Assembly: GCA_024400305.1 (NCBI GenBank)
Contig: JAKSMX010000028.1
Coordinates: 1 to 39,970, forward strand
DNA length: 39,970 nt
Reading direction: 5' to 3'
Source of the DNA: Bacteroidales bacterium
Lineage (GTDB): Bacteria > Bacteroidota > Bacteroidia > Bacteroidales > F082
Shown here: positions 1 through 39,970 of the stretch, one piece after another
Layout: each line of letters starts with the position of its first letter
Numbering within the stretch: position 1 is the stretch's first letter
Made by a program: the position numbers and the translations under genes
Notes under the pieces: generated by a model
The model's input: only the letters and a program-made list of their open reading frames with translations
What the model was told of the DNA's origin: nothing
Databases searched by the model: none

Positions 1-92
1 GTTGCGGAACGAGTACAGATACTTCCCGTTGGACATTTTCACCTTCTTGTATAGTTGGGGTGCTTTGTTTATAAACCCAATACAAAAACATT

Positions 93-473
93 TCATTTGA
101 CACACGCAAGAAAACAAGACCTATAGGTCAAACCGTAGGTCTTGCCCTGGCCGGAAGCATATGAGATGTTGTCCTGCGCCAGCTCCCCGATGGCTCTGAA
201 AATGGTGTCGGAACTGCATGTGCGCAAGGTCGGGTGACATGAGAGATGGCGCATCAGATGCGACGTCACATCCTCCACGCATGAGCCGCCGCAGAAGTAC
301 ACGCTCATCAGGGAGCGGACAATCTCGCTGTACTGGTATCCGGAGACACCGCTGCATCTCCGGCCCAGTGTCGAGTCGATAACGGGTGAAAGCATGGAGT
401 CAAACAGCTCCATGATTGAAAAAATACCGCCAAAAGGTGTGAGTCTTTCAGATTTTATTTGTACTTTTGCCAT
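93..473 (-). pseudogene. IS1380-like transposase, N-terminal fragment
   Basis: The protein starts MAKVQIKSERLTPFGGIFSI and continues through YQYSEIVRSLMSVYFCGGSC and HLSCHPTLRTCSSDTIFRAI, which I recognise as the N-terminal region of Bacteroidota IS1380-type transposases (DDE enzymes of about 400 residues). Only about 110 residues are present. After GQGKTYGL the reading frame runs into unrelated residues and stops, so the catalytic core is missing and the copy must be inactive. The break falls exactly at the palindrome GACCTATAGGTC (118-129). Bases 1-96 on the minus strand are open again (MKCFCIGFINKAPQLYKKVK...) and run off the window edge; I do not recognise that stretch. The family call rests on remembered sequence and is good but unverified. 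Confidence 0.8.
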
Positions 474-633
474 GTCAATGCGGATTTTTATCTTGTTTGT
501 TTCACGGCATTAAGATAAGTGAAAATCCTGACATGGCAAAATCCTGGGCAACATTTTATTGCTCAGAATCTTAAAATAAATTTAATTTTATAATGCTGCG
601 GAATTAAGGTGAACCTGTTTTCGTAAAAAGTGT
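474..633. other. probable IS end and spacer before rnr
   Basis: This is AT-rich non-coding sequence upstream of the truncated transposase. It contains the word AAAATCCTG twice (about 521 and 539) and an imperfect inverted pair around ATTTTTATCTT and AAGATAAGTG. This is compatible with the terminal region of the IS. I could not define the exact end. Confidence 0.35.
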
Positions 634-641
634 TATTTTTG
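634..641 (+). promoter_or_regulatory. Bacteroidota -7 box upstream of rnr
   Basis: TATTTTTG matches the TAnnTTTG consensus and lies 29 bases before the rnr start codon. Confidence 0.6.
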
Positions 642-670
642 CAAATTGATTTTTAGTAAAGACGATATTT

Positions 671-2857
671 ATGGCAAAAAAGAAATCGAAAAACAACAGC
701 CTCAGCACTTTTGTGAACACCATCCTGCGTGTGTTCGGCGAGCATCCGTTCAAACCGATGAATTACAAGCAGATAGCGAAGATTCTGAGTGTGAGGGACG
801 CCGCCGGCAAAGATGTGATTTACCAGATTTTAGTGACACTTTGCAGAGACGGACAACTTGTTGAAAATCATCCATATAGCTATACATTAAATCCTGAACT
901 TATCGCTGAATACGGTCCGAAGCCGACTTACGTCATCGGCACCGTCGATATGAAAAGCACCGGCAAGGCTTACGTCATCCCGGAAGACGAGGGCGAGGAC
1001 ATACAGATCGCCTCGAACAACACGGGCAAGGCTCTTCACGGCGACAAGGTCAAGGTGCAGATGTTCCCGAAACGCGAGTCGAAGAAGAACGAAGGCGAGA
1101 TTGTGGAGGTTCTGCAACGCGCCCGTACTGAGTTCGTTGGCATCTTCAGCCTCTCGCACGGCTTCGGCTTCGTCATCTCCGACCGCGTCTCCATGCCGAT
1201 AGACATTTACGTCCCGCAAGGGAAATACAAAGGCGCGAAGGACGGACAGAAAGTCATAGTGAAGATGACAGACTGGCTCGACAACGCCCGCAACCCGTTC
1301 GGAGAGGTAGTGAAGGTGCTCGGTTACCCTGGCGAGAACAATGTCGAGATGCAGTCGATCCTTGCGGAGTTCGAGTATCCGCTTGAGTTCCCTAAAGATG
1401 TCGAGAAAGAAGCGAAGGCTATTTCCGACAAGATCAAGGTCTCAGAAATCAAGCAACGCCGCGACTTCCGCGACGTGCTGACCGTAACGATCGACCCGCG
1501 CGACGCGAAGGATTTCGACGACGCCGTTTCATACCGCAGACTGCCCAACGGACATCACGAAGTCGGCGTCCACATCGCCGACGTCTCTTATTACGTGAAG
1601 CCCGGCTCCGCCATCGACCGCGAGGCGCAGAGCCGCGGCACGTCAGTTTATCTCGTTGACCGCACCATCCCGATGCTGCCGGAGAAACTCTGCAACATGG
1701 TATGCTCGCTGCGCCCCGATGAGGAGAAACTGACGTTTTCGGCTGTCTTTGAGATGGACGACGACGCCAACATCATCGACAAATGGATTGGCAAGACCGT
1801 CATCAGGTCGGACCGCCGCTTCGCATACGAGGAGGTGCAGACCATGATCGAAGGCGGTGACGGCGATTATAAAGATGAGATATTGACACTCAATGCGTTG
1901 GCGACGAAACTCCGTGAGAAACGCATGGAACACGGCTCCATCAACTTCCATTCCGAAGAGGTGAAATTCATCCTCGACGAGAACATGAAACCCATCGACA
2001 CTTTCGTGAAGGTGCAGAACGAGGCGAACATGCTCATCGAGGACTTCATGCTTCTCGCGAACCGCACCGTCGCCGAGGCCGTCGGCAGGAAAGACAGCAA
2101 ATATCACGGATATACTTTCGTCTATCGCGTTCACGACGAGCCGAATCCGGAGAAGCTTTACAACTTCATCGCGCTTGTGTCGCGGCTCGGCTACTCGATG
2201 AACATCAGCACGCGCGAGAAGCTCGTGAAGTCGTACAACTCGCTCTTCAAGGCTGTAGAGGGCCGCGGCGAGAAGAACCTCATCGAGTCGGTGGCGGTCA
2301 GGACGATGGCAAAGGCGCTTTACAGCACGGTGAACATCGGGCACTATGGGCTGGCGTTCCCGTTCTACACACATTTCACATCGCCGATACGCCGTTACCC
2401 CGACTTGATGGTGCATCGTCTCATTGAGCGTTATATGATTGAAAACCAGCCGAGTGTGAGCCAGTCGGAGTTTGAGGTGCTGTGCCAGCACGCGAGCGAG
2501 ATGGAACGCCGCGCCGTCGAGATGGAGCGCGAGTCGGTGAAGTACAAGCAGGCCGAATACTTGCAGGACAAGATTGGCAAGGTGTTCGACGGACTCATCT
2601 CCGGCGTCTCGAAATGGGGCGTTTACGTCGAGCTTAAGGACAGCAAATGCGAGGGTCTTGTCAGATACAACACCTTCGACGACGACTATTATTATCTCGA
2701 CGAGGAGAACTTCCGCATCATCGGTCACGAACGCGGCATGATATACCAGCTCGGCGATGAGGTGAAAGTGCGCGTGAAGAACGTCGATCTGATCAAGAAA
2801 CAGCTTGATTTCGAGATGGTTGTGGTGAAGAACAGCGTAAAGAAGCCGAGGAAGTGA
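671..2857 (+). CDS. rnr: ribonuclease R
   Basis: RNase R is a cytoplasmic 3'-to-5' exoribonuclease that degrades structured RNA and takes part in mRNA, rRNA and tRNA quality control. The 728-residue product has the full family layout: an N-terminal winged-helix region (about 10-70), cold-shock-like OB domains (about 85-220), the RNB catalytic domain (about 262-590) and a C-terminal S1 domain (about 640-715, GKVFDGLISGVSKWGVYVEL). The metal-binding aspartates are visible in TIDPRDAKDFDDA (D275, D281, D283, D284), followed by HIADVSYYV and VYLVDRTIPMLPEKLC. The start is the ATG just after the promoter, and an alternative frame starting at 646 is a shadow. The gene stands alone and is intact. 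Confidence 0.95.
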   Translation: MAKKKSKNNSLSTFVNTILRVFGEHPFKPMNYKQIAKILSVRDAAGKDVIYQILVTLCRDGQLVENHPYSYTLNPELIAEYGPKPTYVIGTVDMKSTGKAYVIPEDEGEDIQIASNNTGKALHGDKVKVQMFPKRESKKNEGEIVEVLQRARTEFVGIFSLSHGFGFVISDRVSMPIDIYVPQGKYKGAKDGQKVIVKMTDWLDNARNPFGEVVKVLGYPGENNVEMQSILAEFEYPLEFPKDVEKEAKAISDKIKVSEIKQRRDFRDVLTVTIDPRDAKDFDDAVSYRRLPNGHHEVGVHIADVSYYVKPGSAIDREAQSRGTSVYLVDRTIPMLPEKLCNMVCSLRPDEEKLTFSAVFEMDDDANIIDKWIGKTVIRSDRRFAYEEVQTMIEGGDGDYKDEILTLNALATKLREKRMEHGSINFHSEEVKFILDENMKPIDTFVKVQNEANMLIEDFMLLANRTVAEAVGRKDSKYHGYTFVYRVHDEPNPEKLYNFIALVSRLGYSMNISTREKLVKSYNSLFKAVEGRGEKNLIESVAVRTMAKALYSTVNIGHYGLAFPFYTHFTSPIRRYPDLMVHRLIERYMIENQPSVSQSEFEVLCQHASEMERRAVEMERESVKYKQAEYLQDKIGKVFDGLISGVSKWGVYVELKDSKCEGLVRYNTFDDDYYYLDEENFRIIGHERGMIYQLGDEVKVRVKNVDLIKKQLDFEMVVVKNSVKKPRK

Positions 2858-2916
2858 GGGGGAGAAATCAGTTGGTTTATTTGATTTTTTCATAATCGTT
2901 ATTCAGGAAAAAACTG

Positions 2917-2924
2917 TATTTTTG
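2917..2924 (+). promoter_or_regulatory. -7 box upstream of the HipB-like gene
   Basis: TATTTTTG, followed by GCGGCG, lies 42 bases before the ATG at 2967. Confidence 0.55.
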
Positions 2925-2966
2925 CGGCGTTTTTTAGAAATACAATAATATCTCATATCTTGAAAT

Positions 2967-3317
2967 ATGCCGAATAACGACTATAATGGTATCAATAGAC
3001 TTTACACTTTTGAATTGGAGAGTGTTGAGGAGCTGATGGCTCGGATTTCGCGGCAAGTGCGGGACCGGCGTTTGGAAAGAGGGCTTTCGCGTGAGGCGTT
3101 GTCGATGATGTCGGGGGTGCCGGTGTCAACGCTTGCCAAGTTTGAGCAGAAGCATGTCATCTCGCTTTCGCAGTATGTCGCGATAGCCAAGGCGTTGGGT
3201 TACAGCGACCAGATGAAGTCGTTGCTTGCCGAGCCGCGTTATTCGACGCAGGAGGAATTGGAACAGATAAACCGTAATAAATCACGCAGACGTGGCCGCA
3301 ATGAATTCAACAGATAA
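2967..3317 (+). CDS. XRE-type helix-turn-helix regulator, HipB-like antitoxin
   Basis: This is a 116-residue DNA-binding protein. The HTH spans about residues 25-82, with VRDRRLERGLSREALSMMSG and VPVSTLAKFEQKHVISLSQY as the helix-turn-helix pair, followed by a basic tail (RRRGRNEFNR). Its 3' end overlaps the start of a hipA-like gene (3301) by 17 bases, the usual hipBA arrangement. In such modules HipB represses the operon and neutralises the HipA kinase. Here the partner is broken, so this protein is probably an orphan antitoxin or regulator. The reading frame itself is intact. Confidence 0.8.
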   Translation: MPNNDYNGINRLYTFELESVEELMARISRQVRDRRLERGLSREALSMMSGVPVSTLAKFEQKHVISLSQYVAIAKALGYSDQMKSLLAEPRYSTQEELEQINRNKSRRRGRNEFNR

Positions 3318-3612
3318 ACTCACCGTGATGATGCACGGCCGTATGGTCGGCACGCTCGTTCTCACACCCGACTCGCGACAGGCGAGTTTCCGTTATTCGC
3401 AGGAATGGCTGCATGATGGTTTCAGCATCTCGCCGCTGAATTGCCGCTTGAAGACAAGCTTTTCATCGCGCAGCCGATGCCTTTCTACGGCAATTTCGGC
3501 ATATTTGAAGATTCGCTTCCCGACGCGAGAAGACCTCGTCGCCTGCGGCGCGACAATCAGGATCACGCCTGCGAGGTGCAATGAGATGATAGACGAAATC
3601 TGGAACGCCTGA
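3301..3612 (+). pseudogene. hipA-like kinase remnant, frameshifted and internally deleted
   Basis: The first 47 codons read MNSTDKLTVMMHGRMVGTLV...SPLN, a HipA N-terminal domain. The frame then shifts: at about 3440 the next frame continues with LPLEDKLFIAQPMPFYGNFG and IFEDSLPD, which is what HipA should read next. One missing base in the CTGAATTGCCG stretch explains this. After SLPD homology stops, and the original frame ends with LVACGATIRITPARCNEMID and EIWNA, which resembles a HipA C-terminal helix. About 200-300 central residues, including the kinase active site, are absent. A full-length HipA is about 310-440 residues, so this copy cannot be functional. The N-terminal match is strong; the C-terminal match is tentative. 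Confidence 0.75.
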
Positions 3613-3919
3613 ACGGAATCTTGAAACCTTGTGAACTTGACATATTTCCGTTCCTTTGTTGGCTTTCGTGATGATGTATTAATCCCCCACCGCATTTTTC
3701 GCAGGCAGTCGGAAGTTGTCGTGTCTTTGCAGCCCGATTTGAGACGCTTCGCGTGCGCGGCTATCATGCCAACTGATGGAAAGAATTCTGCTGTCAAGCA
3801 AATTAATTACGGTCTAAAAGTCTAAAGTCAACGGACTAATGACTGAAAACTAACGACTAAGGACTAACGATTAACGGAAATATCTTGCTGATTTTTCTTA
3901 CGTATATGTGAAAATGTAG
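3613..3919. other. intergenic decay region
   Basis: No convincing gene is seen here. Short open stretches (for example 3631-3825 plus and 3393-3797 minus) have no recognisable content. From about 3811 to 3877 the sequence is a degenerate run of GACTAA/AACGAC words (GGACTAATGACTG, ACTAACGACTAAGG), simple filler of the kind often seen between Bacteroidota genes. Confidence 0.4.
3811..3877. repeat. degenerate GACTAAcGACTAA repeat
   Basis: About 67 bases are composed of variants of GACTAA and AACGAC in tandem, with no fixed period. Confidence 0.5.
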
Positions 3920-3946
3920 TATTTTTGTAGTCGTAAAACTACAAAA
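3920..3946 (+). promoter_or_regulatory. promoter overlapping an inverted repeat
   Basis: The -7 box TATTTTTG (3920-3927) overlaps the left arm of an exact inverted repeat, TTTTGTAG (3923-3930) and CTACAAAA (3939-3946), separated by 8 bases. The dyad covers the likely transcription start, which suits an operator for autorepression of the small two-gene operon that starts at 3951. Confidence 0.5.
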
Positions 3947-3950
3947 TCTC

Positions 3951-4112
3951 ATGAAGTATGTTAAAAGACAGATTGGACTTCAAATGCGAGAGTTTCGAAG
4001 GAGTCATCTTGCATTAGAAGATTTCTTGAAAGGCATCCAATATACACGAGGCGAAACTTTTCAATATGCTTTTTGTACAGAGAAAGCCATTGGTAAATTG
4101 CATAAGATATGA
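3951..4112 (+). CDS. 53-residue protein resembling a DUF3990 C-terminus
   Basis: This short ORF starts directly behind a promoter and ends with an ATGA overlap with the next gene, so the two are translationally coupled. The product reads MKYVKRQIGLQMREFRRSHL... and ends ETFQYAFCTEKAIGKLHKI. That ending resembles the C-terminus of DUF3990 proteins (about 150-170 residues, often in small toxin-like loci), where a phrase like QxxFHTEKAL is typical. If so, it is a 5'-truncated remnant that has kept or gained a promoter. It could instead be a genuine small protein. The DUF3990 link is from memory and moderate. Confidence 0.5.
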   Translation: MKYVKRQIGLQMREFRRSHLALEDFLKGIQYTRGETFQYAFCTEKAIGKLHKI

Positions 4113-4333
4113 ATATAAGCGAACAAGATTTCAAATATATGGTTGAGGGCGCGACAGCAGACTTGATCCGTTTGTTGATAGAACGTAAGGACTACGATAT
4201 GAAATCGGCAGTTGATGCAGTGTATCAATCTGAGACTTATGCCGCACTCAACCGTCCTCAAACCGGCTTATATTATCAAAGTTCCGGTTATCTTTTTGAC
4301 TATTTGTTAGAGGAACTCGGAGTCCGTGCTTAA
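4109..4333 (+). CDS. small conserved protein, partner in a DUF3990/DUF3791-type locus
   Basis: This 74-residue protein contains DLIRLLIERKDYDMKSAVDA, VYQSETYAAL and TGLYYQSSGYLFDYLLEELG. Short proteins with this LYNSETFxxLxxPxTGLYFQS-like pattern are common in Bacteroidota and Firmicutes and often sit beside DUF3990 and DUF3791 genes. It is soluble and probably alpha-helical. It is coupled to the upstream ORF by an ATGA overlap. Its stop codon is followed after three bases by a minisatellite. Function is unknown; by context it may be an antitoxin-like or accessory component. Confidence 0.6.
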   Translation: MNISEQDFKYMVEGATADLIRLLIERKDYDMKSAVDAVYQSETYAALNRPQTGLYYQSSGYLFDYLLEELGVRA

Positions 4334-4336
4334 TCC

Positions 4337-4546
4337 TAACTCTTCGGGAAGATGTCCTGAGCCTTCGGGAGGGTGTCCGAACTCTTCGGGAAGGTGTCTG
4401 AACTTTTCGGGAAGATGTCCGAACTTTTCGGGAAGATGTCCGAACTCTTCGGGAGGGTGTCCGAACTCTTCGGGAGGGTGTCCGAACTCTTCGGGAAGAT
4501 GTCCGAACTCTTCGGGAAGGTGTCTGAACTCTTCGGGAAGATTTCA
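4337..4546. repeat. minisatellite, ten 21-bp units
   Basis: Ten tandem units of exactly 21 bp begin three bases after the stop codon at 4331-4333. Each has the core ACTCTTCGGGAAG followed by a variable (A/G)TGTCC. Units 1, 2 and 10 are the most diverged. Variation is mostly transitions (AAG/GGG, CTC/TTT). Because 21 is divisible by three, several frames stay open: NSSGRCP and SELFGKV on the plus strand, TFPKSSD and RRVRTSS on the minus strand. I do not regard any of these as shown to be a gene. Confidence 0.9.
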
Positions 4547-4583
4547 AAAAAATAATCGGGGTGTTTTTTCTGAAAAAATATAC

Positions 4584-4591
4584 TATCTTTG
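4584..4591 (+). promoter_or_regulatory. orphan -7 box
   Basis: TATCTTTG followed by CAGCG is a good promoter element, but the only ORF behind it is an eight-codon one (ATG at 4623, stop at 4647-4649). It may be the remnant of a lost gene. Confidence 0.4.
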
Positions 4592-4663
4592 CAGCGTAAT
4601 AACAATTATAAATTTATTTCTTATGGCAACGAGCCCCAAAAGTGTGTAAAATTCAAAGTTTTA

Positions 4664-4671
4664 TATCTTTG
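4664..4671 (+). promoter_or_regulatory. second orphan -7 box
   Basis: A second TATCTTTG points into the 3' end of the convergent minus-strand gene at 4698. A transcript from it would be antisense to the dual-OB operon. No plus-strand gene follows. Confidence 0.35.
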
Positions 4672-4697
4672 TAAAGCGAAAATAAAAAAATGTTTTT

Positions 4698-5330
4698 TCA
4701 CATATACCATCCTGAAAGTTGGAGATAACATATTTCTTCATCTTCAGAATTTTCAGGCTTCCACCAATGGGCAAGCGAAAGTCTCAACAAAGTGCCGATT
4801 GGAATATTTCCCAACGGATTTTCGAAACCAACAAATGGTATTGAATAACCCCATCGGTTCGTGAAATCTTTATATCTGAATCGTACTTTCCCATTATAAT
4901 CATTTCTTGACAAATCATGGTCGGCAATCCAGAAACAAGTGCTGTTTTGTGGTACATTGTCTTTATTTATGTACAATTTACCCGTTTCGTTCTTGACAAT
5001 TTTGTTTTCAAATACATTCCCTATATTTCCGGTGTAAATAGTTGCGCCACTGTCACGAATTGCATCACACATGCTTGATGCGGGCAGGGTCTCAACAAAA
5101 TTCCTTTGAAGTACTCTTACATCTTCTGAATGAGGCAAAGGCCTGATGTTGATTTTACAATAGTCAATGTTCCAAATATCCTTAATGTTGTATGGGCATT
5201 CATCTTTACTTTCGTGATAACCATTGTGGTTAAACAAACGTATTGGAGTTCCATTTTCCAAATCGATGCCACTGACACATACCATGTCGTTCTGCATCTT
5301 GGTTCTTGATACTATTAAAACTTTATTCAT
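4698..5330 (-). CDS. dual OB-domain protein linked to DUF488 genes
   Basis: The 210-residue protein starts MNKVLIVSRTKMQNDMVCVSG and IDLENGTPIRLFN, and continues with CPYNIKDIWNIDYCK and the C-terminal GTLLRLSLAHWWKP. I recognise it as the dual OB-containing family that is often encoded next to DUF488 genes. OB folds usually bind nucleic acid or nucleotides, but no activity is known to me for this family. It is the last gene of a three-gene minus-strand operon, 31 bases after the second DUF488 gene. There is no signal peptide or membrane segment, so it is cytoplasmic. The family call is moderately sure; a role in nucleic-acid or conflict biology is inference. Confidence 0.7.
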   Translation of the reverse strand: MNKVLIVSRTKMQNDMVCVSGIDLENGTPIRLFNHNGYHESKDECPYNIKDIWNIDYCKINIRPLPHSEDVRVLQRNFVETLPASSMCDAIRDSGATIYTGNIGNVFENKIVKNETGKLYINKDNVPQNSTCFWIADHDLSRNDYNGKVRFRYKDFTNRWGYSIPFVGFENPLGNIPIGTLLRLSLAHWWKPENSEDEEICYLQLSGWYM

Positions 5331-5361
5331 AACTATTATTTTGTTTTTGTTAAAATTGACT

Positions 5362-5841
5362 TTACAGATGTATTATTTCATAGTTGTATTTTCTTTGTAA
5401 TTCATTGGCGACCAACGACCTGTGACATGCGCAGGCTTTCTCTTCCACGCATAGCAGCACGACATTTTGGGCGTTCATCTTTTTCAATTCTGATACAAAG
5501 TTGTCGAAATCAAAATTGCTGAGTATCTGCTTGCAATATTCATTGGCGAAGACTTGTCCGAGTTTGTTACGGAACCTTTTGAGTTCTCCTGTCCGTGCAT
5601 CCTCCGACTTTTGTTTCTCCCTGATTTCTGAAGTCGGAGCCAACTTCTTTATATGCAGGTAGTTAATTCGCATCTCAGCTAATTTATTCTGAAGATGAGT
5701 GCTGTTTGAGAAGGCGTATTCTCGGCCTCTCACGCCGCGACGCTGGCGAATATCACAAAATGTATCTATGTGATTGTCTGACAGTTTGTTGAAAAACTGT
5801 TCTTCAGTGGAATTATAAACTCCCAATGTAAATATCTTCAT
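5362..5841 (-). CDS. DUF488 family protein (second copy)
   Basis: With the start at MKIFTLGVYNS the product is 159 residues. The frame is open upstream to 5967, but that part lies inside the preceding gene and would be a long overlap. The chosen ATG gives a 29-base overlap, typical of coupled genes. Family marks are the N-terminal TLGVYNSTEEQF, DTFCDIRQRRGVRGREYAFS and the C-terminal VVLLCVEEKACACHRSLVAN with the conserved CHR. DUF488 is a small alpha/beta family of unknown biochemistry. The copy is complete but only distantly similar to its neighbour, so the two are not a recent duplication. Confidence 0.8.
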   Translation of the reverse strand: MKIFTLGVYNSTEEQFFNKLSDNHIDTFCDIRQRRGVRGREYAFSNSTHLQNKLAEMRINYLHIKKLAPTSEIREKQKSEDARTGELKRFRNKLGQVFANEYCKQILSNFDFDNFVSELKKMNAQNVVLLCVEEKACACHRSLVANELQRKYNYEIIHL

Positions 5842-6394
5842 TCTGTTCTGCGTATGCTTTTCTTGACATGAAATTTGTTTCTTCACCGAATAAATCAACA
5901 GTTCCAAGTCCTTTTGTGACTTCCAACATAACCTCCGACTGCGTTTTTGCTTTGCCGATGCCGACAATATGATTCAGCACGACGCCTCGTTTCAGCAATT
6001 CCTGCCCGACGAGTTTGCTTCTGTGGCACATCGACGGATTCGATTCGCTGCACATGATAGCCAACCTGATGCTTTTCTCATTTGCAACAATCAGACGTTC
6101 CATGCCTTTTATAAAAAATGCCTTTTTCCCGAGTTTCTCATAGTCAATATGTCCGTCGGTATAGCATGAAGGGTCGCTTGGCAGTCCGCCGATGGCGTCA
6201 CCCATATATATATACGCGAAGCCTGCATTTCTCATAAGCATCTGCAGTCTTTCTCGGTTAAAGTCTGGATTCCATTTTGAATACGGCTTGGTGCGAATAT
6301 CGGCAAGATATTGAATGTCAAAAGATTTTAATTCGTTTTTGAATTCTTCGATACTCTTGCTGCCATGTCCGATTGAGTATAATGTTGATTCCAT
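5813..6394 (-). CDS. DUF488 family protein (first copy)
   Basis: This 193-residue protein begins MESTLYSIGHGSKSIEEFKN and has the conserved SIGHG, YLADIRTKPYSKWNPDFN, MGDAIGG and the C-terminal IMCSESNPSMCHRSKLVGQE. These are the standard DUF488 motifs (TIGHS, DVR..P.S, C.E....CHR). The extra C-terminal 45 residues (VTKGLGTVDLFGEETNFMSR...) are seen in many members. It is the first gene of the operon with the second DUF488 and the dual-OB gene, and a promoter lies 20 bases upstream. The two DUF488 paralogues may form a heteromer, which is inference from their coupling. Confidence 0.85.
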   Translation of the reverse strand: MESTLYSIGHGSKSIEEFKNELKSFDIQYLADIRTKPYSKWNPDFNRERLQMLMRNAGFAYIYMGDAIGGLPSDPSCYTDGHIDYEKLGKKAFFIKGMERLIVANEKSIRLAIMCSESNPSMCHRSKLVGQELLKRGVVLNHIVGIGKAKTQSEVMLEVTKGLGTVDLFGEETNFMSRKAYAEQNEDIYIGSL

Positions 6395-6413
6395 TGTGAT
6401 TGAATTTAGACTG

Positions 6414-6421
6414 CAAAGATA
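6414..6421 (-). promoter_or_regulatory. promoter of the DUF488/dual-OB operon
   Basis: TATCTTTG on the minus strand, followed by CAGTC, ends 20 bases before the start codon at 6394. Confidence 0.6.
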
Positions 6422-6480
6422 ATTGTTTTCAATAGATTTTCAGTGCGTTGGTGGTAATTTATTTTTGAGTTCGTGATGAA

Positions 6481-6966
6481 TCATGCAATTTTTCTATAAA
6501 GTGAATTTATCATGGATTCCGACATGCTGAGCAAATTCTGCTCGTCTGCATATTTTCCGGATAATTGGAGTTGAGTCGCCATGTGATCTTTCAGCATTAT
6601 TTTTGTTTGTGATCTGGCGAAATTCTCATTGAATTTTATCCATTCTGAGCCACCCCATTTTCTTGAACAAATTAATCGGGGTGTTCTTTCGTTCCAACCA
6701 AATATTTTTATTCCATTTAAGAAAGTGTGCTTGTATCCCTCTCCAATGTCATAACACACTATCAGACGTTCAGAAGCCTGTATCACTTGATAGTAAGTGT
6801 TGCCAGCTCGACTCGTATAACCTCTTGTGAGGAATATGTTTTTGTCCGGAATATAGGTCCACAGACTTCCGGTGATTACCGGCAGTTTTGAATTTCTGAA
6901 CTCGGTTAGTTCTGATGTTGTAATGGTGACGCTGTTGTTGCATTTCTCATTTTTCACGATTTCCAT
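6481..6966 (-). CDS. unrecognised 161-residue protein
   Basis: I do not recognise this protein. The frame extends to a TTG at 7002, but that codon overlaps the -7 box, so the start is taken as the ATG at 6966 (MEIVKNEKCNNSVTITT). It is soluble, with aromatic-rich segments (SLWTYIPDKNIFLTRGYTSR, WNERTPRLICSRKWGGSEWI) and a helical C-terminus (LSMSESMINSLYRKI). There is no signal or membrane segment. Its upstream region is a 90-bp direct repeat of the region upstream of the WYL regulator at 13074, which suggests common regulation or shared origin. It stands alone between the DUF488 operon and the exonuclease VII-like gene. Confidence 0.6.
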   Translation of the reverse strand: MEIVKNEKCNNSVTITTSELTEFRNSKLPVITGSLWTYIPDKNIFLTRGYTSRAGNTYYQVIQASERLIVCYDIGEGYKHTFLNGIKIFGWNERTPRLICSRKWGGSEWIKFNENFARSQTKIMLKDHMATQLQLSGKYADEQNLLSMSESMINSLYRKIA

Positions 6967-6991
6967 AACGGTGTATTTTGTTTTTACACTG

Positions 6992-6999
6992 CAAAAATA
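6992..6999 (-). promoter_or_regulatory. promoter of the unrecognised 161-residue gene
   Basis: TATTTTTG on the minus strand, followed by CAGTG, with a 25-base leader to the ATG at 6966. The 90-bp direct repeat begins only 7 bases upstream. Confidence 0.6.
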
Positions 7000-7006
7000 C
7001 AAAGGT

Positions 7007-7096
7007 GGTGCGAAATGGATGTTCGTGGTTGGAAATTGTTAAAATTTGTCATAAATTATCAATATGAATATCGTTTTCTGATTCTTCTTTAAATCT
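7007..7096. repeat. direct repeat A (about 90 bp), proximal copy
   Basis: The sequence from GGTGCGAAATGGATGTTCGT to TTCTTCTTTAAATCT recurs in the same orientation at 13109-13198. By hand alignment about 80 of 90 positions match without a gap. Weaker similarity continues 10-15 bases toward the promoter. Both copies lie immediately upstream of a minus-strand promoter and bound a 6-kb block. Confidence 0.9.
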
Positions 7097-7240
7097 TGAT
7101 TCCCATTCATTGATGCAGTGATAATTGTCATTTATTGACTCAACAAAATTAGTCAACAAAGCCGAAAATAACGATAGTGTTTTAAATTTGTGTTTGCAAG
7201 GTTTAATATCATTGTTTTATAAAGTTGTTTCATACATTTC
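7097..7240. other. 3' spacer of the exonuclease VII-like gene
   Basis: AT-rich and without an ORF. It contains a small inverted repeat, TTGACT and AGTCAA, around 7136-7157 that could form a weak hairpin on either strand. There is no strong terminator. Confidence 0.35.
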
Positions 7241-8647
7241 TTACAATATTAAACCAAGAATGGCAACTACAGTCAACACTGCAATGACAATAATGTAACC
7301 TATATTTTCATGTTTATTATTCTCAAGTTCTGCAACCCGCTGTTTTGCCAGCATCAAGTCATTGGTCATTTCCGAAACAGATGTTTGGAATGCTTTGTTG
7401 CTTTCCTGCATTTGACCAAGGCTTTTGTTGAACTCTTCTTGTTGTCTTTTCTGTTGTTCTTGAAGGTCTGTCAAGGTCTTTCCCTGTGTCTTCAATTGTT
7501 CCTGCAACTGGGAATTTGCCTTCTGCAAAGTTTCATTCTGCGTTTTATGGAGTTTGTTTGCCTCTTCAGTGGCGTTTTTGTGTTGCTCGGTCATTTCTTT
7601 CACGACCTTTTCATGTTCTTTTTGTGCTTCGGTAAGTTCCTCAATCTTCTTATTAGAAATTTCGGTCTGTTCCTTGTTCTGTTTTTGAAGAATTTCTAAC
7701 TGTTTTGTTAGTTCCTGGTTCTTTTTGTTAGAGTCATCAATCTGTTTCTTGAACTGACCTTCAACTTCTTTCACCAAAGCTGCACGCGAATTGTTGCGTT
7801 TTTGAATGACCTCCTCTGTGATGTCGCGGAAATATGTCCCTAATGCATGAGGTATGGCCATTGCTTTATCTGCAATATTCATGATAAATAGTTTTTCGCC
7901 TTCATGACCGGCACCATACATCCACGCAGTATTCATATTCACCAATGTTTCAAGAAGTTCAACTTCGTCCAACGCATCAAGTCCTGCACCACCACCACGT
8001 ATTATGGCGATGATATCAAAGCCCATTTCGTCAAGCTCTTTTAATTTTTTGCAGAATGCATTGGTTTTTGCAAATGACTCTCTGTATTCAGTGAAATCCA
8101 TATAAGTACGGGCAGCTTGTACACCCTTTTCAAAATCTTCTTGAGTGATACTTGTCTCCGCATATACCAATGCCACCTTCGGACGTTTATCCTGATACAG
8201 AAGCGATTCAAGGATGTTGTCAACATTTTTGAAGCCTTTTTCTGATTTGATGCGACGAAGTTCTGCGCGTTTTAAATCATCTTCGGACACAGCCAACTCC
8301 TTTATTTTTTCAACGCCAGTAACCTTCAGTACAATCTGAATAAATCCCTTGTTGGTGATAGATCGATCAAGTATTCCGTTGACGGTAATGACATTACCGT
8401 TATCAAAGTCGTCACGTAAGCCCAATGGCATTGCGATTGCAATCTCATCGCTGGTGCATTCGTCAACAAGTCGGTCGTTTGCCGTGTGGAAATACTGGTT
8501 GATATATGTGCCTTTGAAATATACTCCACGCAGGCATATAACCTTCTGGTTTACCTGGCCGGCAGCCAAGTGGTTGCGAAGTATGCCGATAACCTCCGAT
8601 GGCCTGAAGAGATTGGCAGATGCTGGTGTGTTTGCAGATTCAGACAT
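7241..8647 (-). CDS. XseA-like (exonuclease VII large subunit-like) protein with coiled coil and C-terminal membrane anchor
   Basis: The 468-residue protein has three parts. Residues 12-112 look like the N-terminal OB fold of exonuclease VII large subunits (FRPSEVIGILRNHL, GNVITVNGILDRSITNKGF). Residues 155-280 resemble the XseA catalytic region: KVALVYAETS, IIAIIRGGGAGLDALDE (RGGG at 217-220), YGAGHEGEKL (GHE at 247-249), then IADKAMAIPHALG where XseA has its AD..A.TP.AA segment. Residues 290-440 are one long Gln/Glu/Lys-rich coiled coil, and 446-468 is a single hydrophobic segment (IGYIIVIAVLTVVAILGLIL) ending the chain. Housekeeping XseA has helices but no terminal membrane anchor and works with XseB, which is not seen here. 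The gene has its own promoter. I infer a membrane-tethered nuclease or sensor, possibly anti-phage. Confidence 0.75.
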   Translation of the reverse strand: MSESANTPASANLFRPSEVIGILRNHLAAGQVNQKVICLRGVYFKGTYINQYFHTANDRLVDECTSDEIAIAMPLGLRDDFDNGNVITVNGILDRSITNKGFIQIVLKVTGVEKIKELAVSEDDLKRAELRRIKSEKGFKNVDNILESLLYQDKRPKVALVYAETSITQEDFEKGVQAARTYMDFTEYRESFAKTNAFCKKLKELDEMGFDIIAIIRGGGAGLDALDEVELLETLVNMNTAWMYGAGHEGEKLFIMNIADKAMAIPHALGTYFRDITEEVIQKRNNSRAALVKEVEGQFKKQIDDSNKKNQELTKQLEILQKQNKEQTEISNKKIEELTEAQKEHEKVVKEMTEQHKNATEEANKLHKTQNETLQKANSQLQEQLKTQGKTLTDLQEQQKRQQEEFNKSLGQMQESNKAFQTSVSEMTNDLMLAKQRVAELENNKHENIGYIIVIAVLTVVAILGLIL

Positions 8648-8696
8648 AATTTGTATCAGTGATTTGGTTTAAAGTAGCAGCGTCAATCCACTTCAT
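8640..8696 (-). other. possible 18-codon upstream ORF
   Basis: On the minus strand an ATG at 8696 opens 18 codons (MKWIDAATLNQITDTNYV). The stop lies out of frame just after the start codon of the exonuclease VII-like gene (8647), so translation of one could affect the other. It is very short and may be chance. Confidence 0.25.
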
Positions 8697-8727
8697 ATTA
8701 AATCCTATTTTTAACATTTCACATCTG

Positions 8728-8735
8728 CAAAATTA
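8728..8735 (-). promoter_or_regulatory. promoter of the exonuclease VII-like gene
   Basis: TAATTTTG on the minus strand followed by CAGATG fits TAnnTTTG. It gives an unusually long leader of about 80 bases containing the possible upstream ORF. Confidence 0.5.
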
Positions 8736-8809
8736 GTACAATAATCTGAATTGTAAATAAAAATTTACAAATAAAGGTTGCAAATAATTTATTTGTGAAA
8801 TTTGAATTT

Positions 8810-9856
8810 TTAACCAATCAACCTATTAACACAATCCCCGATATAAAATTTAGGAAATTCTTCACCTATTTCATCAATAGATTTCAAATCATTTTTATTT
8901 GCAAATCTTTCAGCTTCCTCTAACAAATTTGTATATGCTTCATCAAGCCAATTCAAGGTGTTCTGCAAAAATGGATAACATATACTGATTGTTGTGGTTT
9001 TGCAAGATTTATTTCCGGAAAACAAATCAAAGCCGCCACCGCAACCAATCCACATGTTATTTGTTACTATTGCCCTATCATGGAAGCCATTTTTTTCACA
9101 TTTATAAATTGTAATTTTTAAATCATGTTCAGTCCAACCATTGCGCTTGATTAAAATCCCTTTTTTTAAATCATCAAATCTGTTTTTTGCTTGATTTTTC
9201 ATATCGTAAGTGAAAATTGATAAATGAAAGGGAATATCCATTTTTTTCTTTGGTATCAAAATATCAAGAATACGCATTAAATTCTCATCAATTTTCTTGG
9301 TGTCAGCAAGAATGTAATTATCAACAATTATCAATGAATTACATGGGTGTTCTATCACATTTTCAAGATTTTTCCAGCTGTATTTTTTATCAATATTATT
9401 CTTTTTTATTGCAACACCATTGTCTTTAAACAAAAAATCAGCGTTCATGGTGGAATCAGTGTTAAACGCCATTATTCCAAATTTTTCCGCTATATTTTTA
9501 CAACCCACTGAATCCAAACACGTAAAATAAACTGATTTTAAACATGAATCCGATATTGATTCTTTTGATAACTTATTTAATTCGGGGAAGTCGTCACCAT
9601 CGCAGGATAATTTGCAATAGCCACCTGTATGTTTTTTCCAAAGAATCCTCAACGAATCATCTTCCGCCATATTATCCTTTAGTTGTAGAAAATTTATGTC
9701 AAAATGTAAGTCAGATTTGCAGATGAAATCATATATGTTTATCCAACATTGCATCTTTTTTATAAGTGATTCGTCTGGCGCAATAACTTTTGGAAAGTAT
9801 TCAGAAAACCTCTTCCAGAATTCATATTCACAATAAACTATTTTTCGTGCTACCAT
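8810..9856 (-). CDS. ATPase-coupled partner with an HDR (PLD-like) C-terminal region
   Basis: I do not know a name for this 348-residue protein. It follows the AAA ATPase gene after a single base and is clearly co-translated. The C-terminal half has SLIIVDNYILAD (about 175-186), a PFHLSIFTYDMKNQ strand-helix region, LKITIYKC, and then FHDRAIVTNNMWIGCGGGFD (H259, D260, R261, G271-D277). An HDR followed about 10 residues later by a Gly-rich turn is the pattern of degenerate phospholipase D-like domains found in several effector proteins. The N-terminal 130 residues are unassigned. There is no membrane segment. Most likely it is the effector or substrate-binding partner of the ATPase; nuclease activity is speculative. 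Confidence 0.6.
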   Translation of the reverse strand: MVARKIVYCEYEFWKRFSEYFPKVIAPDESLIKKMQCWINIYDFICKSDLHFDINFLQLKDNMAEDDSLRILWKKHTGGYCKLSCDGDDFPELNKLSKESISDSCLKSVYFTCLDSVGCKNIAEKFGIMAFNTDSTMNADFLFKDNGVAIKKNNIDKKYSWKNLENVIEHPCNSLIIVDNYILADTKKIDENLMRILDILIPKKKMDIPFHLSIFTYDMKNQAKNRFDDLKKGILIKRNGWTEHDLKITIYKCEKNGFHDRAIVTNNMWIGCGGGFDLFSGNKSCKTTTISICYPFLQNTLNWLDEAYTNLLEEAERFANKNDLKSIDEIGEEFPKFYIGDCVNRLIG

Positions 9857-9857
9857 G

Positions 9858-11957
9858 TTATTTCCCGGCTTTTATTGTTAAAAGATCCATTGACAAGTTG
9901 TCGGCTTCATCAAAAAATCCACTACCAAAAGGCTCTTTCAAACAGCCATCATCTTTAATGTTAATCCTTTTAACCTGCTTCTCATTCTTTGGACGTTCAT
10001 CAGGGTTAGGACTATACAAATAATTTATTGAAACATCATTTGCTGACACCCCCTTTTCGTTGTTCTTTAAATTACTCGCAACTATAGTCTGCAATTTCCT
10101 AATCAAATATTCACTGTGAGTCTCAATTACGAAACGGACATTATAAGTCTTATATGCATCAACAAATATATCAGCAAGCATAGATTGATAACGTGGATGA
10201 AGATGAATCTCTGGTTCTTCTACTGCAATAACAGTCGGCTCAAGTTTTTCTTCGGATCCATCAAATGTCGAGAAGGATTTAAAAATATTTGTTCTGTTAG
10301 TTTTTGCCTCCATTATTGAAGTCTCAATCTGAAGCAAGATCGAAACCAATTGTGTGAGCCCATATCCTTCATCAGCAAGAAGATGTCTCTCAAAATCATC
10401 ATTGCCTTTGCATAGATAGGCAAGTGTTCCGAGACCTTCCTCTGTTGATCTAAACACGATAGAATTGCCAATACCAAAATTTCTAAACCATTTGTTCAGG
10501 AATGTATCTGGCTTATAATTTTTTTTGCAATTCTTTTTCGCATCCATATATCTTTGTATGAGAATCCCAAATTCGTTTGATTTGTCTCCAATGTTATACA
10601 AACGCTGAACAACAGCACGAGACGATGAAACATAATCAGTATTTGCGTATGATGTGAAAATGTCTTTTATAAAGTCAACGAAGAACAAATAAACATATAT
10701 GTATGACGAGAACATGCATTCTTTATCATTTCCTGATGATAATATTGATAGCACAGACGATGCGTCAATGCAAACATCTCGCTTAATATGCTTATTATAT
10801 GATTCCGAATAGTAAATTATAAGATCTTCATAAATCTCTTCCGCAGTATCTTCAAGCTTGGGGTATTCTTTAGGCACGTTGCGAAGCTGATTATCCCAAA
10901 AATAATAATTATATGAAATCGTTGGGATATTGAACAAATCAATCACGGGATCATGTTCTTTTAGAAAAAGTGACAGTCTGCTTTCTTCACAAGTTGTAAG
11001 ATATTCAGCAAGTGTGATTGAATTTGAATTTTTGTATCCATCAATAAATTTATTGAAGACTACCTTATGAATTAAATTTTCATGAAAATATTCCAATGCT
11101 TTTTGAACTTTTTCAGCAAGAAAATCAATCGTTTTAGACTTGTCATGTGCGATTCCAAGCTCATCAAGTTCGTCAAAAATACTCGGATTATAAAACAACC
11201 CACAATTTGATAAGCGGCAGGCAAGATTCCATGCATTAGTAACATTATATTTTTCACCTTTTGTGCGTAAATCATCAATATAATTGTATAAAACAGATGT
11301 TTTGATATTATCGAAATAATTGTATAAAACAGACCTCTCACACTCATTTATAGAGTTGTCATTATCAACATTTTTACTGATATCATTGCCATATTTATCT
11401 CCATGAAAATTTTTCCGCTCAGCCAAAAACGCACATTTCATTTTCGTGTAGTTTATGAAATTGCGTCTGATGCATCTTACGTTTATTGTCTTGATTTTAA
11501 TTCCGCCGTCAACTATTTTTGCCGCAAAAATGCATGTGCCGTCCATTTTGAAGATTTCCATGTCAGACAACCATCCATAATTCATTTCGTCGCTGTCCGA
11601 TGAAACGAAAGATAATTTCAAAGACACATCTTCAACCAAAACACGTGATCCCAATGTGTATTCAAAAGAAATCTTGGCGTTTTTCTCGGCTTTTTTGTTT
11701 AACACCAAATCGTATTTTCCGAGATTATATCGTAATTTTGAAAAATCAAGTTTGTACTTTGGAAGCTCACATCTGTTCCAGTTCACTATGTCATTTTTTA
11801 TGTCATTCATAACATCAGAGAACAACATTATTGCCTTAACTATGGAACTTTTGCCGGAACTGTTACATCCGGTCAAAATAGTAACTGGCGCAAGTTCAAA
11901 AGTTGCACCTTCTTCGTCAAACACCTTGAAATTTTTAATTGTAAATTTTGGATTCAT
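9858..11957 (-). CDS. AAA ATPase, DUF3696 type (OLD/SMC-like)
   Basis: This 699-residue ABC/SMC-like ATPase has Walker A GCNSSGKSS (30-38), Walker B IAVEEPEIHLHP (about 577-588) with the catalytic Glu, and a switch histidine in ETHSEYLIRKL (H614). The C-terminus INIKDDGCLKEPFGSGFFDE is the DUF3696 mark. A long insert of some 400 residues between the Walker motifs probably forms the helical arm. Such ATPases without a TOPRIM domain are common in defence islands and usually act with an adjacent effector, here the gene starting one base downstream. Its own promoter lies at 11999-12006. Base composition is clearly more AT-rich than the surrounding core genes, which suggests transfer. Confidence 0.85.
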   Translation of the reverse strand: MNPKFTIKNFKVFDEEGATFELAPVTILTGCNSSGKSSIVKAIMLFSDVMNDIKNDIVNWNRCELPKYKLDFSKLRYNLGKYDLVLNKKAEKNAKISFEYTLGSRVLVEDVSLKLSFVSSDSDEMNYGWLSDMEIFKMDGTCIFAAKIVDGGIKIKTINVRCIRRNFINYTKMKCAFLAERKNFHGDKYGNDISKNVDNDNSINECERSVLYNYFDNIKTSVLYNYIDDLRTKGEKYNVTNAWNLACRLSNCGLFYNPSIFDELDELGIAHDKSKTIDFLAEKVQKALEYFHENLIHKVVFNKFIDGYKNSNSITLAEYLTTCEESRLSLFLKEHDPVIDLFNIPTISYNYYFWDNQLRNVPKEYPKLEDTAEEIYEDLIIYYSESYNKHIKRDVCIDASSVLSILSSGNDKECMFSSYIYVYLFFVDFIKDIFTSYANTDYVSSSRAVVQRLYNIGDKSNEFGILIQRYMDAKKNCKKNYKPDTFLNKWFRNFGIGNSIVFRSTEEGLGTLAYLCKGNDDFERHLLADEGYGLTQLVSILLQIETSIMEAKTNRTNIFKSFSTFDGSEEKLEPTVIAVEEPEIHLHPRYQSMLADIFVDAYKTYNVRFVIETHSEYLIRKLQTIVASNLKNNEKGVSANDVSINYLYSPNPDERPKNEKQVKRINIKDDGCLKEPFGSGFFDEADNLSMDLLTIKAGK

Positions 11958-11998
11958 ATTTATATACTTTTAATTTTATTTCTTTATATTCATCGCTG

Positions 11999-12006
11999 CA
12001 AAATTA
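11999..12006 (-). promoter_or_regulatory. promoter of the ATPase/HDR operon
   Basis: TAATTTTG on the minus strand followed by CAGCGATG, 41 bases before the ATG at 11957. Confidence 0.55.
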
Positions 12007-12045
12007 CACCTTATCCGCGAAACCAAACTTCGCAGTTGATATTAT

Positions 12046-13074
12046 TTATGATGTTTTTTCGTATTTTTCCATCAATTCGCAAACTCTTCGTTTCATCTCA
12101 TCTTTCAACGATGTCGGCTCCAGTACAATCACGCCGCGATACGACATGAGAACATTCATCAATTCAATGTTGATTATCAATTTGTAATGGTAAAACTTGC
12201 CGCCGTTTAACATCGGATATTTCTCTCTCAAAATCTCATTGTTGAAAATACAGACCGACTCTTGTGATTTGTGTATTGGCTTGGTGTCGATGTATTTATA
12301 TGTGTTGTCGTCAGCCCAGATAAGAATATCGATAGGCTCGGCATCTTGGGGCAATGTCACTCCGACAATGTTTTCAAAGCGTTTGTCGAGTTCTCCTGTT
12401 TCATGTTTGCAATTAATATGGTTGTTTATGATGAATTCTTCAATTCTGTCAAGAGCAAAATTACAGATAAATCCGTCCTCGTTCATTTTTGCAATCAGAA
12501 ACCAACGGTTGTTGAACTGTTTGAGCATCAATGGGGAAACGCTGTAAATATTTGCGTTTTCAGCACCAAATTTCTTGTAAGAAAGGTCGATTGCCTTTCT
12601 TGCCGCTATTACCGAAAACAGTCTTGACAGCATGTTTTCTTTCATGACAAGGTTCGGATTACTCTCGAAATCGAGTATTGTTTCCTTTTTTTCTATGTTC
12701 AGGGATTTTTTAAGGTCATCAAGCCACTCGAAACCTTCAATGCTCAAGCCGCCGACAACGTTAAGTAGTTCTGTGAGCAGATGTTTTTCGTCGTTAGTCA
12801 ACTTTGGCTTGAATATTGAAAATGTTGGGTCCTTGTAATAATTCACCAATCGCTTTCCTTCGTATTCACTTACGATTTCGGCGTTGAACGGTGGCATTTT
12901 CATGTCGTTCAAGTCATTTTGATACGTTTTGATGTCAACTGTCGGTTTGTCGCTGTTTTCCAAGTATTTGTTGCATTCATCACAAATCTCTCTGGTTGTG
13001 TAGTGATTCGATTTGCTTTTCAACATGTCATCAATGAACATATACCTTATGACAGCGTTCTTGTTAGTGGCCAT
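12046..13074 (-). CDS. WYL-domain transcriptional regulator
   Basis: Taking the ATG at 13074 (MATNKNAVIRYMFIDDM) gives 342 residues. The longer frame to 13095 starts on a TTG that overlaps the promoter. Residues 1-75 form a winged HTH (YTTREICDECNKYLENS). The WYL domain lies at about 130-205 (RKAIDLSYKKF, YSVSPLMLKQFNNRWFLIAK, FALDRIEEF), followed by a WCX-like C-terminal region (about 225-340). WYL proteins are ligand-sensing regulators frequently found in defence islands, where they often repress neighbouring operons. This one is at the upstream edge of the island. Its promoter region shares a 90-bp repeat with the 161-residue gene at 6481, so control of both is a reasonable inference. Confidence 0.85.
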   Translation of the reverse strand: MATNKNAVIRYMFIDDMLKSKSNHYTTREICDECNKYLENSDKPTVDIKTYQNDLNDMKMPPFNAEIVSEYEGKRLVNYYKDPTFSIFKPKLTNDEKHLLTELLNVVGGLSIEGFEWLDDLKKSLNIEKKETILDFESNPNLVMKENMLSRLFSVIAARKAIDLSYKKFGAENANIYSVSPLMLKQFNNRWFLIAKMNEDGFICNFALDRIEEFIINNHINCKHETGELDKRFENIVGVTLPQDAEPIDILIWADDNTYKYIDTKPIHKSQESVCIFNNEILREKYPMLNGGKFYHYKLIINIELMNVLMSYRGVIVLEPTSLKDEMKRRVCELMEKYEKTS

Positions 13075-13092
13075 ATTCTTCTGAATTTTTTG

Positions 13093-13100
13093 CAAATATA
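13093..13100 (-). promoter_or_regulatory. promoter of the WYL gene
   Basis: TATATTTG on the minus strand, 18 bases before the ATG. Direct repeat B begins 8 bases upstream. Confidence 0.6.
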
Positions 13101-13108
13101 CGAAATAT

Positions 13109-13198
13109 GGTGCGAAATGGATGTTCGTGGCTGGAAATTATCAATGTTTGTCATAAATTATCAATACGAATCTCGGCTGCTGATTCTTCTTTAAATCT
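13109..13198. repeat. direct repeat B (about 90 bp), distal copy
   Basis: Same orientation and length as repeat A at 7007-7096, with about 10 mismatches. Homology stops sharply at both ends: at the -7 box on one side, and after TTTAAATCT on the other. The IS3-like element begins only two bases further on. Confidence 0.9.
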
Positions 13199-13272
13199 GG
13201 TGTAATGGACAAAAATTAGGCTTTTTCGGAGTGTCTTACCCTGAAAAAAGTTGACTCACAAAAGAGTCAAAT

Positions 13273-14274
13273 ATGTACAAATTACACACAAAGAAACAGG
13301 AGTTGTACTTCGATGAAGTGATAAGGCTCCACTATGAGAAGGGCTACGGAGAGGACAGGATTTCCACAATTATTCCGGTCGGACATACGACAGTGAACCG
13401 ATGGATTCGTATCTTTGCAGCCGGAAAAGAAACGGAAAAGACAGTCATGCCTGAGACAAAAATCAAAGAGAAGAGGAAGATTTCGGAGTCTGCGGAGTCC
13501 GAGACGGTGTCCAGAGCCGAGTACGAGAGACTGAAGGCGGCTCAGGAGTCGTTCGCGCCGGGATACGTCCGCAGTGTCAGGGAGCGCGACCCCGGCATCG
13601 GAGGTGTGAAGCTGTGGATGATGTACGTGAAGGCGTTCGCCGCGGGCCATCCGATGGGGCGCGACCGCTTCTGCGAGATGATTGACAGGTACGACCGGAA
13701 GATACGCCGCAGGATACGTGCCCCGCGCACGACAGACTCCGGCCACGGTCTGCCGACGTACCCAAACCTCGTGAAGTCGTTCATCCCAGCTGCGCCCAAC
13801 CAGCTGTGGGTCATCGACATGACATACATAATGATAACGCTCGGAGACGGCTGTGCGTTCTGCTACCTGACGATGGCTTTCAAGCGCATTGAAGGGCTTC
13901 AGGCCGTCCCAATCCATCACTCCGACCGCGGATGCCAGTATGCGAGCCGCGAGTATGTCGGCAGGTTGAAGGACCGCGGAATATCGATAAGCATGACCGA
14001 GTGCGGCGACCCCAAGGACAACGCGCAGGCCGAGCGCGTGAACAGCACCATGAAGAACGAGTTCCTCAAAGGAATGGTGTTCCATGACATCTGCGATGTC
14101 AGGCGTGCCGTCAGCCGCGCGGTGGACTTCTACAACAACGAGCGTCCGCACATGAGCCTTGACATGATGATACCAGCCGAGGCATCGTCACGGACAGGCG
14201 AGATCGCCAGACGCTGGAGGAGCTACCGGCAGGAGGCGATAAAAAAATCAGCGGCATGTGCCGGATGTGACTGA
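13273..14274 (+). pseudogene. IS3-family transposase, fused OrfAB with internal deletions
   Basis: The product begins MYKLHTKKQELYFDEVIRLH with an HTH (GYGEDRISTIIPVGHTTVNR), the OrfA part, then passes into an OrfB integrase core: APNQLWVIDMTYI (first Asp), PIHHSDRGCQYASREY (second Asp) and KDNAQAERVNSTMKNEF (Glu). Between CYLTMAFKR and IEGLQAVPIHHSDRG about 35-40 residues that normally hold central strands of the RNase H fold (around DAYSRKIVG in relatives) are missing. The OrfA-OrfB junction, AAQESFAPGYVRSVRERDPG, is also shorter than usual. All three catalytic residues remain but the fold should not form, so the enzyme is probably dead even though the frame is open. Codon use is GC-rich compared with the AT-rich island beside it. 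Confidence 0.75.
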
Positions 14275-14291
14275 AAAAGGTTTACCTTTGC

Positions 14292-14346
14292 AGCCTGCAG
14301 GAGGTCTCCCTCCGGGCTACGCCCTACGGTCAACCTCCTGCAGGCT
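14292..14346. other. 14-bp perfect hairpin within the IS region
   Basis: AGCCTGCAGGAGGT (14292-14305) pairs perfectly with ACCTCCTGCAGGCT (14333-14346) around a 27-base loop. The loop end carries CCTACGGTCAACCT, repeated at about 14354. A TACCTTTG box (14283-14290) sits directly in front. It may be an IS terminator or a structured transcript. Confidence 0.55.
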
Positions 14347-14472
14347 TTAAGAACCTACGGTCAACCTTGAACAGTGATAAAAGACAATGGGCAACCAATA
14401 TAAGTGATAACGTTTAACCGAGTCAACTTAATCAAGGAGTAAAGACATGAAACAGTCAACCTAAATCAGGAA

Positions 14473-14694
14473 ATGACACTTTACAGGCGTCTGAAATCCG
14501 CAGTGCGCAGCATCGACTTCTATCTGCCATACCTGTTCACATGCCAGGAAGAGGGATGTGAAGGCATGCCCAATACAAACAACAAGCTGGAGGGCACCTT
14601 CACGGATCTGAAGAAGAGCCTGAACAATCACAGCGGCATGAACGGAGAGAACCGCAAGCGGTTCATCTGCGGGTTTTTCTTGGCATTGGAGTAA
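14473..14694 (+). pseudogene. transposase C-terminal remnant
   Basis: The 73 residues contain LKSAVRSIDFYLPYLFTCQE and GMPNTNNKLEGTFTDLKKSL, then NNHSGMNGENRKR and GFFLALE. A TNNxLEGxFxxLKxxLxxHxGM block near the C-terminus is typical of a group of Bacteroidota transposases that I would place near the mutator/IS256 type, without certainty. More than 80% of the gene is missing. It starts exactly where the IS3-like element ends, so that element probably interrupted it. The following 130 bases up to about 14830 are probably the rest of its 3' end. Confidence 0.6.
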
Positions 14695-14909
14695 GCTCGC
14701 AGCATGAAAAAGGCAAGAGCCAAATCACTTCCTGCCTCATGCTTGTCGATCCTGCAGCCCTATTCCTCATGAAGTTGCTCCCCAGCAGAGCTCCACTATG
14801 CTTCGGACTGCGATGCGAAGGTACAGAATTTTTTGCCAACCACCAAACATTGGGGTCTGAAATTCACCACGCAATTTGACCTATATGCCGAAATTTTAAC
14901 GAGATTTAA
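14695..14909. other. IS 3' end and junction, no gene
   Basis: Non-coding. It probably contains the terminal sequence of the second IS (around AATTTTTTGCCAACCACCAA) and its junction with the truncated thioredoxin-like gene. No inverted partner was found inside the window. Confidence 0.3.
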
Positions 14910-15448
14910 TTCCGCCAACGGGTTGACTCTATTTTCGATTTCGGTAATCAGAAATACAGTCATTATGCGAAATATGATGAGTTCACAATGCCTGTCATGT
15001 CGATGCAGACCGATGACACAGGTGACATCCTTGATTTTCCGCTGGTCAACCTTGACGGCGGCACCGTCACTTTACGTGAACAGGAAGGCTGGGTGCTGCT
15101 CAATTTCTGGACGATGAGCTGCGAGCCGTGCCTCGCAAACCTCCTGAATTACAAACATGAACAGGATTCCTTGGGATACCGCATTCTTGAAAACAAAGGT
15201 GTCAGGATATTGGCCGTTGAACACAGATCAGACAATCTGGAACTCATCGGCAAAGTCGCTGACCGCACAAACTGCCGCGACATAATGTATTCCGCCAAAG
15301 ACATAAGAACCAAAATCAACATACCTTATCTCGGTTACTATTATCTGATTGATCCCTCAAAAAAATCATCTGGAAAGGCGGTGGTCTTGGAGATTATTCA
15401 AATCTTCTGAAGACCAAGAAAGAACATGAAATGAACATCAAAAGATGA
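14910..15448 (+). pseudogene. thioredoxin-like (TlpA/redoxin) protein, 5'-truncated and frameshifted
   Basis: The open frame runs from the stop at 14907-14909 through FDFGNQKYSHYAKYDEFTMP, FPLVNLDGGTVTL and GWVLLNFWTMSCEPCLANLL. The last has the thioredoxin W..C..C motif (here SCEPC), as in TlpA/ResA-type envelope disulfide or redox proteins. The annotated-looking frame from 14988 ends in nonsense after DPSKK. Adding one A to the seven-A run at 15359-15365 restores a sensible ending, KIIWKGGGLGDYSNLLKTKK and EHEMNIKR, with a stop at 15446-15448. So there is a one-base homopolymer deletion, or a sequencing error there. No signal peptide or start is left, because the mobile-element junction removed the 5' end. 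Confidence 0.7.
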
Positions 15449-15623
15449 CGGACATGAAAAAATTTCCTTGATGATAATCGCGGTGCTTCCAGCATTCGCA
15501 GTCAATATTAATGTGAGGTGATCATGCTTATTCATAAATCAGGATTGTTGCCGGCGGTGTCGTCGGCAGCATCCTGCTCAAACGGCACGTCAGCAACTTC
15601 AACCTTGCTGTTGTGGTGTCGCC
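15449..15623. other. decayed sequence between two pseudogenes
   Basis: No intact gene. Short words here resemble a coding sequence interrupted by stops and shifts, including a stretch that runs into the ORF6N fragment at 15624. Confidence 0.3.
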
Positions 15624-15812
15624 ATGCTGAGCGGTGTCCTTCACTCTCCTATAGCCATCGAAGCCAACATCAGAATAATGAGGGCCTTCGTCGGAATGAG
15701 ACATTTCATCAAGGTCTATCACATCGGGGCGTCGCTGAAAGACCTTGGCAGGAAATGGTTCGCGTTCTCACTGCTGCATTGCCAGAAAAAATTGCTTTTG
15801 GACAATATCTGA
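15624..15812 (+). pseudogene. ORF6N-domain protein remnant with internal deletion
   Basis: The frame reads MLSGVLHSPIAIEANIRIMR, AFVGMRHFI and then VYHIGASLKDLGRKWFAFSL. The first half matches the end of the ORF6N DNA-binding domain of phage antirepressor-like proteins (MLSxVLxSxxAIxxNIxIMRAFVxMR). The second half matches the C-terminal HDR/PLD-like domain often attached to it (VYHIGASLKDLGKKWFAFS). Roughly 60-100 residues that should lie between them, including the HDR motif itself, are missing, as is the N-terminus. It is a mobile or phage-related relic, consistent with the surrounding graveyard. The match is from memory but distinctive. Confidence 0.6.
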
Positions 15813-15856
15813 TGCATTAATTTTCAGTTTTGAACTATCAGTATTGTTTTTTGTTT

Positions 15857-15864
15857 TATCTTTG
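15857..15864 (+). promoter_or_regulatory. promoter of the TM1266-type/TonB operon
   Basis: TATCTTTG followed by CCGAAG. The leader to the ATG at 15969 is about 100 bases, long enough for a regulatory RNA element, but I recognise no riboswitch class in it. Confidence 0.55.
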
Positions 15865-15968
15865 CCGAAGTGAAATCAACGAAGGTCGTAATAAACTGAA
15901 ATCAAGACAAGACGTTGAGACTGAGGTGATTACGGAGTTATTAACAATCTAATCCGGAGGTGTTTCTA

Positions 15969-16214
15969 ATGGAAAAGAGACTTGGAACAGTTATCATTGA
16001 GATTGAAAACAGGGCGGCGGCGCCGTACGTCAACGAAGTTATCTCGCGTCACGCCGGCATCATCATCGGGCGCATAGGGCTTCCGCGCGCCGACGGTCAC
16101 AGTATCATTTCCCTTATCTTGGAAGGCACCACCGACGAGATTGGCTCCCTCACCGGGCAGCTCGGACGTCTTGACGGCATCGAGGTGAAATCGGCCTTGC
16201 TAAAAAATAAGTGA
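15969..16214 (+). CDS. TM1266-family (iron-only hydrogenase system) putative regulator
   Basis: The ATG at 15969 is chosen because a good ribosome binding site (CCGGAGG) lies 9 bases upstream; the frame itself begins at 15960. The 81-residue product reads MEKRLGTVIIEIENRAAAPY, VNEVISRHAGIIIGRIGLPR, IISLILEGTTDEIGSLTGQL and GRLDGIEVKSALLKNK, the full pattern of the TM1266 family. These small ACT/NikR-C-like proteins are usually encoded with [FeFe]-hydrogenase maturation genes (hydE, hydF, hydG) and are thought to sense a metal or small ligand. Here the neighbour is a TonB-dependent receptor that starts one base after the stop codon. This suggests control of, or response to, the receptor's ligand. 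No hydrogenase gene is in the window. Confidence 0.85.
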   Translation: MEKRLGTVIIEIENRAAAPYVNEVISRHAGIIIGRIGLPRADGHSIISLILEGTTDEIGSLTGQLGRLDGIEVKSALLKNK

Positions 16215-16215
16215 A

Positions 16216-18408
16216 ATGAAAAACAGATTCTTTAAAATCGGCGTGTTCATCCTTTCGATGCACGCCGTCGCAGCCAATGCGCAGACGCTCCAACCTTCTG
16301 AGAACGACACTGTTGTGAAACTCGAGGACGTGGTAGTGAGCAGCCTGAAAGTGGAAAGGAAACTCGCCGACGCCCCGATAAGCGTCGCCATTGTCAATTC
16401 ATTGAAGTTTGAGAAACGGCAGACGTTCGCCGTAGCCGACGGTCTCGCCGACGAGCCGGGTGTCTTCATGGGCGGCGACGGCGTGTGGTCGAAGAATGTC
16501 AACGTGCGCGGCCTCGGCGAAGACCGCCTCGTCACCATGGTCGATGGCAACAGGATTGAGACCGCCACCGACCTGACCGCCTCGCTGTCGATGATTGACG
16601 CCAACGACATCGAGCGCGTGGAGGTCATCAAGGGCGCACAGTCGGCGCTTTACGGCAGCGGCGCGATGGGCGGGATCGTCAATGTCATCACCAAAGACGG
16701 ACATTTCGCCGACAACTTCTATGTCAACGGAAACGTGCTTGTCGGACTCGCCTCCGTCAACACCTCAAACTCCGAATATTTCAACGTGAACGTCGGCGAC
16801 AGCAAATGGTACGTGAAACTCAACGCCGGACACGGATTCGGCAACGACATAAAGACACCGCAGGGCGACATCCGCAACAGCGGCTACGAGACCAGCAACA
16901 TCTCCGCCCGCGCGGGCTTCAAGCCGGCCGTGAACCATATCATCAAGCTGAACTTCCAGCGCAATGGGTCAACGGACGTGGGGATACCCGGCGGAGCGGC
17001 GTTCGCCACGACAGCGACGGCGAAATACAAAGACATCAGCCGCACGCTCTTCAACGCCAACTACGAGATAAGAGACCTCTCTTACACCTTCACCTCGCTG
17101 AAATTCACCGGCTTCGTGCAAGACATCATCCGCGACGTGGAGATGAATCCGAACAGCGTTACGAAGAAAACACTTCCGAACGGGAACATACAGGTGACGG
17201 AGCCGACACTCGTCACGCCGCAAGGAACACATCTCACTTTCGGCGGCAATGTTCAAGGGACATTTGAGTTCTCCGGGAGAAACACACTCATCGCCGGCGT
17301 CGATGTGTGGAGACGGAACATCAGCAGCGACCGCACGAAACACATCACCGTGACGGTTCAGGATTCTCTCGGAAACATCTTGAAAACCAATTTTATAGAA
17401 CGCGGTGAGACACCACTTCCGAAGGCTTCGTTCATGAGTGCGGGAATCTTCGTGCAGGACGAGATGCGTTTCTTCGCGAACCGCCTCAACGTCATCGTCG
17501 GCGGGCGCATCGACGGCATCTTTGTCGAGAACGAGGAATGCCACGACGTCGATTACATCATCACCAACGGGGAGATGAACGACCATCCGGCCGGACAACG
17601 CATCACATTTGAAAAAGGTGAGAAGCAAGACCTCTCGTGGAGCGCAAATCTCGGTGCCATCTACAAGATTACCAATAAGTTCCACCTCGTCATGAACGGC
17701 GCACGCTCCTACCGCTCGCCCTCGCTCGAAGAACGTTTCAAATACATCGACCTGACAAGCAAGGTGCGCCTCGGCAACCCTGACCTTAAGTCGGAAGACG
17801 GCATCTCCGGCGACCTCGGAGTCCGTTTCTGGGGCGACAGGTTCACCATGCAGGCTTCGGGTTTCATCAACAAAATCAACAACATGATCGTCGAGCGAGA
17901 CGGAGTCTTCATCTATCAGACAACCGACGGCGCGACCGACACCGTCCCCGCCCTGATTTTGGACAACGTCGGAAAAGCCTTGCTCTACGGAGTTGATTTC
18001 AGTCTCAACTACAACATCATCAACGGGTTGAACGTCTTCGCGTCGGGTTCCTACACCATGGGCATCGACAAATGCGACGACTCTTATCTGCCGAACATCC
18101 CGCCTATGAAAGGCGTACTCGGTGTCTCTTACACTTACCCGAAAGTCGGCACGGTTTCCGTTGAGATGACGGGCGTAGGCGAAAAACATCTCACCGCCGA
18201 TTACGAAAAGCCGACGTCGGCTTACGGCCGCCTCGACATCGCATTGAACAGCAGGGTCCTGAAGTTGGGGAACGTCGGATTCCAGTTCTTCGGCGGCATC
18301 GACAACGTCACCGACGAGACCTACACCAACTTCTTCTCCACAAACCGCAGCGACATCAACTACGAGCCGGGAAGGAATTTCTATGTCAAAGGGAAAATTA
18401 TCTTTTAA
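16216..18408 (+). CDS. TonB-dependent outer-membrane receptor
   Basis: A 730-residue receptor with signal peptide (MKNRFFKIGVFILSMHAVAA...AQ), TonB-box-like VVKLEDVVV, plug domain (about 40-160, with NVNVRGLGEDRLVTMVDGNR and ALYGSGAMGGIVNVITKDG) and a 22-strand barrel ending in the terminal Phe of FYVKGKIIF. It lacks the N-terminal carboxypeptidase-like domain and has no SusD partner, so it is not a polysaccharide (SusC) transporter. The segment YRSPSLEERFKYID to VRLGNPDLKSE (about 498-525) resembles the FRAP/NPNL region of heme, siderophore and cobalamin receptors. The ligand is most likely an iron or metal complex. It is translationally linked to the TM1266-type gene upstream and ends 15 bases from the convergent acyltransferase gene. 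Confidence 0.9.
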   Translation: MKNRFFKIGVFILSMHAVAANAQTLQPSENDTVVKLEDVVVSSLKVERKLADAPISVAIVNSLKFEKRQTFAVADGLADEPGVFMGGDGVWSKNVNVRGLGEDRLVTMVDGNRIETATDLTASLSMIDANDIERVEVIKGAQSALYGSGAMGGIVNVITKDGHFADNFYVNGNVLVGLASVNTSNSEYFNVNVGDSKWYVKLNAGHGFGNDIKTPQGDIRNSGYETSNISARAGFKPAVNHIIKLNFQRNGSTDVGIPGGAAFATTATAKYKDISRTLFNANYEIRDLSYTFTSLKFTGFVQDIIRDVEMNPNSVTKKTLPNGNIQVTEPTLVTPQGTHLTFGGNVQGTFEFSGRNTLIAGVDVWRRNISSDRTKHITVTVQDSLGNILKTNFIERGETPLPKASFMSAGIFVQDEMRFFANRLNVIVGGRIDGIFVENEECHDVDYIITNGEMNDHPAGQRITFEKGEKQDLSWSANLGAIYKITNKFHLVMNGARSYRSPSLEERFKYIDLTSKVRLGNPDLKSEDGISGDLGVRFWGDRFTMQASGFINKINNMIVERDGVFIYQTTDGATDTVPALILDNVGKALLYGVDFSLNYNIINGLNVFASGSYTMGIDKCDDSYLPNIPPMKGVLGVSYTYPKVGTVSVEMTGVGEKHLTADYEKPTSAYGRLDIALNSRVLKLGNVGFQFFGGIDNVTDETYTNFFSTNRSDINYEPGRNFYVKGKIIF

Positions 18409-18423
18409 CTTTACAACTTTCTA

Positions 18424-19233
18424 CTAAAAAACCTCCATCCTCACTTCATCAGGCGTTTCGACCTTGATATAGTGATAGTTACAATCAATGGCGGAGTCGT
18501 TGGCGCGCTCCGTCATTTTTTTGTGGATGCGGTCGCGCAGGTCTTTTTGGGCTTCCTTGAAAGGCAGTTTCCGGTTTGCATAGAACGGCCCGTCGTAATA
18601 TGTCACGCCTTTGGTGCTTCCGTCGCGGCGTTTTTTATAAACGGTAGTCCTTGCATAGCACGGGGCGTCCAATTTCACCGGATAATAAAAACTCACATCA
18701 GGGAAATTCCTGATTTTGTTGTATTTAGGCCAGATGTGCGCTTCGGGGAAAATCACTATCGAACGGCCTTTGCCAATCGCTTTCTCGATGGATTTGTAAA
18801 AAGTGAGATACGTCTTTCTTCTTTCAGGCCGTGGGAAAAGCCCTATCATCCTCAGGAAAGTGCCTAATCCCTTGATGGAAACGCCGTCGGGATGAACGAT
18901 GTGATAACAATGCCCTGGAAACGCCGTCCCCGGATGGGCGAAGGCGTCGTTGATGGCGTTGGTGTGGTTCGCGAAGACGAAATATCCCTTCCTGCGGTCT
19001 CTCCTTTCCTTCAAAACCTTCTTGTTCCTTATCGGGAAGACGATTTTCAGGCCGTAGCAAATCTTGATTAATATGGCGATGAAATAATACGCGACAGGCT
19101 CGAAGATTCTGTAAAGACGGCTTTTCGGGAAATATTCGTAGTCTTCAGGAATGGGCTTCGCGACGATGTTGTTGCTCGCGAAGTCGTCGTTGACCTCATC
19201 GTAATAATAGAAATACCGCTGTTTCTTTGACAT
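18424..19233 (-). CDS. PlsC-like acyltransferase with atypical HX5D motif
   Basis: The 269-residue protein has one hydrophobic segment (about 47-62, PVAYYFIAILIKICYG) and an acyltransferase core: GYFVFANHTNAINDAF, GLFPRPERRKTYLTFYKS and SIVIFPEAHIWPKYN. The last corresponds to the FPEG block of 1-acyl-glycerol-3-phosphate acyltransferases. The catalytic motif is normally HX4D; here it is NHTNAIND, with five residues between His and Asp, which is unusual. It could be a diverged member acting on a glycolipid or related acceptor. It is encoded 3 bases after a GT4 glycosyltransferase, so the two probably act on the same lipid or glycan. It is likely on the inner face of the cytoplasmic membrane. 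Confidence 0.8.
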   Translation of the reverse strand: MSKKQRYFYYYDEVNDDFASNNIVAKPIPEDYEYFPKSRLYRIFEPVAYYFIAILIKICYGLKIVFPIRNKKVLKERRDRRKGYFVFANHTNAINDAFAHPGTAFPGHCYHIVHPDGVSIKGLGTFLRMIGLFPRPERRKTYLTFYKSIEKAIGKGRSIVIFPEAHIWPKYNKIRNFPDVSFYYPVKLDAPCYARTTVYKKRRDGSTKGVTYYDGPFYANRKLPFKEAQKDLRDRIHKKMTERANDSAIDCNYHYIKVETPDEVRMEVF

Positions 19234-19235
19234 AA

Positions 19236-19255
19236 TTTAACACAAGTTGCACGAG
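19236..19255 (-). repeat. dispersed AACTTGTGY doublet, copy used as gene 3' end
   Basis: On the minus strand the sequence is AACTCGTGCAACTTGTGTTA plus flanking A, a doublet of the 9-mer found at 35144, 35167 and 36970. Here it encodes the last six residues (NSCNLC) and the stop codon of the glycosyltransferase. Confidence 0.8.
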
Positions 19256-20397
19256 TTTTTATGTTTTTCGACTTCTTTCAGGAACATCTCCTCCATCTGT
19301 CTCATGCATTCGTCCTGGTCGTAGTTGACGCTTTCTTCGAGATATTTCTTGCTGAGTTCCGCTTTTTCTTCGGGATGTTCGATGAAATAATCGATTTTGC
19401 GTGCCAAGTCGGTGCTGTCGTTGACCTTAAACAGGCTGCGTTCGTCGATGGCGAAGTTCTTCGTCGCGCATTTCGGCGAGTTGGCGATGACCGGCACGAG
19501 GCCGCACGAAATCGCCTCCAGACATGCGATGGCTTCAATCTCGACTTCGGCGGGATGGCAATACAGGTCACAGAAGTTGATGATTTCAACAAGTTTCTCT
19601 CTTGAGAAGAAATCAATAAATGGCTGATTCACAAGATGTTTCTTTGAATATTTCCTTATCGCGGCTTCGGTTCTGCCTTTGCCTGCGAAGATGAGCTGTA
19701 TTCTGTCGTTATATTTCGACTTGTGAACGGCTTCGAGAAGTATTCTGTGAGATTTCTCATTTGAAAGTCGTCCTGTGAAAAGGATGCAGTATTTGTCTTT
19801 GAATTGTTCGGGTTTCGGTTCCGGCTTCGGCTTGAAAATCTTGTTCACGCCGTTGGAGATGACGTAGCCGTTGGTCTTCCTTCCCCTTTCCTTTTCGAAG
19901 ATGTCGCGGATGAACTGCGTCGGGTAATGGATTGCCTGTGCGCGGCGGAAAACGTTCCCGTCGTACCAACGATATATCAGTTTGTTCGCCAGCCGTGAGT
20001 CCTGCATCGCGATCTGGTTCGTGAAATTCTCGGCCTGCGCGTGGAATCCGCCCGTAATCGGTATTCCGAGCCTGGCGATGTATTTCGATGTTTTGCGCGA
20101 AGCGAACAAAGGCAGCATGATATGCACGATGTCAGCGTCTTTCACGGCCTCGTCGATGATTTTCTTGTCGAATTTCGCGAGGACAATGTCATTAATGCGA
20201 ATCATGTAGTTTATCAGCGTGCCGAGGTTCTGCTTCGGCAGGATGTAATATCCTTCAAGCCCGCGCTTGTCTTCGTCAGGACACACGACCTTGACATTAT
20301 GCCCCTGCTGTTTCAAGAATTTGATAAGATTAATGGCGGCGATTGTGGTGCCGTTATTAGCCTCTCCGAAAACTTCGCAAATAACTGTAATATTCAT
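19237..20397 (-). CDS. family 4 glycosyltransferase
   Basis: This is a 386-residue GT-B enzyme. The start is the ATG at 20397 (MNITVICEVFGEANNGTTIA); a TTG six bases earlier overlaps a TATTTTTG word and is not needed. The N-terminal Rossmann domain has the glycine-rich acceptor loop. The C-terminal domain has YCILFTGRLSNEKSHRILLE and IQLIFAGKGRTE, then CHPAEVEIEAIACLEAISCG, which holds the EX7E motif of retaining GT4 enzymes, followed by LVPVIANS. The pattern resembles diacylglycerol or phosphatidylinositol glycosyltransferases. With the acyltransferase encoded immediately downstream it probably builds an envelope glycolipid. The last six codons derive from a dispersed repeat. Confidence 0.88.
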   Translation of the reverse strand: MNITVICEVFGEANNGTTIAAINLIKFLKQQGHNVKVVCPDEDKRGLEGYYILPKQNLGTLINYMIRINDIVLAKFDKKIIDEAVKDADIVHIMLPLFASRKTSKYIARLGIPITGGFHAQAENFTNQIAMQDSRLANKLIYRWYDGNVFRRAQAIHYPTQFIRDIFEKERGRKTNGYVISNGVNKIFKPKPEPKPEQFKDKYCILFTGRLSNEKSHRILLEAVHKSKYNDRIQLIFAGKGRTEAAIRKYSKKHLVNQPFIDFFSREKLVEIINFCDLYCHPAEVEIEAIACLEAISCGLVPVIANSPKCATKNFAIDERSLFKVNDSTDLARKIDYFIEHPEEKAELSKKYLEESVNYDQDECMRQMEEMFLKEVEKHKNSCNLC

Positions 20398-20432
20398 TGC
20401 CAAAAATACTCGTTTACAATTTTAATAAACTG

Positions 20433-20440
20433 CAAAAATA
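20433..20440 (-). promoter_or_regulatory. promoter of the glycosyltransferase/acyltransferase operon
   Basis: TATTTTTG on the minus strand followed by CAGTTT, 35 bases upstream of the ATG at 20397. Divergent from the promoter at 20511. Confidence 0.55.
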
Positions 20441-20510
20441 CGAAAATATTCATTATTCGATTAAAAAAGTTCGATTTCATCAAATTCACCCGAATTATCT
20501 GAAAAATTCG

Positions 20511-20518
20511 TATTTTTG
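20511..20518 (+). promoter_or_regulatory. promoter of the TapB/DUF3108-like gene
   Basis: TATTTTTG followed by CCGACAT, 36 bases before the ATG at 20555. Confidence 0.6.
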
Positions 20519-20554
20519 CCGACATATTGAAAACGTAAATTTAAATTTAGTAAA

Positions 20555-21376
20555 ATGAGAAATATCTGTAAATCAATTGTTCCTTTAGTTATCATCTGTT
20601 TTGCAATGTCGAATATGGCTGCCCAGGAGCAGACAACCGTTGTCGATGGCGACACTTTGGTCGTGAACAGGGACGTGCAGAGGAGCGAGGTCTATAATCT
20701 CGTGCATTTCACCAACGACACCGTTGTTGACAACCCTTACGGCTCCCCCGACGAGATTTTCAACGCCTTTTTCCCGACAAAGATCGGCGCCCAGCTGACC
20801 TACGAGTCGTACGACAAGAACGGCAAGATGAACGCATATTTCACCATGACGGTGCGCGAACGCGAAGGCGACCTCCAGAACGGACGCCTCATGATGGTTT
20901 ACAATTTCTACGAACCTGACGGCGAACCGTTTTTCCGCGCGCCCAACGAGTTCATCATGGACATCACCAAGAAAAACGGCAGGTCGTACATTGTGATGAA
21001 CGACTGGATGAAGGCCTTGAGAGTCCAATACATGCTTTCCTCCGGCGACCCGAGTACCATCATGGGCGACTTCAAAGTAGGCGACCGGCTGCCTGACACG
21101 GAGATGCCAGTGAAGATAGGATTCATCAAGGCGACGATTTACACCACCGAACGCCAGGTCATTGACTATAAGACTATAAAAACGGAAGCCGGCACTTTCA
21201 ACGCCTACCTCATCCACGAGAGTGTCCGCACGAAAACGCCGGTCGGCACTTTCCGTTCCTCGTCGGATTCGTGGTATGCTCGCTATGTCAGCAACATCAG
21301 CCAGATTGTCTATAGCAGCAAGGGTGTCGGCAAGTCGAGCGTGATTCTGGTCGGTTACAAGAAAGGGTATAAATAG
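20555..21376 (+). CDS. secreted TapB/DUF3108-like protein
   Basis: The 273-residue protein has a signal peptide (MRNICKSIVPLVIICFAMSNMAAQ) and no other membrane segment, so it is periplasmic or outer-membrane associated. The mature part includes FFPTKIGAQLTYESYDKNGK, VIDYKTIKTEAGTFNAYLIH and DSWYARYVSNISQIVYSSKG. The pattern Y-K-T-EAGTFxA...WYAxxVGxV is characteristic of the DUF3108-like/TapB group of Bacteroidota proteins, whose function I do not know. It is monocistronic, with its own promoter and a strong terminator directly downstream. Confidence 0.7.
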   Translation: MRNICKSIVPLVIICFAMSNMAAQEQTTVVDGDTLVVNRDVQRSEVYNLVHFTNDTVVDNPYGSPDEIFNAFFPTKIGAQLTYESYDKNGKMNAYFTMTVREREGDLQNGRLMMVYNFYEPDGEPFFRAPNEFIMDITKKNGRSYIVMNDWMKALRVQYMLSSGDPSTIMGDFKVGDRLPDTEMPVKIGFIKATIYTTERQVIDYKTIKTEAGTFNAYLIHESVRTKTPVGTFRSSSDSWYARYVSNISQIVYSSKGVGKSSVILVGYKKGYK

Positions 21377-21395
21377 GGTATTTCGCTGAAACAAA

Positions 21396-21423
21396 AAAAG
21401 AGGGTGCGTATGCATCCTCTTTT
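21396..21423. terminator. bidirectional intrinsic terminator
   Basis: AAAAGAGGGTGC (21396-21407) pairs with GCATCCTCTTTT (21412-21423) around a GTAT loop, with one G-U pair. A and T runs on each side make it usable from both strands, serving the plus gene ending at 21376 and the minus OmpA gene ending at 21446. Confidence 0.85.
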
Positions 21424-21445
21424 TAGTTATACAATAATTCGTTTC

Positions 21446-22687
21446 TTATTTGACGAAGTCGAGATAAACTCTGCGGTTGTTTTCGATGTTTTCGAATTCT
21501 GAAACACCGCCAGCGGCCTCAATAATGATGTCATTGGCGTTCATACCCAATTTAACGAGTTCGTCTTTCACTGTGTTGCAACGGCTTTCTGAAAGGGTCT
21601 GGTTGTAACCGACTGAACCTGTGGCTTCATCGCATGTGCCTCTCAAGCGGATTTTGCAGTCATATTTCTTCGCAAACTGTGCGAATGTCTGCAAGTTGAC
21701 GCGGTCGTTGTCTGTTCTCAACTCGGCTGAATTGAGGTCGAAGAACACGCTGAAAGGATAGCGACCGAAGACAACTGAATAGATGGCGTTATCTCCAGCA
21801 CTCATGCTTTGCGCCGGCTGACCCTGTTCGGCCTTTTCGACTTCCTCTCTCATGCGGACGATCTCGTTCTGGATTGTCTCGAGACGTTCCTCAACACCGC
21901 TCAAATCTGTTGCTGGTGCTTCTTTTTCGACCACGGCAACTGCCTTGCCTGCACCGCTGTTGCCGAAGTTCCAGCTCAACTTCGCACCGCCTTCATACAT
22001 GAGGTTTTCGGTGTGTTCCCATTTTGGAAGGTTATCGAAACGGTCTCCTGAAAGGAAGGTGATGCCTGCATACAAACGAACTTCGATGTTGTTGTCAACA
22101 GCTACACCAATAGAACCCTGGCCACCGCATGCGAAATGCCACTGTGAGTTGTATTCTTTCTCATCAAAATCTCCTGATGCCAATCTGCCACTAACCGTAG
22201 TGTGGGTCTGGACACCGCCTATCATAGGTGACAGGTCGAGTTTCCAACGTGAATCTCTGAGGTTTTTGAAGATGTAGAAAATGTTGAAATTACCCTGGAC
22301 TGCGAAACGTGCAAACTTCGTCTCAGTGGTCAGGTTTTTGTATTTCCATGCATCAATCGTAGGTTCGGAGGCATACATCTCTCCATTAATGCCGAGCCAC
22401 TGATTATCGCAGAGTTCATCCGCAGATGTCATTTCCACATTTCCCCTCATGCCGCTGAGTTCGAGGGAGAACAGATTGGAGAAGCGGTAACCGGCCGATA
22501 CGCCGTATTCGGCTCTCATCGCCTTTCCGTTGTCAGAATAACTGCGGAAAGTGCAGGTACCCATTGATGCACCTGTAGCGATGCCGAGGTAATATCCGTT
22601 TTGAGGAATTGTCGTCTGTGCTGTCATTGACATTGAAAGACCTAACACGCACAAAACTGCTATTGCGTAATGCTTGAATTTTTTCAT
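21446..22687 (-). CDS. OmpA-family outer-membrane protein
   Basis: A 413-residue protein with signal peptide (MKKFKHYAIAVLCVLGLSMSMTAQ), an N-terminal eight-strand-type barrel (about 25-235), a short coiled-coil linker (about 255-285, GVEERLETIQNEIVRMREEV) and a C-terminal OmpA domain (about 310-413). The OmpA domain shows VFFDLNSAELRTD, LRGTCDEATG, YNQTLSESRCNTVKDELV and ENNRRVYLDF, which bind peptidoglycan. It anchors the outer membrane to the cell wall. It follows a lipoprotein gene after 38 bases with no clear promoter between, so the two are probably one operon. A bidirectional terminator lies just beyond its end. Confidence 0.9.
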   Translation of the reverse strand: MKKFKHYAIAVLCVLGLSMSMTAQTTIPQNGYYLGIATGASMGTCTFRSYSDNGKAMRAEYGVSAGYRFSNLFSLELSGMRGNVEMTSADELCDNQWLGINGEMYASEPTIDAWKYKNLTTETKFARFAVQGNFNIFYIFKNLRDSRWKLDLSPMIGGVQTHTTVSGRLASGDFDEKEYNSQWHFACGGQGSIGVAVDNNIEVRLYAGITFLSGDRFDNLPKWEHTENLMYEGGAKLSWNFGNSGAGKAVAVVEKEAPATDLSGVEERLETIQNEIVRMREEVEKAEQGQPAQSMSAGDNAIYSVVFGRYPFSVFFDLNSAELRTDNDRVNLQTFAQFAKKYDCKIRLRGTCDEATGSVGYNQTLSESRCNTVKDELVKLGMNANDIIIEAAGGVSEFENIENNRRVYLDFVK

Positions 22688-22725
22688 TGTCGTTCTATTT
22701 AAATTGATTTGACTTAATCTGTTAA

Positions 22726-23919
22726 TTAATTGCCGCCTCCGACGTGCTGGTGGTTATAGGTCGTGGCACTGTACGTCGCATCGCCCCAAAGGTTAGCTTC
22801 GGCTGTTCTGCTGAACTTCTTATAGGCTATGTGGGTGTACTCCTGATTGCCTGAGAACGAAACACCTGTACCGACAGGAAGTGTCAGGTTTACATTCCAC
22901 GTGTATGTCTTATTATGGCTGACCAAACCGAAATCACGTGCAATCAACTCCATCAACAAAGCCTGCAGTTGGTACTGCGTTGGCAGATACAAATCAACAC
23001 CTGTCTTGTAGCCGAATTCTGTGAAAGGCACTGTGATAGCCTCTGAACCGTATGTGTTATCCACATCGCTCGGGTCAAATGACAACGGAGTATTGCGCTG
23101 TGTTAAAGTAATGGTCGGGATGCAGAAAGCAGCGTAAATAGCACCAGTAATGGCACCTGTGATAGTCAACAGATTGGATTCATGAATCATCTGGCTTTCA
23201 GGCACATTACTCCATTGACCATTGTTAAAGCATTTAATAGTGGTATGGTTCTGTGTCTCGGTGTTGAAATTGAAGAACAAAGTGTACGGGATGCCAGCTT
23301 TGTCTTTTTTCCCATCAACAGATGAAACACTTGAGGCAAAGAACATTTTTTCTTTTTCAAAAGTTCCGCTGGTAGGATCAGGAGTTTCCTCTTCAGCCCC
23401 GAAATCTTCCGTATAGTAGAAAGTTTCAAGTTGCAAATCATCACCTTCATAACCCTCAATGTGCGCTCCAACCAAGCACTCGGCGTTCTCGTTTTCATCA
23501 ATATACTCGGTATTCTGATCTCCATCACCGTTAGTTAATGTAGTGACGGTTGTGGTATGAAAACGGAAATTCTGATTCTTAATCATACCGCCTTTTTGCT
23601 TGATAATAGTGACAGTCTTTGAAAGGTCTTTCTTGCCTTCATACGAAGCTGTCAGTGTGTAAGTCTTCGATGATTCCGGCTCTGGAACTGACATGAAATA
23701 ATCACCCCCATTGTCAGTTTTTACTGACAGACCTTCAGGCGTTGTAATCACTGCGTTAGCTAACGCATTACCTTGGTAATCTGTTACATTACCTGTGATG
23801 GCATACTCTGCACCTTCCACTACAGGTGGGGTGACATCTGAATACTCCTTGTCGTGCTTGGAACATGCACCCAAACATAACACCATGGCTAAAAGCCATA
23901 CAATTTTTAATTTGTTCAT
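22726..23919 (-). CDS. lipoprotein with carboxypeptidase-regulatory-like domain
   Basis: The 397-residue protein has a lipoprotein signal (MNKLKIVWLLAMVLCLGACS; lipobox LGAC, acylated Cys19). Residues 38-115 form a carboxypeptidase-D-like beta sandwich (YAITGNVTDYQGNALANAVI, GDYFMSVPEPESSKTYTLTA). The rest is unassigned, with a C-terminus SATTYNHQHVGGGN. That ending resembles Bacteroidota surface lipoproteins of the DUF3869 kind, which end in His/Gly-rich tails; this is a tentative match. It lies upstream of the OmpA gene in the same operon and probably faces the periplasm or cell surface. Confidence 0.65.
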   Translation of the reverse strand: MNKLKIVWLLAMVLCLGACSKHDKEYSDVTPPVVEGAEYAITGNVTDYQGNALANAVITTPEGLSVKTDNGGDYFMSVPEPESSKTYTLTASYEGKKDLSKTVTIIKQKGGMIKNQNFRFHTTTVTTLTNGDGDQNTEYIDENENAECLVGAHIEGYEGDDLQLETFYYTEDFGAEEETPDPTSGTFEKEKMFFASSVSSVDGKKDKAGIPYTLFFNFNTETQNHTTIKCFNNGQWSNVPESQMIHESNLLTITGAITGAIYAAFCIPTITLTQRNTPLSFDPSDVDNTYGSEAITVPFTEFGYKTGVDLYLPTQYQLQALLMELIARDFGLVSHNKTYTWNVNLTLPVGTGVSFSGNQEYTHIAYKKFSRTAEANLWGDATYSATTYNHQHVGGGN

Positions 23920-23982
23920 AGTACTATTTTTTAAGTTTTGTTTAAATTTATTAAGTTTGAAAAATCAATTTTTTTAAGCTTG

Positions 23983-23990
23983 CAAAAATA
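23983..23990 (-). promoter_or_regulatory. promoter of the lipoprotein/OmpA operon
   Basis: TATTTTTG on the minus strand followed by CAAGC, with a leader of about 60 bases. Confidence 0.6.
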
Positions 23991-24030
23991 CACATTTTTT
24001 TAATACACAAGAAAATTAATGTGATTTTTT

Positions 24031-24714
24031 TTACAAGTCATTCAACTCAAGGCAAAGACCCACAGAAACTCGGTCCCAGTCCTGCAGAATAAGCTGCACC
24101 CTGAAGATCTTGTATTTGGCATCTAAGCCAATGTTGAACTCGCATCCGTCATATTCTATTGTGGCTCTCAGGTCACGGTAAAACCGCGGGCGGAACGTCA
24201 GGCCGCCGACAAGTCCGTTCCACTTTTCGGCGGAGGCTTCTTTGAAGTAATGCCTGTAGGCGATGTTCACCCCCCATTCCCCGCCAAACACGTCAAAGTG
24301 CTTGGTCGCGGCCGCGTAGAAGTTCTTGTTGAGCGAGGTTCCCCAGATGTCGAAGCCGCCGACCACAAGCGCGGGCCGCCACTTGCCTTCTTTCAGGGGT
24401 TTCAGCTTTACCGACAACGACCTGTCGGGCAGGTATGTGCCTTCATTGTTCCACATCAAGACCATATACGACGCTTCCACCCATTTGTAAGGGGTGAGGG
24501 AGATATAAAACGCTGTCGGACAATCTTTTGAATAACCGTTCGGGACGAAATCCGTATTCAGGTAATGTGCGCCGATGCGCATGCTGCCGTCCTGACTCAA
24601 CTCCGCCGAAGGAACCTGAAGCAAGCCTTCGACACCTGTATATACCTGAGCCTTTCCCAAAACCGGGAGCAGTATGAAGGCAAGAATCGCCATGTATTTT
24701 TCAAGTCTGTTCAT
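24031..24714 (-). CDS. YjbH-like outer-membrane protein, N-terminal-type half
   Basis: The ATG at 24714 is chosen because it overlaps the stop of the upstream gene (ATGA). The 227-residue product has a signal peptide (MNRLEKYMAILAFILLPVLGKAQ). Its mature start, VYTGVEGLLQVPSAELSQDG and SMRIGAHYLN, resembles the YjbH family of exopolysaccharide-linked barrel proteins (G..GL...P.A......G...... H). Alternating beta strands fill the rest. In other bacteria YjbH is about 700 residues with two barrels. Here the two halves appear as separate, translationally coupled genes. Probably an outer-membrane protein tied to polysaccharide export or surface layers; the match is moderate. Confidence 0.6.
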   Translation of the reverse strand: MNRLEKYMAILAFILLPVLGKAQVYTGVEGLLQVPSAELSQDGSMRIGAHYLNTDFVPNGYSKDCPTAFYISLTPYKWVEASYMVLMWNNEGTYLPDRSLSVKLKPLKEGKWRPALVVGGFDIWGTSLNKNFYAAATKHFDVFGGEWGVNIAYRHYFKEASAEKWNGLVGGLTFRPRFYRDLRATIEYDGCEFNIGLDAKYKIFRVQLILQDWDRVSVGLCLELNDL

Positions 24715-25625
24715 CGTGTAATCCCCCATTTTGCTTTGGTGAAATTGCCGGTTCTTTCGTTTTCCTCCGGGTCGGTGACGTACATCTTGAGGGCGTTCGC
24801 CTCGGCCATGTAGTCGTAAGTCATCCTGAAGTTAGATGCCGGACGTACCCTTAATGTCTTTTCGTGCTGCCGGTCGCCCTGGAACGGGAGTCTTACCACG
24901 ATGCAAGCTCCGCCGGCAATGCGCTGTTCCTCGTATGTCCCGTCCATTTTGTAAACCTCTCCGTAGCGGTTTCCGCCGTGGATGAATGCGCTCACCGAAA
25001 TATGTTTGAAGTGCTTCAGCCATGCGATCCTGCCGCCGTAGTCTCCCAGATTGAACCTGCCTCCGCTGATTCTGAATTCAGTATCACTGCCTTTCAGATA
25101 AAAGCGAGCCGTGAACAAACCCGTCAGACGGTCCATATAGCTGAATTCCACGTTGGAAGTTGTCAGAACGTAGTATCCGGTGAAGCCCAACTGTCCTTCC
25201 ATCGCGAACCATGATGTGACTGGCCAGAGCCATTTTGCATCAACGCCGAAACGCTCCCCGCCGAACAGTCCGCCGCTCAGCTTCAGGTAATGACTCCCCG
25301 CCTGGAACTCCTTCGACACCACGGCCGCATTCAGGCGTGCGCTTTTGTAATAGCCTCCGAAATCGTTCACCACAGGGATGAAAGCCTGCGCCGTGACCTG
25401 CCAGCAATCACCAAAACGCCATTTCACACCCGGCGTAACGTTTATAAGCAGTTCGTACATCTTGTCGTTCAGCCATATTGAACGGTATTTCAGATCGACA
25501 CCGGCAAAGATGTCAACCTTTGATTTCTGCGCAACAAGTGTCTTCGGCATCTGCAATGCAATTGGCAGAAGCACCAAAAGCACTAATGCCTTTACAGTTA
25601 TTGTTTTACGGCTGTTTTTTTTCAT
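24711..25625 (-). CDS. outer-membrane beta-barrel protein, YjbH C-terminal-like
   Basis: This 304-residue protein has a signal peptide (MKKNSRKTITVKALVLLVLL...AQ) followed by regular amphipathic strands: DIFAGVDLKYRSIWLNDKMY, YLKLSGGLFGGERFGVDAKW, ISGGRFNLGDYGGRIAWLKH. The phrase GGRFxxGDYGGR is the kind of barrel turn seen in the C-terminal part of YjbH proteins. It is the first gene of a two-gene operon, ATGA-coupled to the second YjbH-like gene, and its promoter is at 25685-25692. The chain ends in a soluble tail (ASNFRMTYDYMAEANALKMY...) and not in a terminal barrel strand, which is unusual for an outer-membrane barrel. Confidence 0.6.
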   Translation of the reverse strand: MKKNSRKTITVKALVLLVLLPIALQMPKTLVAQKSKVDIFAGVDLKYRSIWLNDKMYELLINVTPGVKWRFGDCWQVTAQAFIPVVNDFGGYYKSARLNAAVVSKEFQAGSHYLKLSGGLFGGERFGVDAKWLWPVTSWFAMEGQLGFTGYYVLTTSNVEFSYMDRLTGLFTARFYLKGSDTEFRISGGRFNLGDYGGRIAWLKHFKHISVSAFIHGGNRYGEVYKMDGTYEEQRIAGGACIVVRLPFQGDRQHEKTLRVRPASNFRMTYDYMAEANALKMYVTDPEENERTGNFTKAKWGITR

Positions 25626-25684
25626 TATTCACATTTATTTCACTTCCCATTAATATTAATAGGTGTGTAAATCAAAACACGGTG

Positions 25685-25692
25685 CAAAATTA
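25685..25692 (-). promoter_or_regulatory. promoter of the YjbH-like pair
   Basis: TAATTTTG on the minus strand followed by CACCG, about 60 bases before the start at 25625. Confidence 0.5.
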
Positions 25693-25760
25693 CTCTTTTT
25701 TCCCAAAATACATGAAAAAATTTTGAAATTGAATAAATTTTTTTCATTTCCAATATTTCA

Positions 25761-25788
25761 TTTGACATCATAAAATTTATTATTTTTG
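25761..25788 (+). promoter_or_regulatory. promoter of the T9SS cargo gene (-33 TTTG, -7 TATTTTTG)
   Basis: TTTG at 25761-25764 and TATTTTTG at 25781-25788 give a near-ideal Bacteroidota promoter. The start codon is at 25834. Confidence 0.65.
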
Positions 25789-25833
25789 CAACTTGAATTG
25801 TAATACACATATATTAATCAATTTACTAACAAA

Positions 25834-26958
25834 ATGTTTACTAAAATGAGAAAAAATCTATTATTTTTGGCTTTGCTCATAATTGGTATGGTGAGTACAG
25901 TAAAAGCTCAAACTCCAATCACAAGCTTTTTCGAGGGTTTTGAAGACGGCACCCTCGGCATCATGACCACCATTGACGCGGATGGTGACGGCCGCAACTG
26001 GATGAACTCATCGACCCTTCAGGCACAGGGAGACGGACACAACGAAAGTCTGCGCTACGCCTATTCGGAAAGCTGGGGTTCCTTGCGCCCGCCGCTCAAT
26101 CCTGACAATTACATCGTCACGCCTCAGATCGCCGTCACGGAGACGTCAATGTTCAATTTCTTCGTCTGCTCCGACTGGTACGCATACGTCGGCGAACATT
26201 ACGGCGTGGCCATTTCCACAGCGGGCAACACCGACCCCGACGATTTCGTCACTATTGGGGAATGGACACTCACAGAAAAAGGCACACGCGACGACGACCA
26301 GGGCCCGTGGCGCGAACACAACATCGACCTCAGCCCTTACGCCGGGCAGAACATCTACATCGCAATCCGCCATTTCGACTGCTCAAACATCTACCGCATC
26401 GACATCGATGACGTTTCCGTCACTACAGAAGAAGGCGGTTGCGACGCCCCGGCCAACTTCAATGGCATTTTAAATGGATCGAGCATCTCGCTCAGCTGGG
26501 ATGCCGCCGAAGACGCCGTAAGTTACAATGTCTATCACAGCGACACCGGCGACGACTACGAATTGATCGCCAATGTCACTGAAAACAATTATGAAGAGGA
26601 TGCCACTGAAAACAGCACCTATTATTATCAGGTGACAGCCGTCTATGCCGATGGCTGCGAATCGGCTCCGGCCATGACCGCCGAAGGCGAAGACTTCATC
26701 ATGTTTGAAGTCGGCGACCTCGCCGTCACCGAAAACGGTATCGGCGCAAGCCTCTACCCTAACCCATCAAACGGCGCTTTCAACATCAACTGCCAAGGCA
26801 TAACCAGAATTACGGTCTATGGAATGCGCGGCGAGACAATAACCGACGTCAACATCAACGCTGACAGCCACGTCATCACCGGCCTGAACACAGGCGTTTA
26901 TTTCATCAAAATAGAAACCGCAAAAGGCAGCATGACGCAAAAAATCGTGAAATTTTAA
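25834..26958 (+). CDS. secreted adhesin-type protein with Por secretion tail
   Basis: The 374-residue protein has a signal peptide (start at 25834 or at the ATG of MRKNLLFLALLIIGMVSTVK, 25846). A cleaved-adhesin/choice-of-anchor-J jelly-roll domain spans about 28-197 (FFEGFEDGTLG, NYIVTPQIAV, YIAIRHFDCSNIYRIDIDDV). A fibronectin type III domain follows at about 200-285, and a type IX secretion C-terminal domain at about 300-374 (SLYPNPSNGAFNINCQG, GVYFIKIETAKGSMTQKIVK). The tail directs export through the Por (type IX) system and attachment to the surface. The gene stands alone between a strong promoter and a strong terminator. The exact target of the adhesin domain cannot be read from sequence. 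Confidence 0.88.
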   Translation: MFTKMRKNLLFLALLIIGMVSTVKAQTPITSFFEGFEDGTLGIMTTIDADGDGRNWMNSSTLQAQGDGHNESLRYAYSESWGSLRPPLNPDNYIVTPQIAVTETSMFNFFVCSDWYAYVGEHYGVAISTAGNTDPDDFVTIGEWTLTEKGTRDDDQGPWREHNIDLSPYAGQNIYIAIRHFDCSNIYRIDIDDVSVTTEEGGCDAPANFNGILNGSSISLSWDAAEDAVSYNVYHSDTGDDYELIANVTENNYEEDATENSTYYYQVTAVYADGCESAPAMTAEGEDFIMFEVGDLAVTENGIGASLYPNPSNGAFNINCQGITRITVYGMRGETITDVNINADSHVITGLNTGVYFIKIETAKGSMTQKIVKF

Positions 26959-26981
26959 TGTCCAGGTTTCAACGATAACCG

Positions 26982-27015
26982 AAAATCACCGCCAGCCAGC
27001 TGACGGTGATTTTTA
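26982..27015 (+). terminator. intrinsic terminator of the T9SS cargo gene
   Basis: AAAATCACCG (26982-26991) pairs with CGGTGATTTT (27004-27013), with an additional inner CAGC/GCTG pairing and a T run. It lies 23 bases after the stop. Confidence 0.85.
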
Positions 27016-27043
27016 ATCTTACAGAAACTTCACCCGCAAAATG

Positions 27044-27090
27044 GTAAACTATTTTACTAATTTTTTCAAAAAAATAGTAAACGTATTTAC
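27044..27090. promoter_or_regulatory. paired GTAAAN4TTTAC dyads, probable operators
   Basis: GTAAACTATTTTAC (27044-27057) and GTAAACGTATTTAC (27077-27090) both have perfect 5-bp arms, GTAAA and TTTAC, around 4 bases, and lie 33 bp apart, about three helix turns. The second overlaps the -33 region of the porin promoter (-7 box at 27099). The 5-4-5 geometry is that of Crp/Fnr-family sites. Confidence 0.6.
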
Positions 27091-27098
27091 TTTTTATG

Positions 27099-27106
27099 TA
27101 TTTTTG
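27099..27106 (+). promoter_or_regulatory. promoter of the OprP-like porin
   Basis: TATTTTTG followed by CAGCG, 41 bases before the ATG at 27148. Confidence 0.65.
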
Positions 27107-27147
27107 CAGCGTTTTTCAAAAGCAAAAAAAGGTAAATTTATAACATT

Positions 27148-28272
27148 ATGAAAGCAAAAAAAATTTTAGTTGCAGCATTGCTGTTGTTATCGACTTCATT
27201 CACAGCAGTTTATGCACAGAAACCCGAAACGAGGGTTGAAAAGAGGAAATCATTGATCGGCGATTATCTTTCAATCGGCGGCCGTATTGACGCACAGTAC
27301 ACCTATGATTATTTCAAGGACAACATGGATGCCGAAGAGATTTCCAACACATTCAACGTCAGGCGCGCGCGTCTCGACATGAAAGGAAACATCAGCAAGC
27401 ACTTGGAATTCCGTGTCCAGGCCGAGTTTGCGAGTTCGCCGAAACTCCTTGACGCCTACGTCGCCGTGAAAATCAATCCGTGGCTCAACTTCAAAATCGG
27501 CCAGCAGAAACTCCCGTTCACGATTGAGAACCCTTATTCACTCAATGACCTGGAAGTCATCGAATACGCGCAGGTCGTGAACAAGCTTTCCGGTTTCAGC
27601 GACATCTCTGGCGTGAGCAGCTACGGTGGCGGCCGTGACGTCGGCCTCATCGCCTACGGAAGCTTCTTCAACCGCGAGGAAAACGGCAAGAGATACAACA
27701 TCCTCGGCTACACCATCGGTTTCTACAACGGCAACGGCATCAACAAGAAAGACAACAACCGTTTCAAAGATTTCGCGGCACGCCTCGACTTCCATCCATT
27801 CATGAAAGACCTCATGATCACAGGTGCGGCCTACGTCGGCGCATATTCTCTCATTGATGACACCTTGGACGGCGACAGACAGCGTTACACCATCGGCGCA
27901 CAGTATAAAAACGAAAAACTCACCGTCCGCTCGGAATACATCTACGGCATCACCGACCGGCTTGACATGATGCAACCAGACTGCACATCGGCACAGAAGA
28001 GCGACGGTATCTATGTCATGGCGACCTATTATTTCACCATGAAAGGCAAGAGAGAAGGCGCACAGGAGCAGAGAATCGCCCCGGTGCTCCGCTACGACTA
28101 CATGAACAACAACATCGACCTTGACGAACAACGCTCGACGTATTACATGGTCGGCGTGAACTATTACCCGATGAAACACCTTCGTCTGCAACTCGACTAC
28201 ACGCTTAAGACAGCCCAGGCCAACGACAACAACGGACACATGGTCGCGGCTTTGGTTTCGGTCAACTTTTAG
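27148..28272 (+). CDS. OprO/OprP-like outer-membrane porin
   Basis: The 374-residue protein has a signal peptide (MKAKKILVAALLLLSTSFTA...AQ) and a barrel of the phosphate-selective porin O/P type. Marks are YLSIGGRIDAQYTYDYF, TFNVRRARLDMKGNISKHLE, LDAYVAVKINPWLNFKIGQQ and KLPFTIENPY, and the terminal Phe of ALVSVNF. In this family the FNVRRARL...LEFRVQAEF block near the N-terminus is diagnostic. Specificity for phosphate is not certain, since Bacteroidota members vary. A pair of GTAAAN4TTTAC dyads in the promoter suggests repression or activation by a Crp/Fnr-type regulator. A terminator separates it from the sulfate-exporter-like gene. Confidence 0.85.
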   Translation: MKAKKILVAALLLLSTSFTAVYAQKPETRVEKRKSLIGDYLSIGGRIDAQYTYDYFKDNMDAEEISNTFNVRRARLDMKGNISKHLEFRVQAEFASSPKLLDAYVAVKINPWLNFKIGQQKLPFTIENPYSLNDLEVIEYAQVVNKLSGFSDISGVSSYGGGRDVGLIAYGSFFNREENGKRYNILGYTIGFYNGNGINKKDNNRFKDFAARLDFHPFMKDLMITGAAYVGAYSLIDDTLDGDRQRYTIGAQYKNEKLTVRSEYIYGITDRLDMMQPDCTSAQKSDGIYVMATYYFTMKGKREGAQEQRIAPVLRYDYMNNNIDLDEQRSTYYMVGVNYYPMKHLRLQLDYTLKTAQANDNNGHMVAALVSVNF

Positions 28273-28368
28273 TTGCACAAAAACCTGCGGTTCTTTGTTT
28301 ATTGAAAGCATTTGATTGGAAATCAATATTTTACAAACACCAAATTAAAATTATTAACACCATATTGT

Positions 28369-28409
28369 GACGAGATGATTTCCCGACACAAAATCATCTC
28401 GTCTTTTTT
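28369..28409 (+). terminator. strong intrinsic terminator in front of the YeiH-like gene
   Basis: GACGAGATGATTT (28369-28381) pairs perfectly with AAATCATCTCGTC (28391-28403) around nine bases and is followed by seven T. It lies 97 bases after the porin stop and only 16 bases before the ATG at 28426, with no clear promoter after it. It may act as an attenuator between porin and exporter. Confidence 0.85.
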
Positions 28410-28425
28410 AAACACCATAAAAATC

Positions 28426-29802
28426 ATGCAAAACACTAACAATGAAATTGTTACGGCAGGGGGTACTGCGCTCTCTGACCTTTGGAAAAAAGAAGACTGG
28501 CTTGCCTGCTGGATAGGTTTTATCATCATCGCAATCGGCTGTGTTTCAGTTCTTTGCGGCGGATTCGACTTCTCTGCATTGAAATTCTCGACATGGTATC
28601 TCTGGGAAGGGAAAGGCACTTTCGCCGAGTCGATGGGCGAGCAGCTCAACATCGGTTTCGTCTGGAAACTTCTCCGCACCTTTATCGTATTGGGCGTTCT
28701 TTTCACGCTTGGCGCGAAAATGATGGGCAAAAGCCTGAAAAAATACATCCCGGCATTCATCGGGCTGTTTGTCATAGCCTTGATAGTGAGATGGATAAGT
28801 GCGGAATTCACCTTGAACCGTTATCTCGAATGGGCTTTCTGGGCGTTGCTCATCGGCCTTATTATCTCCAACACCGTCGGCACGCCCGAATGGCTGAAAC
28901 CGGCTGTGATGACGGAGTTTTACATCAAGACGGGCTTGGTGATAATGGGCTTTTCGGTTCTGTTCTCCAACATCGCGAAGTTCGGACTTTACGGCCTCGG
29001 CATCGCCTGGATCGTGACACCGATAGTCATCATCTTCATGTGGTGGCTCGGCACGAAGGTGATGAAGATTGACAACAAGCCGTTGGTCATCACGTTGGCG
29101 AGTGCGACGAGTGTTTGCGGCACGAGTGCTGCCATCGCCACAGGCGCGGCGGCGAAGGCGAAGAAGAGCGACCTCTCGATGGCGGTTTCAATCTCAATCA
29201 TCTTCACGATATTGATGATGGTTTTTGAGCCGATGATAATCAAGGCGTGCGGCATGAACCAGCTCATGGGCGGCGCGTTGATTGGCGGCACCGTTGACAG
29301 CACCGGAGCCGTCGTCGTGGCCGGCACGGCACTCGGCGAAGAGGCGCAGAAAGCCGCCGTCCTCGTGAAGTCAATACAGAACATACTCATCGGTTTCATA
29401 GCGTTTTTCGTGGCCATATTCTTCGCAACGAAAGTCGATAAGAACCCTTCCGAGAAAATCGGCGCCAAGGAGATATGGTACCGTTTCCCGAAGTTCATCA
29501 TCGGTTTCTTCGTGGCTTCGCTGGTCGCTTCGTTCGTCATACAGCCGATGTTCAACACCGCCGACTTCAACGCCGTCGGCGCAATCAACAAGGTTCTCGA
29601 CCAATACAAGAACTGGGCCTTCGTGCTGGCGTTCACCAGCATCGGCCTTGACACAAATTTCAAGGAGATCGCCAGGCAGATGCACGGCGGCAAGGTGCTT
29701 TGGCTTTATGTCATAGGGCAGACTTTCAACATCGCCCTGACGCTGTTTGCCGTCTGGATCCTGCTTTCAGGCGTTGTTTTCCCGATTCCTGTACTCGATT
29801 AA
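28426..29802 (+). CDS. YeiH/UPF0324 family putative sulfate exporter
   Basis: The frame is open from 28312, but the 38 extra codons span a strong terminator hairpin, so the start is the ATG at 28426 (MQNTNNEIVTAGGTALSDLW). That gives 458 residues with about 11-12 membrane segments. Family motifs are present: GLVIMGFSVLFSNIAKFGLY, ITLASATSVCGTSAAIATGA, MGGALIGGTVDSTGAVVVAG and FTSIGLDTNF. E. coli YeiH is about 350 residues. The extra length is an N-terminal part with additional hydrophobic segments (about 25-45 and 75-95). Proposed substrates of the family are sulfate and related anions; this is not proven. A small membrane-protein gene follows after 6 bases and is probably co-transcribed. Confidence 0.88.
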   Translation: MQNTNNEIVTAGGTALSDLWKKEDWLACWIGFIIIAIGCVSVLCGGFDFSALKFSTWYLWEGKGTFAESMGEQLNIGFVWKLLRTFIVLGVLFTLGAKMMGKSLKKYIPAFIGLFVIALIVRWISAEFTLNRYLEWAFWALLIGLIISNTVGTPEWLKPAVMTEFYIKTGLVIMGFSVLFSNIAKFGLYGLGIAWIVTPIVIIFMWWLGTKVMKIDNKPLVITLASATSVCGTSAAIATGAAAKAKKSDLSMAVSISIIFTILMMVFEPMIIKACGMNQLMGGALIGGTVDSTGAVVVAGTALGEEAQKAAVLVKSIQNILIGFIAFFVAIFFATKVDKNPSEKIGAKEIWYRFPKFIIGFFVASLVASFVIQPMFNTADFNAVGAINKVLDQYKNWAFVLAFTSIGLDTNFKEIARQMHGGKVLWLYVIGQTFNIALTLFAVWILLSGVVFPIPVLD

Positions 29803-29808
29803 TTCATC

Positions 29809-30099
29809 ATGGACTCAAAGAAAAATCATAGATTTTTCAAGGTGGCGACCATCGTTTTGGTGGTTGCCACCGTTTTGGTTGCTGTTTACATAATGGTCAA
29901 CGGACTCGGTCTGGTTGACGGTCTCGACTTCGGGGCGGGAGCGTATTTCTACGCCGACATCCCTGATTATGAGAAAGTTGACGCTGACGGATGTTTTGTT
30001 TCAAGAGTTCCCCGATGGGTTCATTTCGTGTTGTTTTTCGTCTGGGGCGCATTGATGTTCTGGCTTTGGAACAAGGTTGAAAACAGGTCGGAAAAATAA
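29809..30099 (+). CDS. small two-helix membrane protein downstream of the exporter
   Basis: The 96-residue protein has two hydrophobic segments (about 11-30, KVATIVLVVATVLVAVYIMV, and 70-87, HFVLFFVWGALMFWLWNKV) around a loop with GAYFYADIPDYEKV. It begins 6 bases after the exporter stop codon, so it is probably in the same operon and may be an accessory subunit. I do not recognise the family, although similar small proteins do accompany YeiH-type genes in Bacteroidota as far as I recall. Confidence 0.65.
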   Translation: MDSKKNHRFFKVATIVLVVATVLVAVYIMVNGLGLVDGLDFGAGAYFYADIPDYEKVDADGCFVSRVPRWVHFVLFFVWGALMFWLWNKVENRSEK

Positions 30100-30134
30100 T
30101 TTTCAGAAATCGGCTGCATATCAAAAAAAAGTTG

Positions 30135-30142
30135 TATCTTTG
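30135..30142 (+). promoter_or_regulatory. promoter of tRNA-Cys
   Basis: TATCTTTG followed by CACCG, 14 bases before the mature tRNA start. Confidence 0.6.
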
Positions 30143-30156
30143 CACCGCAAATCGAA

Positions 30157-30227
30157 GGTATCATGGCCGAGTGGCTAGGCGAAGGTCTGCAAAACCTTTT
30201 ACGGCGGTTCGATTCCGTCTGGTACCT
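30157..30227 (+). tRNA. tRNA-Cys (GCA)
   Basis: A 71-base cloverleaf. The acceptor stem pairs GGTATCA with TGGTACC, the D stem GCC with GGC, and the anticodon stem AAGGT with ACCTT around the loop CTGCAAA, giving anticodon GCA at 30189-30191. The T arm is GGCGG-TTCGATT-CCGTC with one G-T pair. The discriminator base is U (30227), as required by cysteinyl-tRNA synthetase. CCA is not encoded. It has its own promoter and terminator. Confidence 0.95.
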
Positions 30228-30237
30228 CAAAAGCAAG

Positions 30238-30269
30238 AACGCTAATCAATTGAATGGTTAGCGTTTTTT
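30238..30269 (+). terminator. terminator of tRNA-Cys
   Basis: AACGCTAA (30238-30245) pairs with TTAGCGTT (30258-30265) and is followed by a T run, 10 bases after the tRNA. Confidence 0.85.
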
Positions 30270-30353
30270 ATTTGTTTTTATTATGCTGCCAAAAATTCAG
30301 ATCACAACCTGAATTTCCGGCAGCATTGTAATGAAAGGTCTCCGCATGAAATC

Positions 30354-31628
30354 TTATTCCGTGTAAATCTTTATCATCCTTTCGATGGCGCGTTCGCACA
30401 CCTCGCAGAATCTTTCGCCTTTGAAGGTGTTCATCAGGCAGTCGATTTTCGGACGGTAAACGCCTTTGAGCTGGTAGCCGGCCCCTTCATACACGCCGAC
30501 GGTTTTCTCGTATTTAGCCTCCACCGGCGTAGGTACCGGCGTTTTCTTTTCAATCATGTCTTTCCATTTCGCATCGAAATCAACCAAAGTGGTGATGTTC
30601 GGCTCCCACGGCTCGACATCGAGAAGGTAGTTGCAAGTGCCGTCGTAGGCGTATTCGTCGCCCAGTCCGGCGAAACCGTGACCGAACTCGTGGATTATCA
30701 CGTCGGAGGAATATGAGTTGCCTGTCGAGCTCACGCAATACGAGTTGAAGATTCCGCCGCCGCCGTATTTCGGGCTGTTGGCGAGGATGTAAATCTGGTC
30801 GTAAGGCACCTGTCCGGCGAGTTCCTTCATCGTGCGGTTGTCGAACGTCATGCAGTAGCGTTCACTTCCGAAAGTCCAGTACTGGCAATGCAGGGCGGTG
30901 TTTTTATAAACGCCTTCGCCCGGCTTCGAGATGTCGGAATCCTGCGACGACACCATTATCGCGCGGATGTTGAACCTGTCGCGGTATGAGTCGTAAGGCG
31001 CGTAACTGAAAAGGCTCTCCATGAAGAAATTGCAGTCGCTGACGAATTTTCCCATTTCCTGCTCGGTGTATCCGTCGGGGAGCAGCACGATGTCAACGGC
31101 CTTGTCGGACGGGTAGCCGCCATATACGTTGTAAACCGCGTAAGGCAGCTTCGGCGCAGGCGTGATGTACGGGTCTTTCGGATCAACGATGACGCTCATC
31201 ATCTCGTGGAGTTCGAGATGGTCGTCTTTGGCGTAGAATGTCACCTCGACGGGTTCTTTCGGGAACGGCATTGTCACCGACTCGTGGAAGCCGCGGCTGA
31301 TGCGTGTCGCCTCGTCGTCGGAAACCTGCCACTCGCCGAAGAGGAGACCGTAGCCGTGTGAATAAAGCACGAGGTCGGAATCAGGCGGCGTGACCTCGAA
31401 GTAATACATCCCGTATCCGGTGTCGTCGATGAGATGGATGCGCGGGCCGCCCCACTCTGGTTCTTTCACGAAACGGTCAACGGCGTATGAAACAGTATCG
31501 GAGTTCCCGAAAAGATAATAGTCAATACGCAACTGATTGTCTGTGAAATATTTGTCATATTCCACCTGCGCATCGGCGAGTGTACCGAACGCAAGCATCA
31601 TGGCTACTAATGCTAAGATTTTTTTCAT
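30354..31628 (-). CDS. M64 family (IgA-protease-type) metallopeptidase
   Basis: A 424-residue secreted enzyme with signal peptide (MKKILALVAMMLAFGTLADAQ), the family's N-terminal beta-rich domain (about 22-150) and the catalytic domain (about 160-424). The zinc site is visible in VIIHEFGHGFAGLGDEYAYD (H313, E314, H317). Other family blocks are VDIVLLPDGYTEQEMGKF and FNIRAIMVSSQDSDI. M64 contains the IgA protease of Clostridium ramosum, but Bacteroidota members are of unknown substrate. There is no Por tail, so it probably stays in the periplasm or leaves by another route. It lies 63 bases downstream of the M6 protease gene on the same strand and may share its transcript. I see no clear promoter in the gap. 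Confidence 0.9.
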   Translation of the reverse strand: MKKILALVAMMLAFGTLADAQVEYDKYFTDNQLRIDYYLFGNSDTVSYAVDRFVKEPEWGGPRIHLIDDTGYGMYYFEVTPPDSDLVLYSHGYGLLFGEWQVSDDEATRISRGFHESVTMPFPKEPVEVTFYAKDDHLELHEMMSVIVDPKDPYITPAPKLPYAVYNVYGGYPSDKAVDIVLLPDGYTEQEMGKFVSDCNFFMESLFSYAPYDSYRDRFNIRAIMVSSQDSDISKPGEGVYKNTALHCQYWTFGSERYCMTFDNRTMKELAGQVPYDQIYILANSPKYGGGGIFNSYCVSSTGNSYSSDVIIHEFGHGFAGLGDEYAYDGTCNYLLDVEPWEPNITTLVDFDAKWKDMIEKKTPVPTPVEAKYEKTVGVYEGAGYQLKGVYRPKIDCLMNTFKGERFCEVCERAIERMIKIYTE

Positions 31629-31691
31629 GTTTTAAAAATTTTCAAGATTGCCCGACCTCATGCAAACGAAATCGAGCAACCTTATTAATAA

Positions 31692-34600
31692 CTATCGTTT
31701 GACAATTTTTTCCGTCAGGATATTTCCGTCTTTCATAAAGAGTTTCATGGTGTAAACTCCTGGTTTCCATTCTTTTACAGATATTATATCTTCATTTGCC
31801 GCGATGATTTTCCTGCCGGTGACATCGTAGATTTCATAATGGTCAAACTCGCAGGAGATGTTCAAGGCCTCTTCAGCCGGATTGGGATAGACGAAACCTT
31901 TGTTTTCGGTGATTTCGTTGATGTCAGTGTTGCCGCAAATCTCGTTCGAGACGATGTCTTCCTTGCCGTTCAAGACCAGCGCGACTGTGTAGCAATATCT
32001 GTTGGCATCCAAATTCTCATCAGTGTAACTCGTTGATTTCACATCTGTTGCGATGACTTCCCCGTTGCGGTAGATATTATACGACATATCATTTAAGATT
32101 TCATCCGATACGTCGGTGTAAGCACGCAGCATCCAGGAATAATCCATGTCGAACTGCGACAGAGGCTTCCATGAAGTACCTGATTTAAGCAGTGCGCTGT
32201 TGTCATTTCCGACATACCGGCAAACCGGGGCGGGCGACTGTGCGCCTGAAGACTTGACCGAGATCCACAACGCCTTGGTGTTGTCAAACTCCACATTCTC
32301 GGAGAGATTGAATTTCACCCATTGGTTGCTGCCAGTCATCGTAACTGTTTCTGTATGAATAACATTTACGCTGGAAGCATTATTGCCGTTATGAATCTTG
32401 AAAGTATATTCAGCGGCTTCACCGTCCCACATCTCAAGAGCTGTAATCTTCCGGCCCTCAAAAAGTTGAAGCACGTCAGGGGTATATTTCACAGCCCAGT
32501 TAATGGAACTGCTTCCTATGTTTGTGACATATTCATCATTTACGTAACTGAGCTTGCCGTAAGTTGACGGAGTGTCCCATGTCAGGTCAACATTGTCGAA
32601 GCCGTAAACGCCTTCAAGTTTTGGCTCTTCAGCGCAATAGTTCATCACGAAGACATTGACGGAAGCCCAATCCGACTGTCCTGCACCGCTTGCCACCTCA
32701 TATATCATCAGGCCTGAACCGAGGATGTTGGCATCGGTGAAAGAACTTGCCGCGACATCGGCAATGACCACTCCGTTACGTCTCACGCGGTATGACTGTG
32801 TCTCTATAAATGAGGTCCAGTTTAGAATCACGCTTGTGCCATCGACAATGGCCGTGAGGTTTTGTGGCTCGACGAAGACATCGCTTTCGCCGACGACGAA
32901 GGTCCTGACATTCTCGCCGTTCTTGAAATCGTTGTCAGTCAATGAAGTATGCGTGTCGCTCAACGTGAAATGACATTTGCTCTCGTCCCAGCCGCTGTTC
33001 CATATAGCGGTGACTTCCGTTCCGGCAGGGACAATGAGTCTGGCTGACTTCTCCGCATCATCGTTGTAGTATATCGTGAAATACTGCTCCGGCATCGCAT
33101 TGTCGAACGAGAGAGCAAGCTCCGCACCCTGCCAGCCCTTGTCGGTGTCGGCGGTCATCGTGATGTTAATCTCAGCCAATGCGCCGAGTATAACACTTTG
33201 TTTTTCAGAGCGATAAGACACTTCTCCGTCACAGACCGACTTCACATAATACTCATGATAGCCATCTCCGATTTCTCCTGTTTCAGAATAAGAATTGTCC
33301 GTGACATCCTCCGCGATGAGCTGTTCATCGCGATAGACCTTGTACGAACTCGCGCCATCGACGGCATTCCATGTCAAGTCAACCTGACTGTGACTCACCA
33401 CATTTGCCACCAGATTTTCAGGGACTATCTCATGGTTCAGAGGGCAGAATGTGAACTGCATCCTGTTCCCGACGGTCTTTATGTTGCAGATATTGAAGGT
33501 GTCATCGACGATGCCGCTGTTGATCCACGGATATGCCTGTGTGTCTTTGTTAAACTCGGTCCTGCCGACGGCCTCGCTGAAGTGAGCTATCTGCAGATTG
33601 CCTTGTCTGTGCAGGTTGCCGCCCGGCTGGAAGACGTAAACCTCATCGAGAACGTCTGATCCGTTGAAACCGGCACCGCCGTTGTAACGTTTGTCGATTC
33701 TCGAAATCGTGATGCCGCTTCCTGGGACACCATGGTCATAATAGTTGTCTTTGTCGCGGAACTGCAACAGATAAAACTGTTGCGGATGGCCTGTCGGGAT
33801 GAGGTATCCGTTGCGGCGTCCGCCCTCCCAAGTGTTCGCCTCCAAGGTGTAAGTGCCATATTCTGTGATAGTTGGTATCTCGTCAATCCAGTTTCCATAC
33901 CTGTATTTGAGCCATACGCACGAGCTTTGCGGCGGGTTTGACGTCCCGCACATCAGATCCCACGAGCCGGCCGGGTTGAGGTCGTACGGATCATAATAAT
34001 GGTAAAGGTCCGGTGCGCCGAGTGAGTGGAACATCTCGTGGCATAACGTCGAGACCGTGAAATACGTCGATGCCGACTCGAGCTGGAAGTTGAAATTCAT
34101 CACCTGCGCCCCGTTGATGTAGATGTTACGTTCGTAGAACCACCACTGATGAGGCCAGAGAAGGTCGGCCCAGTCACCGACGTTGCCTTTCACCACGAAA
34201 ACCATGTTGTCAACAACGCCGTCGTCATTGCAGTCGATGTCCAGATCTTCCGGAATCATCGGCTTGACATACTCAATGGCGCGTTCGAGCAGGTCGAACT
34301 CACGTTGCGCACGGTCTTCACTACCTTGATAACCCGTCGGGTTGGTGACGGCATTGTACGGACGGTAAAAATTGCGCGGATGAATGTCCTCATACGACAG
34401 GACCTGCTCGCCGTCAAACTCCGGATAGAAATACGAGTTTATGAACAACTGATTGTAAGTGAATTGTTTGTAAAACTTACGCATCGATTCTTCCTCATCA
34501 TCGTTTCCGTTGAACATGGCATTGATTGTGCTTGCAGGAGTCGTTATTTCAGAGTCATTGTTGAAGCGGATGAAGACAGTAAGGTTGCTGAAAACACCGT

Positions 34601-34997
34601 GATTTGTCTCGCCGTCGCGATGGTTTTGCTTCCACGCACGGAACTCATCCAAATGCATCGCCTTGACCTTGCTCTGATACTCCTCATTCGAAATCATGAT
34701 TCCCGGTTTCAGACCGACAGATGCCGGGTCAACCTTGCCGGCGATGTAATCTGTCGCAACAATTTGATTGTCAGCGTTTTTATCGGCATAAACAAAATAA
34801 CCATCTTCATTTTGCACTATCGTAAAACCGTTAATATCATGAAGACGGTTGTAAAATTCGTCGCCGGAAGCGTAGCAGACAAGCGTGTCGCCATTCGGTT
34901 GAACCATAATCCTTTCAACATTTTTCAAAGGAGCTGAAATGATGTTTAAAGTATTGAATATCAATACAAAAAACGCAATTAATGATAATTTTTTCAT
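31692..34997 (-). CDS. M6 family metalloprotease with Fn3-like repeats and Por tail
   Basis: An 1101-residue secreted protease. It has a signal peptide (MKKLSLIAFFVLIFNTLNIISA), a propeptide (about 25-130, with NGDTLVCYASGDEFYNRLHD) and the M6 catalytic domain (about 135-500) with HEMFHSLGAPD at 320-330, the HExxHxxGxxD zinc motif. Beta-sandwich and Fn3-like domains follow (about 520-610, VDLTWNAVDGASSYKVYRDE; 705-780; 960-1025), then a MAM/choice-of-anchor-like segment (about 790-940). It ends in a type IX secretion tail (about 1030-1101: FVYPNPAEEALNISCEF, GVYTMKLFMKDGNILTEKIV). It is surface-attached or secreted and probably degrades host or dietary protein. Its promoter is weak (a TAATTTTA box near 35020). 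Confidence 0.92.
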   Translation of the reverse strand: MKKLSLIAFFVLIFNTLNIISAPLKNVERIMVQPNGDTLVCYASGDEFYNRLHDINGFTIVQNEDGYFVYADKNADNQIVATDYIAGKVDPASVGLKPGIMISNEEYQSKVKAMHLDEFRAWKQNHRDGETNHGVFSNLTVFIRFNNDSEITTPASTINAMFNGNDDEEESMRKFYKQFTYNQLFINSYFYPEFDGEQVLSYEDIHPRNFYRPYNAVTNPTGYQGSEDRAQREFDLLERAIEYVKPMIPEDLDIDCNDDGVVDNMVFVVKGNVGDWADLLWPHQWWFYERNIYINGAQVMNFNFQLESASTYFTVSTLCHEMFHSLGAPDLYHYYDPYDLNPAGSWDLMCGTSNPPQSSCVWLKYRYGNWIDEIPTITEYGTYTLEANTWEGGRRNGYLIPTGHPQQFYLLQFRDKDNYYDHGVPGSGITISRIDKRYNGGAGFNGSDVLDEVYVFQPGGNLHRQGNLQIAHFSEAVGRTEFNKDTQAYPWINSGIVDDTFNICNIKTVGNRMQFTFCPLNHEIVPENLVANVVSHSQVDLTWNAVDGASSYKVYRDEQLIAEDVTDNSYSETGEIGDGYHEYYVKSVCDGEVSYRSEKQSVILGALAEINITMTADTDKGWQGAELALSFDNAMPEQYFTIYYNDDAEKSARLIVPAGTEVTAIWNSGWDESKCHFTLSDTHTSLTDNDFKNGENVRTFVVGESDVFVEPQNLTAIVDGTSVILNWTSFIETQSYRVRRNGVVIADVAASSFTDANILGSGLMIYEVASGAGQSDWASVNVFVMNYCAEEPKLEGVYGFDNVDLTWDTPSTYGKLSYVNDEYVTNIGSSSINWAVKYTPDVLQLFEGRKITALEMWDGEAAEYTFKIHNGNNASSVNVIHTETVTMTGSNQWVKFNLSENVEFDNTKALWISVKSSGAQSPAPVCRYVGNDNSALLKSGTSWKPLSQFDMDYSWMLRAYTDVSDEILNDMSYNIYRNGEVIATDVKSTSYTDENLDANRYCYTVALVLNGKEDIVSNEICGNTDINEITENKGFVYPNPAEEALNISCEFDHYEIYDVTGRKIIAANEDIISVKEWKPGVYTMKLFMKDGNILTEKIVKR

Positions 34998-35070
34998 AAA
35001 ATTTCAAATTTTGAGGGCGTAAAATTACAAATTTTTAAAAAAATACACGCAAAAATATTTGATTTTATAT

Positions 35071-35078
35071 TATTTTTG
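35071..35078 (+). promoter_or_regulatory. promoter of glnS
   Basis: TATTTTTG followed by CGATT. The leader of about 110 bases contains two copies of the dispersed 9-mer doublet. Confidence 0.55.
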
Positions 35079-35143
35079 CGATTTGATTAGTTGGACATAA
35101 GGTTTACTTGTAAATCCAATTTGTAAAACTGAAACAAGATAAT

Positions 35144-35186
35144 CTTGTGCAACTTGTGTTAAAAAACTTGTGCAACTTGTGTTAAA
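35144..35186 (+). repeat. two copies of the dispersed AACTTGTGY doublet
   Basis: The 20-bp core CTTGTGCAACTTGTGTTAAA occurs at 35144-35163 and 35167-35186, the second ending 9 bases before the glnS start codon. Each copy is itself a doublet of AACTTGTGC and AACTTGTGT. Confidence 0.85.
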
Positions 35187-35195
35187 CAAACTAAA

Positions 35196-36926
35196 ATGGA
35201 TAATCTCGAAGCTGAAAAAGAAGAAAAGAAATCGCTGAATTTCATTGAGGCGAAAGTTGAAGAAGATTTAAGGAACGGCAAGAACGACGGTCGCATCCAG
35301 ACGCGTTTCCCCCCGGAGCCGAACGGCTACCTGCACATCGGGCACGCCAAAGCCATCTGTCTTGACTTCGGTCTGGCGAAAAGATACGGCGGCGTCTGCA
35401 ACCTGCGTTTCGACGACACGAACCCGACCAAAGAGAACATGGAGTATGTCGATGCTATCAAAGAAGACATACAATGGCTTGGTTATCAGTGGGGCAATGA
35501 ATACTACGCTTCCGACTATTTCCAGCAGCTCTGGGATTTCGCGATAAGATTAATAAAGGAAGGCAAGGCATATATCGATGAGCAAAGCTCCGAAGAGATC
35601 GCCGCGCAGAAAGGCACGCCGACGCAGCCCGGCACCGAAAGCCCGTACAGAAACCGCCCCGTCGAGGAGTCACTTGAACTTTTCAACAAGATGAACTCCG
35701 GCGAGATAGAAGAAGGCAAGATGGTGCTACGCGCGAAAATCGACATGGCGAACCCGAACATGCACTTCCGCGACCCTATCATCTACCGCGTCGTGAAGAC
35801 ACCGCACCACCGCACCGGCACGAAATGGAACGCCTACCCGATGTACGACTTCGCACACGGCCAAAGCGACTACTTCGAGGGCGTGACGCATTCGTTGTGC
35901 ACGCTTGAGTTCGTTGTCCACCGCCCGCTTTACGACTATTTCATTGATGAGGTGAAAGAAGGCAACGACCTCGAAGACCACCGTCCGCGCCAGACCGAGT
36001 TCAACAAGCTCAACCTCAACTACACCCTGATGAGCAAGCGCAATCTCCTCGTGTTGGTGAAGGAAGGCGTCGTGACAGGTTGGGACGACCCGCGGATGCC
36101 CACGATCTGTGGTTTCCGTCGCCGCGGCTACACGCCGGAGTCGATACATAAATTCATCGACAAAATCGGTTACACGACATACGACGCTTTGAACGACTTC
36201 GCATTGCTCGAAAGCTCAATCCGCGAAGACCTCAACGCCCGCGCCACACGAGTCTCCGCCGTCATCAACCCTGTCAAGTTGGTGATTACCAATTATCCGG
36301 AAGGCCAGACAGAGGAACTCGAAGCCATCAACAACCCGGAAGACGAGAACGCCGGAAGCCATAACATCACCTTCAGCCGCGAGCTGTGGATAGAACAGGA
36401 AGACTTCATGGAATGCCCGCCGAACAAATATTTCCGTCTCACCCCTGGCAAGGAGGTGCGCCTGAAAAACGCCTACATCGTGAAATGCACCGGCTGTAAG
36501 AAAGACGAAGACGGCAACGTCGTTGAGGTCTATGCCGAATACGACCCGTTGACACGCAGCGGAATGCCCGACGCCAACAGAAAAGTGAAAGGCACGATAC
36601 ACTGGGTGAGCCAGAGCCATTGCATCAAGGCGGAAGTACGTCTCTACGACAGACTCTGGAACGTGGAGAACCCGCGCGACGAACTCGCCAAATTGCAGGA
36701 TGAAGGCAACACGCCGATAGAGGCAATGCGTAAGATGATGAACCCCAACTCATTGGAAATCAGACAGAACTGTTACGTCGAGCAATTCTTGGCAGATGCC
36801 AAACCGCTCGACCATTTCCAGTTCCAGAGAATCGGTTACTTCACCATCGACAAGGACAGCACGCCTGAACATCTCGTTTTCAACAGGACAGTGGGGCTGA
36901 AAGACACATGGACGAAGAATAGTTAA
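35196..36926 (+). CDS. glnS: glutaminyl-tRNA synthetase
   Basis: The 576-residue class I synthetase charges tRNA-Gln with glutamine in the cytoplasm. The signature motifs are present: PPEPNGYLHIGHAKAI (HIGH at 47-50) and LMSKR (278-282, the KMSKS equivalent). The specificity region YDFAHGQSDYFEGVTHSLCT and EFVVHRPLYDYF is typical of GlnRS and not of GluRS. The C-terminal half forms the two anticodon-binding beta barrels and ends SLEIRQNCYVEQFLADAKPL...VGLKDTWTKN. Length and motifs are normal. After the stop there is a purine-rich run, then another dispersed 9-mer doublet. Confidence 0.97.
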   Translation: MDNLEAEKEEKKSLNFIEAKVEEDLRNGKNDGRIQTRFPPEPNGYLHIGHAKAICLDFGLAKRYGGVCNLRFDDTNPTKENMEYVDAIKEDIQWLGYQWGNEYYASDYFQQLWDFAIRLIKEGKAYIDEQSSEEIAAQKGTPTQPGTESPYRNRPVEESLELFNKMNSGEIEEGKMVLRAKIDMANPNMHFRDPIIYRVVKTPHHRTGTKWNAYPMYDFAHGQSDYFEGVTHSLCTLEFVVHRPLYDYFIDEVKEGNDLEDHRPRQTEFNKLNLNYTLMSKRNLLVLVKEGVVTGWDDPRMPTICGFRRRGYTPESIHKFIDKIGYTTYDALNDFALLESSIREDLNARATRVSAVINPVKLVITNYPEGQTEELEAINNPEDENAGSHNITFSRELWIEQEDFMECPPNKYFRLTPGKEVRLKNAYIVKCTGCKKDEDGNVVEVYAEYDPLTRSGMPDANRKVKGTIHWVSQSHCIKAEVRLYDRLWNVENPRDELAKLQDEGNTPIEAMRKMMNPNSLEIRQNCYVEQFLADAKPLDHFQFQRIGYFTIDKDSTPEHLVFNRTVGLKDTWTKNS

Positions 36927-36960
36927 GAGAGAAAAGAGAAGAGATAAGAGAGCGCGAAGC
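36927..36960 (+). repeat. purine-rich AAGAGA run after glnS
   Basis: Directly after the TAG stop codon the sequence is built of AAGAGA/TAAGAG words. It resembles, on a smaller scale, the stop-anchored arrays further downstream. Confidence 0.5.
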
Positions 36961-36969
36961 GGCAAAAAA

Positions 36970-36989
36970 CTTGTGCAACTTGTGTTAAA
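36970..36989 (+). repeat. dispersed AACTTGTGY doublet, spacer copy
   Basis: CTTGTGCAACTTGTGTTAAA, identical to the copies upstream of glnS, 17 bases before the next start codon. Confidence 0.85.
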
Positions 36990-37006
36990 AAATATTTCAT
37001 AACATC

Positions 37007-38209
37007 ATGATAGACAGCAACTTTATAGAAAATTTATACACCAATCTTCCGGAGGAGACGCGTCATTATCTTGACATCGCCATCGAGAAGGTTGTGGAGG
37101 CGAAACGGAACGGCGGCAAGGTCGTTGTCGTGACGGGCAGCGGCCCCAACATCCATGAAGGTGTCACCACGCTCATTGCGGAGTTCATCAACAAAGGCCT
37201 CGTTGACGGTGTCACCACGAGTTCGGCGGTCGTCTCCCACGAAATGGGCGGCGTGCTCGACAAGGTGAAACGCATCAACATCCACGAGATCGGCGAAGAG
37301 TTCTTGGATTTCAGCAAGATGCCGCGCGGCGACATCTTCGAGCTTACCGAACTCACTGACACACAATGGGATGAGCTTAAAAAAGAAATGATTATCAACG
37401 ATGCTCTCGTTGAGCGTTGCAAGGAGAAAGACGGCGCCGTCATCATCAAGGCGGCGGGCAACATGGCGTATCCGATGGGACTTCGCAACGAGACACTCGC
37501 CCCCGTCATCATGGAGATGGCGCACACAAGGCACGTGCCGTTCGAGGAGGTCGCCGGCTGGGGCTGCGACGAACACACCATGCTCGGAGCAGGCGCCCGT
37601 AAAGGCGTGCCGGTGCTCGTCAGCGTGCCGCAGCTCATCGGCGGCGGACAGGTCGGGATAAGCATCGCCGACAGCATCCCCGTGTCGGAACGCTGCTACA
37701 GGATCTCACGTATGCTCGGCGACGCAGACGTCATCATCGAGTCGGCGGTGGCACTGACACAGGAAATCCACGACGGGCCGTTTGAGACTTACACCGGCCA
37801 CGGCATCTGGGCATCGTGGAACGGATTCAAGACATACAGCCTGAAAGACAAGACACTCATCCGCTTCGACCTCGACGAGAACCTCAAGAAGGCCTGGGAC
37901 TTGGACAAGAAGTCGGGCGAGGTGCAGGCCGCCATCGACAAAGGGCTGCCGAAGACGAAGATGTCGAAAATCCCGTTCAGGATGGAGATGTCGGCGTTCT
38001 CACGTCTCGAGAAGTCGATACCTGTCATCGGCGACATCGGAGTGCTCTGGTCTGTAATGGGTTACAAGGTCGCGAAGGCACTCGGCGTGGAACTCGAATA
38101 CATCAGCTATCCGCAGCAGACCGAGCCTGGCAAGGCGATGCGACAGTGGATCGTCGATAACGTCGATTACATGAAAATGGACAAAATAAGACAATGGCTT
38201 TGCTCTTAA
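37007..38209 (+). CDS. conserved 400-residue protein of unknown function
   Basis: I do not recognise a named family. The protein is soluble, with no signal peptide. It shows KVVVVTGSGPNIHEGVTTLI (about 38-57), followed by GLVDGVTTSSAVVSHEMGG, then VIIKAAGNMAYPMGLRNETL, VAGWGCDEHTMLGAGARKGV and SVPQLIGGGQVGISIADSIP, several glycine-rich turns suggesting a nucleotide-binding alpha/beta fold. The segment K-V-V-V-x-G-x-x-x-x-H-x-G...L-I...G-x-V-D loosely recalls the C-terminal domain of the LOR/SDH (TIGR00300) proteins and also deoxyhypusine-synthase-like folds. The likeness is weak. It is followed by an ECF-type S component gene, so a link to a vitamin or metabolite is possible. Its TAA stop is the first bases of a 14-bp tandem array. 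Confidence 0.55.
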   Translation: MIDSNFIENLYTNLPEETRHYLDIAIEKVVEAKRNGGKVVVVTGSGPNIHEGVTTLIAEFINKGLVDGVTTSSAVVSHEMGGVLDKVKRINIHEIGEEFLDFSKMPRGDIFELTELTDTQWDELKKEMIINDALVERCKEKDGAVIIKAAGNMAYPMGLRNETLAPVIMEMAHTRHVPFEEVAGWGCDEHTMLGAGARKGVPVLVSVPQLIGGGQVGISIADSIPVSERCYRISRMLGDADVIIESAVALTQEIHDGPFETYTGHGIWASWNGFKTYSLKDKTLIRFDLDENLKKAWDLDKKSGEVQAAIDKGLPKTKMSKIPFRMEMSAFSRLEKSIPVIGDIGVLWSVMGYKVAKALGVELEYISYPQQTEPGKAMRQWIVDNVDYMKMDKIRQWLCS

Positions 38210-38276
38210 AGTGTTGAGAGTGAAGTGTTAAGAGTGAAGTGTTAAGAGTGAAGTGTTAAGAGTGAAGTGTTAAGAG
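38207..38276 (+). repeat. tandem array, five 14-bp units
   Basis: Units of TGAAGTGTTAAGAG in direct tandem; the first unit is TAAAGTGTTGAGAG, whose TAA is the stop codon of the upstream gene. Confidence 0.9.
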
Positions 38277-38305
38277 TTTAGATAATTAATTAAAAGTTAA
38301 AAGAA

Positions 38306-38812
38306 ATGGAAAAAGAAATCAGATTGTATAACCTCGGTTTCAGTGAGGTTAAGACTTATTTATTCGCGGCTTTGTTCGTTGCGGGCAACATCCTTCTGCC
38401 GCAGCTCTGCCATTTGGTCCCCGACGGCGGTCACATCTTCCTGCCGATATATTTCTTCACGCTCATCGCGTCTTACAAATACGGCATGAAGGTCGGCTTG
38501 CTGACGGCGGTGTTGTCGCCGGCGGTCAACAGTCTCCTTTTCGGGATGCCAGCCGCCGCTGCCGTTTCAGGTATCATGATAAAATCAATCTTCCTCGCCG
38601 TGTCAGCCGCATGGATTGCCGAAAAGTCAAGCAAAGTGTCGCTTTCCACAATCCTCGCAGTCGTCTTGGCGTATCAATTCTTCGGCACGATGGCCGAATG
38701 GCTCATGGAAGGCTCACTCATCGCAGCCGCCACCGATTTCCGCCTCGGCGTTCCCGGAATGCTCATCCAGTGGATCGGCGGATGGTTCCTTTTGAGAAGT
38801 GTGAAGTGTTGA
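38306..38812 (+). CDS. ECF-type transporter S component-like membrane protein
   Basis: The 168-residue integral membrane protein has about five to six hydrophobic segments: TYLFAALFVAGNILLPQLCH, GGHIFLPIYFFTLIASYKYG, GLLTAVLSPAVNSLLFGMPA, IMIKSIFLAVSAAWIA, ILAVVLAYQFFGTMAEWL and a last one to LLRSVKC. Size and layout fit the substrate-binding S component of energy-coupling-factor (vitamin) transporters; the substrate cannot be read. No ECF ATPase or T component is nearby, as is usual when these are shared modules. Its stop codon lies inside the first unit of a 40-41-bp tandem array, so its last residues (RSVKC) are repeat-encoded. Confidence 0.65.
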   Translation: MEKEIRLYNLGFSEVKTYLFAALFVAGNILLPQLCHLVPDGGHIFLPIYFFTLIASYKYGMKVGLLTAVLSPAVNSLLFGMPAAAAVSGIMIKSIFLAVSAAWIAEKSSKVSLSTILAVVLAYQFFGTMAEWLMEGSLIAAATDFRLGVPGMLIQWIGGWFLLRSVKC

Positions 38813-38918
38813 GAATTGAGAGTGAAGTTTGTATTTTAGTGTGAAGTGTTGAGAGTTGAGAGTGAAGTTTGTTTTTTTAGTGTGAAGTGTTGAGAGTTGA
38901 GAGTGAAGTTTGTTTTTA
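38798..38918 (+). repeat. tandem array, three 40-41-bp units
   Basis: Units begin AGTGTGAAGTGTTGAGAG, continue with TTGAGAGTGAAGTTTG and end in a T run of variable length. The GTGAAGTGTTGAGAG word is shared with the 14-bp array at 38207. The first unit covers the end of the upstream gene. Confidence 0.9.
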
Positions 38919-38942
38919 TTATTAAAATTAAATCAGAATTAT

Positions 38943-39320
38943 ATGGAACAAAATACAGTTAAGTTTAAAAGCAAGGTATTTGCCAAAAATATCATTTTTC
39001 TATATCAAAAAATTTTGGCGGGAAAAAGAGAATATGTCTTGTCGAAACAACTACTAAGGTGTGGAACAAGCATAGGCGCAAATCTTGCCGAATCAGAATG
39101 TGCAATAAGTATAAATGATTTTTTGTCAAAAGTTTATATTTCATTAAAAGAAGCATCAGAGACAATATTCTGGCTTGACCTGCTTCATGAAACCGGATAC
39201 ATTTGTATAAATGATTACACAAGACTGAAAAAAGATTGCGAAGAAATTAAAAGGATGCTATCAGCGACCACCAAAACTATAGTAACCAAACTTAAAACAT
39301 CAAAACAAACTAACAACTGA
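38943..39320 (+). CDS. four-helix bundle protein (23S rRNA intervening-sequence type)
   Basis: The ATG at 38943 (MEQNTVKFKSKVFAKNIIFL) gives 125 residues. The frame from 38910 starts in repeat sequence. The pattern LLRCGTSIGANLAESECAIS, INDFLSKVYISLKEASETIF and WLDLLHETG is the signature of the four-helix-bundle family first described as the open reading frame in 23S rRNA intervening sequences. Many Bacteroidota carry free-standing chromosomal copies. Its function is unknown; structurally characterised members form pentamers. It is flanked by two unrelated tandem arrays, and its TGA stop is the first three bases of the downstream one. Base composition is AT-rich relative to neighbours, which suggests transfer. 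Confidence 0.88.
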   Translation: MEQNTVKFKSKVFAKNIIFLYQKILAGKREYVLSKQLLRCGTSIGANLAESECAISINDFLSKVYISLKEASETIFWLDLLHETGYICINDYTRLKKDCEEIKRMLSATTKTIVTKLKTSKQTNN

Positions 39321-39473
39321 ACAACAACTCCACTCTTCACCCTCAAAACTCCAAACTGAACAACAACTCCACTCTTCACCCTCAAAACTCCAAACTGAAC
39401 AACAACTCCACTCTTCACCATCAAAACTCCAAAATGAACAACAACTCCACTCTTCACCATCAAAACTCCAAAA
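39318..39473 (+). repeat. tandem array, four 39-bp units
   Basis: Four exact-length units (39318-39356, 39357-39395, 39396-39434, 39435-39473) begin TGAACAACAACTCCACTCTT and contain CACCCTCAAAACTCC or CACCATCAAAACTCC. The first TGA is the stop codon of the upstream gene. Thirteen codons per unit keep a minus-strand frame open (HFGVLMVKSGVVV), which I regard as a by-product. Confidence 0.92.
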
Positions 39474-39482
39474 TGAACTAAA

Positions 39483-39899
39483 ATGCTAAACACTGCCAAA
39501 ACCTTATTAAAAACCAGAAACTTCACTTTAGTGGCAATCTCTTCCGATAAAGAGGTTTTCACGTCTTCCGACCGCGGCGTGAAGCCATTGCTCCATCTTT
39601 TGGAAAACGAAAAGGATTTCCTGAAAGGCGCTTCGGTGGCCGACAAGGTCATCGGGAAGGCTGCGGCGCTGCTCATGGTCTTGGGCGGGATAAAGGAAGT
39701 CCACACCAACGTCATCTCCGAGCCGGCGGCGGAAATCTTTGAAAAACACAATATTACCTTCTTTTTCGACAAGAAAGTTGAGCGCATCATCAACAGGAAA
39801 GGCGACGGCCTCTGCCCGATGGAGACGCTGTGCATCGATGTCGAAGAGCCGAGCGAGGCGTTCGAGAAGATAAAGGAGTGGCTGGAAAAACACAATTAA
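39483..39899 (+). CDS. DUF1893 family protein
   Basis: The 138-residue protein contains GASVADKVIGKAAALLMVLG, IKEVHTNVISEPAAEIFEKH and INRKGDGLCPMETLCID, the conserved blocks of DUF1893. Family members adopt a cytidine-deaminase-like fold, but the cysteine and histidine ligands expected for a zinc deaminase are not obvious here beyond the LCPME motif. Soluble and cytoplasmic. The start codon follows the last unit of the 39-bp array by 9 bases, with no recognisable promoter or ribosome binding site between. Confidence 0.8.
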   Translation: MLNTAKTLLKTRNFTLVAISSDKEVFTSSDRGVKPLLHLLENEKDFLKGASVADKVIGKAAALLMVLGGIKEVHTNVISEPAAEIFEKHNITFFFDKKVERIINRKGDGLCPMETLCIDVEEPSEAFEKIKEWLEKHN

Positions 39900-39913
39900 A
39901 AGAAGGTCAAAAA

Positions 39914-39931
39914 TTTGACCTATAGGTCAAA
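39914..39931. repeat. 18-bp perfect palindrome after the DUF1893 gene
   Basis: TTTGACCTATAGGTCAAA is fully self-complementary. Its 12-bp core GACCTATAGGTC also occurs at 118-129, at the breakpoint of the truncated IS1380 transposase. Confidence 0.75.
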
Positions 39932-39970
39932 ATGCAGGATAAAAACCTTGTAAATACCATTAAAATAAGG

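Follow-up and report, generated by a model that had tools for sequence, protein, structure and literature searches.

A duplicated 90-bp promoter region as the probable carrier of a WYL-regulator operator in a Bacteroidales defence block

In the papers cited here, the WYL repressors with mapped operators are proteobacterial. BrxR sites have a 5-bp spacer, and the Acinetobacter site, from -51 to -27, overlaps the -35 region (PMC9122589); BrxR of the Escherichia fergusonii plasmid pEFER binds its own promoter, and a further putative site serves another transcript (PMC9122601). By the BLAST criterion of the latter paper (E below 1e-5) the BrxR family is 97% proteobacterial, and the term 'bacteroid' is absent from that paper. 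CapW is described as a WYL dimer that represses a defence operon from a 19-24 bp palindrome at the promoter (PMC9122588), and RptR as one small repressor that governs a defence island (PMC12255303). The way in which a bacterium can silence many toxic defence modules and yet raise them in concert is a largely open question.

We analysed a window of 39,970 nucleotides from a Bacteroidales bacterium, in which defence genes adjoin a WYL gene, as they also do in islands of the same genus, where YhcG nuclease, AAA15, reverse transcriptase, type I RM and DrmD-like genes are found. The genes of the block and its flanks are:

13199..14275, plus strand: IS remnants, the end of one element (to 13231) and the next element from 13232
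12046..13074, minus strand: WYL regulator, 342 aa (ATG at 13074; Pfam PF13280, E 2.1e-9, above the cut-off)
9858..11957, minus strand: AAA15 ATPase, 699 aa (best PADLOC model NsnB; DUF3696 just under the cut-off)
8810..9856, minus strand: partner protein with an MIT_C/BrxL-like PLD domain, 348 aa (PF16565, E 2.2e-6; BrxL, E 1e-6)
7241..8647, minus strand: ExoVII-large-subunit-like protein, 468 aa, with a coiled coil and a C-terminal hydrophobic segment
6481..6966, minus strand: p161, 161 aa, heading the DUF488-DUF488-DuOB operon
5813..6394, minus strand: first DUF488 protein (PADLOC PDC-M45B, E 1.5e-50)
5362..5841, minus strand: second DUF488 protein (longer TTG frame to 5967; PADLOC PDC-M19A best, PDC-M45C next)
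4698..5330, minus strand: DuOB (dual OB) protein, 210 aa (PF22557, E 1.5e-16)

The predicted parts of the WYL regulator are an N-terminal winged HTH, a WYL domain and a C-terminal WCX-like part; its structure model (pLDDT 79.9, pTM 0.40) places helices at 12-26, 34-47 and 55-66, a hairpin at 74-87 and a C-terminal a/b part at 255-348 (P0005 numbering). Profile matches were to 6sj9 (PafBC, E 3.9e-8), 8tp8 (which we take to be DriD, E 8.9e-8), 7qfz (BrxR, E 0.0014) and 7tb5 (presumably CapW, 0.0093). The AAA15 protein resembles NsnB-type AAA15/DUF3696 ATPases, which we take to be Menshen, in scoring best with NsnB (E 1.1e-41, PADLOC), but here it forms a two-gene unit with a PLD-like partner, and neither NsnA nor NsnC, presumably the Menshen partner components of NsnB, was matched by PADLOC among its neighbours. 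The DUF488 pair resembles PDC-M45 of PADLOC, the first protein matching PDC-M45B strongly and the second matching PDC-M45C; however, the second does better with PDC-M19A, DuOB takes third place here, the set is preceded by p161 and its WYL-type promoter, and the other PDC-M45 models found no match among nine proteins at E 0.1. The literature yielded nothing of use on DUF488/DuOB or on Menshen/AAA15/PLD.

The original prediction had pointed to two direct repeats, each just upstream of a promoter, and the repeats are real. The elements of the three promoters, with boxes of the TAnnTTTG type, a Bacteroidota -7 promoter element, are:

13109..13198, minus strand: repeat copy B, lying upstream of the WYL gene, holding the putative operator and the distal 68 bp and ending at the IS remnants
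13111..13129, minus strand: putative operator 1, CACGAACATCCATTTCGCA, at the WYL promoter (possible autoregulation)
13093..13100, minus strand: -7 box TATATTTG of the WYL promoter, 8 nt beyond repeat copy B
12016..12034, minus strand: putative operator 2, TGCGAAGTTTGGTTTCGCG, upstream of the AAA15 gene
11999-12006, minus strand: box TAATTTTG of operator 2
7007..7096, minus strand: repeat copy A, lying upstream of the p161 operon
7009..7027, minus strand: putative operator 3, CACGAACATCCATTTCGCA, the same sequence as operator 1, at the p161 operon promoter
6992-6999, minus strand: box TATTTTTG of operator 3, 7 nt beyond repeat copy A

As had been proposed from the letters, the copies, which have the same orientation, align without gaps and agree in 80 of their 90 bases (E 2.1e-28 by BLAST against the own genome; repeat family D5, 96 nt, 88%), the boxes stand 7 and 8 nt from the repeats (7-9 bases had been given), and the sequences downstream of the boxes are unrelated. 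The repeats lie 6102 bp apart, but they do not bound the island, because the p161 operon is situated beyond the stretch that they enclose. Similarity at copy B ends at 13198/13199, where the IS remnants begin. A search of the 2.86-Mb genome returned these two copies and nothing more, not the many scattered ones of a common repeat.

Both copies contain CACGAACATCCATTTCGCA, 9-10 nt ahead of the box, and the same palindrome type with its box recurs, without the 90 bp, at a third promoter (11999-12032) that the original prediction had overlooked. The palindrome has the core CGAA-N7-TTCG, a perfect inverted repeat, and measures 19 bp with its flanks; in the repeats the 6-bp halves ACGAAC and GCGAAA differ at 2 positions, making these operators imperfect palindromes that do not pass the one-mismatch inverted-repeat test used for the genus loci. 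The core with a TAnnTTTG box occurs at three sites in the genome, all three in the block (reversed control 0), and these precede the WYL gene, the AAA15(-PLD) unit and the p161-DUF488-DUF488-DuOB operon. When the whole window was scanned with a matrix built on 19 WYL promoters of the genus, the window's own left out, the repeat copies came top (17.1, against at least 22.1 for every genus site kept). The AAA15 site followed with 14.2, and its lead over the best chance site is only modest (14.2 and 13.2 versus 11.9). The ExoVII-like gene has its own upstream region with other palindromes.

Across the genus, the operator likewise recurs alongside its regulator. An inverted repeat with a 5-bp spacer is present at the own promoter in a genus WYL clade, and among the WYL promoters of 97 loci the inverted arrangement occurs 21 times, the direct one once and the mirrored and complement ones never; counted over entire loci, the excess is not large (155 inverted versus 102 direct). 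In 99 genus genomes, 37 of 40 exact 34-nt operator-box sites fall within 12 kb of a WYL gene, WYL neighbourhoods being about 0.5% of the DNA searched by rough arithmetic, whereas sites at other spacings do so in 1 of 31 cases, namely the window's own WYL promoter. Because the pattern was derived from WYL promoters that were also counted, there is some circularity in 19 of the 37; the fairer test of the link is provided by the 18 sites that are not at a WYL promoter and by a second operator class. This class, TGCAA-N5-TTGCA, belongs to a second WYL clade and gives 51 sites versus 3 in the control, 31 of them within 14 kb of WYL in 10 islands with 2-4 sites each; the own genome has none. Of 13 AAA15 genes, 8 have an operator close by, and in no case does its class differ from that of the local WYL; locus L115 has no strict operator ahead of its cargo. 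Looser searches separate less well: the loose pattern is mildly above its reversed control in the genus (71 versus 49), and a first crude test gave a weak separation of WYL from other genes (25/96 versus 103/996; at E < 1e-5, 10/96 versus 62/996).

These observations make it very probable that the three promoters are regulated jointly by WYL, as the original prediction had offered for one of its two explanations; the case is strong, with the operator-box unit at three block promoters and nowhere else in the genome, and the same architecture throughout the genus, both at promoters of WYL genes and at operons beside them. Only slightly less probable is the reading of the 90-bp repeat as a duplicated promoter region in which the neighbouring WYL regulator has its operator, the two copies belonging to a shared regulon. 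A copied promoter is also a reasonably likely account of the repeat's origin: the WYL promoter would have been copied ahead of the p161/DUF488 operon, or the reverse, bringing into the regulon a cassette that elsewhere stands free of WYL control. In all three other genomes that have DUF488-DUF488-DuOB, it is accompanied by neither p161 nor WYL nor an operator of this kind. In the simplest case, what was duplicated would be the promoter rather than the block.

The other explanation originally offered would have the repeats mark an insertion or recombination event by which the 6-kb WYL-AAA15-PLD-ExoVII block came to lie beside an existing p161 operon. A duplication is supported, such an insertion is not. 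The block is flanked by two long direct repeats, copy B abuts IS remnants and relatives exchange cargo beside WYL genes, but the third, non-duplicated promoter has the same palindrome type, both repeats are placed equally relative to their promoters, and usual target duplications are shorter than 90 bp. Strains with one copy and no block, which this account had led one to look for, were not found: the repeat is absent from 172 other family genomes at E 1e-5, 99 other relatives give only four short marginal matches, and no p161 gene without the block was found in the genus. With no integrase seen in the block, we consider an insertion improbable. An ordinary interspersed repeat with no regulatory role would be compatible with length and identity alone, yet the reading is rejected, with a negligible chance of being right, because there are only two copies, and the operator's recurrence with its regulator speaks against it too. 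Somewhat less improbable than insertion is a further conserved element within the 90 bp, either a leader RNA or the site of a second regulator, with the palindrome as only part of the selected sequence. The operator leaves the distal 68 bp unexplained, and this part has identical runs of 20 and 19 bases. However, the proximal 22 bp are identical at 22/22 positions against 58/68 distally (Fisher p = 0.11, not significant), mismatch clustering is not significant (three longest runs p = 0.06; longest 0.47; sum of squares 0.17), on which ground conserved distal sub-blocks were rejected, and the distal part is shared neither with the AAA15 upstream region (28/68 matches) nor with the 172 family genomes.

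As to the sign of regulation, which sequence alone does not separate, repression is the likely one. Activation at these sites, inducing the operons after DNA damage as PafBC, SiwR and DriD do, would fit the better profile matches to PafBC and 8tp8 than to BrxR, the lack of an evident -33 element inside the operator, and the listing of a WYL activator, SiwR, in the literature. We consider it unlikely: the site is centred near -30 and covers the -33 region, similar to the Acinetobacter BrxR site at -51 to -27, and BrxR of pEFER and CapW, which adjoin defence genes, are repressors (PMC9122601, PMC9122588). For repression, a WYL dimer would bind the palindromes and, because they cover the -33 region, keep RNA polymerase off the defence operons as well as off the WYL promoter itself. 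Phage attack or DNA damage could give rise to a ligand that enters the WYL pocket and releases the protein, and the separate modules would then come on together. A single sensor protein thus probably controls several distinct anti-virus operons at once.

The block would then be a Bacteroidales multi-operon BrxR-like WYL regulon, with putative binding and repression. The likeness to BrxR lies in a WYL regulator at the head of a defence island, a 5-bp spacer between the inverted repeats and a site overlapping the promoter; however, the half-sites differ, there are three sites, one copied with its 90-bp promoter, and the window WYL is distant in sequence (7qfz, E 0.0014). CapW palindromes overlap -10 and control one CBASS locus, whereas here they lie over -33 at several operons. 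RptR shares with the window a single regulator over a defence island, but it is non-WYL and uses 6-bp palindromes as direct repeats at one promoter.

More tentatively, at somewhat below even chances, the WYL islands of Bacteroidales may jointly be operator-addressed defence platforms, with clade-specific palindromes, exchangeable cargo between conserved flanks that is addressed by operator, and two islands of different class able to coexist in one genome without cross-talk. The cargo would include AAA15-PLD, reverse transcriptase, type I RM, helicases, HATPase pairs and DUF488-DuOB, and in the window the addressing would be visible as a copy of the regulator's own 90-bp promoter. In the AAA15 tree, four copies that come from GCGAA/GCGCAA islands form a supported clade, and the window copy lies outside it, at a place that the tree leaves open; the tree thus suggests, but does not prove, an exchange of cargo between operator classes. 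A short operator of fixed geometry may predict from sequence which Bacteroidales island operons share a regulator, the second class makes this rule checkable within single genomes, and the operator can flag cargo (p161, DUF488/DuOB, HATPase pairs) as defence candidates. The 90-bp copy represents one way in which a foreign cassette could come under local control.

The window WYL shares 36-38% identity with the clade that defined the operator, and its recognition helix, DIKTYQND, falls off the helix-operator trend of its relatives; a simple helix-to-operator code was therefore rejected. The WYL tree came with a warning of long branches. For p161, no Pfam, PADLOC or NCBIfam family was found at the limits used, and relatives occur in 2 of 392 other genomes of the order and in 0 of 98 of the genus; plasmids gave one partial match (39% over 61% of the query) and phages none, and the repeat A region has no match on plasmids. 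A similarity between 4543-4570 and 6663-6690 was rejected as a p161 paralogue, no such frame being seen. With p161 as a remnant of a PIF1-helicase module in mind, its profile was run on the genus WYL islands fetched and found none; p161-like genes do precede PIF1-like genes in loci L101 and L102. The PLD partner also adjoins AAA15 in loci L103, L112, L118, L120, L144, L155, L156 and L157. In the second IS element, the rve transposase gene (13273-14274) looks shortened internally.

The two copies of the 90-bp repeat, A (7007-7096, minus strand) upstream of the operon headed by the gene for a 161-residue protein (p161) and B (13109-13198, minus strand) upstream of the WYL regulator gene, are identical at 80/90 positions without gaps, as originally predicted, and the extended family covers 96 nt at 88%. 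Read on the minus strand, a TAnnTTTG box, which we take to be a promoter box type, lies 7 or 8 nt beyond the end of each copy, within the foreseen 7-9 bases, and similarity indeed stops at this end of the repeat, the sequences beyond the boxes being unrelated as claimed. The 2.86-Mb assembly holds only these two copies (next matches E 0.24 or worse), so the repeat is not a scattered interspersed one. One-copy strains were sought among relatives, and 0/172 other family genomes carried the repeat at E 1e-5, while 99 other relatives gave only four short marginal matches. The genes of the block are all on the minus strand, in the order WYL, AAA15 ATPase, PLD-like partner, ExoVII-L-like, repeat A, p161, DUF488, DUF488, DuOB; because the p161 operon thus lies outside the inter-repeat interval, the repeats are not the limits of the island. 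Copy B may be truncated at its far end (13198), next to an IS end at 13232; bases 13198-13231 match another place in the genome. The rve transposase frame at 13273-14274 seemingly lacks, by eye, part of the core between the first and second acidic motifs, and its element end recurs on three other contigs (C76, C3, C75).

What the repeats carry is probably an operator. When the sequence ahead of each WYL relative was set against its local background, a palindrome near TGCGAAAATAGATTTCGCA was found before the WYL gene in 19/20 genus loci (about 34-36% local identity), and in the twentieth, L129, once the gene start was corrected; a strict TAnnTTTG box follows it in 18/20 (exceptions L120 and L122). 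A matrix built from 19 genus WYL promoters, with the window left out, places both repeat copies at the top of the window (17.1; CACGAACATCCATTTCGCA), followed by the site at 12016-12034 ahead of AAA15 (14.2 on one strand, 13.2 on the other) and a best remaining site at 11.9; the genus sites themselves score 22.1 to 32.8. The repeat operators are imperfect palindromes with halves ACGAAC and GCGAAA. Genome-wide, the pattern CGAA-N7-TTCG plus gap plus TAnnTTTG is matched at exactly three places, each within the block, against 0 in the reversed control:

Predicted operator-box units in the window
6992-7025, 34 nt, before the p161 operon
11999-12032, 34 nt, before the AAA15 gene
13093-13127, 35 nt, before the WYL gene

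Relative to the box, the palindrome would span the -33 region (about -40 to -20).

Across 99 genus genomes, own included, the same loose pattern gave 71 matches versus 49 in the reversed control. The exact 34-nt geometry is found in 40 of the 71, and 37/40 have one of 55 WYL matches no more than 12 kb away; among sites of other lengths this holds for 1/31, the window's own WYL promoter. The 37 comprise 19 sites at WYL promoters, which are partly circular as support because the pattern was derived from such promoters (one, in G019, accompanies a partial WYL match), and 18 elsewhere in islands. Three 34-nt sites lie away from WYL, one of them (G055, contig C26) 99 bases from a contig end.

Other WYL clades have palindromes such as TGTGCAATCGTATTGCACA. 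For this second class, TGCAA-N5-TTGCA plus box, the genus holds 51 sites versus 3 in the control and the window's own genome none; 31/51 lie within 14 kb of WYL (30 within 12 kb), spread over 10 islands with 2-4 each, and the other 20 do not. Among second-class sites of 34-nt geometry, 21/25 are near WYL. Two genomes, G133 and G104, have islands of both classes on separate contigs. At the WYL promoters of 97 loci the half-sites are inverted in 21, direct in 1, and mirrored or complement in 0, and two half-site mismatches keep the window's promoter out of the 21; whole-locus counts are 155, 102, 36 and 27, respectively. Of the clade promoters, 11/20 have an exact palindrome with spacer 5 (0.6 in mononucleotide shuffles), as do 13/75 others (1.6). 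Spacer 7 is also enriched (7 clade promoters, 15 others), since longer or shifted palindromes nest.

AAA15 relatives were detected in 12/99 genomes at E 1e-30, near a WYL gene in 11/12 (own included) and at a contig end in the twelfth, G020. An operator lies close upstream of 8/13 AAA15 genes (window, L103, L112, L118 twice, L120, L122, L144), overlapping the called start in L122 and about 165 bp off in one L118 gene. No operator among the eight (0/8) belongs to a class alien to the local WYL gene; the clear contrast between classes rests on L144 (GTGCAA half-sites) and L120 (GCGCAA), and in L103, L112 and L118 the cargo site combines a GCGAA half with a GCGCAA half. No operator was found within 150 bp of the AAA15 genes of L126, L137, L155, L156 (truncated by a contig end) and L157; in L155 a GTGCAA site lies about 610 bp upstream. 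The window's AAA15 gene carries a GCGAA operator, though its nearest copies by score (G021, G012, G020) sit in GTGCAA-class islands; it matches L144 at 49% over 263 residues. In the AAA15 tree, L103, L118, L112 and L120 form a supported clade that excludes the window copy, whose own placement lacks support.

Relatives of DuOB occur in 3/392 other order genomes, with the order DUF488-DUF488-DuOB retained in 3/3 and the first DUF488 (DUF488a) 55-65% identical. Beside the cassette in these three genomes there is no p161, WYL match or operator of these classes, little upstream sequence being visible at L161, where 245 bp precede the first gene. In the window, p161 and the operator-bearing repeat copy stand ahead of the cassette. 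This distribution favours recruitment of the cassette by a copied promoter, in either direction, over insertion of a block beside it.

By analogy with known systems, the WYL protein would repress its own gene and two further operons until ligand is bound. Acinetobacter BrxR binds from -51 to -27, across the -35, at half-sites with a spacer of 5 (PMC9122589); E. fergusonii BrxR binds 11-bp halves, also with a spacer of 5, and a second promoter there carries a putative R-BOX2 (PMC9122601); and CapW binds 19-24 bp palindromes over the -10, with CBASS expression rising upon infection (PMC9122588). The predicted WYL fold has a three-helix winged HTH, a WYL domain and a C-terminal part (pTM only 0.40). 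Because the profile of the WYL protein matches PafBC and 8tp8 better than BrxR, activation at these sites is kept as a rival to repression; overall we regard the system as BrxR-like. A search of mainly non-subscription literature, including PMC9122601, PMC9122588, PMC9122589, PMC12255303 and PMC12839542, turned up neither a Bacteroidota WYL operator nor a multi-operon WYL regulon.

Judged by gene content, the WYL islands are a hotspot in which flanks are conserved and cargo is swapped. A YhcG nuclease gene (the type of L112 by Pfam; PDC-S02) is present in 18/22 islands tested at 70-94% identity, self apart, mostly immediately downstream of WYL; the PIF1-like helicase of L114 has long matches in 9 islands, several cut by the fetched end, and short ones only in two more. 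Content between these genes varies, and many islands have operators ahead of the YhcG-following cargo and ahead of PIF1. Cargo includes reverse transcriptases in 6 islands (L104, L110, L111, L113 and L116 similar, L123 distant), a HATPase pair in 3, methylase-specificity genes in 2, a DrmD-like helicase in L115, and AAA15 with its PLD-like partner in others. The five similar reverse transcriptases (491 aa, 92-94% alike) start about 340-360 bp past the WYL operator, a gap that might accommodate a retron-like RNA. The HATPase_c protein (about 815 aa) and its 430-aa partner without Pfam family (L109, 6952-9399 and 5626-6942; L114; L119), located downstream of the WYL operator, form a candidate defence pair, the HATPase being 99.6% identical between L109 and L114. 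In L101 (7347-8341) and L102 (8177-8683), p161-like genes lie immediately upstream of genes that by eye resemble PIF1 helicases.

In the window, the PLD-like partner has MIT_C and a likeness to the BrxL C-terminus, the ExoVII-L-like protein is coiled-coil, and p161 has no family match. Upstream of the ExoVII-like gene (8641-8800) are other palindromes, TTGTAAATTTTTATTTACAA and ACAAATAAATTATTTGT, ahead of a TAATTTTG box, and this gene may be controlled by a different regulator. Elsewhere, TTGTGCAACTTGTGTTAAA occurs three times (35144, 35167, 36970), shortly before a Glu/Gln-tRNA synthetase gene (35196) and a 400-aa gene that has no Pfam family (37007); a near-inverted copy is at 19236. The stretch 4313-4585, flanked by a small gene and the DuOB gene, contains at least nine 21-bp tandem units with several frames open, and further repeat arrays are located at 39268-39501 (39-bp units) and 38199-38915 (14- and 40/41-bp units).
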